From assembly GCA_025462725.1 (NCBI GenBank), contig JAOAPE010000008.1, positions 310,001 through 374,000 on the forward strand: a stretch of 64,000 nt of DNA, in the 5' to 3' direction. The DNA comes from Terriglobales bacterium. Its GTDB lineage: Bacteria > Acidobacteriota > Terriglobia > Terriglobales > Acidobacteriaceae. The translations under genes were made by a program, and so were the position numbers. The notes beneath the pieces are model-generated. The model had not been told where the DNA came from. It did no database searches and saw only the letters and a program-made list of their open reading frames with translations. Of the stretch, positions 1-64,000 are shown piece after piece. Positions within the stretch are counted from its first letter, which is position 1, and every line of letters begins with the position of its first letter.

Positions 1-966
1 GAGGCAGGTGGTGTGAATTCGAGGAAACCGCTTGGCGATGTGCGCAGGATCGAGATGGCGCATATCGAGATAAACCACCGGATCCGGAGCAGCGCTTCTT
101 GCAATCTCGCTCGCAATCGCGCGGGCGACGACATCACGGGGAGCGAGTTCAGCCATGGGGTGTAACGCTGGCATGAATCGCTGCAGCTCAGTGTTGAGCA
201 AGTACGCACCTTCACCACGCAGCGCTTCGGACAAAAGAAAACGTGGTGCGCCGGGAACGTAAAGCGCGGTGGGATGGAATTGCACGAACTCCATGTCGCT
301 GATGGTGGCTCCAGCGCGTGAAGCCATTGCCACTCCGTCGCCCGTGGCGACACTGGGATTGGTGGTGTCGCGGAAGACCTGCCCTGCGCCGCCGGTGGCG
401 AGCAACACGGAGGACGCTGAGACGGAGTGTCGCGTTCCTTCTTGTGCAATAAGTTCCACCCCGCCAGCAGCACCGCCAGACATCAAAAGATCCGCAGTGA
501 ATTCGAATTCGCAAAACGAAATATTCGGCAGCGTCATCGCCTTGGCGGTGAGCGCGCGGCCCATTTCTTGTCCGGTGGAATCGCCGTGTGCATGAAGAAT
601 CCGCGAGCGGCTATGCGCGCCTTCGCGCGTGAATGTGAGCTTTATCCCCGTGCGATCGAATTGCGTGCCCCACTCGAGTAGTTCCTGGATTCGCTCGGGG
701 CCTTCTTCCACGAGAACGCGTGCGGCGTCTGCATTGACGATTCCGTCTCCCGCGTCGATGGTGTCCTGAAGGTGAAGACCAATCTCATCTTCGTCACTGA
801 GCGCAACCGCGACCCCGCCTTGCGCGTACTGCGTTGCTGATTCGGTAAGTTCCTGCTTTGCGAGCACCAAGACGCGACCGGCTTCCGCGAGCGCGATGGC
901 AGCGCGCAGTCCGGCCACACCTGCGCCAACAACGATGAAATCAGTCTCTGCGGGAACTTGTTTCAT
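1..966 (-). CDS. nadB: L-aspartate oxidase, N-terminal 322 codons (cut by window edge)
   Basis: FAD enzyme that oxidises L-aspartate to iminoaspartate, the first step of de novo NAD synthesis in the cytoplasm. The minus-strand frame opens at the ATG at 966 and stays open to base 1, so the C-terminus lies outside the window. Visible motifs are the dinucleotide-binding GAGVAGLRAA at about residues 14-23, QYAQGGVAVAL, the HGDSTGQEM block, ATGGAGQVF, EFVQFHPTAL and LSEALRGEGAYL, all typical of NadB and the wider fumarate reductase/succinate dehydrogenase flavoprotein family. NadB is preferred over SdhA because of the RFPRIHTTCL ending and the compact N-terminus. It is divergent from aroB across 89 bases. 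Confidence 0.93.
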   Translation of the reverse strand, partial: MKQVPAETDFIVVGAGVAGLRAAIALAEAGRVLVLAKQELTESATQYAQGGVAVALSDEDEIGLHLQDTIDAGDGIVNADAARVLVEEGPERIQELLEWGTQFDRTGIKLTFTREGAHSRSRILHAHGDSTGQEMGRALTAKAMTLPNISFCEFEFTADLLMSGGAAGGVELIAQEGTRHSVSASSVLLATGGAGQVFRDTTNPSVATGDGVAMASRAGATISDMEFVQFHPTALYVPGAPRFLLSEALRGEGAYLLNTELQRFMPALHPMAELAPRDVVARAIASEIARSAAPDPVVYLDMRHLDPAHIAKRFPRIHTTCL

Positions 967-1055
967 TTGTGGTTGAACTTCGATGTTAACACGCAGTTTT
1001 TTCGGGAGTGTTGAGCGACGAGCGCAGATGCAGGCCTGAGATATGATGAGAGGCC

Positions 1056-2150
1056 GTGAAGAAGATCACAGTCAAATTGAAATCTGCGCCATACGACGTG
1101 CTCGTAGGGAGCGGATTATTGCGTTCTGCCGGCAAGCGGATATCGCGGGTTCTGAAGAAGCCGAGCTTGTGTGTGATTGTCACGTCGCCGCGTATACGCA
1201 AATTTTGGGGAGATGCCCTGGAGAAGAGTTTGGAATCCGCGCGGCTGCGGTTTCAAGTTGCAGAAATGGACGACGGCGAAGCGCAGAAGATTTTCGCTAG
1301 TGTCGAAATGCTGATGCGAGAGTTCGCCGCGATGGGAGCGGACCGCAGTTCCGTTGTGATTGCGCTGGGCGGCGGAGTAGTCGGCGATGTGGCGGGATTT
1401 GCCGCTTCAATCTTTATGCGAGGCATTCCTGTTGTGCAGATTCCAACGACGCTGTTGGCACAAGTGGATGCCGCTATCGGGGGAAAAACGGGCGTAAATC
1501 TTGTGGAAGGAAAGAACCTTGTTGGGGCATTCCATCAGCCGAAATTGGTGGTCATCGATCCGGATGTGCTCTCAACCCTTTCTGATCGCGAGTTCCGCGC
1601 GGGGCTTTTTGAAGTCATCAAGTGTGGAGTGATCCGCGATGCGAAGCTGTTTGATTTCATGGAGCATGAGCGAGAGCGGATTCTGCAACGTGATCCCGCC
1701 ACTTTATTGCGGATTATCACTTCAGCCGTAAAGGTGAAAGCGGATGTTGTTGCGCAGGATGAGCGCGAGGGCGACCTGCGGCGCATTCTGAACTTCGGAC
1801 ACACGATCGGACATGCGCTGGAAGCTGACACCGGATACAAACACTTCCTTCATGGTGAAGCGGTCGCATGGGGAATGCTCGTCGCCGTCGAGATTGGCGC
1901 GTCCGAAGGCGCGACGCCGCGCAAGGTGGCTGACCGAATCTCACGGGTTATCGAAAGTTACGGGCCACTAGCCCCCGTGAGTAGCGAGTCGCCGGACATT
2001 CTCCGGCTGATCAAGTCTGACAAGAAGAGCAAAAATGGAGTTCCGCATTTTGTGCTGGCAACTCGAATCGGCTCGGTGAAGATAGTGAATGATGTGAAGC
2101 CAGCGTCAGTTAAGAGCGCTGTAGCAAAGCTGCGGAGCGCAACCCTGTGA
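1056..2150 (+). CDS. aroB: 3-dehydroquinate synthase
   Basis: Second step of the shikimate pathway: NAD- and metal-dependent cyclisation of DAHP to 3-dehydroquinate in the cytoplasm. The protein has 364 residues, a normal length. Visible are the NAD-binding GGGVVGD at residues 105-111, the PTTLLAQVDAAIGGKTGVN segment, and the metal-ligand regions FGHTIGHALE and HGEAVAWGM. The start is GTG at 1056; no strong Shine-Dalgarno site is evident, so the start is likely rather than certain. The stop overlaps the next gene's GTG by 4 bases (GTGA), so aroB and the methyltransferase are translationally coupled. Confidence 0.95.
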   Translation: MKKITVKLKSAPYDVLVGSGLLRSAGKRISRVLKKPSLCVIVTSPRIRKFWGDALEKSLESARLRFQVAEMDDGEAQKIFASVEMLMREFAAMGADRSSVVIALGGGVVGDVAGFAASIFMRGIPVVQIPTTLLAQVDAAIGGKTGVNLVEGKNLVGAFHQPKLVVIDPDVLSTLSDREFRAGLFEVIKCGVIRDAKLFDFMEHERERILQRDPATLLRIITSAVKVKADVVAQDEREGDLRRILNFGHTIGHALEADTGYKHFLHGEAVAWGMLVAVEIGASEGATPRKVADRISRVIESYGPLAPVSSESPDILRLIKSDKKSKNGVPHFVLATRIGSVKIVNDVKPASVKSAVAKLRSATL

Positions 2151-2923
2151 ACGAATCACCGCCGATCAAAGCAGTCGCAACCGGCGCGGCTCCGAGTGGA
2201 GCCAGTGACGAGAAGTCAGCAGCAATCGCCGTGCAGCACATGTTTAACGAGATCGCCGGGCGATACGACCTGCTGAATCATGTGCTGTCAGCAAACGTGG
2301 ATCGGCTTTGGTGGCGGAGAACCGCGCGGAAGTTCCGTCACATTCTCTCCCGGCCGGATGCGGCAGTGCTGGACCTGTGCTGTGGCACCGGCGACATGGC
2401 TTTGGCGTTGCGGCGGCAGGCTCCCGCAAACGCGCAGCCGTATGTTGGGGCAGATTTTTCCCACCAGATGTTGCGTCGTGGGAGTGACAAGTTCAAGGGC
2501 AGAGGAATCGTAGCGATTGAAGCAGACGCATTGCAGCTTCCATTTCCTGATGGGAGCTTTGACCTAGTGGTGTCCGCTTTCGGATTTCGCAATCTTGCGA
2601 ATTACGATGCAGGATTGCGCGAGATACATCGCGTGCTGCGTCCCGGAGGCGAATTCGGGATACTCGACTTTGCGGAGCCCGGAGGCTTGTTCGGCAAAGT
2701 GTATACATTTTATTTCCGGAACGTGCTGCCGAAGATCGGTGGATTGATTTCCGGTGCGAGCGGCGCATATGAATACTTGCCCGCGTCGGTGAAGCGATTC
2801 CCGGCGCCGCAGCAGATGCAAGACGAGATGCGCGACGTTGGGTTCACGGAAGTTTCATGGACGCGATACACCTTCGGCATCGCGGGACTGTATCGCGGAC
2901 GGAAGGCTACGTCGAAGAGCTAG
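2147..2923 (+). CDS. ubiE: Demethylmenaquinone/2-polyprenyl methoxybenzoquinol C-methyltransferase
   Basis: SAM-dependent methyltransferase for the last ring methylation in menaquinone (and, in other bacteria, ubiquinone) synthesis. The 258-residue protein has the UbiE pattern: VQHMFNEIAGRYDLLNHVLS near the N-terminus, SAM-binding DLCCGTGDMA, SAFGFRNLANY, REIHRVLRPGG, and YEYLPASVKRFP near the C-terminus. It starts at a GTG overlapping the aroB stop. Pairing with aroB fits chorismate-derived quinone synthesis. In a menaquinone-only organism the better name would be menG; quinone type cannot be decided from sequence here. The 3' end overlaps the convergent epimerase by 17 bases. Confidence 0.92.
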   Translation: MNESPPIKAVATGAAPSGASDEKSAAIAVQHMFNEIAGRYDLLNHVLSANVDRLWWRRTARKFRHILSRPDAAVLDLCCGTGDMALALRRQAPANAQPYVGADFSHQMLRRGSDKFKGRGIVAIEADALQLPFPDGSFDLVVSAFGFRNLANYDAGLREIHRVLRPGGEFGILDFAEPGGLFGKVYTFYFRNVLPKIGGLISGASGAYEYLPASVKRFPAPQQMQDEMRDVGFTEVSWTRYTFGIAGLYRGRKATSKS

Positions 2924-4019
2924 CTGCGTTGACTTCGACTGGCTCGGTTTCGAGCTCAGGTTGCGTGGGCGGGAAGCTGTCCACCAGAGCTTCTTCTATC
3001 GTGTAGCGCATCACTTGCTTGTAGGAACTGCCTAGGAAGAATCCCAATCGCGTCGTATCCATCGTGTAAGAGCCAATGATGTAGGGCAACGCTTCCGGCG
3101 GCACACCAGATAGACCGATGTCCCAAAACAATTTGAGCGCGAGTGCGCAGAGAAACCTGCTGGGCAGGCGCACAATCTTCGCGTTTGCGATGGCCGCACA
3201 CCGAGCCAAAGTGAGCGCCTCGCCGCGCCCGGCCACGTTGAGAATCTGAATCTCAGGTCCGACGGCTTGGCGATCGAGGATGAAAGCGATGAGACGAGCC
3301 ATGTCATCCACATGAACGAATTGAAATTTCTTCTCTAAATATTGCTCTCCGAAGGGAAGCAGCATAGGAAGGCGTTTTCCCTTGCTGCGCGCCCATTCAC
3401 CGAGGCATCCTTTTCCCGTTGGCGTTCCACGCAACGCGCCCACTAGATAATTCTGCATCGTTGCTCCCACAAAGATGTGCGGACGCAATATGAATGTTGA
3501 ACATTCGCCTAACTTCACAGCGCGGAGTTGGACGACTTTATCGGACTCCTGCTTGTGGACCGCATAGGGCAGAGTGTGTGCGCCGAGGGCGTGCTCTTCC
3601 GTGACCAGACTGGATGTCTCTGGCCCGTACGCCGAGACGCTGCTGGGAAAGATGAATTTCTCCACGTGTCCGCCTTGACGATTGACTTCCGCAATCGCCT
3701 CCATCACGCGCGCAGTTCCGGCAACGTTAATCTGCCACATGCGATCCTTGTCGAGGACGCCGGTGCGAAGCGGATCAATGACAAATGCGAGATGAACGAC
3801 TGCGCTGACATCGTGCTCACGGATGATCTCGACAAGACGGATGCAGGATGATTCCACCCCGAGATCCATCTGCTCGAAGTGAGCGAGTTCAGGCGCGCCC
3901 GAGGGCGGAGCGTGCATATCCAAGCCGATGACGCGGTAGTTGGACAGATGCGGCAACAACCGCGAGCCCAGATTGCCTGAGACTCCGGTCACAACGATGG
4001 TCGCCTTTTTCTCGCGCAT
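2907..4019 (-). CDS. NAD-dependent epimerase/dehydratase (extended SDR family)
   Basis: 370-residue extended short-chain dehydrogenase/reductase. The Rossmann motif TGVSGNLG lies at residues 11-18, a catalytic-type Ser region is FPSSVSAYG, and the YAVHK segment supplies the Tyr-Lys pair. The family usually acts on nucleotide sugars, but no substrate can be read from this sequence. The C-terminal half keeps a typical nucleotide-sugar epimerase layout (FVHVDDMARLIAFIL). It lies 6 bases downstream of the parvulin-like gene, so they probably share a transcript. Its 3' end overlaps the menG/ubiE end on the other strand. Confidence 0.8.
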   Translation of the reverse strand: MREKKATIVVTGVSGNLGSRLLPHLSNYRVIGLDMHAPPSGAPELAHFEQMDLGVESSCIRLVEIIREHDVSAVVHLAFVIDPLRTGVLDKDRMWQINVAGTARVMEAIAEVNRQGGHVEKFIFPSSVSAYGPETSSLVTEEHALGAHTLPYAVHKQESDKVVQLRAVKLGECSTFILRPHIFVGATMQNYLVGALRGTPTGKGCLGEWARSKGKRLPMLLPFGEQYLEKKFQFVHVDDMARLIAFILDRQAVGPEIQILNVAGRGEALTLARCAAIANAKIVRLPSRFLCALALKLFWDIGLSGVPPEALPYIIGSYTMDTTRLGFFLGSSYKQVMRYTIEEALVDSFPPTQPELETEPVEVNAASSST

Positions 4020-4025
4020 CGAGTT

Positions 4026-5072
4026 TTATTTTGGTGATGTTGGCGGTTGCTGCCCCGGGGCTTCCTGCTTCGGCGGTTCCGGTCCGAAGTATGCTTCGTT
4101 CAATTGCGGTTTCACGTTTTCCAACATTTTCTGGAATTGTTCTTTGGCGCGCTGACCTTGAAGTGCGCCTTCGATGTCCTTGGAAACCGCTTGCAGCGGG
4201 ATCATGCGCTTCGAATCGACTTTGTATATGTAGAAAGCCTGTGCATCTTCGATCAGCGGAGTCACTTGCCCTGAGCGGAGGTTGGCAAGTTGCTGTTCAT
4301 GTCGCGGATCCAATGAGCCATGTCGCTTCCATCCCAAACTGGTGGTCGGTGGAGCGCCGGGGGCTTTCACCGCTTGATAAGCTTCGGCTTGGAGTTTGTC
4401 CATATCTTCACCGGCGGCGGCGCGATCATGAATCTTGTCGGCGAGCGCTTTTATCTGTTCGGGCTTCGCGTCTTTGTCAGTGGTTTTAGGAATCATGATG
4501 CGTCGAATGGAGAGTTCCTCAAATTTTCCGGAATTCTCGGTGTAAAAGGTCTCTATCTCTTGCGGCGTGGGCTTGTTCATCTCCAGCATCTTCTTTTGCG
4601 TGCCGGTAGCAAGTAGCTTCAAAGTCTCAATGTGAACCAGGACTGGGAATTGTGGCTCTTTATCTACTCCGAGCTTCTGCCCCTCGTTGGCGACCGTCAG
4701 AAGCTGGACATAGGCATTTGCCACTTGGCGTCTTTGGTCCTCTGGAAGGTTGGGGCTGATCGCGTCCATGAGCTTTTCGAAATCCGCGCGTGTGACCTTT
4801 GTCCCGCAGTTGGCAGGCGGAGTGTTCGCCGCGCACAGTCCTGCAATGGTGATAACGGCGTCACTCGGAGCTACGGTTGTTGCCGGTTTGGTAGCTTCCG
4901 CGGGAGCCTTCGAGGCTGGGGTTGTCGCCGGCGTGGTTGCAGGTTTGGAAGTGGGCTGCGTGGATTTCGCAGGAGCGGTGCTCTTGGGCTTTGCCGCAGG
5001 TGGAGTCGTCTGGGCTGAGCTAGAGATTGTGATTGCGAGGATTGCGACTATGCTTCTTAGAATGATCTTCAC
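4026..5072 (-). CDS. Parvulin-type peptidyl-prolyl isomerase, SurA/PrsA-like, exported
   Basis: 348-residue exported foldase candidate. The N-terminus MKIILRSIVAILAITISSSAQ is a signal peptide, followed by a Pro/Ala/Thr-rich linker to about residue 75. A helical SurA-like segment comes next (FEKLMDAISPNLPEDQRRQV). The parvulin-like region begins near ELSIRRIMIPKT, then LADKIHDRAAAGEDMDKL, SLGWKRHGSLDP and LRSGQVTPLIEDAQAFYIYK. That order matches PpiC-type rotamase domains that help outer-membrane or secreted proteins fold in the periplasm. The C-terminus is Pro/Gln-rich. Catalytic competence is not certain because parvulin active-site residues are only partly recognisable. Confidence 0.82.
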   Translation of the reverse strand: MKIILRSIVAILAITISSSAQTTPPAAKPKSTAPAKSTQPTSKPATTPATTPASKAPAEATKPATTVAPSDAVITIAGLCAANTPPANCGTKVTRADFEKLMDAISPNLPEDQRRQVANAYVQLLTVANEGQKLGVDKEPQFPVLVHIETLKLLATGTQKKMLEMNKPTPQEIETFYTENSGKFEELSIRRIMIPKTTDKDAKPEQIKALADKIHDRAAAGEDMDKLQAEAYQAVKAPGAPPTTSLGWKRHGSLDPRHEQQLANLRSGQVTPLIEDAQAFYIYKVDSKRMIPLQAVSKDIEGALQGQRAKEQFQKMLENVKPQLNEAYFGPEPPKQEAPGQQPPTSPK

Positions 5073-5261
5073 TGGAACTGGGTTCTCCTGGCGAACTGGA
5101 TGTTGAAATTATCGCAGAGACGCGAATTGCTGGTGGCTACAAACAAGCGACCGGAATCGTAGCACAAAGAATGGGGCAAAGCACGGGACCACTTTCGAGC
5201 GACGACAGGTTGCACCGTTGCTGTAACATCAATCCACTGAGCCGATGCGCGCGAAAAGTTA

Positions 5262-6692
5262 ATGGGCACACCAGGGATCCAACTCGAACTGCACTCCATG
5301 CAGGCGGAGAAGCGCCAAGTCGCCCTCAACTCCGTGTACGTGGCTGTAGTAATTACGGTGCTCAAGTTGTTGGTCGGATATCGCACGGGCAGCTTGGGAA
5401 TCCTCTCGGAGGCGGCGCACTCGGGATTAGACTTCATCGCCGCGTTCATCACGCTCCTCTCCGTGCGCGTCTCAGATAAGCCTGCTGACGCTGATCACCA
5501 ATACGGACACGGCAAAGTCGAAAACTTCTCCGCATTCATCGAGACTGGATTGCTGCTGGTCACATGCGTCTGGATCGTCTGGGAAGCGGTCAAGAGACTT
5601 ATGTTCCACGAAGTCCACATCGATCCCACAATCTCGGCGTTCTTGGTGATGTTCCTGTCGATGGTGCTTGATGTGTGGCGCTCGAGGAAGCTGAAGAAGA
5701 TCGCCAACAAGTATGAAAGTCAAGCTCTGGAAGCGGACGCGCTCCACTTCAGCACAGACGTGTGGTCGAGCGGGGTGGTCATCATCGGACTGGCGCTGGT
5801 CTGGGCGGCCGAGCGTTTCCATATTGCCGGACTAACCAAGGCCGATCCCATCGCTGCGTTAGTAGTGGCAATGATAGTCGTCTACGTTAGCTCGCGTTTG
5901 GCGCGGCAGACGATTGATGCGTTGCTGGATGCGGCGCCCGCGGGAATCCGCGCCGACATTATTGAGCGAGTATCGAAAGTAGAAGGTGTGCTCGAAGTGG
6001 ATCGTGTGCGAATCCGGCGAGCCGGGAACCGATATTTCGTGGAAGTCTCCATAGGACTGGCACGGCGAGTCACCTTCCAGCGATCCGAGCAGGTGGTTGG
6101 CGATGTGACGAAGGCTATTCATGCCATCTTGCCCAATGCCGATGCGACCGTGCGTTCGATTCCCCGGGCATCGGGTGAGGAAAACATATTCGACCGGATA
6201 CGTGCGGTGGCGTCGCGAAGCAATTACAGCGTCCACGACGTGAGCGTGCAGGACTTGGGTGGCCGATTGCTCGTGGAACAACACCTTGAACTCGACGAGC
6301 AGCTCACGTTGAAGAAAGCGCACGATGTAGTTACCCGACTCGAAGCTGAGATCCGCGCTGAGGTTCCGGAGATTTCTTCAATCCTCACTCACATCGAGAG
6401 CGAGCCAAACACGATCGAGACCGGCGATGCGGTAATCCAAGACAAAGTGCTGGTGCAAAAGTTGCGAAAGACGGTCTCTGAATTTCCGGAGATCATTGAC
6501 GTGCATGATGTTGTGATCAAGAAAGTGCGCGACCTGATTTACCTGTCGTGCCACTGCACGATGGCCGACGATTTGCCGCTATCGCGCGTGCATGACATCT
6601 CGACGGCGCTGGAAATCCGGTTTAAGCAAGAAGCTCCAGAACTGTTCAAAGTCTTGATCCACACGGAACCGCAAACGGACAATACAAGGTGA
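5262..6692 (+). CDS. Cation diffusion facilitator (CDF) efflux transporter with three C-terminal domains
   Basis: Divalent-metal/proton antiporter of the inner membrane, probably exporting Zn, Fe, Co or Mn. The membrane part covers about residues 20-215 with CDF metal-site pairs H53/D57 (AHSGLD) in TM2 and H162/D166 (HFSTD) in TM5, plus the DHQYGHGK loop at 78-85. Usual CDF proteins end after one cytoplasmic dimerisation domain (about 300 residues in total). This one has 476 residues and three successive domains of similar pattern at roughly 226-302, 308-381 and 395-470. The next gene (OsmC) starts 4 bases after its stop, so they are cotranscribed. The ATG start at 5262 has only a weak ribosome site. 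Confidence 0.9.
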   Translation: MGTPGIQLELHSMQAEKRQVALNSVYVAVVITVLKLLVGYRTGSLGILSEAAHSGLDFIAAFITLLSVRVSDKPADADHQYGHGKVENFSAFIETGLLLVTCVWIVWEAVKRLMFHEVHIDPTISAFLVMFLSMVLDVWRSRKLKKIANKYESQALEADALHFSTDVWSSGVVIIGLALVWAAERFHIAGLTKADPIAALVVAMIVVYVSSRLARQTIDALLDAAPAGIRADIIERVSKVEGVLEVDRVRIRRAGNRYFVEVSIGLARRVTFQRSEQVVGDVTKAIHAILPNADATVRSIPRASGEENIFDRIRAVASRSNYSVHDVSVQDLGGRLLVEQHLELDEQLTLKKAHDVVTRLEAEIRAEVPEISSILTHIESEPNTIETGDAVIQDKVLVQKLRKTVSEFPEIIDVHDVVIKKVRDLIYLSCHCTMADDLPLSRVHDISTALEIRFKQEAPELFKVLIHTEPQTDNTR

Positions 6693-6696
6693 GACG

Positions 6697-7098
6697 ATGT
6701 TGATTTCTGAAGTTCAATGGATTGACGGCGAGCGATTCGTCGGAATTGGAACGAGCAAACACGCGATGGTGATCGACTCGGATCGCAAGAGCAACACTGG
6801 CCCTGGCCCGATGGAGCTTGTGCTAACAGCTCTTTGTGGGTGCACTGCGACGGACGTCCTTTCCATCCTGACGAAGAAGCGGGAGCCATTCACCAGCGTG
6901 CGAGTGCGCGCGGAAGCGGAACGGGCGGCTGAGCCTCCAACGGTTTACACATCAATCAAGCTGATTTACTCGGTAGGCGGCAAAGTCACGAAGAAGGCCG
7001 TCGAAGATGCAGTGCGGCTATCGAAAGAAAAGTACTGTTCCGTTTCTCAGATGTTACAGAAGACAGCAAAGATCACTGTTGAGATAGAGTACGTTTAA
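6697..7098 (+). CDS. OsmC/Ohr family thiol peroxidase-like protein
   Basis: 133-residue OsmC-fold protein. Family members reduce organic hydroperoxides with a pair of cysteines, or have related redox roles. The first conserved Cys region is LTALCGCTATDV, with Cys47 and Cys49. The second is KYCSVSQML with Cys114 at the start of the C-terminal helix. GPGPMELVL precedes the first helix as in YhfA-type OsmC proteins. It follows the CDF gene by 4 bases and precedes the UGA-containing glutaredoxin by 35 bases, suggesting a shared redox/metal-stress unit. The extra Cys47 two residues before the usual site is unusual, but I cannot assign a role. Confidence 0.85.
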   Translation: MLISEVQWIDGERFVGIGTSKHAMVIDSDRKSNTGPGPMELVLTALCGCTATDVLSILTKKREPFTSVRVRAEAERAAEPPTVYTSIKLIYSVGGKVTKKAVEDAVRLSKEKYCSVSQMLQKTAKITVEIEYV

Positions 7099-7133
7099 AA
7101 TATTGGTAAGTTTTATATACGGGAGCCCGAAAG

Positions 7134-7373
7134 ATGACAGAAAAGATCGTGATGGTTTTTAGCCAGCCGGGCTGACCGCCATGCCAATGGGCAGAAGCCT
7201 ACCTCTCGGAGAGAGGGATTCCATTTCAATTGCGAGATGTTAGTTCTGATTCCGACGCGGTTCGCGACCTCGTAGGGAAGTACAAGAGCCGATCGACTCC
7301 CACCATCGTGGTCGGTGAAGAGGTAATGATCGGGTTCGACCCCGATCGTCTTGAGAAGATGCTGGCCAAGTGA
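7134..7373 (+). CDS. Glutaredoxin-like candidate selenoprotein (UPPC active site, in-frame UGA)
   Basis: Seen in sequence: from the ATG at 7134 a 79-codon frame runs to TGA at 7371-7373, broken only by TGA at 7173-7175 (codon 14). With Sec there, the active site reads QPGUPPC, i.e. U14 and C17, exactly where glutaredoxins and NrdH proteins have CxxC. Downstream features are glutaredoxin-like: WAEAYLSERGIPF, the cis-proline segment RSTPTIVVG and the ending GFDPDRLEKML. A GGGAG ribosome site (7121-7125) lies 8 bases before ATG. A hairpin candidate for SECIS follows the UGA. Family knowledge: bacterial Sec glutaredoxins with Cys homologues exist. Inference: this is a thiol-disulfide or peroxide-linked reductase working with the OsmC neighbour. 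The alternative is a nonsense mutation, less likely given perfect conservation on both sides. Confidence 0.85.
7202..7216 (+). promoter_or_regulatory. Candidate bacterial SECIS hairpin
   Basis: CCTCTC-GGA-GAGAGG forms a perfect 6-bp stem with a 3-base apical loop. The loop begins 32 bases after the in-frame UGA at 7173-7175 and carries G in its first two positions. Those are the loose features known for bacterial SECIS elements bound by SelB (apical loop about 16-37 bases after the UGA, small loop with an early G). The element lies inside the coding sequence (codons for LSERG). Confidence 0.6.
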
Positions 7374-7387
7374 GCTGAGCGGCGGAT

Positions 7388-8365
7388 TTGCAGAAAGAAC
7401 AACATCCAATCCGGGGATATCTGCTGATCGCGGCCGCTTCGTTCTGCTATGGCGGCTCCGCCACATTGGGCAAAGCTGTTTTTCGCGGAATGCTCGCGCA
7501 ACGCGATGCTGCGCTTCCTCAAATTGACGCGCTGATCCTGGCACAGGCGCGCTCAACACTATCGTTACTCATTCTGATCCCAATCCTGCTTGCGTGGCGC
7601 GGACGGAAATCGCTGCTGCTGTCGCGGGCAGACGTACTGCGTTGCATGCTCTTAGGAATCATGGGAGTGGCAGCATCCAACTTTTTCTACTACTACGCAA
7701 TCGACAAGACAAGCGTGGCAACGGCGATCATCATTCAATACACGGCTCCGGTGTGGGTGCTGTTCTACATGGTGTGGCGGAAGATACAACGCGCGACCCT
7801 CCAGAGAACGATGGCAGTCGTACTCGCGTTCGTGGGCAGCGCTTTATCGATAGGAATCGTGGGCGTCACGGGTGCCTCACCCTTTATTCACGTGATCGGG
7901 ATCAAGTTGAATGCGCTGGGAGTAGGCGCAGCGCTGATGGCAGCGTTCTCTTTCGCGTTTTACAGCACCTTCGGACAATTCATGGTCACTCGGCACGACC
8001 GCTGGAAGGTGATCGCTTACGCCATGATGGGAGCGGCAATATTCTGGATGGTGATCAATCCGCCGTGGAAGATCATTGCTGCTCATTATTCCCGCGAGCA
8101 GTGGATATTCCTGCTCGTCTTTTCCATCGCATCCATGCTGTTGCCGCTATCACTCTATTTCGCTGGATTGCAGCAACTCGATGCTACGCGGGCTATCGTC
8201 ACCAGTTGCCTGGAGCCAGTGTTCGCGATCCTCTTCGTTGCAACGTTCGTTCACGAATCGTTGGGGGCAATTCAGATGGTAGGGATATTTGTCGTGCTGG
8301 CCGCGTCTGTGGTGGTGCAGTTGCCTGAGCGGAGTTCCACAGACGCGATCTCGCAAACTGCTTAG
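7388..8365 (+). CDS. EamA/DMT-superfamily permease
   Basis: 325-residue inner-membrane protein with about ten hydrophobic segments in two EamA repeats. The first repeat starts at YLLIAAASFCYGGSATLGKA, and its end has YYYAIDKTSVATAIIIQYTAPV. The second starts near LGVGAALMAAFSFAFYSTFG and ends with the TRAIVTSCLEPVFAILF block typical of the family. Members export amino acids, metabolites or drugs; the substrate is unknown here. The start is TTG at 7388 with GGCGGA just before it, which is tight, so the exact start is uncertain. It lies 14 bases after the seleno-glutaredoxin and may belong to the same transcript. The stop overlaps the convergent MFS gene by 4 bases. Confidence 0.85.
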   Translation: MQKEQHPIRGYLLIAAASFCYGGSATLGKAVFRGMLAQRDAALPQIDALILAQARSTLSLLILIPILLAWRGRKSLLLSRADVLRCMLLGIMGVAASNFFYYYAIDKTSVATAIIIQYTAPVWVLFYMVWRKIQRATLQRTMAVVLAFVGSALSIGIVGVTGASPFIHVIGIKLNALGVGAALMAAFSFAFYSTFGQFMVTRHDRWKVIAYAMMGAAIFWMVINPPWKIIAAHYSREQWIFLLVFSIASMLLPLSLYFAGLQQLDATRAIVTSCLEPVFAILFVATFVHESLGAIQMVGIFVVLAASVVVQLPERSSTDAISQTA

Positions 8366-9603
8366 TCCAACTCTTTGCCAAGTGTCTCAGGCAATTGCGT
8401 CGCGACAACCGCTGCCAGAAAGAATCCCGCAGCGCATAAATAGAAAGCGCCGCTAAGGCCGCTGTGATCTGCAACTCTGCCGATGATTGCCGGAGAGATT
8501 GAACTCAGCGTGCGTGCGCCGTTGTAGGTAAATCCCAAAGCCCGCGCCCGCACTCGCGTGGGAAAAATCTCACTGGCGATGATTCCGGAGCCCGAGAAAA
8601 ATCCCGTACCAAAAAACGCGACGAGCGTTCCAAGCACCATGATCGCCCACGGGGCGCGCGCGTTAGCATAAATGGGGACGAGAACGGCGGCGCATCCTGT
8701 ATACAGGATGAAAGATTTGCGGCGGCCAAATTTGTCGGCGACCCATCCGAAGCTGGCGTATCCCGGAAACATGCCCACCAAGTTGAGAACCAGAAGCAGC
8801 CGTGTGCTGTCCATCAGGTTGAAGCCGAGTCCGCCTTTTTCGATAGGCAATGACAAGTACGGCGGAAGCCAAGTGAACAAACCCCACCATGCGAACATCC
8901 CAAAGAAATTTAGCGCGAGTAGCGCGATGGTGTTCTTCAGAAATGGGCGGGAGAAAATCTCACTGAACTTCGCGGAAGGCGCTCCCGCGACCTGACTCCG
9001 TTGACGCGCCATCCACATTTCCGATTCCGGCACGCTACGGCGAATCCACAGGATGACGAACGCGGGAAGGATTCCAACGAAGAAGACGATGCGCCAATTA
9101 AACTCGCGTAAGAGCAATCCGGCGACGAGCGCGGCAGCGGCGTATCCCAACGCCCATGAGCTTTGAACGATTGAAATCGCTTTCGCGCGAAGGTGCGTTG
9201 GCCATGTTTCCGCGACGAGCGTTGCGCCGGTGTTCCATTCACCGCCCATCCCCAGCCCGAGAACGAATCGGAAGACCGCGAGCATGGTCACCGATGTTGC
9301 CAAACCGGATGCGAAGGAGCAGACGGAGTATGTTGCGATGCTCAACATCAGCGCCTTGGTGCGTCCGATGCGGTCAGCGATGAATCCGAACATCACGCCG
9401 CCAATCCCGGAAGCAAGCAGCGTGAGCGTGCCCAGAAGTCCGGCCGTCTGCTTGGTCATGTGCAGGTCGCGCATGATGTACGCGAGAACCAGCGCGTAGA
9501 GCATGACGTCAAAGGCGTCGAGCGCCCAGCCCATGGCGGCGGCAATCAGCGTTTTGCGCTGTGCAGATGTAATGCCTGCGAAGCCGGCCGTGGCGGTAGA
9601 CAT
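8362..9603 (-). CDS. MFS transporter, metabolite:H+ symporter type
   Basis: Inner-membrane permease of the major facilitator superfamily with 12 predicted helices, 413 residues from the chosen ATG at 9603. An upstream in-frame start at 9699 would run into ribF, so it was rejected. MFS signatures are GWALDAFDVMLYALV at the first helix, GFIADRIGRTKALM in the loop between helices 2 and 3, GLGMGGEWNTGATLVAE in helix 4-5, and the mirrored GWVADKFGRRKSF in the second half. The pattern is close to the AAHS/MHS groups that take up aromatic acids, dicarboxylates or sialic acid; the substrate is not readable. It lies 34 bases downstream of ribF. Confidence 0.85.
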   Translation of the reverse strand: MSTATAGFAGITSAQRKTLIAAAMGWALDAFDVMLYALVLAYIMRDLHMTKQTAGLLGTLTLLASGIGGVMFGFIADRIGRTKALMLSIATYSVCSFASGLATSVTMLAVFRFVLGLGMGGEWNTGATLVAETWPTHLRAKAISIVQSSWALGYAAAALVAGLLLREFNWRIVFFVGILPAFVILWIRRSVPESEMWMARQRSQVAGAPSAKFSEIFSRPFLKNTIALLALNFFGMFAWWGLFTWLPPYLSLPIEKGGLGFNLMDSTRLLLVLNLVGMFPGYASFGWVADKFGRRKSFILYTGCAAVLVPIYANARAPWAIMVLGTLVAFFGTGFFSGSGIIASEIFPTRVRARALGFTYNGARTLSSISPAIIGRVADHSGLSGAFYLCAAGFFLAAVVATQLPETLGKELD

Positions 9604-9637
9604 GGGATTGCGATTGTAGCGCAGACTTATGACGAAC

Positions 9638-10594
9638 TCAGGCGGGTTGCTTTGCAAGGGTCTGTTGCAGATGAAAGTATCTTCGGGCGCGGCGAACATC
9701 TTTTGCGATCTGTGCGCGCAACGCGTCCACGTCAGGCCACTTCATCTCCGGACGCAGCCATTTCAGGAATGCCAGTTCGACAGTGGTGTCGGCGGTGACA
9801 TCGATCTCGTAAAAATTCAGAAGATGCGTCTCGATGGCGAACGAGTCTTCGCCGAAAGTCGGGCGGTTGCCGACGTTGGTCACAGAGTCAAATACATGGC
9901 TGTCTATCTTCGCGCGAGTAATATAAACACCATTTGCGGGAACCATCTCGTCGTGTTGCGCGAGGTTGATAGTGGGGACAGTGTATTTGTGTCCGTAACC
10001 GCGACCGCGTCCGGGTGGTGCAGTGATGGTGAAGACGCGTCCAAGAAGATGCCTCGCTTTGCTGACCTCGCCTTCGCGAAGCAACTGGCGGATGTTGCTA
10101 CTGGAAACCGGCTGCCCCTGAATCACCATCTCCGGATAAATCTTCACGGTAAATCCAGCTTCGCGGCCAAACTCGCCGAGTTTTTCCACGTTGCCTTCAG
10201 CCTTGTGTCCGAAATGAAAGTTTGCGCCTTCGTGGACTTCGCGAGCGTGTAGGCGATTGCACAAGATCTGCTCGGCGAAATCGCGCGGCTTCGTAAGTGA
10301 CAGATCGCGGTCGAATGGAAGCACAAGTGTGGCATCGAGACCTGTTTCCGCAAGCAATCGCAATTTTTCTGTGAGCGGAGTCAGCAGTTTCGGAGTCTTG
10401 TCCGGTCGCAATATTCGCGTGGGATGCGGGTCGAACGTGACAGCCATCGACTTCGCGCCTAGCTCTTTGGCCCGCTGAACAATGTGCTCTAGGACGCTCC
10501 TATGAGCACAATGCACACCATCGAAGTTGCCGACGCTGAGAACAGTCGCGCCAAAGTCTTGGGGAACCTCGTCGAGATTGCGGAAGATCTGCAT
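9638..10594 (-). CDS. ribF: Bifunctional riboflavin kinase/FAD synthetase
   Basis: Makes FMN from riboflavin and then FAD, in the cytoplasm. The 318-residue length fits. The N-terminal adenylyltransferase domain has GNFDGVHCAHRSVL (the usual GxFDGxHxGH has Gly where Cys stands here) and TFDPHPTRIL, LLTPLTEKLRLL. VSSSNIRQLLREGEV closes that domain. The C-terminal flavokinase domain begins at GRVFTITAPPGRGRGYGHKY and includes PTINLAQ and NGVYIT, with FLKWLRPEMKW near the end. It lies 2 bases from the upstream metallo-hydrolase gene, so they are one operon. Confidence 0.94.
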   Translation of the reverse strand: MQIFRNLDEVPQDFGATVLSVGNFDGVHCAHRSVLEHIVQRAKELGAKSMAVTFDPHPTRILRPDKTPKLLTPLTEKLRLLAETGLDATLVLPFDRDLSLTKPRDFAEQILCNRLHAREVHEGANFHFGHKAEGNVEKLGEFGREAGFTVKIYPEMVIQGQPVSSSNIRQLLREGEVSKARHLLGRVFTITAPPGRGRGYGHKYTVPTINLAQHDEMVPANGVYITRAKIDSHVFDSVTNVGNRPTFGEDSFAIETHLLNFYEIDVTADTTVELAFLKWLRPEMKWPDVDALRAQIAKDVRRARRYFHLQQTLAKQPA

Positions 10595-10596
10595 GA

Positions 10597-11367
10597 CTAG
10601 ATCTCAAACTCCAGTTGCAGACCATCGTGCGCCAGCCGAACGTTTTCAGGCAGAGCGGCATTCGTGCTCTCATGCGGCAAGTCGTGCGAGATGTGCGTGA
10701 AGAAAGTTTGCTTCGGCTGCAAACGCTCCACAATCTTCAGCGATTGCTCCACGGATGAATGCGTAGGATGCGGCTTGTGACGCAGAGCATCTAGAAAGAG
10801 AATGTCGAGATTTTGCAATTTCTCTAGCGATGCTTCCGGGATCTCGCTGAAGTCGGTGAGGTACGCGGCGGAGCCAAATCGGAAGCCGTCAATCTCAGTG
10901 TCACCATGGATTACTTTGACTGCATCGAACCGCGCGCCAAAAAGGTCAACGCCGTTGTTCAGGTCATTGAGTTCGACGCGGGCGAGACTGCCGTATTTGT
11001 AGTCGGCGTCGAAAATGTATTTGAAGATTGACTTCAACATGCGCCCTGTTTGCTCGCCGGCGTAGAGCGGGACTTTAGACTCGTGCCGAAAACTCACAGG
11101 CCGAAGATCATCGAGACCCAGAATGTGGTCTGCGTGAGCGTGCGTGTAAAGCACAGCGTCAAGATGATGGATCTTCTCGCGGATGGCCTGCTGTCGAAAG
11201 TCTGGAGTTGTATCAATGAGAACATTGCGTCCGGCGTACTGGACGAGCACAGAGGGCCGGGTGCGTCGATCGCGGGCGTCTTCTGAGGTGCAGACGGTGC
11301 AACTGCATCCAATGGTGGGCACTCCCATAGAAGTGCCGCTGCCCAAGACTGTGAGTTTAGCTCTCAA
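10597..11367 (-). CDS. Metallo-beta-lactamase-fold hydrolase, PhnP-like
   Basis: 256-residue metal hydrolase of the RNase Z/PhnP branch. LGSGTSMGVPTIGC starts the fold, the Cys21-Cys23-Cys26 cluster (GCSCTVC) resembles the structural zinc site of PhnP, and THAHADH at residues 75-81 is the catalytic metal site. Further ligands appear in VIHGDTE, YLTDFSE, LDALRH and FFTHISHDL. PhnP hydrolyses cyclic phosphodiesters such as ribose cyclic phosphate; no phn genes are in the window, so the substrate here is open. It abuts the DUF1844 gene with no gap and precedes ribF by 2 bases. Confidence 0.85.
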   Translation of the reverse strand: MRAKLTVLGSGTSMGVPTIGCSCTVCTSEDARDRRTRPSVLVQYAGRNVLIDTTPDFRQQAIREKIHHLDAVLYTHAHADHILGLDDLRPVSFRHESKVPLYAGEQTGRMLKSIFKYIFDADYKYGSLARVELNDLNNGVDLFGARFDAVKVIHGDTEIDGFRFGSAAYLTDFSEIPEASLEKLQNLDILFLDALRHKPHPTHSSVEQSLKIVERLQPKQTFFTHISHDLPHESTNAALPENVRLAHDGLQLEFEI

Positions 11368-11979
11368 TTATTTCTTTGTGCTCGCGCCGGATTCGGGAGC
11401 GCCCGGAGCCGGAGGACGCGTCAACATGTTCGTGATCTCAAGGAATGCCATGCGCAACTCAAATAGCACGTTCTGCAACATGTGGGACTCGCGTTCGGTG
11501 AGATTACCCTTCGTCTTGTCGCCGAGCAGCGCGATGGTGTCGATGGTCTGCCGCGCGCTGATCACGTCGGGACGAGGCGGAGTGTTTTCATCCTCGCGAA
11601 TCATTCCGAGCTGTGCCATAGCCTGCATGTAGAGCGAGACAATGAGCCGCTCGAAAGTGATCTCCATGTCTTTAGGACGCTGCGCTCCGGCTTCGTCGAG
11701 CAGGGAGTCGATCTTCCTTCCGGCAGCCTGGTACTCCTGATTTTGGGCATGCTGGTCTGCCTGTGAAGGTGGTGCTGGCATCTCTTCGCGAGCAGGAGCC
11801 TCTGGTTCTTGCCTCGCGCCTTGTTCTGGAGAACTGGGCTCTTTTTGCGCTGCTGGCGCTTCGGGCGCGGCAGTCTCGGGCGGCGCGCTTTCCGGTGGAG
11901 CATTCGGTCGCAACTCGCCTTCCGATGTAAATTTTCGCCGATCGGCGACTACGAATTCTTCCTGTTCTCTCTTTGCCAT
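11368..11979 (-). CDS. DUF1844 family protein
   Basis: 203 residues from the ATG at 11979, which has AGGAAGG upstream at good spacing; a longer frame from 12066 would overlap ygfZ and was rejected. The first half is charged, Pro/Ala/Glu-rich and probably disordered. The second half (from about residue 105) holds the DUF1844 helices: ERLIVSLYMQAMAQLG, ARQTIDTIALLGDKTKGN, LTERESHMLQNVLFELR and AFLEITNML. DUF1844 proteins are common in Acidobacteriota and Deltaproteobacteria and have no established function. It is the second gene of a ygfZ-DUF1844-phosphodiesterase-ribF run. Confidence 0.85.
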   Translation of the reverse strand: MAKREQEEFVVADRRKFTSEGELRPNAPPESAPPETAAPEAPAAQKEPSSPEQGARQEPEAPAREEMPAPPSQADQHAQNQEYQAAGRKIDSLLDEAGAQRPKDMEITFERLIVSLYMQAMAQLGMIREDENTPPRPDVISARQTIDTIALLGDKTKGNLTERESHMLQNVLFELRMAFLEITNMLTRPPAPGAPESGASTKK

Positions 11980-11995
11980 GACAAACCTTCCTAAC

Positions 11996-13069
11996 TCAGA
12001 ACTTGAATGGTAATGACGCGATGGTTCCGGTTGTTCCTGCAACACTAACTTGTGTTCCCGGGCCACCTGCTTCGCGGCGGATATATCCCAATGCTAGGGT
12101 TCTCTCACCCGATTTCAATGGAACGGTTGCGACGCTGGTGAGCTCGCCCATTTCTTTTTCTTTGGCGATGACCTTCGAACCGCGTTCAGCGTTGGCATCC
12201 AAAATAAAACCTGTAAATGCGCGATGCACATTTCCGCGCGAGCGGATACGCTCAACGATCTCTTGTCCGATGTAACAACCCTTCGTGAAGTTCAGCGCAT
12301 GCTTCTGTTCGGTCTCTTGCGGCAGATCGCGGTCGCGAATGTCCGTACCGTATTTCGGGACGCCAGCAAGCACGCGAAATTTCTCGAGCGCGTCGGTACC
12401 GGTGGGGATTGCTCCGGCTGAAACGAGCGCGTCCCAAAGTGCAGGTGCGATCTCAGGAGCTAGCGAAATCTCGAATGTTAGATATTCATCGCTGACCATC
12501 CGAGTGACCGAGATCGGATTACCATTCCAACTCACATCGCAAAGCAGAAGAGGATCAGCGCAGTTCGGCTCAATGCCAATCGCTTTCAAAACTTCCGCCG
12601 ACTTTGGGCCTTGCACACCGATGGAAGTGATCTTCTCGCTGGCGTCTGATAGCTCGACATCATCCATGATGATGAAGTGATCGAGAGTCTTACTGAGGTG
12701 TTCGACCTGCGAGCGTTCCGTGTCGAGCAGGATCTGTTCGCCGCGATTGTAGGCGTACATATCACCCTGGATGCGGCCTTGCGCATTCAGCAAGAAATTG
12801 TAATTACCGCAATTCAGCGGTAGATCTTTGATGTTGTTCGTGACCATGCCGTTGAGCCATCGCGCGCGGTCGTCGCCGGTCACGCTGATCTTGCCACGCC
12901 ATCCCAGGTCATAGACTCCGCATGTTTCGGTGATTGCGGCGAACTCTGCATTGGTGCCCCGCAGGAAGTGCGCAGCCGTTTCCGCGCCGGAGTATTCGGC
13001 AAGAGCGGCGCCGCTGTTCGCGAGCTTGTCAGCCAAAGCGGTCTTCGTATTTGTGCCGGCTACGGTCAT
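11996..13069 (-). CDS. ygfZ: YgfZ/GcvT-like folate-binding protein
   Basis: 357-residue tetrahydrofolate-binding protein of the YgfZ/IBA57 family, which assists maturation or repair of some Fe-S enzymes such as the tRNA thiomethylase MiaB. The diagnostic motif KGCYIGQE, with its conserved Cys, is present, followed by ERIRSRGNVHR. The N-terminal region has the GcvT-like segment VYDLGWRGKISVTGDDRARW. It is distinguished from glycine cleavage T-protein by the KGCYxGQE motif and shorter length. It heads a minus-strand operon running to ribF and is divergent from the dehydrogenase gene at 13172. Confidence 0.88.
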   Translation of the reverse strand: MTVAGTNTKTALADKLANSGAALAEYSGAETAAHFLRGTNAEFAAITETCGVYDLGWRGKISVTGDDRARWLNGMVTNNIKDLPLNCGNYNFLLNAQGRIQGDMYAYNRGEQILLDTERSQVEHLSKTLDHFIIMDDVELSDASEKITSIGVQGPKSAEVLKAIGIEPNCADPLLLCDVSWNGNPISVTRMVSDEYLTFEISLAPEIAPALWDALVSAGAIPTGTDALEKFRVLAGVPKYGTDIRDRDLPQETEQKHALNFTKGCYIGQEIVERIRSRGNVHRAFTGFILDANAERGSKVIAKEKEMGELTSVATVPLKSGERTLALGYIRREAGGPGTQVSVAGTTGTIASLPFKF

Positions 13070-13171
13070 ATCTGCAACATTTGATTATAGCCAATTAGGA
13101 TGAGCGCCTTGTGCTCGTGGATTCATCGCCGCGCTGCGATTTCAGCTTTTCTGGTATTTTGGAAGCCTGCT

Positions 13172-14224
13172 ATGAAGAAGAGAATCGCAGTTGTCCCCGG
13201 CGACGGGATCGGCAAAGAAGTCATTCCAGCGGCATTGTCAGTGGTCCGCGCAACCGGCGCGGAGAAATCCATCGAGTTCACCGAATTCGATTGGTCCGCC
13301 GACCGTTATCTAAAGGACGGCACCACCATTCCTGCAGACGGATTTGCCATGCTCGAGCGCGACTTCGACGCCGTCTTTGTCGGTGCACTTGGCGATCCAC
13401 GCGTTCCCACGAACATCCATGCCAAAGAAATCCTTTTGGGCATGCGTTTCAAAATGGACCTTTATGCGAATTTGCGTCCTGTGAAACTGCTGGATGAGTC
13501 GCTTTGTCCGCTGAAGAACGTGAAGCCCGCAGATGTGGACTTCGTGGTAGTCAGAGAAAACACGGAAGGCCCGTATGTGGATTCAGGCGGCGTGCTCAAG
13601 CAGGGAACTGCCGACGAAATCGCAACGCAGGAAGATTTCAATACGCGCAAGGGTGTGGAGCGTGTGATCCGATTCGCATTCGACTACGCGCGCCAGCACG
13701 GACGCAAGAAAGTGCTGATGTCAGACAAGTCCAACGTGATGACTTTTGCCGGCGGACTCTGGCAACGGGTTTTCAAGCTTGTAGCTGCGGAATTCCCTGA
13801 GATTCAAAGTTCGCACATGTACGTGGACGCGCTTTGCATGCACATGGTGCGCGATCCCAAACAGTTTGACGTTATCGTCACTAACAACATGTTTGGCGAC
13901 ATCATTACAGACCTCGCTGCAGCCCTCCAGGGTGGATTGGGCATGGCCGCCAGCGGAAATATCCATCCCGGCAAGACGTCAATGTTTGAGCCTGTGCACG
14001 GTTCCGCGCCGCCATTCGCGGGGAAGAACATCGCGAATCCAATAGGCTCCATACTCACTGCGGCGATGATGCTGGAGCATCTCGGTCTCACTGGTGAATC
14101 AGAAAAGATTAACGCAGCTGTCCTCTCAGCTGTTCAGCAGAAGAAAACCACGCAGGATGTGGGCGGGAATTCTGGCACGAAGGAATGTGCGGCGTGGATA
14201 GCTGAAGCAGTTGCGACGAACTAG
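13172..14224 (+). CDS. Isocitrate/isopropylmalate dehydrogenase family protein (probably LeuB)
   Basis: 350-residue NAD(P)-dependent beta-decarboxylating dehydrogenase. The ATG at 13172 with GGAAG 7 bases upstream is preferred over an in-frame ATG at 13100, because MKKRIAVVPGDGIGKEV is the canonical start. Motifs are PGDGIGKEVIP, LGMRFKMDLYANLRPVK, VVRENTEGPY, metal-binding DIITDLAAALQGGLGMA, and MFEPVHGSAP. Likely reaction: 3-isopropylmalate to 2-oxoisocaproate in leucine synthesis. Tartrate or homoisocitrate dehydrogenase remain possible, since the substrate-specifying helix is ambiguous and no other leu gene is adjacent. The stop shares a CTAG with the smpB stop. Confidence 0.82.
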   Translation: MKKRIAVVPGDGIGKEVIPAALSVVRATGAEKSIEFTEFDWSADRYLKDGTTIPADGFAMLERDFDAVFVGALGDPRVPTNIHAKEILLGMRFKMDLYANLRPVKLLDESLCPLKNVKPADVDFVVVRENTEGPYVDSGGVLKQGTADEIATQEDFNTRKGVERVIRFAFDYARQHGRKKVLMSDKSNVMTFAGGLWQRVFKLVAAEFPEIQSSHMYVDALCMHMVRDPKQFDVIVTNNMFGDIITDLAAALQGGLGMAASGNIHPGKTSMFEPVHGSAPPFAGKNIANPIGSILTAAMMLEHLGLTGESEKINAAVLSAVQQKKTTQDVGGNSGTKECAAWIAEAVATN

Positions 14225-14751
14225 GTCCGAGCTTTCCGTTCGCGGATAGCCGTCCGTGCTTCTTTTTCATCTGTGCGACGACGCTCGGTCTCGCGCTTGT
14301 CCCAGTGTTGTTTGCCTTTGGCCAAGGCGAGCTCACATTTCACTCGGCCGCTCTTGAAGTACATTCGAGTGGGAATCAGCGTAAAGCCCTTTTGTTGAAG
14401 TTTTCCCGTCAATTTGCGGATTTCCTCTTTTTTGACCAGCAATTTCCGCGTTCGCGTGGGTTCGTGGTTGTAAATATTGCCATGTTCATATGGGCCAATA
14501 TGAGCGTTGAGCAACCAGAGCTCACCATCCTTAATCAATCCATAGGCATCTTTGAGGTTTGCGAGCCCGTGCCGGACGGACTTTACTTCTGTCCCGCGCA
14601 ACTGGACGCCGGCTTCGAAATTGTCAGACAGGAAATAATTGTGGCTGGCGACCCGATTGATCGTAGCGTCGCGTTCACCCGAAGCGACTGGGTCTCGCTT
14701 GGGGTTTTTCGGCTTTTCGGGTTTTGTCTGTTGCAACTGTTGGCGGGCCAT
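14221..14751 (-). CDS. smpB: SsrA-binding protein SmpB
   Basis: Binds tmRNA and brings it to stalled ribosomes for trans-translation. Of 176 residues, the core matches SmpB: NYFLSDNFEAGVQLRGTEVKS, LWLLNAHIGPYEHG, RKLLVKKEEIRKL, and the basic tail KGKQHWDKRETERRR that folds into the ribosome. There is a 25-residue Lys/Pro-rich N-terminal extension (QQTKPEKPKNPKRDP) beyond the usual start. No tmRNA gene is visible in the window. The 3' end overlaps the convergent dehydrogenase by 4 bases. Confidence 0.95.
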   Translation of the reverse strand: MARQQLQQTKPEKPKNPKRDPVASGERDATINRVASHNYFLSDNFEAGVQLRGTEVKSVRHGLANLKDAYGLIKDGELWLLNAHIGPYEHGNIYNHEPTRTRKLLVKKEEIRKLTGKLQQKGFTLIPTRMYFKSGRVKCELALAKGKQHWDKRETERRRTDEKEARTAIRERKART

Positions 14752-14859
14752 GCGACTTATTCGAGTTGTGCTTGCTCACGGAAGAGCATCGAGCAACGTC
14801 AAAACGCTAATCTAACACACGCATCGTATTGGTAATGTTCTACTTGGCAAGTTTGGTGC

Positions 14860-14868
14860 TGTTATAAT
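14860..14868 (+). promoter_or_regulatory. Extended -10 promoter for secretin operon
   Basis: TGT-TATAAT at 14860-14868 is a consensus -10 hexamer with an extended TGn element. A TTGGCA lies at 14844-14849, but its 13-base spacing is too short for a standard -35, so the extended -10 probably carries recognition. It leaves a leader of about 125 bases before the secretin start. Confidence 0.55.
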
Positions 14869-15001
14869 CGCGATTCAGCAGTACTGGAATGTGAAGCCCG
14901 CAACCAAGTGTACGGTGGGGTGTTTAAGAGACTGTTACATGTCCTTCTTGGTACTTCCAAGAGGCCTCAAAGTTTCTCAAAAAATTCCGTAAGGAGTGCA
15001 A

Positions 15002-17398
15002 TTGAGACAGTTCCCCCGAATTGCCTGGCTACTGCTGGTGATAGTCCTTGTGATCACGGCAACAGCCGAGTCCCCGAGATCCCTATACAACAAAGGTCAG
15101 CAAGCTGAAGCGCGACAGGACTACATCACCGCGTTCGAAGCCTACAGGCAGGCTTACGACCAAAAGCCCACTGAGTTGAAGTACCGTATCGCTTTCCAGC
15201 GAACCCGATTCCTGGCCTCTGCAGCACATGTAAACAAAGGTCAGGAATTGCGTGAACAGGGCAAGTTAGACGAGGCCTTGGCTGAGTTTGAATACGCCAC
15301 GAAAGTAGATCCCTCGAGCTTTATAGCGGTGCAGGAAATGCGTCGCACCAAGACGTTGATTGACTCTAAGAGCGGGACACAACCTGCACCACCGCCGTCG
15401 CCTTCTCCAATAAGTAGAAGGCTTGAGGAAGCGGCCGGCCCGGCGGAATTAGCTCCGGTCTCGAATCAACCCGTAACGCTGGAAATTTCCAATGACAGCA
15501 AATTCGTTTACGAGACCTTGGGCAAACTCGCTGGCGTTAACGTCTTGTTTGATCCGGATTACACCCCTCGCCGAGTAACGCTCAAGCTCAATGGAGTTTC
15601 TCTTCAAGAGGCGCTGGACATCCTCGCATTTCACTCCAACACTTTTTGGCGCCCAATTACGCCGAACACGATTTTTGTAGCCGCGAACACACCGGCAAAG
15701 CGGAAAGAGTTGGAACAGCAGGTTCTTAAGACGTTCTATCTCACCAACGTCTCAGCCGCCACAGATTTGCAGGACATCACCAGCGCACTCCGCGGCATTC
15801 TGGAGATGCAAAAGATCCAGCAAGTGAATTCCCAGAACGCCATCATCGTGCGCGGTACGCCAGATCAGGTGGCGTTGGCGGAAAAGATTATTGGGGACAT
15901 TGATAAGGCGAAACCTGAAGTGATCGTGGAAGTTGCAGTATTGCAGGTACGTCGCGACAAAATGCGCGATTTGGGCATCAAGCCTCCGGCGAGCGCGACA
16001 GTGACTCTAACCGGACCAACCACCACGACTACGACGCCGAGTACCACTCCCGGCGCTACACCCACAACCACTCCCACAGGCAATCTCACGCTCAACAATT
16101 TCCCGAATCTTAAGGCAACTGACTTTGCAGTAACGATTCCCAGCGCAACTGCCAATTTTCTCTACAATGACAGCGACACAAAGCTTATACAGAACCCGCA
16201 GATTCGGGCCACTGACGGGATAAAAGCTTCGCTAAAGATCGGTGATCGCGTGCCCATCGCGACAGGTTCGATCGGCAACCCCATTGGAGGCGGCTTCAAC
16301 GCGTCGGCTGGACTAGTCAATACTCAGTTTCAATACATCGATGTGGGCGTGAACATAGACATTACACCGCGTGTTTTTCAGGGCCGGGAAATAGGCCTGA
16401 AACTGGTCCTCGATATTTCGTCCGTTACGGGCAGCAGCAATATCGGTGGGATCACTCAGCCCATCATCAGCCAACGCAAGAGCGAGCAGGATATCCGCCT
16501 GAAGGAAGGCGAGATCAACTTGCTGGGCGGTATCTTCGAGCAGACGGACACGAAATCGATCAGCGGTATTCCCGGGCTTGCCCAGCTACCATTTCTGAAA
16601 TACTTTTTTTCGTCCGAGCACAAGGAGAAGATCGACAGTGAGATCATCTTCATCCTCATCCCACACATCGTTCGCGGACAAGATTACAGCGAACTGAATC
16701 ACCGCGCGATTGATGTTGGAACAGGCAACGGAATCGACCTGCGTCGTGTTTCAAGACCTTCGTCGAATACTCCGGCAACTTCAGCGCCGCAGACTCCGGT
16801 TCCGCTTTCGCAGCGCCCGCCTGCTCCGGCAGCACAACCGCCAGCCCAGCCTGCTACACAGAGCACCCCACAAACTACGGGGCAGACGTCAGGTCAATCT
16901 CCGAACCAGATTGCTTCCGCAGCGACCGAAGCACCGCCGGCAAACGGTGCAGCGGCCGCTGCCAACGCAAACACGCCGTCTAACGCGGTTACGCCGATGA
17001 GTTTGCGGTTTGATCCGCCAAGCATTGCGCCGAACGCGGGTTCCACGTTCACGATGAACGTGATGATGGCGGGTGGCAAGGACATCTACTCCGCACCCAT
17101 GCAGATCATCTACGATCCGAATCTGCTGCAATTGGTCAACGTATCGAACGGAGACTTCCTCTCTCGCGACGGACAGGCCGTCGCGCTGGTGCATCGAGAA
17201 GATTTAGGAACGATCCAAGCGAATGCGACACGTCCACCCGGTTCCGGTGGCGTAAGCGGAGACGGCATCCTCTACGCGCTGACCTTCCAGGCAAAAGCCA
17301 AAGGGCAAGCGAACGTGAGTATCCGCGCAAACGTGAAGAACAGCGCCATGCAGACTGTGCCGGCGGCTGTCTCCTCCGGAGTGATCACCATTAAATGA
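15002..17398 (+). CDS. Secretin (PilQ/GspD family) with N-terminal TPR and C-terminal cohesin domain
   Basis: Outer-membrane channel of a type II secretion or type IV pilus-like machine, about 798 residues. The TTG at 15002 is chosen because AAGGAG (14991-14996) sits 5 bases before it; the alternative GTG at 14996 overlaps that site. Order of parts: signal peptide (WLLLVIVLVITATA), TPR-like repeats (about 25-115), Pro-rich linker, STN-like domain (PVTLEISNDSKFVYETLGKL, about 155-225), N-domain (about 240-305), secretin pore (KLIQNPQIRATDG to EIIFILIPHIVRG, about 385-580), Gln/Pro/Ala-rich linker, then a cohesin-type beta domain (RFDPPSIAPNAGSTFTM to the C-terminus). Two pseudopilin genes follow. 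Confidence 0.9.
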   Translation: MRQFPRIAWLLLVIVLVITATAESPRSLYNKGQQAEARQDYITAFEAYRQAYDQKPTELKYRIAFQRTRFLASAAHVNKGQELREQGKLDEALAEFEYATKVDPSSFIAVQEMRRTKTLIDSKSGTQPAPPPSPSPISRRLEEAAGPAELAPVSNQPVTLEISNDSKFVYETLGKLAGVNVLFDPDYTPRRVTLKLNGVSLQEALDILAFHSNTFWRPITPNTIFVAANTPAKRKELEQQVLKTFYLTNVSAATDLQDITSALRGILEMQKIQQVNSQNAIIVRGTPDQVALAEKIIGDIDKAKPEVIVEVAVLQVRRDKMRDLGIKPPASATVTLTGPTTTTTTPSTTPGATPTTTPTGNLTLNNFPNLKATDFAVTIPSATANFLYNDSDTKLIQNPQIRATDGIKASLKIGDRVPIATGSIGNPIGGGFNASAGLVNTQFQYIDVGVNIDITPRVFQGREIGLKLVLDISSVTGSSNIGGITQPIISQRKSEQDIRLKEGEINLLGGIFEQTDTKSISGIPGLAQLPFLKYFFSSEHKEKIDSEIIFILIPHIVRGQDYSELNHRAIDVGTGNGIDLRRVSRPSSNTPATSAPQTPVPLSQRPPAPAAQPPAQPATQSTPQTTGQTSGQSPNQIASAATEAPPANGAAAAANANTPSNAVTPMSLRFDPPSIAPNAGSTFTMNVMMAGGKDIYSAPMQIIYDPNLLQLVNVSNGDFLSRDGQAVALVHREDLGTIQANATRPPGSGGVSGDGILYALTFQAKAKGQANVSIRANVKNSAMQTVPAAVSSGVITIK

Positions 17399-17425
17399 GA
17401 GTTGTTCGTTGAGTAAAATGAAGTA

Positions 17426-17908
17426 TTGAAACTAATGTCCTGGTTGAAGCTTAGAGTTGCGAAGGCGAATCAACGCGGTTTAACGCTGGTCGAGTTGATC
17501 GTCGCCATCACTATCATTTCTATCTTGATGGGAGCCGCTGTTCCCATCGCGCGCAACGTGATCAAGCGCGAGAAGGAGCGCGACCTTCGCCGGGCACTCT
17601 GGGAGATGCGCGACGCCATCGACCGCTACAAAGACGCCGCCGACCGTGGAGCCTTCCAGATCAAGGTGGGGACAGAAGGATATCCGCCCGATCTGGAGAC
17701 ATTGGTCGAGGGAGTAGACGTGCAAGGAAAAAAAGTTCGCTTCTTGCGCCGGATCCCGATGGATCCCATGACCGGCAAAGCGGAATGGAACCTGCGCTCC
17801 ATGCAGGACGATCCTCATTCCACTTCATGGGGTGGGCAAAACGTCTTTGACGTGACCACAAAATCAGAAGGTACCGCGATGGACGGCACAAAGTACAAAG
17901 AATGGTGA
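17426..17908 (+). CDS. Type II secretion/pilus pseudopilin, GspG-like
   Basis: 160-residue pseudopilin. The class III signal is NQRGLTLVELIVAITIISIL: prepilin peptidase would cut after the Gly and methylate Leu, with Glu at position +5. The helix continues to REKERDLRRALWEMRDAIDRY, as in GspG major pseudopilins. The start is TTG at 17426 or ATG at 17435; neither has a clear Shine-Dalgarno site. It follows the secretin by 27 bases and overlaps the next pseudopilin by 7 bases, so the three genes form one operon. No ATPase, inner-membrane platform or prepilin peptidase gene lies nearby, so the rest of the machine must be elsewhere. Confidence 0.88.
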   Translation: MKLMSWLKLRVAKANQRGLTLVELIVAITIISILMGAAVPIARNVIKREKERDLRRALWEMRDAIDRYKDAADRGAFQIKVGTEGYPPDLETLVEGVDVQGKKVRFLRRIPMDPMTGKAEWNLRSMQDDPHSTSWGGQNVFDVTTKSEGTAMDGTKYKEW

Positions 17909-18312
17909 CCAAGCTACAATCCGCGAAAAAGCAGCGAGGGTTCACGCTGGTGGAGTTGATGATCGTCATCATGATCATTGGCATACTCGCCGCCATCGCC
18001 GCGCCCATCTACGCGCAGTCCATCATCCGCGCAAAAGAAGCGACACTCCGCCAAGACCTCTACCATTTGCGACAAGCGATTGATGCCTACACAATGGACA
18101 AGCAGCGCGCGCCGCAATCGCTGGATGACCTTGTGACCGCTGGCTATTTCCGCGAGATCCCTAAGGATCCATTCACGGGAAAGAACGATACATGGGTTGT
18201 TGCCCAAGAAGACGTGATGTTAAGCATTGACCAGAACGAGCCCGGCATCTCTGACGTCCACAGCGGCGCAAGTGAGATTTCTCCGGATGGCACCGCTTAC
18301 AGCTCCTGGTAA
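17902..18312 (+). CDS. Second GspG-like pseudopilin
   Basis: 136-residue pseudopilin. Signal KQRGFTLVELMIVIMIIGIL gives a canonical G|FTLVE cleavage site followed by the hydrophobic helix. Then come KEATLRQDLYHLRQAIDAY and YFREIPKDPFTGKNDTWV, which match the GspG calcium-loop region (DPFTGK). It starts at ATG 17902, inside the last codons of the preceding pseudopilin, indicating translational coupling. The closely similar partner upstream suggests a tandem duplication that diverged. Confidence 0.9.
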   Translation: MVTKLQSAKKQRGFTLVELMIVIMIIGILAAIAAPIYAQSIIRAKEATLRQDLYHLRQAIDAYTMDKQRAPQSLDDLVTAGYFREIPKDPFTGKNDTWVVAQEDVMLSIDQNEPGISDVHSGASEISPDGTAYSSW

Positions 18313-18344
18313 GTTCCCGCAGCAGCCTCGGCTCCTCCTCTCGG

Positions 18345-18350
18345 TATAAT
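18345..18350 (+). promoter_or_regulatory. -10 element just before hutU (possible leaderless start)
   Basis: TATAAT at 18345-18350 ends 7 bases before the hutU ATG (18358). A transcript from this -10 would begin at or next to the A of ATG, giving a leaderless message. No convincing -35 lies 17 bases upstream and no Shine-Dalgarno sequence precedes the ATG, which agrees with leaderless initiation. Confidence 0.45.
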
Positions 18351-18357
18351 CCCAGTC

Positions 18358-20040
18358 ATGGCAGTCGCTACCATTCCCGACACATACACCCCGGTGCGCG
18401 CTCCTCGCGGCACTACGCTTACCTGCAAAGGATGGCAGCAGGAAGCGGCCATGCGCATGCTGATGAACAACCTCGATCCTGATGTGGCGGAGCGTCCGCA
18501 GGATCTGGTGGTTTACGGCGGAACCGGAAAGGCCGCGCGCAATTGGCCGGCTTACCACGCCATCCTCCGCTCGCTTACGGCGTTGGAGAATGACGAGACG
18601 TTGCTGGTGCAATCCGGAAAGCCGGTTGGCGTTTTCAAAACGCACGAGTATGCCCCACGGGTGTTGATCGCAAATTCCAACCTGGTAGGACATTTCTCCA
18701 ACTGGGAAAAGTTCAACGAGCTAGAGCGTGCCGGGCTGATGATGTACGGCCAGATGACCGCTGGCTCGTGGATATACATCGGCTCACAGGGAATCGTGCA
18801 AGGAACATTCGAGACATTTGCCGCTGCTGCAGAAAAGCATTTTGGCGGATCACTCGAAGGAAAACTCGTAGTCAGTGGCGGTATGGGTGGCATGGGTGGC
18901 GCGCAACCACTCGCAGCGACTATGGCCGGAGCGGCGTTCCTCGGCATTGACATCGATGCTGAGCGAATCAAAAAGCGCCTCAAGACCGGATACTGCGACT
19001 TCATGGTCAACACTCTAGATGAAGCGCTGCGCATCCTCAAGAATGCTGTCCGGAAGAAAGAAGCTGTTTCCGTCGGCTTGGTAGGAAATTGCGCTGACGT
19101 CATCCCGGAACTTGCCGCGCGCGGCGTGGTGCCTGATCTGCTCACAGACCAGACATCCGCGCATGATCCGCTGAACGGATACATTCCGAATGGGATGTCA
19201 CTGGAAGAAGCGAACGCGTTACGTAAAGCCGATTCCAAAGGCTACCTTGAAAAGTCGCTCGACTCCATCGCTCGTCATGTGGAAGGAATGTTGGCGTTGC
19301 AAAAGTTGGGTTCGGTCACCTTTGACTACGGAAACAACATCCGCACCTTCGCACATCAGCGCGGAGTGAAAAGCGCGTACGACTTTCCCGGATTCGTTCC
19401 GGCGTATATTCGTCCTCTTTTTTGCGAAGGGCGCGGCCCGTTTCGGTGGGTAGCGCTTTCGGGAGAAGCTTCCGATATCGCCGTCACAGACGACCTTGTA
19501 CTTGAGCTTTTTCCGCAGAATGAAATCTTAAAGCGATGGATTAACCTTGCGCGGAAACGGATTAAGTTTCAAGGTCTTCCCGCAAGGATTTGTTGGCTCG
19601 GGTACGGTGAGCGCGCACAGTTCGGACTAGCCATGAATGACCTGGTAAAGAAGGGAAAACTCAAGGCGCCCATCGTGATCGGACGCGACCATTTGGATTG
19701 CGGCTCCGTAGCGTCTCCTTACCGCGAGACCGAATCGATGCTCGACGGCAGCGACGCCATCGCCGATTGGCCCATCCTCAACGCGCTCTTGAATACTGCC
19801 AGCGGGGCTAGTTGGGTATCAGTGCACAATGGCGGGGGAGTGGGCATTGGATACTCGCTGCATGCCGGCCAAGTCACTGTCGCCGATGGCACAGAGATGA
19901 TGGCAAAGCGCATCGAGCGGGTTCTCACGACGGATCCAGGCATGGGAATCATCCGCCATGTCGATGCCGGATACAAAGAGGCGGAAGAGTTTGCTGCCAA
20001 AGCTGATGTGAAAGTCCCCATGAAAGACCAGAAGCACTAA
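18358..20040 (+). CDS. hutU: Urocanate hydratase
   Basis: Second step of histidine degradation: urocanate plus water to 4-imidazolone-5-propanoate, with tightly bound NAD+ in the cytoplasm. The 560-residue length is normal. Recognisable blocks are [40 protein letters not shown], the NAD-binding [33 protein letters not shown], and [18 protein letters not shown] near the active site. hutI starts 6 bases after its stop. hutH (histidine ammonia-lyase) and the final step are not in the window. Confidence 0.96.
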
Positions 20041-20046
20041 CGCAGG

Positions 20047-21300
20047 ATGCTTCTTTTAACCAACATCTCTCAACTGCTCACCCTCCGCGGTTCGAACTCC
20101 GCGCGGCGTGGTCGCGAACTCGATGACGTCGGTCTTATCGAAGATGCTGCCGTGCTCTGTGCTGGTGGTCGTATCGTTGTTGCAGGGAAGCAGCGCGAGA
20201 TTCTGCGGCATCCATGGATCAAGAAACACAAACGCAAGATCAAAGAGATTGATTGCGCGAACAAGACAGTCTTGCCTGGCTTCGTTGACTCCCACACTCA
20301 TCTGGTCTTCGCCGCGCCTCGTCTCATCGATTTCGAGAAGCGGATTGCAGGAGCAAGCTATCAAGAGATTTCCGCTGCAGGCGGCGGAATCCGCTCCAGC
20401 GTTGAAGGAGTGCGAAAGGCGAGTGAAGCCAAGCTTGCGGATGGCGCGCTGAAAGTGCTCGACCAGATGCTGGCCTCGGGCACAACGACGGTCGAAGCGA
20501 AATCCGGATATGGCTTGAATCTCGATGCGGAGATGAAATCTCTACGTGCAATCCGACGCGCCGCCAAACAATGGCCTGGAGCTGTGGTTCCGACTTTGCT
20601 CGGCGCCCACGTCGTTCCCGCAGAGTTTAAGGACAAGCGCGACGACTATGTCCGCCTGGTTTGCGAGAAGATGGTACCGGAGGCTGCGAAGAAGCAGCTG
20701 GCGCAATTTGTAGATATCTTCTGCGAGGAAAATGCATTCAGCGTCGAAGAAACGGAAGAGGTCTTTGCTGCCGCTGAGAAGCATGGGCTGAAAACTCGTG
20801 CACACGTGGGACAGTTCACTGCCTGTCCGCTGGAATCGCTCCTGAATTTCGGACCCGCATCGTTCGACCACTTGGATAACCTACTCGAAGCTGATCTTCC
20901 CAAGCTGGCATTAAGCAACACCGTCGCGACGCTCGTGCCCGGAGCGAATTACTTCCTCGGACATTCGCGATTTCCCGATGCCCGCAAGCTGATTTCCGCT
21001 GGCGTTGCGGTCGCACTCGCCACCGATTTCAATCCAGGCACCTCGCCAACGTCGAACATGCAGTTCATTCTTTCACTCGCCTGCACTCATATGAAGATGT
21101 CGCCCGTGGAAGCGATATGCGCCGCCACGATTAACGGGGCGCACGCGTTACTGATGGGTGATCGCAAAGGAAGCATCGAACCGGGCAAGGACGCCGACAT
21201 GGCCATCTTCGATGTGAACGACTATCGCGAGATCGCTTACTGGTTCGGTGGGAACAATTGCGAGATGACCATCGCGAACGGAAACGTAGTGACGGGCTAG
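20047..21300 (+). CDS. hutI: Imidazolonepropionase
   Basis: Third step of histidine degradation: hydrolysis of 4-imidazolone-5-propanoate to N-formimino-L-glutamate. A 417-residue metal-dependent amidohydrolase. Metal ligands are in PGFVDSHTHLVFA and in the RAHVGQF region; the substrate-binding segment is GYGLNLDAEMKSLRAI; ATDFNPGTSPTSNMQ and INGAHALLMGDRKGSIEPGKDAD are family blocks. It is cotranscribed with hutU. Its TAG shares the palindrome CTAG with the stop of the opposite-strand engB. Confidence 0.95.
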   Translation: MLLLTNISQLLTLRGSNSARRGRELDDVGLIEDAAVLCAGGRIVVAGKQREILRHPWIKKHKRKIKEIDCANKTVLPGFVDSHTHLVFAAPRLIDFEKRIAGASYQEISAAGGGIRSSVEGVRKASEAKLADGALKVLDQMLASGTTTVEAKSGYGLNLDAEMKSLRAIRRAAKQWPGAVVPTLLGAHVVPAEFKDKRDDYVRLVCEKMVPEAAKKQLAQFVDIFCEENAFSVEETEEVFAAAEKHGLKTRAHVGQFTACPLESLLNFGPASFDHLDNLLEADLPKLALSNTVATLVPGANYFLGHSRFPDARKLISAGVAVALATDFNPGTSPTSNMQFILSLACTHMKMSPVEAICAATINGAHALLMGDRKGSIEPGKDADMAIFDVNDYREIAYWFGGNNCEMTIANGNVVTG

Positions 21301-21890
21301 CTAATTGTCTCTCTGATTTTCTTCCAAAGCTCGTCTTTGCCTGCCCCGGTCTTTGCCGAGTACGGCAGCAGCTCCGCTCCGAATTCCTTCGACAATGCGG
21401 ACATGGATTGCTTCAACTTATTTCCGGATAGGCGGTCGGCTTTCGTTGCCACCAACTGAAATGGGCGGCCCACCTTGCGCATCCAGTCGAGCAATTGCAG
21501 GTCGCTCTTCTGCGGCGGAATATTCGAATCAATAAGACACATGCAGAGCCGCAATTGTTGGCGATCAGCAAGATACGGCTCGATAAACTTTGGCCACTCA
21601 CCCACGATTGCCTTTGGCACGCGCGCGTAGCCGTATCCGGGCAGGTCAGCCAGCATTAGCTCGGGATTCGGCTTCGGTGTCCCGAAAGTTACCGTGAAGA
21701 AGTTGATGGTCTGCGTGCGTCCGGGAGTATTGCTCACGTTTGCCATCTTCGTTCCCACCAGCGAATTCAGCAGGCTGGACTTGCCAACGTTGGAGCGTCC
21801 GAGAAATGCGATTTCTGGGACGTCCCCCGCAGGGAACTGGTGCGGCGCAGCGGATGACGTGACGAATTGTGTGATGACTTTCATTGGCAA
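21297..21890 (-). CDS. engB: Ribosome biogenesis GTP-binding protein EngB/YsxC
   Basis: 197-residue essential GTPase involved in 50S subunit assembly. G1 is GRSNVGKSSLLNSL, G2 region SNTPGRTQTINFF, G3 DLPGYGYARVPK, and G4 ATKADRLSGNK. The first ATG at 21890 is followed two codons later by another ATG (MPMKV); the ribosome site is weak, so either may be used. It lies 57 bases downstream of lon, and a rho-independent terminator sits in that gap. engB therefore depends on read-through or its own promoter. Confidence 0.93.
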   Translation of the reverse strand: MPMKVITQFVTSSAAPHQFPAGDVPEIAFLGRSNVGKSSLLNSLVGTKMANVSNTPGRTQTINFFTVTFGTPKPNPELMLADLPGYGYARVPKAIVGEWPKFIEPYLADRQQLRLCMCLIDSNIPPQKSDLQLLDWMRKVGRPFQLVATKADRLSGNKLKQSMSALSKEFGAELLPYSAKTGAGKDELWKKIRETIS

Positions 21891-21891
21891 T

Positions 21892-21923
21892 GCAAAAGAA
21901 AAAGCCCGCCTGTAGAGCGGGCT
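21892..21923 (-). terminator. Rho-independent terminator after lon
   Basis: On the minus strand AGCCCGC (21923-21917) pairs with GCGGGCT (21909-21903) around a 7-base loop, followed by TTTTTCTTTT. It lies between the lon stop (21948) and the engB start (21890). Confidence 0.85.
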
Positions 21924-21947
21924 CTTTCAATTCTACTAGACTGCGAG

Positions 21948-24353
21948 TTACTGTCTCGCGACCGGAGTCTCCGGCGCGCTTGGGACGGCAGAGATGGGTT
22001 GATCTTCCGGCTCGGTATAGTGCGGTAGGGGACGCTCTAACGCAATCGCCAGGACTTCATCCATCCTATCCACGAAGTTCAGCTTGAGGGCGTTACGGAG
22101 TATCTCCGGAACCTCGGCCAAGTCTTTCTCGTTATCCTTTGGCAGGATGATCTCAAAGATACCGGCGCGATGTGCTGCGAGCAACTTCTCTTTCAATCCG
22201 CCGATGGGCAGCACTTTTCCGCGCAACGTGATCTCGCCGGTCATGGCGATATCGCGCCGCACAGGAATCTTGCTCAGCGCCGAAGCCAATGCCGTAGCCA
22301 TGGTGATTCCGGCAGACGGGCCATCCTTCGGGATTGCGCCCTCGGGCACGTGCACGTGGATATCCAGGTTGCGATAGAAATCACGCGGAAGTCCAAGCCG
22401 GTTCGCGCGTGAGCGAACATAACTCATCGCGGCCTGCGCGGATTCCTGCATCACGTCGCCTAGTTTGCCTGTAAGTGTGAGCTTGCCTTTGCCTTCCACG
22501 GCGCTGACTTCAGTGCTAAGGATGGAGCCGCCCACTTCCGTCCAGGCAAGTCCGGTAACCAGGCCGATCTCGCTCTTCTCGTGCGCGAGTGTGTCGCGGA
22601 ATTTAGCAACGCCCAGAAATTCGTTGATGTTTTCCGCGGTGATGGCAATCTTGTAGTTCGCGCCATCCTTCACAACGCGACGCGCCACTTTGCGGCAAAC
22701 GTTGCCAATCTCGCGCTCAAGGTTGCGCACGCCGGCTTCGCGTGTGTACGAGCGAATGATCTCTTGGATGGCGCCGATGTCGAAGCTGACGTTTACATCG
22801 GTAAGTCCGGTGTTCACGAGCTGTTTCTTGACCAAGTACTGCTTGGCGATCTCTACCTTTTCGAGTTCCGTGTATCCGTGCAGCCGCAGCACTTCCATGC
22901 GGTCTTGCAGCGGAGCCGGAATGGTGTGCATCACATTCGCAGTCGCCACGAAGAAGACCTGCGAGAGGTCATACTCAACGTCGAGGTAGTGGTCAACGAA
23001 CATGAAATTCTGTTCGGGATCGAGGACTTCGAGCAACGCCGCTGAAGGATCCCCGCGGAAATCGGAGGCCATCTTGTCCACTTCGTCCAGCATGAAGACC
23101 GGGTTCTTTGTGCCCGCCTTCTTCATCATCTGAATGATCTGTCCCGGTAGCGCACCGATGTATGTGCGGCGATGTCCGCGGACTTCCGCTTCATCGCGCA
23201 CTCCGCCCAGCGACATGCGTACGAACTTGCGTCCCGTCGCTTTTGCGATGGACATACCAAGTGAGGTCTTGCCCACGCCCGGAGGTCCGACAAAGCAGAG
23301 GATCGATCCTTTGGGGTTTTTTACAAGCTGCCGAACCGCAAGGAACTCGAGAATGCGCTCTTTGATCTTCTCCAGACCATAGTGGTCTTCGTTCAAAATC
23401 TTCTCTGCGCGCTCGATGTTACGGATCTCTTTGGACTTCTTCTTCCATGGAACCGCGAGCAGCCAGTCAAGGTAGTTGCGCGAGACAGTCGACTCCGCCG
23501 ACATGGGCGGCATCAACTCAAGCTTCTTCAGTTCCTGGATGGCCTTGTCGTGAACTTCCTTCGGCATCCCGGCTGAATCCACTTTTTTCTTCAGCTCGTC
23601 CCACTCGCTCTTTTCGCCGCGACCCAGCTCTTTCTGGATGGCCTTGATCTTCTCGTTGAGGTAATACTCTTTTTGCGCGCGCTCCATCTGCCGCTTCACG
23701 CGGGTCTGGATGGTGCGGTCCATGTTGAGCTTTTCAATCTCGATGTCGAGTACATCAGCGATGCGGTTCAAGCGCTCAGTTGGGTCGAATATTTCGAGCA
23801 GGTCCTGTTTTTCTTCGATGGAAAGCTGGAGGTTCGCAGCGATAGTGTCCGTAAGTTTCGCCGGATCTTCCATGCGCACTGCTGCGATCATCGTCTCGTA
23901 GTTCAATGATTGGCAAAGCTTTACGTATTGTTCGAAGAGGGAAGTGACTTTCTGCATCGCCGCTTCAAGAGTCGGCGTCACTTCGGTCGTGAACTTAGAA
24001 GTCTTGATGATGGCGCGCAGGTATCCTTGTTCATCAACCACTTGCTGGATTTTGCCGCGCTCCAGTCCTTCTACCAGGACTTTGATATTGCCGTCGGGAA
24101 GTTTTAGGCTCTGCACGATGTTTACGATTGTGCCTACCTGGAAGATCTCGTGCGGCTTGGGTTCGTCCACGCTGGCGTCGTGCTGCGTCGCCAAAAAGAT
24201 CTTGCGATCTCCGGCAAGCGCCTCTTCCAATGCGCGGACACTCGATTCGCGGCCAACCACAAACGGAGTCATCATGAACGGAAAGATGACAACGTCCCGA
24301 ATGGGCATCATGGGCAGGTTACGTGTCTCGAATTTGTCCTTGGTCTGGGTCAC
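21948..24353 (-). CDS. lon: ATP-dependent protease Lon
   Basis: Cytoplasmic AAA+ serine protease that degrades misfolded and regulatory proteins. 801 residues, the full LonA length. N-terminal substrate domain [16 protein letters not shown]; Walker [12 protein letters not shown] with Lys362; Walker [10 protein letters not shown]; catalytic dyad Ser680 in PKDGPSAG and Lys723 in GGLKEK. The last 25 residues are Pro-rich. It is the last gene of a tig-clpP-clpX-lon run, 32 bases after clpX, and ends at a strong terminator. This gene order is widespread and links folding with proteolysis. Confidence 0.97.
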
Positions 24354-24385
24354 TCATTTCCTCGTATTCTTGGTCGGTCGTGCGG

Positions 24386-25675
24386 TTAGCCGGCTTTCTC
24401 AAGGTTAGCGATGGAGACGTCGCGATTGTCTACCATCTCCTTAGTTACCTCGAATTCCTTCAAACGCTTCTGACTAGGCAGATGGTACATCAAGTCCAGC
24501 ATGAGTTCTTCAAGAATCATGCGGAGACCACGGGCGCCAACCTTGCGGTTCATCGCCTCGCGCGATATCGCGCTGACGGCCTCATCAGTGAACTTCAGTT
24601 TGACATTCTCAAACTCGAACAAGCGCTGATACTGCTTGAGGATCGCATTCCTCGGTTTAGTCAGGATCTCGATCAATGCCGCTTCGTCCAGATCATTCAA
24701 GACGCCGATTACTGGCAAGCGTCCTACAAACTCAGGGATAAGCCCGAACTTGATCAGGTCCTGCGGCTCCATCTGCTGAAGCAATTCGGAATCCCGCTTG
24801 TTCGGATTGATGACCGGTGTCTGGCCATTCTTGTCTTTATCTTTAGAGTCAGCTCGGAAGCCCAAAGATTTTTTTCCTGCGCGACGGCTGATAACTTTTT
24901 CCAAGCCAACGAAAGCGCCACCGCAGATGAAGAGGATGTTGGTGGTGTCCACCGGGGTGAATTCCTGGTGGGGATGCTTGCGTCCGCCCTGCGGCGGAAC
25001 ATTGGCGACGGTGCCTTCAAGGATTTTCAGCAGCGCCTGTTGGACGCCTTCACCCGAAACATCGCGGGTGATGGACGGGTTTTCGTCCTTGCGGCCGATC
25101 TTGTCGATCTCATCTATATAGATGATGCCGGTCTGAGCGCGGGCTACATCGCCATCGGCTGCTTGCAGCAGCTTGAGAATGATGTTTTCCACGTCTTCGC
25201 CGACATAGCCGGCTTCGGTGAGAGTAGTCGCGTCCACGATGGCAAAGGGGACATCCAGCATCTTCGCCAGAGTCTGCGCAAGAAGCGTCTTGCCGGTCCC
25301 TGTCGGACCGACCAGCATGATGTTGGACTTCGCCAACTCTACGCCATCGCCATTGCGATTCTTGTTCATGTGCACGCGCTTGTAGTGGTTGTAAACCGCT
25401 ACCGCGAGCTTTTTCTTCGTGCGCTCTTGCCCGATGACGTACTCATCAAGAAATGCCTTTACTTCTTGCGGTTTAGGCAAGTGGTTGGGAGCCGCCGATG
25501 CGTGGGTCTCAGAGCGGTCGTCTTCCAAGATGGAATTGCAGACGGCGACGCACTCATCGCAGATGTAGGCCCTGGGATAATCGCTAGGGGAAGAGATCAG
25601 TTTGGCGACAGCGTCTTGTGATTTATGGCAAAACGAGCAACGAAGAGATTCTTCCGAACCTGTACGCGTTTTCAA
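24386..25675 (-). CDS. clpX: ATP-dependent Clp protease ATP-binding subunit ClpX
   Basis: AAA+ unfoldase that feeds substrates to ClpP. The start is taken as TTG at 25675 because AGGAG lies 8 bases upstream; this gives 429 residues, the usual ClpX size. A longer frame from 25759 is open but lacks such a site. The N-terminal zinc finger is CSFCHK...[10 protein letters not shown]. Walker A is [16 protein letters not shown], Walker [11 protein letters not shown], and a [11 protein letters not shown]-like block reads [13 protein letters not shown]; the sensor-2 region is [15 protein letters not shown]. It lies 119 bases after clpP and 32 before lon. Confidence 0.96.
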
Positions 25676-25794
25676 AGTTGTTACTCCTAGTCCGGGATGG
25701 CCCCGGGTTCCCGGCCAGACTAATGCCTCAGTCTGCACTGATTCACTAGTCTGTTCCACTTACTTCAGTCACTAATTCCGACTTACAGTTCTTG

Positions 25795-26403
25795 CTATTT
25801 GTGTTTGAAGATGATGTCGTCCACAATGCCGTAATCTTTGGCTTGCTTTGCGTTCATGATGAAATCGCGCTCGACGTCTTTTTCCACTTTGTCCAGTTTC
25901 TGTCCTGAGTGCTTTGACATGATTTGGTTCGTGATCTCGCGCATCCTGAGGATTTCGCGCGCGTGAATGTCAATATCTGTAGCCTGGCCGGAGAGCCCGC
26001 CCATTGACGGCTGGTGGATCAAAATTCTGGCATTCGGCAGCGCAAATCGTTTGCCTGCCGCACCTGCACACAAAAGGAGGGCACCCATGCTGGCTGCCTG
26101 CCCAATACAGATAGTAGTTACATCAGGGCGGACGAATTGCATAGTGTCATATATGGCCATCCCTGCCGTGATCGATCCGCCCGGCGAATTGATGTACATC
26201 TGGATGTCCTTTTCCGGGTCTTCCGCCTCCAGGAAAAGCAACTGGGCGATGATCAAGTTGGCTACCGTGTCATCCACAGGAGTGCCAAGAAAGATGATGT
26301 TGTCGCGAAGCAGGCGCGAATAGATGTCATAGGCGCGTTCACCGCGGCTGGTCTGCTCCAGCACTGTTGGAACCAGATACATTTGTGGATCTTTTGTCTG
26401 CAC
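25795..26403 (-). CDS. clpP: ATP-dependent Clp protease proteolytic subunit
   Basis: Serine peptidase that assembles into a double heptamer with ClpX. The GTG at 26403 with AAGG 5 bases upstream gives 202 residues; the ATG at 26382 (195 residues) is also possible. A frame open from 26502 would overlap tig and was rejected. Catalytic Ser is in [11 protein letters not shown], His in [12 protein letters not shown], and Asp in the [16 protein letters not shown] region. [18 protein letters not shown] is the conserved beta-strand/helix block. It lies between tig and clpX. Confidence 0.95.
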
Positions 26404-26461
26404 TTGCACCTTCTCAGGGGAGCCCTGTCGCCTTAGCGGAGGGCGGGATATTGCGGACCGC

Positions 26462-28018
26462 TTACGCGGACCGGCTGTAAAGAAAATCCAAGGCCTTCTC
26501 ATTGCGGATACGGTCTCTCAATCGATCGAGCGACCCTTCCTTGGTCAAACGAGAACGCAGAGCTTCAACTGTTTGCTTCGTTTGTGCTGCGGCGATTTCC
26601 AACTCTTTTTCGATGTCTTCTTCCGTCGCGTCTAACTTTTCCAAGTCGGCAATCTTATCCAGTAGCAGGGAAGCCTTCACCTCACGAACGGCAGCGTCCT
26701 TCTGGGCAAGGCGGAGACGGTCGAAATTCATCTTGCGCATGTCTTCCGTTTTCATCCCTTGCGCTGCGAGCGCGCGGAATCCGCGTTCCAGCCGGACATC
26801 GATCTGCCTGTCGATCAACGCCTGCGGTACCGGGAAATCATTCTTGGCGACAAGGTCGTCTATCAACTTCTCTTTTTCTTTGTGCTCGATTTCATGCTTG
26901 CGCTCCGATTCCATGTTCTCGCGGATGCGCGACTTCAATTCGTCAAGGGTTGCGAATTCGCCCAACTCCTTGGCGAATTCGTCATTAAGTTCCGGCACAG
27001 TCTTTTTCTTCACGCCTTGGATCTTGATGGCGTAGTTCATGACCTGTCCAGCCAAACGCTGGTCATTGAAGTCTTCAGGATAGCTAACATCGAAATGACG
27101 TTCGTCGCCGGGCTTCGCGCCACGAAGGTTCTCAGAAAAATCCTTCACTGTATTCTTGCCACCGATCTCAACCAGCACCTCGTCAACTTCGACTGGCTTC
27201 GCAATCTCGTCCTCGACTTGCTGGTTGATAGCTTCTTGCACTGGGGAGGGTGAATCCGGCTTCTCTGCTTTCTTTGATGCAAGTTCCGCCTTCTTCTCTG
27301 CCACTGCTTTGCTGCCTTTTGCCGTTCCCGTAAAGGAAATCTGGGCGTAATCCCCGTCGCGCAGCTCGCGGTCTTCCACTGCCTCATAGCCAGCTTGCCG
27401 TTCCTGCAGGCTCTTCAGTGCTTCGTCGAGTTCGGCGTCTGAAACCCTGATGTCCTTGCGTTTAGTCTTCAGGTCCGTGTAGCCGGAGACGTTGATGTCC
27501 GGCAAGACCTCGAAAACCGCTTTGAACGTCAAAGGATCACCTTGCTGAAAATGTAGGTCCGTTACCCGTGGTTGCGACACTGGCAGCAGCCCTTGCTTCT
27601 CTACTTCGGCACGAAAGTGCTCGGGGATTAGCGCGTCCACAACTTCGCTACGGACATCGTCCATAAACCGGCTCTTAATGATGGTAGAAGGGACCTTCCC
27701 CGCGCGGAATCCGGGGATTCGCGCCAGCTTCTGGTACTTCTTAATGGTCTTTTCAGTCGCCTTCGAAACTACGTCCGCTGGGATCTCTACGGAGATCTCC
27801 CGCTTGCAGGCTTCGTTCATCGGAGCTTCAGCCCCGTGGTCGTGCGAGTGGGCGTGCCCATGGTCATGATCGTGACCGGCGTGGTCGTGATCATGGTCGT
27901 GAGAATGTTCGTTCTCTTCCACAGCCGTCGACGTGGAGGCGGCGGGTTTCGGCTGCTCCGGTGACTCAGCTTTGCCGGTCTTCTTCTTTGTATCGGTTTT
28001 CGCTTCAGGAGAACTCAA
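26462..28018 (-). CDS. tig: Trigger factor with His-rich N-terminal extension
   Basis: Ribosome-associated chaperone and prolyl isomerase. The TTG at 28018 has AAGAAGG 9 bases upstream and gives 518 residues; a TTG at 28039 would add seven. The typical trigger factor begins near residue 70 here ([19 protein letters not shown]), with the ribosome-binding signature [10 protein letters not shown]. The FKBP-like domain starts around [11 protein letters not shown] and carries a Lys/Glu-rich insertion. The C-terminal arms follow (from [20 protein letters not shown]). The first 70 residues are extra: a Lys/Pro/Ser-rich stretch and then 12 His alternating with Asp, Gly, Ala or Ser in about 24 residues. 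That composition resembles metal-binding tails of SlyD and HypB. Confidence 0.94.
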
Positions 28019-28226
28019 GAGATATTGCCTTCTTTTCAAACTTAGGTGTGTTCGAGCGGGCCACTGGTAGGGAGCCAGAGGCGTGCGCGAAGCTCCAGTT
28101 TAAATAGTGGTGAGCACTGCGGTCAAACTTGGAAGCCGCATTTTTTCAGGGCTGATTAAGTAACCTTCGTAGTCTTACTTGACTTGGATGATGCAGAATA
28201 GAATTAGTTTCGACGGGAGAACCGAT

Positions 28227-28526
28227 TTGCTTTACATCTTCTGGGAATTTCAAGCTAGGCCGGAGAAGATCGCCGAATTCGAGCGGGCATACGGCAGCAA
28301 CGGTGATTGGGCACAACTGTTTCGCAACAGTCCAGACTACAAAGGTACGACGCTGGGGAAAGATCTTGAAACTCCCGGCCGCTATCTCGTGACTGACATT
28401 TGGGAGAACGCAGCGGCTTTTCAACACTTCAAGAACAATCACGAAGACGAGCACGATCAACTCGATAAGCGTTGCGAAGAACTAACAGTTAAAGAAGTAC
28501 GCATCGGAAACTTCGAACCCTTATGA
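28227..28526 (+). CDS. Antibiotic biosynthesis monooxygenase (ABM)-like small protein
   Basis: 99 residues from the TTG at 28227, chosen because GGGAGA (28215-28220) lies 6 bases upstream. The pattern LLYIFWEFQARPEKIAEFERA, then GTTLGKDLETPGRYLVTDIWE and AFQHFKNNHEDEHDQL, fits a dimeric alpha/beta ferredoxin-like barrel of the ABM/DUF-type kind. These are small cytosolic proteins, some being monooxygenases or haem-degrading; no activity can be asserted. Its stop overlaps the uracil-DNA glycosylase start by 4 bases (ATGA), so they are coupled. Confidence 0.7.
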   Translation: MLYIFWEFQARPEKIAEFERAYGSNGDWAQLFRNSPDYKGTTLGKDLETPGRYLVTDIWENAAAFQHFKNNHEDEHDQLDKRCEELTVKEVRIGNFEPL

Positions 28527-29221
28527 AACCGGCCCTCGCTCTCTCGCCTCTTCAAATCCTCAATCAGGACGTGACCAGTTGCACACTCTGCCCGCGACTC
28601 GTTGAATATCGCGAGCGCATCGGCCGCGAGAAGCGTCGCGCCTACTTGGATTGGGAATATTGGGCCAAGCCTGTTCCCGGCTTCGGAGACCACAACGCCC
28701 GGGTCCTGATCTTGGGCCTGGCGCCGGGCGCTCACGGCTCGAACCGAACGGGACGCCCTTTCACTGGCGATGGCTCCGGATACTTCATGTACCCGGTACT
28801 CCATCACACTGGCTTCGCATCTCAATCGAGCGCGACCCATCGCGATGATGGACTCAAATTGCATGACGCATACATCACCGCCGTAGGACGTTGCGCCCCG
28901 CCGCTCAACAAGCCCACTCCGGAAGAACTTTCAAACTGTTCCATTTTTCTCGACAGGGAATTGGCACTCTTCAAGAATTTGCGGGTAGTAATCACGTTGG
29001 GGAAAATCGCATTCGATGCGTATCTGCGAGCGCTCAAGCGTGAGGGAGTAATCAGTAGCGGAGCGGCTTACACCTTCGGACACGCCGCAGAATACAAATT
29101 GCCAAATGGAATCATCCTGCTCGCTTCCTACCATCCTTCAATGCAGAACACCAACACGGGCAGGCTCACGGAAAAGATGTTCTCGGAGATTTTCCTACGG
29201 GCGAGGCGGCTGCTGAAGTAG
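28523..29221 (+). CDS. Uracil-DNA glycosylase, family 5 (UDGb-like)
   Basis: Base-excision repair enzyme that removes uracil and related deaminated bases from DNA. 232 residues. The Cys-rich SCTLCPRLVEYRERI suggests the [4Fe-4S] cluster of family 4/5 enzymes. Motif 1 is GLAPGAHGSNRTGRPFTGDG, where the water-activating acidic residue of other families is replaced, as in family 5. Motif 2 is SYHPSMQNTNTGR. ITAVGRCAPPLNKPTPEEL and VVITLGKIAFDAYL are conserved between them. The gene overlaps the preceding ABM gene by 4 bases and the convergent GT39-like gene by 27 bases. Confidence 0.9.
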   Translation: MKPALALSPLQILNQDVTSCTLCPRLVEYRERIGREKRRAYLDWEYWAKPVPGFGDHNARVLILGLAPGAHGSNRTGRPFTGDGSGYFMYPVLHHTGFASQSSATHRDDGLKLHDAYITAVGRCAPPLNKPTPEELSNCSIFLDRELALFKNLRVVITLGKIAFDAYLRALKREGVISSGAAYTFGHAAEYKLPNGIILLASYHPSMQNTNTGRLTEKMFSEIFLRARRLLK

Positions 29222-30805
29222 CTTGGCATTTCTGATCGTCGGAATCTCGACCACCGCAACCCACTGTCCATTGCGGATTTCCTTCATGACCATCCTCCCA
29301 CCGAGCATCTCCGCGGCCACTTCCGGCGATACATCACTGTGGTAATCAAAGAAACGCTGATTTGCGCGCTCCCAGAAATCCCAATAAAACAGGCGGCGCG
29401 GTGGCTCGTACTTCGTAGAAAAGAGCAAAACGATATCGTAATCAGTGTTCTGCTTCGCCAGGATGACTTGGTCGAACGAGAAATTCTCAATTTTCACTAC
29501 ACGCACCGGACTTGTGACATATCCGAGATACGGTTTCGTGAGTTCGTCTGTTGCTGGCCATGCCGTCAGCACCCGCGCATGTGGGAACCGCTTCTGAATG
29601 TAGTCAGCGGCATGCTGATGCGCTTGGACGAAATCGGCGTAGTTGAGATTGTCTTCCGGTGAAAATCTGTACGGCGGATTAATGAACCATCCCACAACGA
29701 AAGCAGCGCAGACGAACGCAATCACCCATTTCCACTCCTGCACCCTTCTCCACAACGTGGACATCGCGACGATGATCACCAGCGGAATCACCGGCATCAT
29801 GTATCGGGCCAGCACCGCGCCACCGATCAGTGAATGAATAATGATGTGCGCGAGGATCAACACGGCAAACACAAATTGAGTGGAAATCGCGATTCGCCGC
29901 CGCTCGCCGATCGCAGGCAGAAGCATCGCCGCTAACATTGCCAGCGTCAGCATCCACAGGTTCATGTGTCCGAACGCCTGCCAGATGCGTTGTACCGCTG
30001 CCAGGACGAATCGCAAGGGGCTCAGCGTTGCTGCGACGTTGTAACGAAAAAATTCCGGATTCCCGAAGACATACCCTGTCCGGTAGTAGTGATACGCGAA
30101 CCACAGCGCCAGCGGGACTGCCGGAATCAGTAGCGAGGCCGCTTTGCTGAGCCGAGGGTTGTCTCGCCCTATTGATCGCGAAATCATTACACCATCTTCC
30201 AAGCTGCGGAAACTGACGTCCCACGACATGCGGCTCAATAAAACGAAGATCATTTCCCACGCAAACAGCGCGAGCGGAGTGACAATCGCCGTCTCCTTAG
30301 CCAGTGCTGCCAATGCGAATGCAACGACACAAGACCAGCGACGATCTTCGAAATAGAGCCGCAGTCCCCAAAGCGTCAGCGCAGTCGCGGGAAGGTCAGC
30401 ATGCGCCAGCGAACTCTGCGCAAAGAAAACCGGATAGACCGCGAAACACAATGTTGCAGCGAAGGCCACCTGCTTATTCGCGACTCGCTTCGCCAGCAAG
30501 TACACCTGCAATAGCGCGAACGACGCCACCAGAAGCATTGCGGCTCGCGTCACCACGATCGAATACCCAAGCAGCTTCCACCACAACGCGAGATAAAACA
30601 CCGGCAGCGGCGGATGGGCGTTAGAAAGCGTTGTGGTCGGAATCAAGTCGCCGGAGAGAAAGAAGTCACGCGCGAGGGGAATGTAGTAGCCGGCTTCGTC
30701 CCAGAAGTAGGGAAGGCGAAGCAGCGTTGCATGCGCAGCGAGCACGCCAGCATATACTCCCGCGAAAATCAGTGCGCTTCGACGCAGGTCGAATCTCTCG
30801 GCCAT
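29195..30805 (-). CDS. GT39-like (ArnT/PMT family) membrane glycosyltransferase
   Basis: Integral membrane transferase that would use a polyprenyl-phosphate sugar donor to glycosylate lipid or protein at the periplasmic face. From the ATG at 30805 it has 536 residues and about 11 hydrophobic helices in the first 420. The acidic pair in LRLPYFWDEAGYY (first external loop) is the usual catalytic site of GT39/GT83 enzymes. HPPLPVFYLALWWKLLG is also typical. The last 130 residues form a soluble domain (RFSPEDNLNYADFVQAHQH). No clear Shine-Dalgarno site marks the start. It overlaps the UDG gene by 27 bases tail to tail. Confidence 0.8.
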   Translation of the reverse strand: MAERFDLRRSALIFAGVYAGVLAAHATLLRLPYFWDEAGYYIPLARDFFLSGDLIPTTTLSNAHPPLPVFYLALWWKLLGYSIVVTRAAMLLVASFALLQVYLLAKRVANKQVAFAATLCFAVYPVFFAQSSLAHADLPATALTLWGLRLYFEDRRWSCVVAFALAALAKETAIVTPLALFAWEMIFVLLSRMSWDVSFRSLEDGVMISRSIGRDNPRLSKAASLLIPAVPLALWFAYHYYRTGYVFGNPEFFRYNVAATLSPLRFVLAAVQRIWQAFGHMNLWMLTLAMLAAMLLPAIGERRRIAISTQFVFAVLILAHIIIHSLIGGAVLARYMMPVIPLVIIVAMSTLWRRVQEWKWVIAFVCAAFVVGWFINPPYRFSPEDNLNYADFVQAHQHAADYIQKRFPHARVLTAWPATDELTKPYLGYVTSPVRVVKIENFSFDQVILAKQNTDYDIVLLFSTKYEPPRRLFYWDFWERANQRFFDYHSDVSPEVAAEMLGGRMVMKEIRNGQWVAVVEIPTIRNAKLLQQPPRP

Positions 30806-30901
30806 CTCTTTCACGACTGGAAGTGTAAATGAATGTTGCTGAGGCGATGACGGCAACACCAGAGCGCCACTGCGAATCCTACAAAGAACGGAGACTCTCT
30901 C

Positions 30902-31057
30902 ATGATCTGGTTCATTTGCCTTGCATTCGTATTTCTGTGGATCGTCGCTCTCGTTGCGCAGATCGGCGGCTCTTATGCTCATGCGCTGCTCGCAGTCGCA
31001 GCTGTCGTTTTCATCGGAAACTTTGTCATGGGTAAGAAGAAGCGGGTTAGGGCCTGA
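30902..31057 (+). CDS. Small two-helix membrane protein, lmo0937-like
   Basis: 51-residue protein starting at ATG 30902 with GGAG 8 bases upstream. It has two hydrophobic helices (MIWFICLAFVFLWIVALVAQ and HALLAVAAVVFIGNFVM) joined by a short turn and a KKKRVRA basic tail. This layout matches the tiny lmo0937/DUF5670 membrane proteins common in many phyla, which have no known function. It is free-standing between divergent and tandem genes. Confidence 0.65.
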   Translation: MIWFICLAFVFLWIVALVAQIGGSYAHALLAVAAVVFIGNFVMGKKKRVRA

Positions 31058-31103
31058 CCGGGAATATGCATAAAAGCGCCTGAAAATGCGCCTTCCCGCG
31101 CGA

Positions 31104-31132
31104 TATAATTGAAGCTACTCTCTTGGAGCTTC
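31104..31132 (+). promoter_or_regulatory. Promoter -10 and leader hairpin upstream of the duplicated-domain gene
   Basis: TATAAT at 31104-31109 is a consensus -10 element; no good -35 is seen. Just downstream GAAGCT (31111-31116) can pair with AGCTTC (31127-31132). The second arm overlaps the GGAG ribosome site (31125-31128) of the gene at 31137, so the hairpin could partly mask it. Confidence 0.5.
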
Positions 31133-31136
31133 AACA

Positions 31137-32471
31137 ATGTATCGGTTCCCCCGGGCCCTGGTTTCCTCTCTGGCATTCTTCTTAGCCGTTGCACCATCCT
31201 TCGCAACTTCAAACCAAACGCAAGATGTTGTCGTCAACTCCGGCGTCCCCTTGCACATTGTTCTCGATGAACGTGCCTCCTACACCAAAGTCGGACAGCC
31301 CCTCATCGGACATCTCTCCGAACCGGTCTATGTCTTCGATCGGCTTGCCCTCCCGAGCGGAACCGCGGTGCTCGGGAAAGTAGTTGACGCGCGTCCCGTT
31401 ACAAAACGAAAGCGGTTGAATGCGCTCTCGTCAGGCGACTTCACTCCGCTACGTGAGCCAGTCGTGAATTTCTACAGCATCATTCTTTCAGACGGCACAG
31501 AGCTGCCTATCCAAAGCTCCGCCGCTCAACGCGATTCCGCCGTGGTGCGAATGGGGTCCGCAGCCGATAGCAAAGGTTTATGGAAGCAGTTGAAGAACAC
31601 CGCGAAGGGCGCTATATCCAACGAGAAGCGCAATGTGGACCAGGCGATTCATCGTCCTAATAAGTTGCAATGGGCGAAGAACAGCCTTCTCGCCCGACTG
31701 CCCTATCATCCGCAAGCATTTGATCCAGGCACTCAATTCGTCGCAGAACTGCAAGCGCCTCTCAAGCTGCGTTCCGGCGAAAGCGGCGCCGCCAATACCG
31801 AACTACTTGGGACTCCGCCTCCCGCCGACAGCATCCTCCGCGCTCGATTGATCACGGATGTAAGTTCTGCCACGAGCCATTGGGGAGATCCAGTGGAAGC
31901 TTTGCTCACGCAACCGCTGATCGTTGGCGATAGAAGGCTGATTCTCCCCGAAGGCACTCGCCTGATGGGCAAAGTGACTCGTGCTGTTCCTGCCAAGCGT
32001 CTAGGCAAGAATGGACAACTCAGCTTCACATTCAGGCAGATGATTTTGCCCTCCGGCGTAGCTCAAACTATTAAAGGACAGCTCGCCGCAGCAGATGCCG
32101 CCTCCAACGTCAAGATGGACCAGGAAGGGAACACCCGTGCCGCTGAACCCAAAGCGAAGTATCTGGTCCCGCTCGGATTATTGCTGCTCTCGCAGTCAAT
32201 GGCTGAGAACGATGAAGATGGAATCAATGGTAGCCAACCGGGCTCTGCAAACAGCGGAATCGCAGGAAACGGCTTCGGACTTACCGGAAGATTGATAGCA
32301 TTCACCGCCGGGTCAAGAGCCTTTGCATTCGGACTGGGTTATTACGGCGCCAGCCGTGCCATCTACTCACGATTCATCGCTCGCGGTCACGACGTCATTT
32401 TCCCGCGTAACACTCAGGTGGAAATAAAAATAGGGGCCGCTGAAAATCAACAGCCCCTTCCATTACGGTAA
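31137..32471 (+). CDS. Exported protein with two VirB10/TrbI-like beta segments
   Basis: 444 residues with a signal peptide (LVSSLAFFLAVAPSFATS). I do not recognise a named family. Two similar segments can be aligned by eye: residues about 32-125 (PLHIVLDERASYTKVGQPL, then LPSGTAVLGKVVDARP, then FYSIILSDGTELPI) and about 225-330 (SILRARLITDVSSATSHWG, LPEGTRLMGKVTRAVP, FRQMILPSGVAQTI). Each has the order strand, G-P, LPxGTxxxGKV, then a strand ending in DG or SG, like three other proteins in the window and like the VirB10/TrbI barrel domain. The C-terminal third has hydrophobic Gly-rich stretches (YLVPLGLLLLSQ, FAFGLGYYGAS). Envelope location is likely. Its 3' end overlaps the convergent dehydrogenase-like gene by 9 bases. 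Confidence 0.6.
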   Translation: MYRFPRALVSSLAFFLAVAPSFATSNQTQDVVVNSGVPLHIVLDERASYTKVGQPLIGHLSEPVYVFDRLALPSGTAVLGKVVDARPVTKRKRLNALSSGDFTPLREPVVNFYSIILSDGTELPIQSSAAQRDSAVVRMGSAADSKGLWKQLKNTAKGAISNEKRNVDQAIHRPNKLQWAKNSLLARLPYHPQAFDPGTQFVAELQAPLKLRSGESGAANTELLGTPPPADSILRARLITDVSSATSHWGDPVEALLTQPLIVGDRRLILPEGTRLMGKVTRAVPAKRLGKNGQLSFTFRQMILPSGVAQTIKGQLAAADAASNVKMDQEGNTRAAEPKAKYLVPLGLLLLSQSMAENDEDGINGSQPGSANSGIAGNGFGLTGRLIAFTAGSRAFAFGLGYYGASRAIYSRFIARGHDVIFPRNTQVEIKIGAAENQQPLPLR

Positions 32472-34841
32472 CGCGATATTCACCGTTGCGGTTTGCCCTG
32501 AGCCGATTGTGACGCTCACTGAAGTTGTTGTTCTACCGGTTGCGCTCGCCGTCACCGTGTAGGTCCCCACAGGTATCCAATTCGTCGCATACGCTCCGGA
32601 GGAATTTGTGGTCAGCGTCTTTGACGTTGCGATCACTCCGCCAACGATCTTCACGGTCGCACCCGGAATGACTGCTCCGGTCGTCTTGTTGGTCACTACT
32701 CCGCTTATCTTGCCCGCCGTAGCGATCGGAATGTTCGTCGTCGTTGTTGCGCCGGCTGTCACCGCCACGTTCGCAGTGCTTGAGAGCCATCCGGATTTAC
32801 TGGTCGTCAACGTGTAATTCCCCGGAGGCACATTCAGCAACACATACGCGCCATTGGCGTCGGTCGTATTGCTTCCTCCCGAATACGACACCACCACTCC
32901 AGCGACACCCTTATTGTTTCGCGCGTCCACTACGTTCCCGATCATATTTCCCGTGGGTCGGTTGATCTGAATCGACACACTCTTGGTGTCTTGCAATCCG
33001 TCGCTGTTGGTTGCGGTCAGGATTATCTCGTAATAGAAGTATCCGATCGCGTCATGGTTCTCGACCGTAAATGTCCCGCCGCTGCCGGTCGTCTGCGCAG
33101 CTGTGTGCACGTGGTCCTGATGATGAAGCAGGATTGTCCATTGCAGTGAAGCTCCAGAGAGCGTGCCGTCTTTCGCATCCGTCGCAGATCCGGCATACGT
33201 GACCTGGTCGCCGATGTTGTACACCGCGCCATTAGCTGGCGCAGTGATGGTCGCCGTCGGCGGCGTGCTACCGATAGTGATCTTCACCTGCGCTGTCGAA
33301 CTCAACCCTTTGGTGTTCGTCACGGTAAGCACGGCTGTGAAGGTTTGCGTCGTTGCGGAATTGTAAGTGTAAGTAGGATTTGCATTGGTAGATGTACCGG
33401 TACCATCGCCGAAATCCCAACTGTAAGTCAGCGTCCCGCCATTCGGATCAGACGATCCTGCGCTGCTGAAGTTCACCGTCAGCGGGGAAGCGCCTGAAGT
33501 CGGTGTCCCCGATGCTTTCGCAACAGGCGGCAGGCTACCGGTGTATCGGATGCGCCAAACATTTCCTGTCGTAAATCCAACGTAATAAAGATTTCCGTCC
33601 GGCCCCTGCACAATATTGTTAGGCGATTCAACTCCTGTCGCGAATGTCTTGACAGAGGTTATGTTTCCCGTAGTGGGGTCGATCACAGCGCGCTTGATCC
33701 ACGCGTTGTTGTAGTCCGCGAAGAAGAGATTGTTCTGGTATTGCGTCGGGTACTTCGTTCCCGTGTAAAAGATCGCACCCAGGACGGCGGCTCCACCGCC
33801 ATTGTGGTTATAAGCGTAGATCGGCGCGGTCGTCGAACTTGCGGGCACGGGTGAGCAGTTCGAAGGGAAGTCAGTTTGATAACGCGGCTGGCTCACCGTC
33901 GTTAGTTGGCCTGTGGTGTTCAATCCGCCTTCGAAACACGGCCAGCCAAAATTTTTCCCTTTGCCGCGATTGATCTCCTCCCAGGTGTACCAGCCCACAT
34001 CGGCAATATAAAGGTCGCTCACCGTTCCCGGCTTGATCGAAAAACTGTACGGATTGCGCAGACCGTAGTCCCACACCTTTGAGCGATTGGCATTTACATC
34101 GCCGTTATAAAAAGGATTTGAAGTGAATCCTTGTCCGGATTTGGTAATGTGCAATACCTTGCCATTAAGGATGTCGAGATTCTGCGCCCGAAATGCATGC
34201 GCGCTCGTACCCGATGAGCTACCGCCCTCGCCGAGACTAAGGAACATACTTCCATCAGACGCGAACATCACCCGATCGATCGTATGTTCGTGCGCATCGT
34301 TGGGCATGCAGTCTTGGTTGATCCCCGAGCAGCCCGGCGTCGACACTTTTCCTAGGATGATCGTCTCGCTCCCGGCCAGTGCCTTGTCCGGATTGTTCGG
34401 ATCAGCTTGAAAGCGACTTAATCGCTCGGTCGCGGGATTGAACTGGTTTCGTGGAGTGACCGCAGGATCCTCGTACACGTAAGTGACGTATACATAGCCG
34501 TTCGTGGAGAAATTCGGATCAAATGCAAATCCGATAAGACCGCGATCCCCACCGGCGTTGATCTCTTTGCTGATGTCGAGGAAAGGCGTCGTGAGCACTG
34601 CGCCATTTTTGTAAATCTTTATGACGCCATCTTTTTGCCAGAGAAATGCTCGACCATCCGGGGCCCAAGCCAATCCGTTCAATCTATAAGGGGGAAAAGT
34701 CAGAAACTTCTCAAAGCTGAACCCGGCATCTGACGCAGTGCCTTGGGCATTCGCCATGCCCGACGTCATCATTAACAAGAGCAAACATGCAACGAACTGA
34801 ACACACTTGGAACCAAGCAGGAAGGCTTTGGTGCTGGACAT
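32463..34841 (-). CDS. Secreted glucose/sorbosone dehydrogenase-like protein with PKD and CarboxypepD-reg domains
   Basis: 792-residue exported protein with signal peptide VACLLLLMMTSGMANAQG. The first 430 residues form a six-bladed propeller of the soluble glucose/sorbosone dehydrogenase type: PPYRLNGLAWAPDGRAFLWQ, GGDRGLIGFAFDPNF, LFLSLGEGGSSSG-like MFLSLGEGGSS, WDYGLRNPYSFS, NFGWPCFEGG. Family members oxidise sugars with PQQ, but the PQQ ligands cannot be confirmed by eye. A PKD domain follows (SYSWDFGDG-like TYSWDFGDGTGTST, about 435-520), then an Ig-like stretch, then two carboxypeptidase-regulatory-like domains (IGNVVDARNNKGVAGVVV and ISGVVTNKTTGAVIPGATV). Probably surface or extracellular carbohydrate-related. 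Confidence 0.83.
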   Translation of the reverse strand: MSSTKAFLLGSKCVQFVACLLLLMMTSGMANAQGTASDAGFSFEKFLTFPPYRLNGLAWAPDGRAFLWQKDGVIKIYKNGAVLTTPFLDISKEINAGGDRGLIGFAFDPNFSTNGYVYVTYVYEDPAVTPRNQFNPATERLSRFQADPNNPDKALAGSETIILGKVSTPGCSGINQDCMPNDAHEHTIDRVMFASDGSMFLSLGEGGSSSGTSAHAFRAQNLDILNGKVLHITKSGQGFTSNPFYNGDVNANRSKVWDYGLRNPYSFSIKPGTVSDLYIADVGWYTWEEINRGKGKNFGWPCFEGGLNTTGQLTTVSQPRYQTDFPSNCSPVPASSTTAPIYAYNHNGGGAAVLGAIFYTGTKYPTQYQNNLFFADYNNAWIKRAVIDPTTGNITSVKTFATGVESPNNIVQGPDGNLYYVGFTTGNVWRIRYTGSLPPVAKASGTPTSGASPLTVNFSSAGSSDPNGGTLTYSWDFGDGTGTSTNANPTYTYNSATTQTFTAVLTVTNTKGLSSTAQVKITIGSTPPTATITAPANGAVYNIGDQVTYAGSATDAKDGTLSGASLQWTILLHHQDHVHTAAQTTGSGGTFTVENHDAIGYFYYEIILTATNSDGLQDTKSVSIQINRPTGNMIGNVVDARNNKGVAGVVVSYSGGSNTTDANGAYVLLNVPPGNYTLTTSKSGWLSSTANVAVTAGATTTTNIPIATAGKISGVVTNKTTGAVIPGATVKIVGGVIATSKTLTTNSSGAYATNWIPVGTYTVTASATGRTTTSVSVTIGSGQTATVNIALP

Positions 34842-35014
34842 TTCCGTTCTCCGGAGGACTAGGATTCAGGAGAACTGGCCAATGTTGCTCAATTAGTAAA
34901 CAGCGGGTTCGGAGCCAATGACAAGAAAGGAATCTGCAAGCGTGAATACAGAAAGGCAGCGCCTCAACTTTTTAGCCCATCCCACCACGCAGAACAAAAG
35001 AGGAGGCTTAAGCT

Positions 35015-35488
35015 ATGAAACGACTTCTTTTCGTGGCAATCATCTCAATCGCGTTTTCTACATTAGCGATGTCACAGGAGGGCAGTAAGCAGACTGATAA
35101 AAAGTCGAGTAGCGGAACCGCACAGGTTTTAGAAAACCGGTTTCGAGAGTACGCGGATGCCCTCACCAAGAAAGACACGCAGGCGCTCGACAAGATCTGG
35201 GCGCCGGACTACACATTCATCAACCCCCAGGGTGAATTGGTTACAAAGGTCCAGCGCATGGAAAACATCAAATCCGGAGCTACCGAATTCCAGGCGATCA
35301 GGCCTCAGCGCGAACAGCTGAAAGTGCATGGAAACATCGCGGTGGATATTGGCCGAGTCACACTTGAGAGCACAAAATATGGTGGCAAGGAGAGTAGCGG
35401 CGAATACCGCTATATGAATGTGTGGACAAAAACGTCCGCGGGATGGCAACTACAAGCTAATCAGATCACGCGAATAGAGAAGAAGTAG
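35015..35488 (+). CDS. Exported NTF2-like (DUF4440) protein
   Basis: 157 residues with a signal peptide (LLFVAIISIAFSTLAMSQ) and AGGAGG upstream of ATG 35015. The mature part has the SnoaL/DUF4440 pattern: ENRFREYADALTKKDTQALDKIW, DYTFINPQGELVTK, VDIGRVTLES and YMNVWTKTSAGWQLQANQIT. The fold serves enzymes and binding proteins of many kinds, so no function is assigned. It stands alone before the tRNA-Ser gene. Confidence 0.8.
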   Translation: MKRLLFVAIISIAFSTLAMSQEGSKQTDKKSSSGTAQVLENRFREYADALTKKDTQALDKIWAPDYTFINPQGELVTKVQRMENIKSGATEFQAIRPQREQLKVHGNIAVDIGRVTLESTKYGGKESSGEYRYMNVWTKTSAGWQLQANQITRIEKK

Positions 35489-35502
35489 GTTGTGGCAGTT
35501 GA

Positions 35503-35592
35503 TGGCGGAGAGGGTGGGATTTGAACCCACGATACCCGTTAAGGTATGTCCGCTTTCGAGGCGGGTCGTTTCAACCACTCACGCACCTCTCC
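35503..35592 (-). tRNA. tRNA-Ser(CGA)
   Basis: On the minus strand the 5' GGAGAGG (35592-35586) pairs with CCTCTCC (35513-35507), followed by G and encoded CCA (35505-35503). The T arm contains GGGTTCAAATCCC. The anticodon stem CCGC/GCGG encloses the loop CTCGAAA with anticodon CGA, which reads the serine codon UCG. A long variable arm (ATACC/GGTAT) confirms the serine class. Confidence 0.95.
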
Positions 35593-35605
35593 GCAACAAA
35601 AAAAC

Positions 35606-36085
35606 CTATGCCGTTCCTGCCCTTCGCCGCCGAAAGAACGCTTTCACCTTTTCGCTGCACTCCTCGGCTAAGACTCCGGAGGTCACATCCATCAAATGGT
35701 TGAGTTTGGGATGATTCAGCACCTGCAGAACTGATTTTACCGCTCCTGCTTTTGGGTCATCGGACCCATAAACCAAGCGCGAAAGACGAGCATGCACCAG
35801 CGCTCCGGCGCACATCGCGCACGGCTCCATTGTAACAAACAACTCGCAGCCCACTAGCCGATGGTTCCCCAGCTTTCTCCCCGCTTCGCGCATCGCCACC
35901 ATCTCAGCGTGCGCGCTGGGATCGCTGTCCAGCAGGTTGCGGTTGAACCCTCTGCCGATGACCTCGCCATTGCAGACTACGACTGCCCCGATCGGGACTT
36001 CTCCCGCCGTTTCCGCCAGCGCCGCCTGTTCGAGCGCTATTCTCATGAAGCGGTCGTCCGATGCTGCTTCAGGTTTGGAGTTCAT
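35606..36085 (-). CDS. tadA: tRNA-specific adenosine deaminase
   Basis: Deaminates A34 to inosine in tRNA-Arg(ACG). 159 residues from the ATG at 36085, which has GGAAG 5 bases upstream; the frame open from 36142 has no such site. Zinc and catalytic residues are visible: H59 and E61 in DPSAHAEM, C89 and C92 in MEPCAMCAG. VPIGAVVVCNGEVIGRGFN is the conserved strand region. It lies 13 bases beyond the tRNA-Ser gene on the same strand and downstream is only that tRNA. Confidence 0.95.
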   Translation of the reverse strand: MNSKPEAASDDRFMRIALEQAALAETAGEVPIGAVVVCNGEVIGRGFNRNLLDSDPSAHAEMVAMREAGRKLGNHRLVGCELFVTMEPCAMCAGALVHARLSRLVYGSDDPKAGAVKSVLQVLNHPKLNHLMDVTSGVLAEECSEKVKAFFRRRRAGTA

Positions 36086-36375
36086 CTTGACTTCCAGTGT
36101 AGCTGTTCGCTCCGAAATCTTGGCCTCATGGCCTAGACACAAGTGACATTTACTACTGAGTAACGCACGGAAAAGCCAACCAGCAACTCTGAATGTGCAT
36201 TTTCAGACCCTAAATCGAACTCTGGCCGGCAAATCTTATTTCCCTTAGACAGGCAAACCCAAACCAGTTACTTAGTTCTAAACAGCCATAATCGTCGTTC
36301 CGGGTTCACCTCCGCGCCAGAGATGCACCCAAAATCCGCAACGCCCAAAGGGCAGGTTAAATAAGGGAGTAACAC

Positions 36376-37494
36376 ATGAAGAAAACAGTTCTGACAACAT
36401 TCTTGCTTGCAGCGGGCATGGCGCTTGCGCAAACATCGGGCTCGAGTACAGCTACATCGAGCGACAACAACAATTCAGTCCGCGGCTGTTTGAGCGGAAC
36501 CAGCGGCAACTACACCATCGCAGACCAGAACGGAAAATCCTACAAGCTCTCTGGCAACTCTGATGATTTCAAAAGCCACGTGAATCAGATGGTCGAAGTC
36601 AGCGGCACAGCAGACGCCAATGGCAACTTCAGCGCGACATCAGTGAAGATGATCTCTGATAGCTGCTCAAACAGCACGTCCAGCTCAGCGGCTCCATCAG
36701 CAGCAGGCGAAACCAGCAGCGCAGCGACGCAAAGCTCCAGCAGCACCACTGCAGCTCCTGACCAGTCACAGAGCAGCACCACGCAGCCTTCCACATCGGC
36801 TGCCGGCGCCGCCTCCACAACACCCAGCGCTTCGAATCCCAGCTCAACTTCCAGCACATCAACTGACAACGCTGGCGTTGCGAAGCCGGAATCGAATACC
36901 GGTTCCGTCTCACGCGATCAGTCAGGATACGAGCCGAAGCCGGCGACATCCGCCGACCAGAGCGCAGCCGCTCAGCCATCAAGCTCTGCTAGCTCGACTT
37001 CGACTACTACCGCACCGAGCACCAGCAATTCAATGGACACGACGAGCAATGCCAATGCAACGCCGCCTGTGACCAGCACCACCGGAACGAATCCGGACCA
37101 GACCGCGACCACTCCTTCCAGCAGCGCATCGTCTTCGACGAGCACCACCGGAAGCAACCCTACGGCCACAACTCCGGACCAGTCGACCGCGCCGGCAACC
37201 GCTCCTTCAACTAGCACCACCACTACTACTACGACCGAGACGACACCCAGCGCCGCCACCAGCACCACCGGAACGGCCGCTGATCAGACCGCTGCCTCTA
37301 GCGCCAGCACTGACAAGAGCGCTACTAGCAGCACCGCAGATCAGAATTCGACCAGCAGCACCGGCAACGCCGCCGATGCCAATGCTACGCAGACTGCTCA
37401 GAACAAGCTGCCCCAGACCGCTTCTCCGCTGCCGTTGTTAGGCCTGCTGGGATTTGGTTCACTGTTGGGTGGATTGTTCGCACGCCGTAAATAA
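36376..37494 (+). CDS. Ser/Thr-rich exported protein with LPxT-type C-terminal sorting signal
   Basis: 372 residues. Signal peptide KTVLTTFLLAAGMALAQ is followed by a small beta domain (about 33-100) with VRGCLSGTSGNYTIADQNG and two Cys, of the kind found in short acidobacterial exported proteins (DUF5818-like; tentative). Residues 100-340 are almost wholly Ser, Thr, Ala, Pro, Gln and Asn with repeated SSTSTTTG-like words, suggesting a flexible, possibly glycosylated stalk. The C-terminus has LPQTASP, a hydrophobic helix (LPLLGLLGFGSLLGGLF) and ARRK, which is the tripartite layout of sortase or PEP-CTERM-like signals. RBS: GGGAG before ATG. A strong terminator follows. Confidence 0.75.
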   Translation: MKKTVLTTFLLAAGMALAQTSGSSTATSSDNNNSVRGCLSGTSGNYTIADQNGKSYKLSGNSDDFKSHVNQMVEVSGTADANGNFSATSVKMISDSCSNSTSSSAAPSAAGETSSAATQSSSSTTAAPDQSQSSTTQPSTSAAGAASTTPSASNPSSTSSTSTDNAGVAKPESNTGSVSRDQSGYEPKPATSADQSAAAQPSSSASSTSTTTAPSTSNSMDTTSNANATPPVTSTTGTNPDQTATTPSSSASSSTSTTGSNPTATTPDQSTAPATAPSTSTTTTTTTETTPSAATSTTGTAADQTAASSASTDKSATSSTADQNSTSSTGNAADANATQTAQNKLPQTASPLPLLGLLGFGSLLGGLFARRK

Positions 37495-37510
37495 AGAGCA
37501 CCTTGCACGA

Positions 37511-37542
37511 AAAGGCCGCCCTCGGGCGGCCTTTGTTTTTGC
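37511..37542 (+). terminator. Rho-independent terminator
   Basis: AAAGGCCGCC (37511-37520) pairs with GGCGGCCTTT (37525-37534) around a CTCG loop, followed by GTTTTT. It ends the Ser/Thr-rich protein transcript. Confidence 0.9.
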
Positions 37543-37550
37543 TTTTCAAT

Positions 37551-37582
37551 AGCCACTGGCCACTAGCAACTAGCCACCAGCC
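37551..37582. repeat. Short CCACTAGC-type repeat at the aguA 3' end
   Basis: Three imperfect copies of AGCCACTGGCC/ACTAGCAACTAGCCACC in about 32 bases. The aguA stop codon (37570-37572) lies inside it. A related word (GACCACTAGCCACTG) lies at the yvcK 3' end near 62221. Confidence 0.55.
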
Positions 37583-38676
37583 TTAGGTTCCTGCTGCGTC
37601 ATGCAGTGAATCGCGCCCAGTCCCCAGATGAAATCACCACAGTGGATCCCGACCACCTTACGGTTCGGAAATAATTCTGCCAAAGTGTTCAGCGCCGCTC
37701 GGTCCATCGGATCATTAAACGTCGGAACCAGTACCACTCCGTTTGCGATATAGAAATTCGCGTAGCTCGCTGGAACGCGTTGTCCTTTGATAATGACTGG
37801 CGCGGGCATCTGCAAGGTTTTCACCTTCAGCTTCTTGCCGTCTTGATCAGTCGCGCTCCGCAACAACTCCAAATTTTCCTGCAGCGGCTCGTAATTGTCA
37901 TCCTCACGATTCGCTTCGACCACTGTCACCACAGTATCCGGCGCGACGAACCTCGCCAGGTCGTCCACGTGTCCATGCGTATCATCCCCGGCGATACCGC
38001 GGTTCAGCCAAATAACTTTCGTCATGCCGAGGTATTCGGCGAAAACCTTTTCCACGTCACTCCGCGAGAGCCCCGGATTCCGCTGCTGCACCTCGCTTAG
38101 CAGACATTCCTCCGTCGTCAGCATTGTGCCGCGTCCGTTTACATCAATGCTGCCGCCTTCGAGCACCACGCGGATTTTCTTCCCGCCAACATCCGAGATT
38201 GGCTGCCAGCAGGGAACTCCGCAAGCTTTCGCCATCCTGCCGGCAACCTGGTCATCCAATTTCCAATCGGGATATTTCGCCCAGGCGTTGAATCGCCAAT
38301 CCGTGGCACCGACTGCACCCTTGCTGTTCCGAACGAAGATCGCGCCCGAATCGCGCGTCCACACGCGGTTCGTCGGCCAAAGATGGAACCGGACATTTTC
38401 CACGGTGACGCCTGCATACCCGAGCAACTTTTGCGCTTTCGTTCTCGCGTCCGTGTCATTGACCAAAATATGTACGCGCTCACCGCGCGAGAGATGTCGG
38501 ACGATGTCGGCGTACACCCAGGCGATCGGCTGGAACCGCCCCGGCCAATCCGTTGGATTATGTGGCCATGCGATCCACGTTGCGGAATGAGGCTCCCACT
38601 CCGCTGGCATCCGATACCCGAGCGAGGAAGGAGTCTTCGCCGGAGAGGCGAGACTTTTCTTTGCGGAAGTTCTCAA
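37570..38676 (-). CDS. aguA: Agmatine deiminase
   Basis: Hydrolyses agmatine to N-carbamoylputrescine and ammonia in the cytoplasm. 368 residues of the peptidyl-arginine deiminase-like fold: MPAEWEPHSATWIAWPHNP near the N-terminus, NRVWTRDSGAIFV, LEGGSIDVNGRGTML, GDDTHGHVDDLARFV, and the catalytic Cys358 in GLGAIHCMTQQ. It starts within the last codon of the amidase gene (4-base overlap), so the two are coupled. With the amidase it converts agmatine to putrescine. The arginine decarboxylase gene at 40472 supplies the agmatine. Confidence 0.95.
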   Translation of the reverse strand: MRTSAKKSLASPAKTPSSLGYRMPAEWEPHSATWIAWPHNPTDWPGRFQPIAWVYADIVRHLSRGERVHILVNDTDARTKAQKLLGYAGVTVENVRFHLWPTNRVWTRDSGAIFVRNSKGAVGATDWRFNAWAKYPDWKLDDQVAGRMAKACGVPCWQPISDVGGKKIRVVLEGGSIDVNGRGTMLTTEECLLSEVQQRNPGLSRSDVEKVFAEYLGMTKVIWLNRGIAGDDTHGHVDDLARFVAPDTVVTVVEANREDDNYEPLQENLELLRSATDQDGKKLKVKTLQMPAPVIIKGQRVPASYANFYIANGVVLVPTFNDPMDRAALNTLAELFPNRKVVGIHCGDFIWGLGAIHCMTQQEPKAGG

Positions 38677-39581
38677 TCCGTGAACCTGTGCACGATATTC
38701 CCGTAGCTGTCGATCCGGCGATCGCGCAGGAAAGGCCAGTTGCGGCGGACTTCCTCGAGTTCCTTCAAATCGACTTCACCGATGAGTATCTCTTCCTTAT
38801 CGTGCGAGGCTTCCACCAGCACTCGCCCAAACGGGTCAGCCAGGAACGATCCGCCCCAGAACTCAAGCCCTTGTCCGACTGGCGCCACATTACCGCGGAT
38901 GTTTCCATCCTCGTGTCCCACGCGGTTCACTACTGCAACGAATACTCCGTTCGCGATCGCGTGCGCGCGTTGGATCGTGCGCCAGGCATCGTGCTGCGCC
39001 TCGCCGTATTTTTCCTTCTCTGACGGATGCCACCCGATCGCCGTGGGATAAAAGATCAAGTTCGCGCCCATCAACGCCGTCAACCGCGCACCTTCGGGAT
39101 ACCACTGGTCCCAACACACAAGCGTGCCGACTTTGCCATATGCAGTGTCGAATGCCTTAAATCCCAAGTCTCCAGGGGTGAAATAAAACTTCTCGTAATA
39201 GAGCGGATCATCCGGAATATGCATCTTCCGGTAAATCCCCTTGAGAGTTCCATCGGAATCAAGCATCGCCGCAGTGTTGTGGTACAGCCCCCGCGCGCGC
39301 TTCTCGAACACGGAAGCAACAACAACGACCTTCATCTCACGCGCGACATCCGCGATAGCCTGTGTTGACGGCCCGGGAATTGGCTCAGCAAGATCGAACA
39401 GCTCCGCGTCTTCCCGCTGACAGAAATACTGCGTGCGAAACAACTCCGGAAGACAGATGACCTGCGCTCCGAGCTTCGCCGCTTCACGCACCTTGGCGCA
39501 GGCACGCGCAAGATTCTCGTCCGGATCGGGCGAGCACGACATCTGTATCAGCCCAACGCGATATTGTTCGTTGTCACTCAA
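38673..39581 (-). CDS. aguB: N-carbamoylputrescine amidase
   Basis: Carbon-nitrogen hydrolase that converts N-carbamoylputrescine to putrescine, CO2 and ammonia. 302 residues. The nitrilase triad is visible: E46 in CLPELFRTQYF, K119 in YRKMHIPDDP, and C156 in TLVCWDQWYPEGAR. YYEKFYFTPGD and IGWHPSEKE are typical of the AguB subgroup rather than of general nitrilases. It overlaps aguA by 4 bases. Upstream lies an unknown exported protein gene with 56 bases between. Confidence 0.94.
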   Translation of the reverse strand: MSDNEQYRVGLIQMSCSPDPDENLARACAKVREAAKLGAQVICLPELFRTQYFCQREDAELFDLAEPIPGPSTQAIADVAREMKVVVVASVFEKRARGLYHNTAAMLDSDGTLKGIYRKMHIPDDPLYYEKFYFTPGDLGFKAFDTAYGKVGTLVCWDQWYPEGARLTALMGANLIFYPTAIGWHPSEKEKYGEAQHDAWRTIQRAHAIANGVFVAVVNRVGHEDGNIRGNVAPVGQGLEFWGGSFLADPFGRVLVEASHDKEEILIGEVDLKELEEVRRNWPFLRDRRIDSYGNIVHRFTD

Positions 39582-39637
39582 ATGAATCGGCCTCGATTGA
39601 AAGTGGATATCAGGATAACAAACGACTGAAACCGGAT

Positions 39638-40387
39638 TTATTTTTTCGGAGACGGCAGGTTGTGCCCATTTCTTCGCAAAGCGAATTTGCCGGGAATCTT
39701 ATTTAGAGACGAATCTCTTATGCCCACGGACCAGAGTTGATCTGGGACGTCACATGCTTTGTTTCCGGGCTCATTATCCCCGGCGTCAGAATAAGATTCT
39801 GAGTGTGCTTTGACGACGAAATGTTTGTCGCCGTCGAATCCCAATGCCCTTATTGAAGTTAAACACTCCGCAGGATCGATCTTGAACACATTATTAAGAA
39901 ACGGTTGCTTTACTCGGCCATTGCGAACGTCGAATACAGCCAATCCCTCATCGAGTCCCGCATCCGAAGCGTATTGCCAGCCTATTGTTTCGAAGAGCAG
40001 AGAAGTGTTGTCCGGCGACCAGTCCACTAGTTTCATTCCGTTCCCTAACTCACCTTGCACTGGCTTGATTTGAAAGACACGCTTGAATTCTGCAGCTTTT
40101 CCAAGCCTCACGAACAGCTCAGACTCGTTGTAGCAATCGATATCCCCTCCCACGCTCACGCGGACCTTTGCATACGCCGCATTCTCACCATTTGGCGAAA
40201 CCAAGACCGGACTCACAGCTGTGCGCGGTTTGTAAGGTGGTTGGTTTCCGCAACTCACAAAATAAGTATTAGTCGGGCCTTCTTTGTACTCGACCGGTGT
40301 CGTTTTGCCCTGCGCCAATGCGGAGCTTCCAAGCAAGAGCACCACCGCCGTGCACAAAATCAATCGCGGGCTACGGAAATCAGTCAT
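39638..40387 (-). CDS. Exported protein of unknown function, propeller-like
   Basis: 249 residues from the ATG at 40387; a frame open from 40441 is less likely because a clear signal peptide (LILCTAVVLLLGSSALAQ) follows the later ATG. I recognise no family. The mature part has short beta repeats such as VSPVLVSPNGENAAYAKVRV and LVDWSPDNTSLLFETIG, which recall TolB/WD40-like strands, and several Cys (C51 region SCGNQPPYKP, DCYNES, ECLTS, KACDVP) that might form disulfides. It lies between the polyamine genes but shows no sign of joining the pathway. Confidence 0.6.
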   Translation of the reverse strand: MTDFRSPRLILCTAVVLLLGSSALAQGKTTPVEYKEGPTNTYFVSCGNQPPYKPRTAVSPVLVSPNGENAAYAKVRVSVGGDIDCYNESELFVRLGKAAEFKRVFQIKPVQGELGNGMKLVDWSPDNTSLLFETIGWQYASDAGLDEGLAVFDVRNGRVKQPFLNNVFKIDPAECLTSIRALGFDGDKHFVVKAHSESYSDAGDNEPGNKACDVPDQLWSVGIRDSSLNKIPGKFALRRNGHNLPSPKK

Positions 40388-40423
40388 TTTCTTCAGACCC
40401 AACCTAACGTAATTGCGAACCCA

Positions 40424-40453
40424 AAGCAAAAAGCGCGGCACTTGGCCGCGCCT
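40424..40453 (-). terminator. Rho-independent terminator after the arginine decarboxylase gene
   Basis: On the minus strand GCGCGGC (40451-40445) pairs with GCCGCGC (40439-40433) around CAAGT, followed by TTTTTGCTT. It separates the decarboxylase from the downstream aguBA part. Confidence 0.8.
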
Positions 40454-40471
40454 CGATATTCTCTGCGAGAA

Positions 40472-41032
40472 CTATTTGTTAAAGATCAATATGGAAGCCG
40501 ATATTACCGTCGTCCACAACCCGCGCTTATCCCCCACCGCGGTCTGGGTGATGTTTGCCGTCCGCACGATCTTGTTCGACAGCCTGTAGATCTGCTTTTT
40601 CTCATCCCAAGACTTATCAGGATCGAAATCCACGTCCAGCGTCGTGGCCAGCATCTCTGCTGCGAGTTCCTCGGCGTAATCGCCCGCCTGGTCTTCTGAC
40701 ATTCCGTAGCAATGGTGCTCGCTCAGATAGCCATACGTATTGCGGTCCGTCGGGATTGCCACTCCAATACTGGCAGCGATCAAACGATGCGGCTCATGTG
40801 TGGAAGTCTCTGCGACCACTGCGAATACGACTTCGCCCGGATGCAGGTGTTTCAATCCCTCTCTGCGCGAGAGCAACTTGCAGTTCGGCGGAAAGATCGA
40901 AGAGACACGGACCAGATTCTGGGCGGCGATTCCGGCATCGCGCAACGCGAGCTCGAATGACGTCAGGCGTTCTTTGTGTTTGCCAACGCCCTTGGTGAGA
41001 AACATCTGTTTGGGAACCATGTCAACGCCCAA
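40472..41032 (-). CDS. Pyruvoyl-dependent arginine decarboxylase
   Basis: Makes agmatine from arginine using a covalently bound pyruvoyl group formed by self-cleavage. 186 residues from TTG 41032, chosen because AGGAGG lies 10 bases upstream. The cleavage site VRVSSIFPP places the cut between Ser44 and Ser45, so the beta chain is the first 44 residues and the pyruvoyl group forms from Ser45. [13 protein letters not shown] and [10 protein letters not shown] are conserved in the PvlArgDC family of archaea, chlamydiae and some bacteria. Together with aguB and aguA downstream it completes a route from arginine to putrescine. Confidence 0.93.
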
Positions 41033-41130
41033 TGCCGTGAATCCTCCTGCGAATGCTTTTTGGTTTTTGCGGAATAAATAAAGTAACAGAAAGTGTGTGG
41101 CGCGTGCAGAAAAAACAACGGGGATTTGCG

Positions 41131-42033
41131 CTAGATTGCCTTCGCTTCCGCCTTCTTGATTTTCACCGCAATATCAATGAAGGCGAGCGCCGCGCGACTG
41201 AGTGCTTTGTCCTTGCGGAAGACCAGCGCGAGGTCGCGTTTGATGTGGGCGTCGGCGATCGGAAGGGCAACCAACGTTTTTGCGCGGATGTCGCTCAATG
41301 CGTTCGACCTCGCAATGAACCCCACTCCCACTCCTGCGGCAACAAAGCGCTTCAGTAGTTCGCTGGAGTCCAGTTCCATCGATACATTCGGTTTCAGCTT
41401 GCGTTCATGCAGCAGGTCCTCCAGCGCATCTCGCGTCTTTCCCATCTTCGGCAGCAGCAGCGGATACTTCACCACCTCCGCCATCGTCACACCTTTTTTC
41501 CCGTTGATGATCGGATGCTCCGGCGGCGCGATCAACACCAACTCGTCCCTATGGATCACCACCGCTGTGAATCGTGAGTCTTCCACCGGCATTGATACCA
41601 CGCCGAAATCTACCGTGTTGTCGATTACCGATTCCAACACACGCACCCGCTCCGATCGGTTGATGCCCACTGCAACATTCGGATACAGCTTCTTAAATTC
41701 CGCGAACACTTCCGGCAACACATGCAGGCATGTGCCCTCATTCGCCCCGACTACAATCTCACCGCGCGGAATCCGTTCCATCTCCGCCATTGCCGAAATG
41801 ATTCGCCGCTTACTCTCCATCATCTCTTCTGCATATTTCTGAAATGCTTTGCCCGCGCCAGTGAGCGAGACCTTTCCTCCGGATCGGTCAAATAGTTTGG
41901 CTCCTACTTCTTCTTCCAATGCGCGGATCTGTGACGATATCGCCGGCTGCGTGCGGAAACACTTGTCCGCCGCGCGAGAGAAGCTGTTGTGCTTCGCCAC
42001 TTCCAAAAACGAATTGAGCTGATCGAAGTCCAT
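41131..42033 (-). CDS. LysR-family transcriptional regulator
   Basis: 300-residue DNA-binding regulator. The winged HTH is at residues 1-65 ([42 protein letters not shown]). The effector domain follows with [40 protein letters not shown] and [18 protein letters not shown]. The effector is unknown. It is divergent from glnA with 219 bases between, so regulation of glnA or itself from that gap is plausible, but no operator could be picked out. Confidence 0.92.
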
Positions 42034-42041
42034 AAATAGAC

Positions 42042-42083
42042 CAAGCTAGAAGCTAAATGCTAATGGCTAAAAGCCAAGAGCTG
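42042..42083. repeat. GCTAA-type short repeat upstream of the LysR gene
   Basis: Four degenerate copies of AGCTAA/GCTAATGGCTAA in 42 bases. The words CAAGCTA, GCTAATGGCTAA and GCTAAAAGCC recur at 57174-57211, showing a dispersed repeat family. Confidence 0.5.
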
Positions 42084-42252
42084 CCCTATAACTTCCCCTT
42101 ATCGCGCTCATAAAAACATTGAATTTTACGGCTGGCAGTCTTCTGAGTATTCTCAACTTGCATCCGGCCCAGTGCAACCAGCATTTTGCTCCAATATAAG
42201 TTACATTGATAGCACCGCATTATCTTGAGCTTGCTCATCTCTGAGGAGAACC

Positions 42253-43683
42253 ATGTCCACCAATCTGCGCAGCTTCCTTGAGCTCCCGTACGACGAACTC
42301 GAAGCCCTGAATCTTCAGGCTAAAGAACAGCGGAAAAAGCGCACCTCTCCCGGCAAGATTCAAGAAGACCGCATCCGGTATCTCACAGACGAAAAGCGTA
42401 TCAAGGCTGTCACCGTGCTCTTCAGCGACCTCGAAGGCCGGCTACACATGCTCGACTACGACAAGAAATTCCTCGTCAAGAATTGGGACAACCTCACCTT
42501 TGACGGCTCTTCCATTCGCGGATTCACCGCGCAGCGCGAGAGCGATCTCCGTCTGACTATCGATTGGAGCGCCTTTTATTGGGCCCCCGCGGATTTCTTC
42601 GGGCCCGGTAAGGTTCTCGTCTTCAGCGAAGTCACTGACAAGGGCGGCACAGCGTATTCGGCTGATATCCGAGGCGTCCTCAAGCAGTACGCGAACGATC
42701 TTCACGACAAGAGCGGATACACCCTCAACGCGGCGAACGAGATCGAAGGGTTCATCTTCAAAGGAGAAGACGCCGAGCAGCGCTATCACGAGACGGGAAC
42801 CTTCGAGTACGTCAACACCGGCGGATACTACCACTCACTTCCCGGCGATCCTCTGCGCACATTCATTGACACCAGCGCCGAAGTCCAGCGTGCAATGGGA
42901 TTCGAGAATGAGAAAGACCATCCCGAAGTCGCGCCTTCGCAGTTCGAGATCAATTACAGCTACGGAGAAGTCGTCGCCGCCGCCGATCAGATCCAACTCT
43001 ACAAACTGATCTGTCGACAGGTCGCCACCCGCATGGGACTGACTGCTTCATTCCTGCCCAAGCCAGTTGTGGGCGTGAACGGAAACGGAATGCACACCAA
43101 CGTTTCCATCAGCAAAGGCGGTAAGAATCTTTTCTGGGACCCGAAGGGCGAAGAAAAACTCAGCGCTTTGGGATGGTCGTTCGTTGATCGAATTCTCACG
43201 CACGCAAATGACGTTTGCCTCATGCTCAATGCCAGCGTGAACGCCTACCGTCGCCTCGATCCACACTTCGAAGCGCCAAACCAGATCAAAGCCTCCGCAA
43301 CCGATCGCGGTTCCATGGTGCGCATTCCTATCGGCAACGATAAGAGCATGCGCGTCGAAGTCCGCTCAGTTGGCCCGGACGCCAATCCTTATATGGTGAT
43401 GTACTCGGTCTTCAAGAGCGGCATTGACGGACAAACTTCCAAGATCAAGAACCTTCGCCAGGCCGAGCGATACCTCCCTGACAACATCTACACCGCGCTC
43501 GAAAACTTCCGCGACTCCGCATGGACATCAAAGCTTCTCGGCGGAGACGTGAAGGCTCGCTACGCGGACCTCAAACAAGCATCGGCCGATCGTTGCCCGC
43601 GTCTCCTGGGAACATTCGTGAAGGCGCCCGAAGTCCAATACCACCACGACGTTTACAACCAGTTCTTGTGGAACCGGTTTTAG
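42253..43683 (+). CDS. glnA: Glutamine synthetase type I
   Basis: ATP-dependent amidation of glutamate to glutamine. 476 residues with GAGGAG 6 bases before the ATG. Motifs: TFDGSSIRGF, the metal-binding ANEIEGFIF, PSQFEINYSYGEVVAAADQ, NGNGMHTNVSIS (ATP site), and VRIPIGNDKSMRVEVRS. The usual adenylylation-loop motif NLYDLP is absent; the corresponding region reads PDNIYTALENFRDSAW, so control by GlnE is unlikely. It stands alone after a 219-base upstream region. Confidence 0.95.
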   Translation: MSTNLRSFLELPYDELEALNLQAKEQRKKRTSPGKIQEDRIRYLTDEKRIKAVTVLFSDLEGRLHMLDYDKKFLVKNWDNLTFDGSSIRGFTAQRESDLRLTIDWSAFYWAPADFFGPGKVLVFSEVTDKGGTAYSADIRGVLKQYANDLHDKSGYTLNAANEIEGFIFKGEDAEQRYHETGTFEYVNTGGYYHSLPGDPLRTFIDTSAEVQRAMGFENEKDHPEVAPSQFEINYSYGEVVAAADQIQLYKLICRQVATRMGLTASFLPKPVVGVNGNGMHTNVSISKGGKNLFWDPKGEEKLSALGWSFVDRILTHANDVCLMLNASVNAYRRLDPHFEAPNQIKASATDRGSMVRIPIGNDKSMRVEVRSVGPDANPYMVMYSVFKSGIDGQTSKIKNLRQAERYLPDNIYTALENFRDSAWTSKLLGGDVKARYADLKQASADRCPRLLGTFVKAPEVQYHHDVYNQFLWNRF

Positions 43684-43695
43684 TATTCAATTCAG

Positions 43696-44217
43696 ATGAA
43701 TGATTCTGTACAGGAAGTTCCGTTCGATGTTCGCGTGGAACATCCTTTTCTGAAGCTTCTATCGTTGGGATACTACGATGGCACTACGAAGGGAATAGTT
43801 CAAAGTGGAGAGCGTTTTTTCTTGTACGAAGTAGTAGCTTGGAACGGAGATGTTGAAGACGACGATATCCGAATATTTCTAGTCGCGGAGACCGACCGAC
43901 TTACCTTCGACTCGATAACGGAAGCATTTGCACAATTCGGAACACCCAAATGGCCCCAATGGCAGCCTAACGTCGCCTTGAAGTCTTTCGAACAATGGAG
44001 AGAGTTCGAGTCCGGGATCGAATCATTACTACCGAAAAAACCGCGATGGCAATGGGTGATTGCTGCTCGTACAATTTTTGTCGAGGTATTAGCGTGCAGA
44101 CGGATTACTGAAGCAGCTAGGGCATTGGTTCCTGAAGGCCTTAGCTTTCCTCCCGGTACCGACTATAATTTCTGGTTTGACTTTCTCGACCAGGGTAGCT
44201 CGAAACTCCGGATATGA
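43696..44217 (+). CDS. Hypothetical protein, 173 residues
   Basis: Not recognised. Starts at ATG 43696, 12 bases after glnA. It is an acidic, mixed alpha/beta protein without signal peptide or membrane segments. Notable stretches are FLKLLSLGYYDGTTKGIVQ, RFFLYEVVAWNGDVEDDDIR and PKWPQWQPNVALKSFEQW. Its codon use looks more AT-rich than in the neighbours (many TTT, TAT, GAA and AAA codons), which could mark recent acquisition. There is no catalytic motif I can name. Confidence 0.6.
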   Translation: MNDSVQEVPFDVRVEHPFLKLLSLGYYDGTTKGIVQSGERFFLYEVVAWNGDVEDDDIRIFLVAETDRLTFDSITEAFAQFGTPKWPQWQPNVALKSFEQWREFESGIESLLPKKPRWQWVIAARTIFVEVLACRRITEAARALVPEGLSFPPGTDYNFWFDFLDQGSSKLRI

Positions 44218-44366
44218 CACAGTTACCAATCCGGGACGCCCCGCTCGTAAATACTTATCAGGCGCACTCGCCAGCTTTCGCTGTTACTGATCGATGGCTT
44301 ACCGAAAGGGTAAATTAACAGGCTTCGTAAGACGATTGCTTCTCTGCAGCGGAAACGCTGGCGCGC

Positions 44367-45109
44367 TTACTTCACCGCACCGAATTCCTGGAAGACCGGT
44401 TCCTTCAATTCATTCTTTTTGAGGAACTCCCACGCTTCTTTGTTCACCTTGCTGCTGACAACGTAATAATTATGGTCGTGGTTGGGGATCACAACCACAT
44501 CCATGGTGAATCCTTTTTCCTGAAACATGGCCTTTGTTTCTTTGATCACTTCAGAAGGATAAAACGGATCACGATCACCGACCCAAACGCCAATGGGAGT
44601 CTTTCGCTTCGCAAATTGAAAAACGTGGACATCTTCCTTGTGCATCGCGCCGGCATGAACGGCGGTTGCGGCGAAGTATTCTGATTCCAGCAGCGCCATG
44701 ATCAGCGCGTGATTCGCTCCGCCGGAATGTCCAAAAGGGTAAATTCGCCCGTCATTCACAGCATGTTTTGTACTCACATCTTGGACCAGCGCACGGAAGA
44801 ATGCCGGGCCCTCCGTTGACATGGCGAAGTCGCCTTTGATCGTGTCCGGCGCGATGATAATGAAGTGTTTTTTCGCTGCGAGGCCCTTCCACTCATCGCT
44901 CATGGTTTGCGCGCTTCTACCGGAGCCATGCAGTAGGATGACCACTGGAACTGGCTCCGGCTCCGTAGGTGCCAGGAAAAGGTAACTGCGCTGCTTTCCT
45001 TCAAATCCGAATTCTTTTTTTTTACTTTGTCGCCGGCGAAGGCGGGTAATGACATCGCCACTAGCAAAAGGCCTGACAGGCACAGAATACCTCTTCGAGC
45101 TTTAGACAA
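44367..45109 (-). CDS. Exported alpha/beta hydrolase (PHB-depolymerase-like esterase), frameshifted at an A9 run
   Basis: The hydrolase frame (44367 to about 45024) has VVILLHGSGRSAQTM (oxyanion region), the nucleophile FGHSGGANHALI, an acid in VGDRDPFYP and a His in IPNHDHNYY: a serine esterase of the polyhydroxybutyrate-depolymerase/dienelactone type. Its signal peptide lies in another frame: TTG 45109 with GGGAGA 7 bases upstream, then LSGLLLVAMSLPAFAGD, running into VKKKNSDLKE. The switch falls in nine consecutive A on the minus strand (45015-45023). One extra A, or slippage by +1, would join signal peptide and enzyme. So this is a broken gene, a homopolymer sequencing error or transcriptional slippage. 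Confidence 0.7.
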
Positions 45110-45267
45110 TTGACTGATCTCCCTTGTGACCGCGCGGCCAGTGTACCTGCAGACACTCCCGCCGCCAACCGCCTCGTTGACTAACCACCTAAGTAAACAT
45201 GCTCGCCTGAGAATCACGCTGGAAATCAAACGCTCTGGCGATACCATCTGGCAGAGCGGAAGCCGTC

Positions 45268-46773
45268 ATGCCGAAGTGTGCTCAAAATCGAATGCTCGCC
45301 ATGGTCCTTGCTCTTTCGGCGATGTCGATTGCTGTTGCCGCGCAATCACCGCAATCGACAAAACTCGCTCCCGCTCCCCCGCCGGCCACAATACAGCCCA
45401 TCAAAGTCGGCGATATTACAATCTCCGGCAGCTTTCGCACTCGCGTTGAGAATTGGAACTTCTTCAACTCTCCAGCCGCGGACGGAGAGTACACATTCAG
45501 CGGATCACTTTTGCGACTATCCGCAACTCAGAAGCGCGAAAGCTACGACTGGCAGATTGAGGCCGCCGTCCCCATTCTCTTCAATTTGCCTCCGGGATCC
45601 ACCGCTCCCCCGCCCGCAGCACAACTCGGCCTTGGAGCCAGCTACTTCGCGGCGAACGGGAACCAGACCGCCGCCGCAAATGTTTTCGCGAAACAAGCTT
45701 TTATCCGCTTCATCTCCTCAGAGGACCGCGCCACTAGCGTCCGGTTCGGACGCTTCGAATTCATCGAAGGCGTCGAGAACGCGCAACGTGACGCCACCCT
45801 CGGATTCCTTAAACGCGAACGAATCGCGCAACGTCTCGTCGGCAATTTCGGTTTCACCCACGTTGGCCGCTCATTCGACGGCATCGAGTTCAAGCGCGAC
45901 ACCGGAAGATCCAATCTCGACTTCATGGCCGGACGCGCCACGCGCGGCGTCTTCCAGGTGGACGGCAACGGCGAACTCGACGTGGACATCCTCTACGGTG
46001 GATTCACCCGCCAGATTGGCAGCAAAGAGAACCCCGGTGAGTGGCGAGTCTTCGGATTGAGCTATCACGACGGGCGTCGCGCTCTAAAGTCGGACAATCG
46101 TTCCGCAGTCGCGCGAGCCGCCGACCAAAGCAACATCCGCATTGGCACATTCGGCGCAGATTACGTGAAGACCAAAAAAGTTGGCGAAGCTAAAGCCGAT
46201 CTTCTTCTCTGGGCGGCATTGCAGTACGGAAGTTGGGGAATCCTCGACCATCTCGCAGGCGCAGCTTCCATTGAAGCCGGAATTCAGCCCAATATGGCGC
46301 TCAAACCCTGGGTGCGTCTCGGCTACAACTGGACCTCCGGCGATTCCAACTCGACCGATACTCGCCATGGCACTTTTCTCGAGCCACTCGGAACGCCGCG
46401 TATTTACTCGAGATTCCCGTTCTACAACCACATGAACCTGAAGGACGCCTTCGCCCAACTGCTGCTGCGTCCGAATTCGAAAGTGATCATCCGCACCGAA
46501 TACCACTACTTGCAGCTCTCCGATCCCAACGACCTCTGGTACGCGGGTGGCGGAGCATTTTCACAATCGAACTTCGGCATTGCCGGACGCACCAGCGGCG
46601 GCAGCAGGGAACTCGGCTCCATCGGCGATCTCGGACTCGACTGGCAATTCAATCCCCACGTTACATTTTCAGCCTATTACGCGCATGCCTTCGGCGGAAA
46701 CGTCATCAAAAAGATTTATCCCACGCGCTCTGACGCCGACTACGCCTACTTCGAAGCTCTCTACAAGTTTTAA
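45268..46773 (+). CDS. Outer-membrane porin of alginate-export type
   Basis: 501 residues. Signal peptide LAMVLALSAMSIAVAAQ, then a Pro-rich linker and a beta barrel: ISGSFRTRVENWNFF, SLLRLSATQKRESYDWQIEA, VRFGRFEFIEGVENAQRD, FDGIEFKRDTGRSNLDFMAG. Repeated aromatic strands alternate with charged turns, and the last residue is Phe (ALYKF), a normal outer-membrane insertion signal. The pattern matches the AlgE-like alginate-export family, whose members pass sugars or hydrocarbons. The ATG at 45268 has GGAAG 7 bases upstream. No alginate genes are near, so the cargo is unknown. Confidence 0.8.
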   Translation: MPKCAQNRMLAMVLALSAMSIAVAAQSPQSTKLAPAPPPATIQPIKVGDITISGSFRTRVENWNFFNSPAADGEYTFSGSLLRLSATQKRESYDWQIEAAVPILFNLPPGSTAPPPAAQLGLGASYFAANGNQTAAANVFAKQAFIRFISSEDRATSVRFGRFEFIEGVENAQRDATLGFLKRERIAQRLVGNFGFTHVGRSFDGIEFKRDTGRSNLDFMAGRATRGVFQVDGNGELDVDILYGGFTRQIGSKENPGEWRVFGLSYHDGRRALKSDNRSAVARAADQSNIRIGTFGADYVKTKKVGEAKADLLLWAALQYGSWGILDHLAGAASIEAGIQPNMALKPWVRLGYNWTSGDSNSTDTRHGTFLEPLGTPRIYSRFPFYNHMNLKDAFAQLLLRPNSKVIIRTEYHYLQLSDPNDLWYAGGGAFSQSNFGIAGRTSGGSRELGSIGDLGLDWQFNPHVTFSAYYAHAFGGNVIKKIYPTRSDADYAYFEALYKF

Positions 46774-46830
46774 GTCGCCGGCCCCGCGGCCCACATCAAT
46801 CAATTACAATTCGCTCTCTTGGAGGACCAC

Positions 46831-47337
46831 ATGGCATTGAAGGACATCCTTTTACCGGAATTCGATCAGGAAATGGCAACTACCCGAAGAACGCTCGAAC
46901 GCGTCCCCATGGACAAATCCGGTTGGAAGCCCCATGACAAATCGTTTTCTTTGGGACACCTCGCCAGCCATGTTGCCAACATTCCTAGCTGGGCAGTCTT
47001 CGGGTTGAATCAGGATTCGATTGACATCGCTCCGGTCAGCGGCGACAAACCCAAAACTCCAGAAGCGACGACCACAAAAGAACTGTTGGACATCTTCGAC
47101 AAGAATATGGCCGAAGGACGCGCCGCTATTGCCGCAGCCAGCGACGAACTCATGGGCAAGCCCTGGTCATTAAAAGCCGGCGGACAAACATTGTTCACGA
47201 TTCCGAAAGCTGCCGTCCTGCGCACATGGGTGATGAATCACATGATCCATCATCGCGCACAACTCGGTGTGTACTTGCGATTGAACAACGTTGGGGTGCC
47301 CGGCGTTTACGGCCCCTCCGCCGACGAACAGATGTAA
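46831..47337 (+). CDS. DinB-family protein
   Basis: 168 residues from ATG 46831 (GGAGG 5 bases upstream). A four-helix bundle of the DinB/DfsB kind: ATTRRTLERVPMDKSGWKPH, SFSLGHLASHVANIPSWA, LLDIFDKNMAEGRAAI, and the third metal ligand in MNHMIHHRAQLGVYL. The three His (H51-like in HLASH, and HMIHH) give the metal site seen in thiol-S-transferase relatives. Function is open. It may share a transcript with the porin gene, 57 bases upstream. A bidirectional terminator follows. Confidence 0.85.
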   Translation: MALKDILLPEFDQEMATTRRTLERVPMDKSGWKPHDKSFSLGHLASHVANIPSWAVFGLNQDSIDIAPVSGDKPKTPEATTTKELLDIFDKNMAEGRAAIAAASDELMGKPWSLKAGGQTLFTIPKAAVLRTWVMNHMIHHRAQLGVYLRLNNVGVPGVYGPSADEQM

Positions 47338-47347
47338 TTGCAAAAAA

Positions 47348-47370
47348 ACGAGCCGGAATTTCCGGCTCGT
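47348..47370. terminator. Bidirectional terminator between dinB-like and YciF-like genes
   Basis: ACGAGCCGGAA (47348-47358) pairs with TTCCGGCTCGT (47360-47370). On the minus strand the hairpin is followed by seven T, so it is strongest for the YciF-like gene; on the plus strand it is followed by TCTCATT. Confidence 0.85.
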
Positions 47371-47399
47371 TCTCATTGCAACTCGCAACCTATAAGTGA

Positions 47400-47918
47400 T
47401 TACGCGACGTCTTCTTCCTCTTCTTCGCCGGCTTCTTCTGCTTCCACATTCACGCTTTCCGCAATACTGGTCAGCTTCTGGTCTGTTTCCTTTTCCTCTT
47501 CCAGAGTCTCCTCTAAGAGTTTCACGGCGTCATCCAGTCCCAATTGCTCGGCATAGGTGCGCACCGTGCCGTATCCGGCGATCTCATAGTGCTCCACTCG
47601 CTGCGCTGCGGCGATAAGCGCTGCATCCAGGACTTCATCTTCCATGTCCTCTTCCATCATCTCCTTGCCTTCTTCCAACAGGCCTTCCATGCCCTTGCAT
47701 TTCTTGCCTCGCGGAGACTCATCCAGGTCCTCAAAGATCTGGTCGAGCCGCTCCACTTGCACTTTGGTCTGCTCCAAATGCTCCTCAAACGCGCTTCTCA
47801 GCTCGTCTGATGTTGCGTTCTTTATCATTTTCGGCAATGCCTTGATGATCTGGTTTTCTGCTGAATACAAATCCTTGAGTTCGTCTATAAATAATTCCCG
47901 TAGCGATTCGATTTTCAT
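47400..47918 (-). CDS. Ferritin-like DUF892/YciF-family protein
   Basis: 172 residues from ATG 47918 (CGGAG 6 bases upstream); a frame open from 48053 has no such site. Ferritin-like four-helix pattern: ELFIDELKDLYSAENQIIKALP, LRSAFEEHLEQTKVQVERL, AALIAAAQRVEHYEIAGYGT, with Glu and His at helix positions that could bind a diiron site. The last 15 residues are nearly all Glu (EAGEEEEEDVA). YciF proteins are stress-linked, with no proven reaction. It is monocistronic and ends at the terminator at 47348-47370. Confidence 0.88.
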   Translation of the reverse strand: MKIESLRELFIDELKDLYSAENQIIKALPKMIKNATSDELRSAFEEHLEQTKVQVERLDQIFEDLDESPRGKKCKGMEGLLEEGKEMMEEDMEDEVLDAALIAAAQRVEHYEIAGYGTVRTYAEQLGLDDAVKLLEETLEEEKETDQKLTSIAESVNVEAEEAGEEEEEDVA

Positions 47919-48141
47919 CTGCATCTCCGTTTTGGTGATTTTGTGGCCCGCCTGTTTTGAGATGAAAAGCAGGGAAGAAGAGATGGACGAAACCAGCAGC
48001 CGCTCACGATTCTGAAGGTATTCAGAGCTGCCCACTTTGGGCATATGCAACAACTCCGATGCAATTTTGCAACTAATTTTCAGGTACTAGGTTTAAAGTA
48101 GTGATTCGGGCCCCGCATCAGATACCGACGGAGCGCACAAA

Positions 48142-48975
48142 ATGAAAAAGATGTTTGTTGTTGCTTCTCCCGTTCTGCTTTTGGCTTCTGCCGTTTTGGC
48201 GCAAACGCAATCCGCACCAGCAGCTCAGCCCAGCGCGCAACCGCAATCCAATGCGGTAGCCGCGCAACCGAATCAGCCTGACATTGCTCCGCAGATCGTT
48301 ACGGTCCCTAGCGGCACAAAAGTTTTGCTGGTACTCAAGAACAGCATTTCCAGCCGCAACGCGAAAGCAGGGGATGGCGTATTCCTTGAAAGCACATTCC
48401 CGGTTGTTGAGAAGGGAAGAGTCATCATTCCCGCCGGTACCTTCGTGCAAGGTGTAGTGGACAGCGTCAAGCGCTCAGGTCGGGTGAAGGGCCGCGCCGA
48501 ACTCCTTCTACATTTCACCACGCTTGTTTATCCGAACGGATACACCGTCACCATGCCTGGGTCCTTGGAGAGCACCGATTCCAGTGACAACATGAAGGTG
48601 AAAGACAAAGAAGGAACTGTTCAGGCGGATGGCAACAAGGGACGCGACGCCGCCGGAATCGCCACCACCACCGGAAGCGGAGCTCTGGTAGGTGCGCTTT
48701 CACACGGAACAAAAGGCGCGCTAGTGGGTGGTGGAATCGGTGCTGCAGTCGGCGTTGTCACTGCAATGCTTACCCGTGGTGATGAGATCCGCCTTGAATC
48801 CGGTTCTTCTGTGGAGATGGTCCTGCAGCGTCCGCTCGATCTCGACGCCAACCGCATCGACAGCACTAATCGGTACGTCTCCAACACTCCGCAGCGATAC
48901 CGCATCCTCGATAAGCCAGGCTCTTCCCAGCAAGCATCTCCGATACCCGGGATCGGTATCCCCCGCGTACCGTAA
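48142..48975 (+). CDS. VirB10/TrbI-like exported protein with glycine zipper (family member B)
   Basis: 277 residues. Signal peptide (FVVASPVLLLASAVLAQ), a Gln/Pro/Ala-rich spacer, then a beta domain: VPSGTKVLLVLKNSISSRNAKAG, VIIPAGTFVQGVVDSVKRSG, LLLHFTTLVYPNGYTVTM. A glycine-zipper pair follows (GALVGALSHGTKGALVGG, GIGAAVGVVTAML) and then a closing strand LESGSSVEMVLQRPLDLD. This order is that of the C-terminal domain of VirB10/TrbI, with the zipper where VirB10 carries its outer-membrane helical hairpin. Two other genes nearby (51073, 52687) share the same order. No conjugation genes are present. The ATG has GGAG 8 bases upstream. Confidence 0.65.
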   Translation: MKKMFVVASPVLLLASAVLAQTQSAPAAQPSAQPQSNAVAAQPNQPDIAPQIVTVPSGTKVLLVLKNSISSRNAKAGDGVFLESTFPVVEKGRVIIPAGTFVQGVVDSVKRSGRVKGRAELLLHFTTLVYPNGYTVTMPGSLESTDSSDNMKVKDKEGTVQADGNKGRDAAGIATTTGSGALVGALSHGTKGALVGGGIGAAVGVVTAMLTRGDEIRLESGSSVEMVLQRPLDLDANRIDSTNRYVSNTPQRYRILDKPGSSQQASPIPGIGIPRVP

Positions 48976-48985
48976 CGAAGCTACA

Positions 48986-49020
48986 GGTGCCCCACGTTCG
49001 CGAAGCTAACGTGGGGATTT
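48986..49020 (+). terminator. Palindromic terminator-like element
   Basis: CCCCACGTT (48990-48998) pairs with AACGTGGGG (49008-49016) around CGCGAAGCT, then ATTTTT. Its GTGCCCCAC start recurs in another palindrome at 57080-57118. Confidence 0.65.
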
Positions 49021-49075
49021 TACCCAGTCAGGGGACGCCTTCAGCCTGTCGTCAGCCAAAGCTTAGCCCTTGTTC

Positions 49076-49813
49076 TTACCTCAATACAAATATCGCATTC
49101 ACGTGTGCAGTCACGGTCACCTTCTCCGGACTGAACTCCTCAGTCGGAGCCGACGGCGCGGATTCCGCTCGCATTGTTTTCATCGCGACCATCGGCATGG
49201 GAACCGGCATTCTCTCGAATGTGTCCACTGACGCGTATGACAGTTCGCCCAAAGTCCGTCCGCTGGATTTGGCTAACGTTGTCGCCAGCCCTCGGGCGCG
49301 CTGGTACGCATCCTCAACAGCCTTCGACTTCGCCGCGTCAATGTTTTCGAGCGTGTAGTTGATACTCTGGTTTTCCGTCTCTTCAATCCCCGACAACGCT
49401 GTCAGCAACGGTCCTACTTTGCTGAAATCTTTGATTTTCAGACTGACACTCGTGGTCGCACGAAATCCCACCAGCCTCCGCTTCGGAGACTTATAGTCGT
49501 ACATCGGCTGCAACGAATATTGCGCCAACTCGGCAGACTTTGGATCAAGCCCTTGGGCTCTTAGTGCCTGCCGCATCCGTTCGGCCGCCTTCGATGCCGA
49601 CGCGTACGCCGCCTCTGACGTGTTTTCTTGCGCTGCGATATTGAACTGCAACATCGCCGTGTCCGGCGCAGTTTCGAATTTGCCATCCGCACCGACCACA
49701 ACGGTGTTGTTTTGCGGAGCCATGGCTGGACGCTCAGACTGAGCCACAACTTGCATCGCATCAAATATCGCCGCCAAAAGAAAAACAACAGCCACTGCTC
49801 TGGACGATCTCAT
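49076..49813 (-). CDS. SIMPL (DUF541) domain exported protein
   Basis: 245 residues. Signal peptide AVAVVFLLAAIFDAMQVVAQ. SIMPL pattern: VVGADGKFETAPDTAMLQFNI, ASKAAERMRQALRAQGLD, YSLQPMYDYKSPKRRLVGF, SVSLKIKDFSKVGPLL, and AYQRARGLATTLAKSSGRTL. These periplasmic or outer-membrane proteins include BP26 of Brucella, which makes channel-like rings, and E. coli YggE linked to oxidative stress. The C-terminus is VTAHVNAIFVLR. Monocistronic, tail-to-tail with the VirB10-like gene at 48142. Confidence 0.88.
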   Translation of the reverse strand: MRSSRAVAVVFLLAAIFDAMQVVAQSERPAMAPQNNTVVVGADGKFETAPDTAMLQFNIAAQENTSEAAYASASKAAERMRQALRAQGLDPKSAELAQYSLQPMYDYKSPKRRLVGFRATTSVSLKIKDFSKVGPLLTALSGIEETENQSINYTLENIDAAKSKAVEDAYQRARGLATTLAKSSGRTLGELSYASVDTFERMPVPMPMVAMKTMRAESAPSAPTEEFSPEKVTVTAHVNAIFVLR

Positions 49814-49874
49814 TCTTGCTTCCTCCGGGAGTACTCTTTCTGATTATACGAACGCTTGAGGGAGCGAATCTTGC

Positions 49875-49907
49875 AATAAAAAAAACGCGAACCCGTCGGG
49901 GTTCGCG
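49875..49907 (-). terminator. Rho-independent terminator after the HAF-repeat gene
   Basis: On the minus strand CGCGAACCC (49907-49899) pairs with GGGTTCGCG (49894-49886) around CGAC, followed by eight T and ATTG. Confidence 0.88.
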
Positions 49908-49930
49908 GTCTGTAAGCAGGGCTACTGTTT

Positions 49931-50815
49931 CTATTTTGTCTTGGGAATCGCAATAAAGCCGTGCTGGCCGGCCGAATAGCTGAGAAACCAGCCGATCACA
50001 ACGCCCGAGTCGTTGACATCAAACCCCAGAACTTCATTTGCATTCGGCGGAATCAGCGCATAGTACTGGTTGTTTGCTTTAAAAAATCCGTCAAGCGAGC
50101 CAAAGATGTCGAAATTGCCTACTCCAGTAATCTGGTCTTCGTTGTTAAATCCATTATTTTGCGGCGGAATGTACTTCTTAGCATCCCAGCGATACGTGAA
50201 TTTCCCATCCGCATAGAGATAGAACCTACCTAGGATGTGGCCTTTGTCATTAATGTCCTGCGGCACGTCCCCCGCCAAATCGGGATCATCGAAGGTAACG
50301 AGCTGCCCACTCGGGTAGCGGATGAATCCGTGGTTGCTATTGTCTGGATTCTGGTACTCCCCCACGACGATTCCGGCGTTATTGATCCCATGAGGCAGCG
50401 TCAGCGTGGCCCCGGGATAGTTGAAGTCGTTATATGTGCCGTCGCTATACAAGAACGCATGGCTCACATTATTGGCGTCATAGAAGATTCCAATTACTTG
50501 TTTCGAGTCGTTTAGCTTGCGTCCGCTCGTGTTGATTGCTCCCGGCGCTTCCAAACGGGTAACAGTGCCGTGATCGTCAATGAATCCCACACTATGTCGT
50601 ATCGTCGAATCATAGAATTCGCCGGAGATCACTCCATTATTGTTGATCCCGTACGGGATCGTATTACCCGTTCCGCCTGGCAAGTCGTAGATTTGGTAGG
50701 TTCCATTGAAGGGCTTTGCGGGAACGCTTGATTGCGCCATGGAAGGGGTCGCTACGAGCACCGCAGTAATCACGCTTGCAAAGAGTCCTAGGGCGAGTCG
50801 GTACTGCTTCTTCAT
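49931..50815 (-). CDS. HAF-repeat exported protein
   Basis: 294 residues from ATG 50815 (AGGAG 6 bases upstream); the frame open from 50959 is rejected. Signal peptide ALGLFASVITAVLVATPSMAQ. The body is a set of about six HAF-type repeats such as IPYGINNNGVISGEFYD, LNDSKQVIGIFYDANNVSHAF, PHGINNAGIVVGEYQ and VPQDINDKGHILGRFY, forming a predicted beta propeller. HAF-repeat proteins are abundant in Acidobacteriota and of unknown function. It ends at the terminator at 49875-49907. Confidence 0.82.
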   Translation of the reverse strand: MKKQYRLALGLFASVITAVLVATPSMAQSSVPAKPFNGTYQIYDLPGGTGNTIPYGINNNGVISGEFYDSTIRHSVGFIDDHGTVTRLEAPGAINTSGRKLNDSKQVIGIFYDANNVSHAFLYSDGTYNDFNYPGATLTLPHGINNAGIVVGEYQNPDNSNHGFIRYPSGQLVTFDDPDLAGDVPQDINDKGHILGRFYLYADGKFTYRWDAKKYIPPQNNGFNNEDQITGVGNFDIFGSLDGFFKANNQYYALIPPNANEVLGFDVNDSGVVIGWFLSYSAGQHGFIAIPKTK

Positions 50816-51009
50816 CATTATCTCCTGTTGGGATTGTTGAGCTTGAGAGTGAATAGAAACAAAAAAGCAGCAGCAGGTTGCAATCGAAAAACACCTATGT
50901 AAAAAGTCTCGCAGCCCTGGCAGCGCTGTGCCGGCGTTCAAGCGCGGTGCCGCATTCATTAGTGCAACGTTTTCTTGCGAGGTAATTCAGTCTTTTGCGC
51001 CAATCCATC

Positions 51010-51048
51010 CACAAATAAAAAGCGCGAAGCCTTAGAAAAACTTCGCGC
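51010..51048 (-). terminator. Rho-independent terminator after the VirB10-like gene
   Basis: On the minus strand GCGCGAAG (51048-51041) pairs with CTTCGCGC (51029-51022) around an 11-base loop, followed by TTTTTATTT. Confidence 0.8.
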
Positions 51049-51072
51049 CTCTATTTCTCGATGCCGTGCTGC

Positions 51073-51816
51073 TTACTGCGGGACCGACAACTGCCTATCT
51101 AACTGCAGTTCCAACTGCGTTCCTTTATTCAGCGTGAGGTCACGGTCAGTCAGGATTCCCGCACCCGCGCCCAGTCCTGCTCCAGCGGCCGCGCCGATCA
51201 CCGCGCCTTTGGTGCCCGCAGTCACACCACCGGCAACTGCGCCAACTGCCGCGCCCACTCCGGCAGATTCAATCGCTCTGCGCTTGTCCGTTCCGCGACG
51301 CGATATCTCGCCCTCGTTGCCGGTTGTCTGATTCACGCCATGCTCGCCGGGAACACCCGTCACCGTCGCCACCAGCGGGACCCAGCCGTGCTTGGTCTCG
51401 ATCTCGTCAAAGCTCAGCAGGATGCGCCCATGGAATCCGCGGTCAACGCTGCTGACATGCCCTTTGATCTTCTTGCCGCGCGGGATCACCTGCCCGTTGG
51501 GCGCCATGAGGTCTTCGGCCAGCTTCAACTTGAATTTCTTTCCCTGCTGGATCTTTTGCGTTTCCAGCTTGTCGTCAAGCACCGCGATAAAGCGCGTGCC
51601 TTCCGGGATCGCATTCGGCGCGTTGTAGCTGCCATAAGGACCGTTGTTCCCATTCGGATAATTTGATCCACGCGACACGGGATACTGGTTCTGGTTCGTA
51701 TTTTGCGTGTTGCTCTGTGTGCCACCGTAAGGGTCCTGCGCGAAGGCTGCAAATGGCAGCGCGAGAACGGCCATCAATACCGCGATTTGTGTAGACGTGC
51801 GAAATGCTCTAGTCAT
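51073..51816 (-). CDS. VirB10/TrbI-like exported protein with glycine zipper (family member C)
   Basis: 247 residues. Signal peptide IAVLMAVLALPFAAFAQ, then an Asn/Gln/Tyr/Gly-rich spacer. The beta domain follows: IPEGTRFIAVLDDKLETQKIQQG, QVIPRGKKIKGHVSSVDRG, ILLSFDEIETKHGWVPLV. A glycine zipper (GAAVGAVAGGVTAGTKGAVI, GAAAGAGLGAGAGI) and the closing strand LNKGTQLELQLDRQLSVP complete the VirB10/TrbI order. Same architecture as the genes at 48142 and 52687. Monocistronic, ended by the terminator at 51010-51048. Confidence 0.65.
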   Translation of the reverse strand: MTRAFRTSTQIAVLMAVLALPFAAFAQDPYGGTQSNTQNTNQNQYPVSRGSNYPNGNNGPYGSYNAPNAIPEGTRFIAVLDDKLETQKIQQGKKFKLKLAEDLMAPNGQVIPRGKKIKGHVSSVDRGFHGRILLSFDEIETKHGWVPLVATVTGVPGEHGVNQTTGNEGEISRRGTDKRRAIESAGVGAAVGAVAGGVTAGTKGAVIGAAAGAGLGAGAGILTDRDLTLNKGTQLELQLDRQLSVPQ

Positions 51817-52097
51817 GTTCCGACCTCAGCCCTGAATTTAATTCGGGTGAACTACAACATTGGATGGCATCCAGCACTGAATCGCTGCTCAGGTTGCTTC
51901 AGATATTCATGGATTTATTTGCAGCACCACGCGGAACAATTCAACCGTGCTTGTGTTGGCGCTGTCGTGTTCTGCCCGATGCAGAATCGAACTAATGCAG
52001 GTATCGCTCTTGCCACTTCCGTCAGCGCGGATATTTTGGGAACTTTGCATGAACCGATTGCGTCAATTAAGCATCCTACTTTTTGTAAAGAGAGTTT

Positions 52098-52334
52098 ATG
52101 CGCAAGTCGTATCTGCCAATCACAGTGCTGGGGCTCGGAGGGTTGGGCCTGGTAGGAATGCTTCTTGGCACCGAAAAGGGCCGCGCTGTTGTGCGCAATA
52201 TTGCAGATAATCTCTTTGACGGACCTGAAACGTTCGAAGACTGGAATATGGCCGCGCAAAACGAACTCGAAGCCATTCAGTCAGCGCTCGATGGCCTTGC
52301 CCAGGCTCTCGGCGTCCGTCCCGCCGCTCAGTAG
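52098..52334 (+). CDS. Small membrane-anchored protein, 78 residues
   Basis: Starts at ATG 52098. One hydrophobic helix (LPITVLGLGGLGLVGMLLG) near the N-terminus, then a soluble acidic helix (GRAVVRNIADNLFDGPETFEDWN...) ending AQALGVRPAAQ. Resembles YtxH-like or other short bacterial stress-linked membrane proteins, without a firm match. It is tail-to-tail with the pterin dehydratase gene, 14 bases away. Confidence 0.6.
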   Translation: MRKSYLPITVLGLGGLGLVGMLLGTEKGRAVVRNIADNLFDGPETFEDWNMAAQNELEAIQSALDGLAQALGVRPAAQ

Positions 52335-52348
52335 CCTCCTGAAATCTC

Positions 52349-52633
52349 TCACCCAAACTCATTGATCCGTTTCGCCATCTTCAGGTCCCGATTCGTCACG
52401 CCACCTGAATCGTGAGAGGTCAACGCCATCAGCACTTTGTTGTAGCGGATATCGATATCAGGATGGTGGTCCGCTTTTTCCGCGGCCTCCGCCACGTTGT
52501 TCACGAATTCCATCGCCTTCGCAAAATCCGGAAACTCGTACCGGCGCTCAATCGCTCTTCCGGACCGCTTCCATCCCGGAAGCTCCTTCAACGCCGAATC
52601 TACTTCCTGGTCCGTCAGAACAATACTGGGCAT
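52349..52633 (-). CDS. Pterin-4a-carbinolamine dehydratase
   Basis: 94 residues from the ATG at 52633. Recycles 4a-hydroxytetrahydropterin for aromatic amino acid hydroxylases. Signature EKADHHPDIDIRYNKVLMAL contains the catalytic HHP; the start LTDQEVDSALKELPGWKRSG and the end SHDSGGVTNRDLKMAKRIN are also typical. No phenylalanine hydroxylase lies in the window. The upstream gene's terminator hairpin reaches almost to the start codon. Confidence 0.92.
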   Translation of the reverse strand: MPSIVLTDQEVDSALKELPGWKRSGRAIERRYEFPDFAKAMEFVNNVAEAAEKADHHPDIDIRYNKVLMALTSHDSGGVTNRDLKMAKRINEFG

Positions 52634-52661
52634 AAAAAATGAGGCCTCCATCTCGGAGGCC
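52634..52661 (-). terminator. Terminator between VirB10-like gene and dehydratase gene
   Basis: On the minus strand GGCCTCC (52661-52655) pairs with GGAGGCC (52649-52643) around a 5-base loop, followed by TCATTTTTT. The GGAGG of the 3' arm is the only ribosome site for the dehydratase ATG at 52633. Confidence 0.8.
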
Positions 52662-52686
52662 CCATTGTAAGCGAGAGTGCTTCGGT

Positions 52687-53571
52687 CTAGTAGGCTTGCA
52701 GCCGGATCGGCTGGTCGAGATGGAACTGCAACTCCGTCTCCGCCGGAACGTTGATCTTCTTGCCGTTCGTCAACACTTGGACAGCGCCGCCTGCTGCTGC
52801 ACCGGTCACTGCGCCGATGGCCGCGCCCTTACCGCCGCCAACTACCGCACCTAACAACGTGCCCAATACTGCGCCGCCTCCTACGTGCGTTGCCGTGCGC
52901 TTGTTGGCGCCGATACCCTGATCGCCACCGATGTTTCCCGCACTCTTCGTCACCTGATCGCTAGTCACAGCATAGGTGTGCCCCTTTATGTTCATCGAGT
53001 TCACGCCCAGGACCAGGTTCTTGCTTCCCATGGAACCCGAGTTCTCCATCACTGAAAGCTGCACCGGAGTTCCTTTGGGGATTAACATCCTGCCATTCGC
53101 ATCCACGATCTGCCGCGTAACCGTGCCCTGATAAGTGTGCTGCGCGTCAGAGGTCTGCGTATTGATGTTCTCGTCCGCGCGGATGAACAGGTCGGTTCCC
53201 GCCGGAATCTCTCCCGGATTCGCGGAGTTCACAACTTCCTGCTGCTGTTGATTCGCCTGCTCCGCCGTTCGCGGGGTTACCTGTGGCTGTGTAGATTGGT
53301 CTGTCGGCTGCGTAGTCTGGGGATAACTCTGCGTCTGTTGTGGCTGTGACTGCTGCGTCTGGGTTGGTGATGGATACGTCTGTTGTTGAGAAGGCTGCGT
53401 CGTCTGCGGATACGTCTGCGTCGGCTGCGTTGTTTGAGTCTGGTCGTTCGGCTGCGCAGGTTGCGTCTGCTGCGGCTGTGTGGTGTTTTGCGGATAAGAT
53501 TGCGTCTGCGCGAATGCTACTGGCATTGCCAGAGCAACGGCCAGAGCTGTAATAATGCTGACTTTTCGCAT
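52687..53571 (-). CDS. VirB10/TrbI-like exported protein with glycine zipper (family member D)
   Basis: 294 residues. Signal peptide IITALAVALAMPVAFAQ, then about 90 residues of Gln/Thr/Pro repeats (QPTQTYPQTTQPSQQ-like). The beta domain has IPAGTDLFIRADENINTQTS, MLIPKGTPVQLSVMENSGS and LGVNSMNIKGHTYAV. The glycine zipper is GGGAVLGTLLGAVVGGGKGA and IGAVTGAAAGGAVQV, and the closing strand is VPAETELQFHLDQPIRL. Same order as the genes at 48142 and 51073. The repeat-rich linker could span the periplasm or bind peptidoglycan; this is inference. Confidence 0.65.
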   Translation of the reverse strand: MRKVSIITALAVALAMPVAFAQTQSYPQNTTQPQQTQPAQPNDQTQTTQPTQTYPQTTQPSQQQTYPSPTQTQQSQPQQTQSYPQTTQPTDQSTQPQVTPRTAEQANQQQQEVVNSANPGEIPAGTDLFIRADENINTQTSDAQHTYQGTVTRQIVDANGRMLIPKGTPVQLSVMENSGSMGSKNLVLGVNSMNIKGHTYAVTSDQVTKSAGNIGGDQGIGANKRTATHVGGGAVLGTLLGAVVGGGKGAAIGAVTGAAAGGAVQVLTNGKKINVPAETELQFHLDQPIRLQAY

Positions 53572-53634
53572 GCTTCACCTCGGTTTCAGTTGTCTTCTTT
53601 AGGATGAAGCTGAGCAGGAAGGAGTTGTTGCCGC

Positions 53635-53690
53635 AGCAGAGTAGCGGAATTTTTGTGACCTTAGAGGAATTGTTGAAGCAGAGTAGCGGA
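53635..53690. repeat. Direct repeat AGCAGAGTAGCGGA
   Basis: The 14-base word AGCAGAGTAGCGGA occurs at 53635-53648 and 53677-53690, each preceded by GTTG or TTGTTGNNG. It lies between the VirB10-like gene and the response regulator gene. Confidence 0.6.
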
Positions 53691-53694
53691 CCTT

Positions 53695-54801
53695 CTAATC
53701 CCCCGCACTCGCCTTAACGAACTTGTCAGGATAGTTGTACCTGTGAATTTGCGAATTAATCTGCTTGCGCAGATCTTCCCAGATTGATTCCGGCATTGAG
53801 AGGAATGTCTTTACTACGACCGGATCAAATTGTGTTCCAGAGTATTTCGCGATCTCGTCCAGCGCTGCGCGTGTAGGTTGCGCGGCACGGTAAGGACGGT
53901 CCGACGTGATCGCGTCCAGCGTATCGGCCACAGCGAATATGCGAGCGCCCAACGGTATCTGTTCGCCTTTCAACCCGCGCGGATATCCAGAGCCATCATA
54001 TTTTTCCTGGTGCGAGTAAACGATGTCTGACGCTTCCGAGAGGAACGGGATCTTTCGCAGCATCTGGTACCCGCGGAAGCAATGCTCCATCATGATTGCT
54101 TTTTCATCTGCATCGAGCGCGCCCGGCTTCCGCAGGATCGCATCCGGAATCGCCATCTTGCCGATGTCGTGCAGGAACGCGCCACGCGCGATCACTCGTA
54201 TGCGGTCGCCTGCCAGTCCCATCGCCCGAGCTACGGCGATTGTGAATGCGGTCACTCGTTTCGAGTGGCCTTCGGTCTCCGCGTCTTTAAGATCGAGCGC
54301 ATCGCCCAATGCTTCCAGCGTGATGTCGTATGACCGTTCGAGGTCCGTCATTGTCTGCCGCAATTGTTCCGTGCGTGCGGCAACTAATGATTCTAGATTC
54401 GACTGGTACGCGCGGTTCTCCAGCTTCAATCGCCGATGCTCCAGCGCGCGCTTCACCATCGCCAACATCTGCTCGCGCTCGAATGGCTTTAGAAGATAGT
54501 CATATGCGCCATTGCGAATCGCCGCTAGTGCGACAGAAATGTCATGCACGGCCGTGACCATGATCACCGGCAGGTCAGGGAAGGACTCTTTGACTTTTTC
54601 CAGTAGTCCAATGCCGTCCATCTCCGCCATCATCAAGTCGGAAAGGATCAGCTCAAACTCTGCCCCGCTATTCAGGATCTCCAGCGCTTTTAGGCCAGAC
54701 GACGCTTGCCTGGTCTGGTGACCGGCATTGGTAAGCATCGAGCATACGATCTCTCGTATCGCTTCCTCATCATCAACGACCAGTATTCGCTCTGCTGACA
54801 T
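53695..54801 (-). CDS. Response regulator with HD-GYP output domain
   Basis: 368 residues. REC domain at 1-125 with DDEE (D10-E12), phospho-acceptor D55 in LILSDLMM, and VIMVTA and LLKPFEREQML. A linker helix follows, then an HD-GYP domain (about 175-345): LEALGDALDLKDAETEGHSKRV, the HD pair in FLHDIGKMAIPD, HQEKYDGSGYPRGLKGEQIP with the GYP motif, and FAVADTLDAITSDRPY. HD-GYP domains hydrolyse cyclic di-GMP, and the complete motifs suggest an active enzyme. The partner kinase is not nearby. Confidence 0.95.
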   Translation of the reverse strand: MSAERILVVDDEEAIREIVCSMLTNAGHQTRQASSGLKALEILNSGAEFELILSDLMMAEMDGIGLLEKVKESFPDLPVIMVTAVHDISVALAAIRNGAYDYLLKPFEREQMLAMVKRALEHRRLKLENRAYQSNLESLVAARTEQLRQTMTDLERSYDITLEALGDALDLKDAETEGHSKRVTAFTIAVARAMGLAGDRIRVIARGAFLHDIGKMAIPDAILRKPGALDADEKAIMMEHCFRGYQMLRKIPFLSEASDIVYSHQEKYDGSGYPRGLKGEQIPLGARIFAVADTLDAITSDRPYRAAQPTRAALDEIAKYSGTQFDPVVVKTFLSMPESIWEDLRKQINSQIHRYNYPDKFVKASAGD

Positions 54802-54972
54802 CGAGTAGGGCCTCTGGCGGGGGAACTCAGATTCTACACAGAGTTACTGGAAATACAATCAGAGAAAACGTACAAAACGCGTTCCCTGCCCATGCTAACC
54901 TCAGCGATTTCCAGTAGTCTAAGGGGGTACGCTGGCGTGTGTTCACACGCTTCAGCCTTTGGAGCCTATCGA

Positions 54973-57057
54973 ATGATTCCTTGCTCGAAAAATACCAAAC
55001 ACCTCTTAGTTTCTCTTTCAATTTTCCTGACCCTCGTCCTTGGTTCTGCCTTCGCTCAGGAATCGGCAAACTCCATCCCTGAAAAACACGGCATTGATCC
55101 ATCGAAGATGGAAACCTCAGTCCGTCCCGGTGACGACTTCTTCGAATACGCTGACGACGGTTGGCTCAAGCGCACTGAGATCCCCGCCGATCGCGGTGGT
55201 ATCGGCACATTCACTCTCCTGGACATCCTGAGCAACAAGCGCACCTCCGGATTGATTGAAGAAGCTGCGAAGTCAGGCGGAGCCGCCGGTTCAAGCTCGC
55301 GAAAGATTGCTGACCTCTACAACTCATTCATGAATGAGGCTGGCATTGAGTCCAAAGGACTCACTCCTTTGAAGCCGCATCTCGACTCAATCACCGCCAT
55401 CAAGACCAGGAAGGATCTCGCCCGCGCTCTGGGCGAAACCTTGCGCGCTGACGTCGACGCCCTCAACAATACCAACTTCCACACCGCTAACATCTTCGGC
55501 CTTTGGGTCGCCCCTAGCTTCAATGATTCCGAACACTACACCGCGTATCTCCTCCAGGGCGGATTGCAACTTCCCGATCGCGAGTATTACCTCGCCGACA
55601 CGCCGCACATGAAGGACATCCGCGCCAAGTATCAGCAGCATGTTTCCGCAATGCTGAAGCTTGCTGGATTGACTGACGCTGACGCTCGTGCCGCCCGCGT
55701 CTTAGAACTCGAGCATGCAATCGCCGAAAAACATCTCTCGCTCGAAGAGAATGACGACATTCACAAAGCCAACAACACCTGGAAGCCCGCTGATTTCACC
55801 ACCAAAGCTCCCGGACTCGATTGGCCGGAATACTTCCGCGCCGCCGGACTCGCCAAACAAGCCAGCTTCATCGTCTGGCAGCCCACTGCATTCGCAGGAG
55901 AATCAGCACTCGTCGCCTCAACTCCAATCGACACTTGGAAGGACTACCTCGCCTACCACTTGATTGAGGCGTATGCCCCAGTCTTGCCTAAGGCCTTCGC
56001 TGATGAGCGCTTCAACTTCTTCAGTCAGACCCTCTCCGGAACGCCACAGCAGCGCCCTCGCGCGCAGCGCGGTGTCATCGTTGTGAACAACTATCTCGGA
56101 GATGAGATCGGTAAGATCTATGCCAAGCGATACTTCCCGCCGGAAGCCAAAGCGAAGGCGCGGGAGATGGTCACCAACATCATCGCAGCATTTCGCAAGC
56201 GCATTGACGGACTGTCGTGGATGGACCCCTCCACGAAAGCCGAAGCTCAGCAAAAACTCACAACGCTTTATGTGGGAATCGGCTACCCCGAAACTTGGAA
56301 GGACTACTCCGCTTACGATGTCAAAGCCGACGACATCTTCGGCAATCTCTGGCGCGGAAATCTTTGGGAATTGCATCGCCAGATCGCCCGCCTCGGCAAA
56401 CAGATTGATCGGCACGAGTGGTCAATGACCCCTCAAACCGTGAATGCCGTCAATCTGCCGTTACAGAACGCACTTAACTTCCCGGCGGCCATTCTGCAGC
56501 CCCCGTTCTTCGATGCCGAAGCCCCTGCAGCCGCAAACTACGGCGGTATCGGTTCTGTCATCGGACACGAGATCAGTCACACCTTCGACTCCGAAGGCAG
56601 CGCCTTTGACTCCAAGGGACGCGTCCGCGACTGGTGGAAGCCCGCGGACTTTGATCACTTCAAGCAGGCCACCGCGAAGCTCGCCGCGCAGTATGACACC
56701 TACAAGCCTTTCCCTGACCTCGCCATCAACGGAAAGCAAACGCTGGCAGAGAACATCGCTGACGTCGCCGGCCTCTCCGCCGCCTACGATGGCTACAAAG
56801 CTTCACTCAACGGAAAACCCGGCCCTTCTCAGGACGGCTTCACTGACGACCAGCAGTTCTTCATCGCTTTCGCTCAGGTAGAAGCGTCGAAGTCTCGGGA
56901 AGGGTCTCTCCGCCAGCAAGTCGCAACCGATTCCCACTCGCCTTCACGATATCGTGTGGCCACGGTTCGCAACCTTGACGGATGGTATTCCGCGTTCGAC
57001 GTCAAACCCGGCGAGAAGCTCTACCTCGCTCCACCCGACCGCGTAGTGATCTGGTAG
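54973..57057 (+). CDS. M13-family zinc metallopeptidase (neprilysin/PepO-like)
   Basis: 694 residues from ATG 54973 (GGAG 8 bases upstream). Signal peptide HLLVSLSIFLTLVLGSAFAQ. The N-terminal M13 domain begins RPGDDFFEYADDGWLKRTEIP. The catalytic site is GHEISH with His532, Glu533, His536, and the third ligand Glu593 in ENIADVAGL. NAVNLPLQNALNFPAAILQPP and RDWWKPADFDHF are also family hallmarks. The C-terminus ends VVIW; the family usually ends in a Cys-Arg-Val-Trp type motif. Secreted or periplasmic peptidase cutting short peptides. It is followed by a strong palindrome. Confidence 0.95.
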   Translation: MIPCSKNTKHLLVSLSIFLTLVLGSAFAQESANSIPEKHGIDPSKMETSVRPGDDFFEYADDGWLKRTEIPADRGGIGTFTLLDILSNKRTSGLIEEAAKSGGAAGSSSRKIADLYNSFMNEAGIESKGLTPLKPHLDSITAIKTRKDLARALGETLRADVDALNNTNFHTANIFGLWVAPSFNDSEHYTAYLLQGGLQLPDREYYLADTPHMKDIRAKYQQHVSAMLKLAGLTDADARAARVLELEHAIAEKHLSLEENDDIHKANNTWKPADFTTKAPGLDWPEYFRAAGLAKQASFIVWQPTAFAGESALVASTPIDTWKDYLAYHLIEAYAPVLPKAFADERFNFFSQTLSGTPQQRPRAQRGVIVVNNYLGDEIGKIYAKRYFPPEAKAKAREMVTNIIAAFRKRIDGLSWMDPSTKAEAQQKLTTLYVGIGYPETWKDYSAYDVKADDIFGNLWRGNLWELHRQIARLGKQIDRHEWSMTPQTVNAVNLPLQNALNFPAAILQPPFFDAEAPAAANYGGIGSVIGHEISHTFDSEGSAFDSKGRVRDWWKPADFDHFKQATAKLAAQYDTYKPFPDLAINGKQTLAENIADVAGLSAAYDGYKASLNGKPGPSQDGFTDDQQFFIAFAQVEASKSREGSLRQQVATDSHSPSRYRVATVRNLDGWYSAFDVKPGEKLYLAPPDRVVIW

Positions 57058-57535
57058 CTGGAGTTCTTCCAATTGACGGTGCCCCACCGTATCGCTCGAA
57101 AGAGCGATACGGGTGGGCGGGTTAGCTTACGTCCGCTGTCGTTTAGTCGTCCGCCCACTCCGCAACCGACGCTACAAGCTAATGGCTAAGAGCTAAAAGC
57201 CTAATCGCTCTGACACTGACCACCTTACAGCCGCTTTTTACCTGTAATTTTTACATCACCAAGGCAATTGTGAGTAGCTGAACCGCCACATGTTGGTATC
57301 AAAATACACACTTTGCCCTTACTTTTAGTATTAAGGTTTGTACAATTCCACCCTCAGCAGGACACCTTAAATAATTAGAATTGTCCGTAACACATTCTCT
57401 GTCAATCACTTGGGCGTTATCCACACCATCGCTCTCCCTGCGCAACACCCCTTAGGCATCCATCGTGCTATTACCCTATGACAAGAGGCAGCGCTTCAGG
57501 GCCTCCGCAAGCAGATCCGACCAAAGGACAAAGAC
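57058..57535. other. 478-base non-coding region with palindrome, repeat and AT-rich stretch
   Basis: No gene is visible. At 57082-57118 an almost perfect hairpin (GTATCGCTC-GAAA-GAGCGATAC with flanking CCCACC/GGTGGG and one bulge) follows the peptidase gene and starts with GTGCCCCAC like the element at 48986. At 57174-57211 a GCTAA-type repeat occurs. From about 57235 to 57450 the sequence is AT-rich and probably holds the promoter of the sigma-like gene at 57536; no consensus promoter could be fixed. Confidence 0.6.
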
Positions 57536-58063
57536 ATGTCATCAAGCGTACAGCAGGCAGTTCTAAACGGATTCGCAACAGAGATCACAACCGCAACTGC
57601 TCTCCCCGTTGATTCATACAAGCAATTATTTGAAGATAATCGTCATAAGATCTACTCACTCGCATTTTGGATGACTGACAATGAGATGACCGCCGAAGAC
57701 ATCTCCTCGACCGTCTTCACCCGGACATTCAGCCGCGCTGTATCCACCCCCGAAGCGGTAGTCGCCGCCATTGACAGCAACTTGGTCACCGCATTGCGCG
57801 AACTTATGCCAATCGGCCTGCTCTCGTTGGAAACATCCATCACCAATTCAAAACCGATCGTTGGCAACACTAAGCGCATTCATCTGGAACGCGCCGTCGT
57901 TCAGGTTCCTGCCACCGAGCGTCTCGCATTTTTGCTGCATGACGTGGAAAATTACGACCACGCTCGCATCGCTAACATGATCGGCATCACTGAAGACGAA
58001 TCCCGCGCAGCCGTTTGCAACGCGCGCATCCTCGTCCGCGAACTCGTTTCGCAGATGCTCTAA
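57536..58063 (+). CDS. Divergent sigma-70-like (ECF type) protein
   Basis: 175 residues. Residues about 28-65 resemble sigma region 2 (QLFEDNRHKIYSLAFWM, then EMTAEDISSTVFTRTF, where ECF sigmas have a similar AEDxxQxTF). Residues about 125-172 resemble region 4 (VPATERLAFLLHDVENYDH and RIANMIGITEDESRAAVCNA), an HTH-like segment ending NARILVREL. Between them is an atypical Leu/Ile/Ser-rich stretch instead of the usual linker. So it may be a sigma factor or a related regulator. No anti-sigma gene is adjacent, which is unusual for ECF sigmas. It ends at a strong terminator. Confidence 0.65.
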   Translation: MSSSVQQAVLNGFATEITTATALPVDSYKQLFEDNRHKIYSLAFWMTDNEMTAEDISSTVFTRTFSRAVSTPEAVVAAIDSNLVTALRELMPIGLLSLETSITNSKPIVGNTKRIHLERAVVQVPATERLAFLLHDVENYDHARIANMIGITEDESRAAVCNARILVRELVSQML

Positions 58064-58102
58064 CTTTTACAGTCGCTCATCTCTCCTCTCTCCTGAATTA
58101 CT

Positions 58103-58127
58103 GGCCCCTGAAAAGGGGCCATTTTTT
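58103..58127 (+). terminator. Rho-independent terminator after the sigma-like gene
   Basis: GGCCCCT (58103-58109) pairs with AGGGGCC (58114-58120) around a GAAA tetraloop, followed by ATTTTTT. Confidence 0.92.
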
Positions 58128-58191
58128 ATGCCCGTGTGGCACTGCCGCCCTCGGCTGTGCGCAACTTACAATCGCTAATTAACAAACCACT

Positions 58192-58302
58192 GTCACCCTG
58201 AGCGAAGCGCGGAGCGCGCAGTCGAAAGGGCAACGCCGTTGCATTTGGCGCTGCTGCTGCGTTTGATTTTTTGCCGACAGCCGACAGCCGATAGCGACAG
58301 CG
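58192..58302. repeat. REP-like GTCACCCTGAGCGAAGCG element and GACAGCC repeat
   Basis: 58192-58230 reads GTCACCCTGAGCGAAGCG followed by an interior palindrome (GCGCGGAGCGCGC) and CAGTCGAAAGGG, a form of intergenic element met in several soil-bacterial genomes. At 58273-58302 the word GCCGACA is repeated four times in degenerate form (GCCGACAGCCGACAGCC...). Confidence 0.5.
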
Positions 58303-58331
58303 CCTTCGCCTTTGAAACTCGAAACCCGCCT

Positions 58332-58823
58332 TTACGCCCTCTTTCTCAAGTCCCCCGCTCCCTCCTTCCCCGGACGCTTCTCCGTCGGGTTCGGCCCGCC
58401 CGCTTGCTCAAACGTCTCCGGATCAACATCCAGGTTCCCCTTTCCGCTCGGCTCGCCAACTTCGCCCGCGCTGTCCATCGTCGGATTCGCTGGCAAATGC
58501 TGTTCAGCGGTGCTCGCACCTTCCGTCGCCTCCGTCGGCGCAGAAGGATTGATCTGCCCTGTGCGATTCTCCGGCGTCTCACTGCGTACACGCCTGTGGC
58601 CGTGGCCGGCCGTTGCAGGATGATCTCCTGTCGGCCCCGTTCCGCTTGGCTCGACGCGGTTCTGTCCTGGTTTGGGTTGAGCTTGAGTTTCACCGCGAGG
58701 CGATTCGGCAGCCGTGCCATCCGGCTGGCTCTCGCTCGCAATGTCTTCGGGTGGATTGTCTTTGTCCCGATCAGGAAATGTCTTCGGAGAACTACCATGC
58801 TTGGGACTGCGATTATCTGCCAT
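58332..58823 (-). CDS. Probable disordered hydrophilic protein, 163 residues
   Basis: Starts at ATG 58823 (AAGGAG 6 bases upstream; a second ATG three bases earlier is closer to the site). Composition is strongly Gly, Pro, Glu, Thr, Ser and Arg with almost no aromatic or long hydrophobic residues, e.g. PKHGSSPKTFPDRDKDNPPED, and it has no signal peptide. This looks like a hydrophilin or other disordered stress protein. No motif was recognised. The good ribosome site supports a real gene; composition alone would leave it doubtful. Confidence 0.55.
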   Translation of the reverse strand: MADNRSPKHGSSPKTFPDRDKDNPPEDIASESQPDGTAAESPRGETQAQPKPGQNRVEPSGTGPTGDHPATAGHGHRRVRSETPENRTGQINPSAPTEATEGASTAEQHLPANPTMDSAGEVGEPSGKGNLDVDPETFEQAGGPNPTEKRPGKEGAGDLRKRA

Positions 58824-59147
58824 CATTCACTCCTTCAATTCAGGAGTTGGATGGCGCGCCAGCAGCCCCTGCCGCCCACCATTCTGGATAGACACTTGCT
58901 TTTCCTTTTGATTTCGCGCTTCGCTCCGGTATGCTTTCTTCAGATGTTCGGGGCTGTTGCCTCAGACAAATCCTGCAACTTGGAGGCGCCTGTGATTTTC
59001 TCGACTTACTCCTGGGATAGGTCTGCCTCAGTCTGCAAACTCTAATTACAAAGCAGAAGCTTCGATCCAGTCAGATCTCTCCTCGACATTCCACATCAAC
59101 GTCGCCGCGCTTTCGCGCGCTTGCGTCTTATCTGAGGAGATAAACAA
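58824..59147. other. Non-coding stretch of 324 bases before rsgA
   Basis: Nothing gene-like was found here beyond the ribosome site of the minus-strand gene at its left end and the GAGGAGA site of rsgA (59134-59140) at its right end. It must hold divergent promoters, but I could not fix a -10/-35 pair. Confidence 0.5.
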
Positions 59148-60227
59148 GTGAACTTGAAACAAATGGGATGGAACTCTTACTTCGACGTTCAATCCACCAA
59201 ACATGAAGATCTGAACCAGACCGAACCCGCCCGCGTCATTGAAGAATTGAAAGGTTTTTTTCGAGTGCTCTCCGCCAGTAAAGAATCGCTAGCTGAGCTG
59301 ACCGGGGCTATTCGATTCCATTCCACCTCTCGCGCCGATCTGCCCGCCGTTGGAGATTGGGTTCTCATTCGCGCGCTTGAAAACGATCGCGCCTCCATCG
59401 AAGCGGTTCTGCAGCGTCGCACTAAGCTTTCTCGCAAAGCTTCAGGAACCGGCATGGAAGAGCAGATTCTCGCCGCGAATGTCGATACAGTCTTTATCGT
59501 CACTGCGGCCAATCAGGACCTGAATCTTCGCCGCATTGAACGATACGTCGCTCTCGTATGGGAGAGTGGCGCCCGCCCGGTCATTCTTCTCAACAAAGCC
59601 GATCTCGCTAATGACATTTCCGCCGCGCTGCTCGCGCTCGAAGGCGCAGCCGTCGGTGTTCCTGTCCGCGCGGTCAGCGGAATAACCGGCCAGGGGATTG
59701 AAGAGGTCATCGCCACGAGTCTTATCGCTGGAGAGACTGCCGTCTTTGTCGGTTCGTCCGGCGTAGGCAAGTCCACCATCATCAACGCGCTTTTCGGACG
59801 CGCACTGCAGCCCACCGCTCCTGTCCGTGAAAGCGATGATCGTGGTCGCCACACCACTACTTCGCGCCAACTCTTTTTCTTACCGTCGGGTGCCGCTGTC
59901 ATTGACACCCCGGGGATCAGGGAACTGCAGCTTTGGGATTCCAATGAGGGACTCGCCCAAGCCTTTGATGACATTGAGTCTCTGGCCGCGAACTGCAAGT
60001 TCCGCGATTGCAAACACGCCACCGAACCTGGTTGCGCCATTCAACAAGCCATCAGCGATGGATCCCTCGATGCAGAACGTTTTGGCAACTATGAAAAGCT
60101 TCAGGCGGAAGCGCGATTCATGGAAGGCAAGGCTGACATCGAAGTCGCAACACAAGCGAAAAACCGGACGAAACGCCTTTGTAAAGCCGCAAAGCGGTTT
60201 TACAAGTTGCCGGAGAACGAAAGGTAG
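59148..60227 (+). CDS. rsgA: Ribosome small-subunit-dependent GTPase A
   Basis: 359-residue circularly permuted GTPase that assists 30S maturation. The GTG at 59148 has GAGGAGA 7 bases upstream. OB-fold: VLSASKESLAELTGAIRFHS with LPAVGDWVLI. G4 LNKADL, G1 VGSSGVGKSTIINALFG, G2/G3 RHTTTSRQLF and DTPGIRELQLW. The C-terminal zinc site is CKFRDCKHATEPGCAI. All elements are complete. A terminator-like hairpin follows at 60251-60282. Confidence 0.95.
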   Translation: MNLKQMGWNSYFDVQSTKHEDLNQTEPARVIEELKGFFRVLSASKESLAELTGAIRFHSTSRADLPAVGDWVLIRALENDRASIEAVLQRRTKLSRKASGTGMEEQILAANVDTVFIVTAANQDLNLRRIERYVALVWESGARPVILLNKADLANDISAALLALEGAAVGVPVRAVSGITGQGIEEVIATSLIAGETAVFVGSSGVGKSTIINALFGRALQPTAPVRESDDRGRHTTTSRQLFFLPSGAAVIDTPGIRELQLWDSNEGLAQAFDDIESLAANCKFRDCKHATEPGCAIQQAISDGSLDAERFGNYEKLQAEARFMEGKADIEVATQAKNRTKRLCKAAKRFYKLPENER

Positions 60228-60250
60228 CACACCTGCAGAGTGCTTCTACA

Positions 60251-60282
60251 AAGAGGAGCCCGGCGTGAGCTGGGCTCCTCTT
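60251..60282 (+). terminator. Terminator-like hairpin after rsgA
   Basis: AAGAGGAGCCC (60251-60261) pairs with GGGCTCCTCTT (60272-60282) around a 10-base loop; the following tract GGTTTC is poor in T, so termination may be weak. Confidence 0.6.
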
Positions 60283-60284
60283 GG

Positions 60285-60362
60285 TTTCACTGACAGCTGA
60301 CGCCTGAAAGCTGGAAATCTTGGCCTTACTGAGAGCTGAGAGCTGAAAGCTTGGTTTCACCT
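60285..60362. repeat. Degenerate AGCTGA/AGAGCTGA repeat cluster
   Basis: Words such as ACAGCTGACGCCTGAAAGCT and GAGAGCTGAGAGCTGAAAGCT are repeated with changes in a 78-base stretch between rsgA and glmU. Similar GCT-rich words lie at 42042 and 57174. Confidence 0.5.
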
Positions 60363-60367
60363 GACTG

Positions 60368-61843
60368 CTATTTCTTTCCCGCCGCCCTCGCCTCGCGCTT
60401 TGCCTTCGCCCAGCCATCTTTCACAACTTGCTTCGACCTGCCGAGCGCCAGCGAATCCGCCGGAACATCGTCAGTGATGCACGACGCCGCTGCCACATAC
60501 GATCCCTTACCAAGCGTCACCGGAGCGACCAGCGTCGAATCGCTACCAACAAACACTCCGTCTTCGATACGCGTCAGGTGTTTGTTCACTCCATCGTAGT
60601 TGCAGGTGATCGTGCCCGCGCCTACGTTTACGCCCTCGCCGATCTCGGCGTCGCCCAGATACGTCAAGTGGTTGGCTTTCGATCCCTTTCCCAGTCGCGT
60701 TTTCTTCGTCTCTACAAAATTACCAACGTGCGCGTTCTCGCCGATATCGCTCCCCGGCCTCAGATGCGAGTACGGCCCAATGATCGCGCCACGCGAAACT
60801 TTCGCTTCGTCGAAGATGCATCCCGGCTTGATCATCACACCATCGGAGATCTCCGAATCCTTGATTACAGAAAACGATCGGATCCTGCAATCCTCGCCAA
60901 TACGCGTCTTCCCGAGTATCTGCACGAACGGATCGATCACCGTATCCGGCCCGATCTGCACTTCCGCATCGATGACGCACGTCTCCGGCCTGAAAATTGT
61001 CACACCGGCCGACATCAACTCCGCGCACTTCTGCAGCCTCATGCTCGAGTCCAGCATGACCATCTCCGCCAGCGTGTTCGCGCCCAGCACTTCGATCGCC
61101 TCCGCCGCAGCCAGCGCCACAACTTTCTTTTTCGCTTTCACCAGCAGGGAAGCCATGTCCGTCAGGTAAAACTCGCCATGCGCGTTGTTGGTGGTGATCC
61201 GGTCAATGTGCTGCCACAGGTCGCGCGTCGCAAAGGCGTAAATGCCGGAATTGATCTCCCGCGTCTTCGCTTGCGATTTGCTGAGAGCCTTCTGTTCGAC
61301 GATCGCCGTCACATCCGCGCCTTTGCTGCTTTTGCGGATCACCCGGCCGTATCCCGACGGATCCTCCGGCGTCGCTGTCAGGATCGTCATCGACGCCTTC
61401 TGCTGCAAATGGAACTCCAGCAACTGCCTTATCGTCTCCGGACGTATCAACGGCACATCGCCCGACAGCACCAGCACGTGATCGAAATCCCGCAGCACGT
61501 CGCGCGCGCACATTACAGCGTGTCCCGTGCCGCGCTGTTCCGCCTGCAGCACGAATCCCACTCCCGTGTGCTGTACTGCTCCACGGACTTTCTCTGCTTC
61601 GTGTCCTATGATCGCGAAGATATTGCTGGCCGGCACAACGTGAATGGCCGCGCGGATCACATGTTCCAGCAGCGGTTTGCCGCCGATCTCATGCAGCACC
61701 TTCGGCCTTTTCGATTTCAGCCGTGTGCCTTTGCCCGCCGCCATGATGGCGATCGCAAGTCTCGGGGGGTTGGCCGGTCTCGGTTCGGTAGAACCGCTCG
61801 CTTCCGCTGTTCTTTTAGGGATCGTCTTTTTCTCTGAAGGCAT
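60368..61843 (-). CDS. glmU: Bifunctional UDP-GlcNAc pyrophosphorylase/GlcN-1-P acetyltransferase
   Basis: Makes UDP-GlcNAc for peptidoglycan and LPS. 491 residues from ATG 61843; a frame open from 61903 was rejected for lack of a site. Pyrophosphorylase domain: IAIMAAGKGTRLKSKRPKVLHE, LQAEQRGTGHAV, LSGDVPLIRPETI, GYGRVIR. Left-handed beta-helix acetyltransferase: DGVMIKPGCIFDEAKVSRG, NFVETKKTRLGKGSKANHL, YLGDAEIGEGVNVGAG, NYDGVNKH. An N-terminal linker (MPSEKKTIPKRTAEASGS) adds about 28 residues. It is monocistronic. Confidence 0.96.
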   Translation of the reverse strand: MPSEKKTIPKRTAEASGSTEPRPANPPRLAIAIMAAGKGTRLKSKRPKVLHEIGGKPLLEHVIRAAIHVVPASNIFAIIGHEAEKVRGAVQHTGVGFVLQAEQRGTGHAVMCARDVLRDFDHVLVLSGDVPLIRPETIRQLLEFHLQQKASMTILTATPEDPSGYGRVIRKSSKGADVTAIVEQKALSKSQAKTREINSGIYAFATRDLWQHIDRITTNNAHGEFYLTDMASLLVKAKKKVVALAAAEAIEVLGANTLAEMVMLDSSMRLQKCAELMSAGVTIFRPETCVIDAEVQIGPDTVIDPFVQILGKTRIGEDCRIRSFSVIKDSEISDGVMIKPGCIFDEAKVSRGAIIGPYSHLRPGSDIGENAHVGNFVETKKTRLGKGSKANHLTYLGDAEIGEGVNVGAGTITCNYDGVNKHLTRIEDGVFVGSDSTLVAPVTLGKGSYVAAASCITDDVPADSLALGRSKQVVKDGWAKAKREARAAGKK

Positions 61844-62216
61844 TTGTGTGCCTAATTCTACACAGCTTGCAACGCGCTCCGCACAACAGCAAACATCAAG
61901 CACTTCGGGTTTGGCCGCACATCATTAACAGCAACTCGCGATGCCATTTCCCACTTCCCGCAATCACCAACAACTTTGTTTCATTTTCCTTTGCGGAACT
62001 GCGCGTCCTTCGCGGTTCAAGCTTCGTCTTTCTACTCCCAGCTTTGTTTTCTCTGTGCCTCTGTGTCTCTGTGGTGAACGCGATTATTACCAACAACTTT
62101 GTTTCATTTTCCTTTGCGGTACTCCGCGTCCTTCGCGGTTGAAGCTTTCGTCTTTTTACTCCCAGCTTTGGTTTTCTCTGTGCCTTTGTGTCTCTGTGGT
62201 GAACGCGATTTTGCTT
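61844..62216. repeat. Non-coding region holding a 123-base tandem direct repeat
   Basis: Two near-identical copies lie at 61966-62088 and 62089-62210. Each runs ACCAACAACTTTG, TTTCATTTTCCTTTGCGG, CGCGTCCTTCGCGGTT, AGCTTCGTCTTT, CCCAGCTTTG, TCTCTGTGCCTCTGTG and TCTCTGTGGTGAACGCG, with a few changes between copies. Read on the minus strand the unit contains CACCACAGAGACACAGAGG and ACCGCGAAGGACGCG, words seen in dispersed repeats of environmental bacteria. No gene is visible in the rest of the gap. Confidence 0.85.
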
Positions 62217-63290
62217 TTACTGACCACTAGCCACTGTGGGTACCGAGAACTCCTCCGGCGAATATGCGATATCAAGTATCCGTTCCGCCACTTTGAGCGT
62301 GTCATGCCGCACTACATCCGCTTCTTCCAGGAAATTGTCGGCAATGCACCGCACGCCCAGCGACTCCACTCCCGAAACATCGCATTGCACCTGGTCCACC
62401 CCCTGCTCCCGATACCTCTCCAGCAGACTCGGCGACACCGCCGTATTGTTGACCAGCGCAAAGTTAAACAATTTGCGATGCGCATGCTTTCGGATTGCCA
62501 CAATATGTTCTGACGCCGACATTCCCAAGCTTTCATTCGCCTGCGTCATCAAGTTGCAGATGAATATCTTCGTCGCCCGCGAATGCGCGATAGCTTCCGG
62601 AATGCCGCGTACCAGCAGGTTCGGGATCAGGCTCGTGAACAGGGAACCCGGCCCTATCGTGATCACGTCAGCATTGGCGATAGCGTACAACGTGTCTGGC
62701 AGCGGTTGCGCGTTCGCCGGAACCAATCGCAATTCCACGATTCGTTTATGACTCGCCGTGATGTTCGTTTCGCCCCGCACGCGCGACTTGTCATCCATCC
62801 ACGCATCGAGCTGCACGTCAGAAGTTGTGGAAGGGTATATCGATCCGCGCGAGGCCAGAATGTGCGACGCCTCTTGCACCGCCTTGGGAAAATCTCCGAC
62901 TACCCCCGACAGCGCCGCAAGAAATAGATTGCCGAAGCTGTGTCCGCCCAGCGCCGTATCACCTGCAAAACGGTATTGGAACAATCGCGATATCAGCTTC
63001 TCATCCTCTGATAACGCTACCAGGCAGTTGCGGATATCTCCCGGCGGAAGCATATTGAACTCCTTGCGCAGCCGCCCGCTGGATCCGCCATCATCCGTTA
63101 CTGTCACGATTGCTGCCAGGTCGCCAATCGCCTGCGTGTTCTGCGCAATGCGCGAAACGCCCGGCTCAACCACATATCGCTTTAGTCCACGCAGCAACGT
63201 GGATAGCCCCGTGCCTCCACCCAGCGCAACCACGCGCAGAGGACGCCGTGCGATCTGCTCCAGTGATGAATTGTTTACGAGGGGAGACAC
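62217..63290 (-). CDS. yvcK: YvcK/CofD-like protein (gluconeogenesis factor family)
   Basis: 357 residues from GTG 63290. Family knowledge: binds UDP-sugars and is needed for cell-wall homeostasis on gluconeogenic carbon sources. Pattern: RVVALGGGTGLSTLLRGLKRY, VTVTDDGGSSGRLRKEF, LPPGDIRNCLVAL, GHSFGNLFLAAL, ADVITIGPGSLFTSLIPNLL and IFICNLMTQANE. It is on the same strand as glmU, which lies downstream across a 373-base repeat region. The last codons lie in a CCACTAGC-type repeat word. Confidence 0.93.
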   Translation of the reverse strand: MSPLVNNSSLEQIARRPLRVVALGGGTGLSTLLRGLKRYVVEPGVSRIAQNTQAIGDLAAIVTVTDDGGSSGRLRKEFNMLPPGDIRNCLVALSEDEKLISRLFQYRFAGDTALGGHSFGNLFLAALSGVVGDFPKAVQEASHILASRGSIYPSTTSDVQLDAWMDDKSRVRGETNITASHKRIVELRLVPANAQPLPDTLYAIANADVITIGPGSLFTSLIPNLLVRGIPEAIAHSRATKIFICNLMTQANESLGMSASEHIVAIRKHAHRKLFNFALVNNTAVSPSLLERYREQGVDQVQCDVSGVESLGVRCIADNFLEEADVVRHDTLKVAERILDIAYSPEEFSVPTVASGQ

Positions 63291-63313
63291 AAAGCCAATC
63301 TATTCCTAAGTGT

Positions 63314-64000
63314 CTAACGCTTCTTGGAATTTCCGTTCGACTTCGCAGCCAAAGTTGCCGGCATCTGGGATGCTTGTTCCAACTCGCCGGGTTCAGGGTA
63401 GAGCAGTTCCGTGAAGCGGGGATCGTCCGCCATCTTGGCGAAATCGGAATCGTTCCGCGCTTGGAAGCGGTTTGAAGAATTCAGCTTGATCGCCTGTTGC
63501 AGATTGCGCAAAGCATCTTCAATCCGCATCGTCAGACAGTCCAGAACCGCTACGCCATACCAGACATAGTCCGTCTTAGGATACTGCTTAAGGATCTTCT
63601 CCAAATGCTCGCGGGCAGTATCGTAATCGCCGCTGTTCATCAGCGACACGGCATAATCGTAATGCTCTTCGGGAGTCTTGAATGAAGTGGAAGTCCGCGC
63701 CAACTGCTGATTGCAGACATTGATATGCAGACGCGCGCGGTCCGCCAACTCAGAGCTTGGCCCCTCGATCACTTTGGCAAATGCAGCCTTCGCCCGATCA
63801 AACTTGTGGGTCTGCATGGCCTTCAATCCGGCCTCGTAGTTTTGCACAGCCTGTGTAAAACGCGGATCAACCTTGATCACGGGCTTGGCCGGTACCTTGG
63901 TGCGAGACGCAGCAGCTTTAACTTTTGATTTCATTATCTTCTTTGATTTCAGTGTCTTAGAAGACGAACCTTTAAGTTTTTGAGTTACTTTCTTTTTCAT
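63314..64000 (-). CDS. TPR-containing protein with Lys-rich N-terminus (at window edge)
   Basis: 228 residues, beginning at an ATG whose last base is the window's final base; an earlier start outside cannot be excluded. The first 45 residues are Lys/Ser-rich (KKKVTQKLKGSSSKTLKSKK). Two or three TPR motifs follow: AVQNYEAGLKAMQTHKFDRA, EHYDYAVSLMNSGDYDTARE, and WYGVAVLDCLTMRIEDALRN. The C-terminus is DPRFTELLYPEPGELEQA and then Ala/Lys/Asn-rich. It is a scaffold-type protein and no partner is evident. It sits 23 bases from yvcK on the same strand. Confidence 0.8.
   Translation of the reverse strand: MKKKVTQKLKGSSSKTLKSKKIMKSKVKAAASRTKVPAKPVIKVDPRFTQAVQNYEAGLKAMQTHKFDRAKAAFAKVIEGPSSELADRARLHINVCNQQLARTSTSFKTPEEHYDYAVSLMNSGDYDTAREHLEKILKQYPKTDYVWYGVAVLDCLTMRIEDALRNLQQAIKLNSSNRFQARNDSDFAKMADDPRFTELLYPEPGELEQASQMPATLAAKSNGNSKKR

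Follow-up and report, generated by a model that had tools for sequence, protein, structure and literature searches.

A predicted selenocysteine-encoding redoxin gene with a UPPC active site in a Terriglobales bacterium, and two positions of the SECIS hairpin among its relatives

Does the single TGA inside a short redoxin frame of a Terriglobales bacterium end translation, or does it encode selenocysteine (Sec)? The frame lies in the window, by which we mean the whole stretch of 64,000 nucleotides that was analysed. It runs from an ATG at 7134 through 79 codons to a stop, with the TGA of codon 14 as its sole internal stop (Table 1). When this TGA is taken as a residue, the product reads MTEKIVMVFSQPG-U-PPC..., a protein of 79 residues with a UPPC active site. 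An earlier, sequence-only reading of the window had described these coordinates and the frame, the lone TGA at codon 14, UPPC and the 79 codons, together with a GGGAG ribosome site, and each was found in the sequence as it had been given. The Pfam family Glutaredoxin (PF00462) matches the product at 1.9e-13, with 50.8 bits (cut-off 22.9); the criterion for glutaredoxin (Grx) selenoproteins, PF00462 over its cut-off plus UxxC, thus finds both of its marks here, the latter as UPPC.

The list of ORFs of at least 60 aa contains no plus-strand ORF across 7134-7373, so a plain ORF scan at such a length overlooks the redoxin gene. The earlier prediction that standard gene callers would cut or miss it therefore holds for this mechanical list, the one list compared.

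Four lines of evidence lead to a selenoprotein gene as the reading of this locus: a UGA at the catalytic Cys of relatives, selection past the UGA, a kept hairpin and the presence of the Sec machinery. On these grounds we are highly confident that 7134-7373 represents a functional Sec-encoding redoxin gene, and residue 14 of its active site is very likely selenocysteine.

Table 1. Features of the redoxin locus, all on the forward strand, with the evidence for each
Feature	Position	Strand	Evidence
CDF cation efflux transporter, conserved neighbour	5262..6692	+	PF01545 6.6e-45; beside 12/17 clade A TGA genes incl. own
OsmC-family protein, ends 35 nt upstream of redoxin gene	6697..7098	+	PF02566 5.5e-20; beside 13/17 clade A TGA genes incl. 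own
GGGAG, ribosome-binding-like sequence	7121..7125	+	Read directly; 8 nt before ATG 7134
Predicted UPPC redoxin (glutaredoxin-like) selenoprotein gene, 79 codons + stop	7134..7373	+	Pfam match, homologues, purifying selection past UGA
In-frame TGA, predicted Sec codon 14, first residue of UPPC active site	7173..7175	+	Aligned codon TGA 41, TGC/TGT 15, n=56 loci incl. own
Putative SECIS hairpin: 6-bp stem CCTCTC 7202-7207 / GAGAGG 7211-7216, apical loop GGA 7208-7210	7202..7216	+	Conserved stem; fits published bacterial model
EamA-family transporter downstream, a conserved neighbour, listed with a TTG start	7388..8365	+	PF00892 1.5e-34; beside 15/17 clade A TGA genes incl. own

Codon 14 and the downstream frame in relatives

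Homologues were sought in 399 genomes of the class at E <= 1e-6 and found at 56 loci in 54 of them; the other 345 genomes have none at this threshold. At all 56 loci the codon aligned to codon 14 is either TGA (41 loci in 39 genomes, spanning several families of the class) or TGC/TGT (15 loci in 15 genomes). For what follows, the TGA loci are divided into clade A, comprising the window's own locus, 15 from the same family and one from the same order (17 in total), and clade B, the other 24, which are more distant and belong to other families of the class (L047, L048, L052-L056, L058, L062-L064, L066, L067, L069-L079). Clade B motifs are UPPC, UPAC and U-M/I/L-FC, many being of the last kind, and one genome (G214) carries three TGA-containing redoxin copies (L054, L078, L079), one UPAC and two UMFC.

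Named genomes were scanned with two patterns, [TS]QPGCPPC and SR[SAC]TPT[ILV]V[IV]G, which bias the result to Cys forms; the scan gave 38 loci, 6 of them copies among the 56, and codon 14 is TGA at 15 and TGC/TGT at 23, again without exception. The 15 TGA loci come from records named Acidobacteria, Acidobacteriota, Acidobacteriaceae, Acidobacteriales, Terriglobia or Candidatus Angelobacter. Neither TGG nor CGA occurs at codon 14 among the 56 loci or the 38 named loci. The sequence-only reading had proposed aligning relatives for Cys or UGA at this codon, and homologues indeed read just TGA, TGC or TGT there. An in-frame UGA aligned with the catalytic Cys of homologues, a criterion for bacterial selenoproteins, is therefore seen at this locus.

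Past the UGA, dN/dS ranges from 0.07 to 0.22 in all six measurable locus pairs, a seventh pair being saturated in dS; the codons 3' of the TGA are under purifying selection. The decayed gene with TGG or CGA in other strains, which had been named as the outcome that would speak against a selenoprotein, was not encountered among these homologues. That a Cys codon was turned into TGA by mutation or sequencing error, with translation ending after codon 13, would account for the stop itself and might draw on the assembly being in 91 contigs, yet is extremely unlikely given that 39 of the 54 homologue-bearing genomes, from several families, have TGA at this codon, that purifying selection acts downstream in 6/6 measurable pairs and that the hairpin is conserved.

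Selenocysteine machinery and the decoding of UGA

The genome that carries the window (4.33 Mb, rated 100% complete, in 91 contigs) was searched with profiles family by family. It contains SelA (536 bits, cut-off 268), SelB (400 bits, cut-off 242), SelD (364 bits, cut-off 125) and a tRNA-Sec (65.6 bits, gathering score 47) to which ARAGORN assigns the anticodon TCA; ARAGORN identifies as tRNA-Ser a second match that barely exceeds the tRNA-Sec gathering score. The search for selA, selB, selC (tRNA-Sec) and selD that had been suggested as a check thus recovered all four, and with the complete set present, Sec insertion is expected to function in this organism.

The selD gene has an in-frame TGA of its own (L021, C4:41564-42499; KAAG-U-ASKLSP), followed by a hairpin with a GGC loop. 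One TGA is also found in 26 of 29 other selD loci, L134 having Cys there and L144 and L147 being partial matches. Judged by eye, a common stem with a GGN loop is present in 12 selD loci of clade A, the lowest-energy fold of L130 differing, and the loops of clade B selD loci are mixed.

Might the UGA instead be read as Trp, Arg or Gly, through a changed code or generic read-through? The frame is open when TGA is sense, as this would demand. Such decoding is nevertheless extremely unlikely: the gene's own terminator is TGA, homologues have no residue other than Cys at the site, and tRNA-Sec, selA, selB and selD are all in the genome. The pseudogene, recoded-UGA and plain-stop readings were rejected on the terminal TGA of the gene, the TGA/Cys codon alignment and the selection past the UGA.

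With selenocysteine as the favoured reading, a ribosome arriving at the UGA of codon 14 would meet SelB, which, carrying Sec-tRNA(Sec), would bind the GGA-loop hairpin and allow selenocysteine to be inserted. Translation would then terminate at the UGA at 7371-7373, and the product would be a 79-residue redoxin of thioredoxin fold with a Sec-Pro-Pro-Cys active site.

Across the genomes with homologues, selA at full strength (by E-value, counted by hand) is present in 38 of the 39 with the TGA form and in 8 of the 15 with the Cys form (Fisher p 2.5e-4, 54 genomes); the sole TGA-form genome without it, G354, is 61% complete. The 24 named genomes give 9/9 and 6/15, respectively (Fisher p 6.8e-3). 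In a kinship-aware test, in which well-supported branches carry 2 independent pairs, selA is the same in most pairings, and the association between selA and the Sec form does not survive once relatedness is considered. A selD match at 1e-40 was obtained in 29 of 30 TGA-form genomes searched, G166 (95% complete) being without one at this threshold. Two loci, L082 and L084, whose proteins are 75% and 71% identical to the window protein, have Cys though their genomes pass the selA cut-off, perhaps reflecting a switch between Sec and Cys that is recent and left the machinery in place.

Hairpins downstream of the UGA

According to the bacterial SECIS model, as set out in the portion of PMC13188914 available to us, the loop has 3-9 nt with G in the first two places, often then G or U, the stem has 4-16 bp, the spacing from the UGA is 16-37 nt and the MFE is at most -7.5. 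The hairpin in the window, whose loop is separated from the UGA by 32 nt (7176-7207), falls within these published limits, and a folding energy of -14.3 kcal/mol is obtained for the 42 nt around it. The 6-bp, GGA-loop hairpin that had been reported 32 bases past the UGA, in the SECIS window, is accordingly as described, the range of the model being 16-37 nt. Taken alone, this hairpin counts for little; 456 of 4577 (10%) in-frame codons in 13 genes of the window have a comparable 6-bp hairpin downstream.

What raises the hairpin above chance is the exact stem being kept in relatives. The complete stem is found at 15 of the 17 clade A loci, against 0.36 expected from synonymous codons with neighbouring codon usage, both this and the later expectation referring to stem positions that were picked from folds of the same loci; at the other two, one stem pair is missing. 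The loop is GGA, GGC or GGG in 17/17, and none of the 15 Cys loci has the stem. Paired cells make up 98.0% of the clade A stem, and double changes occur at 2 pairs, in 4 cells. Among 500 shuffles, none reaches the paired percentage, the number of double-change cells or the covariation score; for pairs with double changes 11 shuffles are as high, and for pair types 315. In the named genomes, the stem is present at 13 of 14 further clade-A-like TGA loci and at none of 23 Cys loci, these loci being partly non-independent. One codon of the 3' arm is AGA at 11 clade A loci, AAA at 4, AGG at 1 and CGG at 1, so that AGA or AGG is used at 12 of the 13 loci with Arg in this arm; in neighbouring ORFs, AGA and AGG together account for 9% of Arg codons.

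Clade B does not have this hairpin at any of its 24 loci. A different stem, of 7 bp, is complete at 19/24 (0.16 expected) and lies over the codons for KEFLS, with its loop 23 nt past the UGA, nine bases closer than in clade A. The loop is GUU at 22 loci and GUA at 2, and the loops of both clades follow the G[G/U] rule. Here, 97.0% of cells are paired and double changes occur at 4 pairs, in 9 cells; of 500 shuffles, none reaches the observed value for paired cells, double changes or covariation, and 7 reach it for pair types. The clade B stem is found at none of the 17 clade A and none of the 15 Cys loci. This clean split of clade A, clade B and Cys loci is clear and independent of how the stem positions were picked.

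Folding energy gives a less distinct picture. Compared with synonymous codons, the window's own locus is not unusual (z -1.14, p 0.13), and the mean z is -1.16 in clade A (p<0.05 in 3/17, L039 having p 0.99), -1.58 in clade B (11/24) and -0.10 at the Cys loci (1/15); this test is blunter than the exact-stem test. Its weakness, together with the 10% of ordinary codons that have a comparable hairpin downstream, is what speaks for regarding the hairpin as a by-product of the conserved LSERG codons, with Sec inserted via another element. Against this stand the 15/17 complete stems where the synonymous null predicts fewer than one, the favouring of the rare AGA codon and the absence of the stem from all 15 Cys loci, and we consider it very unlikely that the hairpin arose in this manner.

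A SECIS role for the hairpins being preferred, the GGN hairpin over the LSER codons in one clade and the GUU/GUA hairpin over KEFLS in the other imply that homologous Sec-redoxins use two coding stretches as SECIS; the different positions point either to a relocation of the element or to two origins of Sec. On balance, we favour two non-homologous SECIS in one class (GGN, 32 nt, LSER; GUU/GUA, 23 nt, KEFLS), even where both active sites are UPPC, produced by a jump of the SECIS or by Sec being gained twice at the same residue, with a loop that may follow the SelB preference of the lineage. The tree (80 columns, 88 rows) has 44 of its 85 inner branches open and contains 9 Sec/Cys changes, of which at least 2 are forced; it does not settle gain versus loss of Sec. 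Two SECIS positions and patchy Sec/Cys states within one class represent a natural series on the origin, movement and loss of SECIS, and the same series bears on whether the loop preference of SelB co-evolves.

Neighbouring genes, reductant and known systems

The gene order cdf-osmC-redoxin-eamA (window 5262-8365) is common to many members of the family, including three Cys forms. Neighbours were counted on the same strand within flanks of ~1-1.5 kb, shorter at contig ends. Within these flanks, osmC, eamA and cdf are each found beside none of the 24 clade B genes. Among the 15 Cys loci, L059, L061 and L068 keep osmC, eamA and cdf, and L057 keeps eamA. The OsmC-family protein scores 107.7 bits against NCBIfam PRK10738, below the cut-off of 138, and has two Cys in its sequence, which we take to be the catalytic pair. 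Electron transfer from the redoxin to thiol proteins is possible, and the OsmC-family protein encoded next to it is one candidate acceptor; we put this forward tentatively. As osmC stands beside 13 of the 17 clade A genes but has no match at L028, L030 and L031, where cdf and eamA flank the gene, OsmC as acceptor is a guess.

The nearest solved chains are 3zij (2.9e-23) and 3zit (8.1e-23), each of 78 residues, named thioredoxin and with CPPC, followed by two named Glutaredoxin, 7c10 (6.1e-18) and 7c12 (3.2e-16), and then by the Glutaredoxin 3 chain 4tr0 (5.7e-11), 12 orders weaker than 3zij. The best NCBIfam match is YruB TIGR02196 (GlrX_YruB), at 77.4 bits under its cut-off of 88.55, and the second is Uxx-star NF041212 (49.8 bits, 3.1e-13; cut-off 66), which matches 17/17 clade A members at 1e-5; GRX_bact reaches 31.8 bits against a cut-off of 90. 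The genome has no match for the two glutathione-synthesis families searched, PF02955 and PF04107, and it encodes a thioredoxin reductase (368 bits, over the cut-off). In its other two Glutaredoxin-family matches, L001 (C56) and L002 (C20), the active site starts with Cys (CGDC and CGDT).

These CPPC thioredoxin-like nearest chains, the lack of PF02955 and PF04107 and the presence of thioredoxin reductase suggest a protein that does not depend on glutathione (GSH), and reduction by thioredoxin reductase rather than by glutathione is probable from the sequence comparisons. The label 'glutaredoxin-like' given in the sequence-only reading is borne out by PF00462, although the protein is closer to CPPC/YruB-type redoxins needing no glutathione. 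A true selenoprotein that is nonetheless a glutaredoxin of the classical kind, dependent on glutathione as is the Clostridium oremlandii Sec-Grx cited in a review (PMC13188914), would fit the Pfam score, the matches to 7c10 and 7c12 and the description of Sec-Grx as GSH-using in part of that review. It would fit poorly with the lack of PF02955 and PF04107 matches, the two nearest chains being CPPC thioredoxin-like with 4tr0 far behind, and the low GRX_bact score; we regard it as unlikely.

UxxC glutaredoxin selenoproteins are known, and the window gene is a further member. Bacterial Grx selenoproteins with PF00462 and UxxC have been published (PMC1794560, PMC1088965, PMC13188914); in the sections of these sources at hand, they number 3 in a 2006 table and 10 in a Sargasso Sea table. 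Table 3 of 2006 (same set) places a glutaredoxin in Geobacter sulfurreducens, Alkaliphilus metalliredigenes and Moorella thermoacetica, and the 2026 review lists Grx selenoproteins with a biochemical reference (PMC13188914). For Acidobacteria, the 2006 table gives 3 selenoprotein families and 4 proteins (same set), and a 2025 deep-Sep paper, as far as its excerpt goes, three known selenoproteins in Occallatibacter riparius. No title or abstract opening in the literature searched on selenoproteins of Acidobacteria/Acidobacteriota, glutaredoxin and OsmC concerns this gene. As acidobacterial selenoproteins are counted without names and this literature is mostly at the level of listings, the gene may already figure among those unnamed. 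It adds a well-supported selenoprotein for Acidobacteriota, where few are listed, and this one is overlooked by a plain ORF scan.

Compared by description only, the window protein differs from published Grx selenoproteins in its UPPC motif, its low GRX_bact score and the lack of a match for two GSH-synthesis families in its genome, and resembles them in the Glutaredoxin domain, a UxxC near the N-terminus, a bacterial SECIS and Sec/Cys pairs among homologues. It is akin to the Uxx-star glutaredoxin-like (seleno)proteins of NF041212 as its second-best match, and unlike them in scoring under the cut-off. Its closest solved relative, 3zij, which aligns ungapped over residues 4-77 with CPPC against the UPPC of the window, is equated here with the Bacillus cereus CPPC thioredoxin BC3987 on the basis of a single occurrence of the term 3ZIJ in PMC3720550 and of matching residue numbers. 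As described in that paper, BC3987 is able to reduce class Ib ribonucleotide reductase and is related both to NrdH and to the Cp9/YruB redoxins, of which Cp9 is an electron carrier between thioredoxin reductase and peroxiredoxin; CPPC and a Leu/Met insert at position 44 are given as BC3987-like features (PMC3720550). The window protein shares with the BC3987/Cp9/YruB redoxins a Ser/Thr four residues ahead of the first active-site residue, and its Leu46, invariant in clade A, aligns with the Leu44 insert of BC3987. Unlike BC3987 and YruB, it has a predicted Sec in place of Cys, and whereas the Cp9 gene lies between those for thioredoxin reductase and peroxiredoxin, the window gene lies beside that for an OsmC-family protein.
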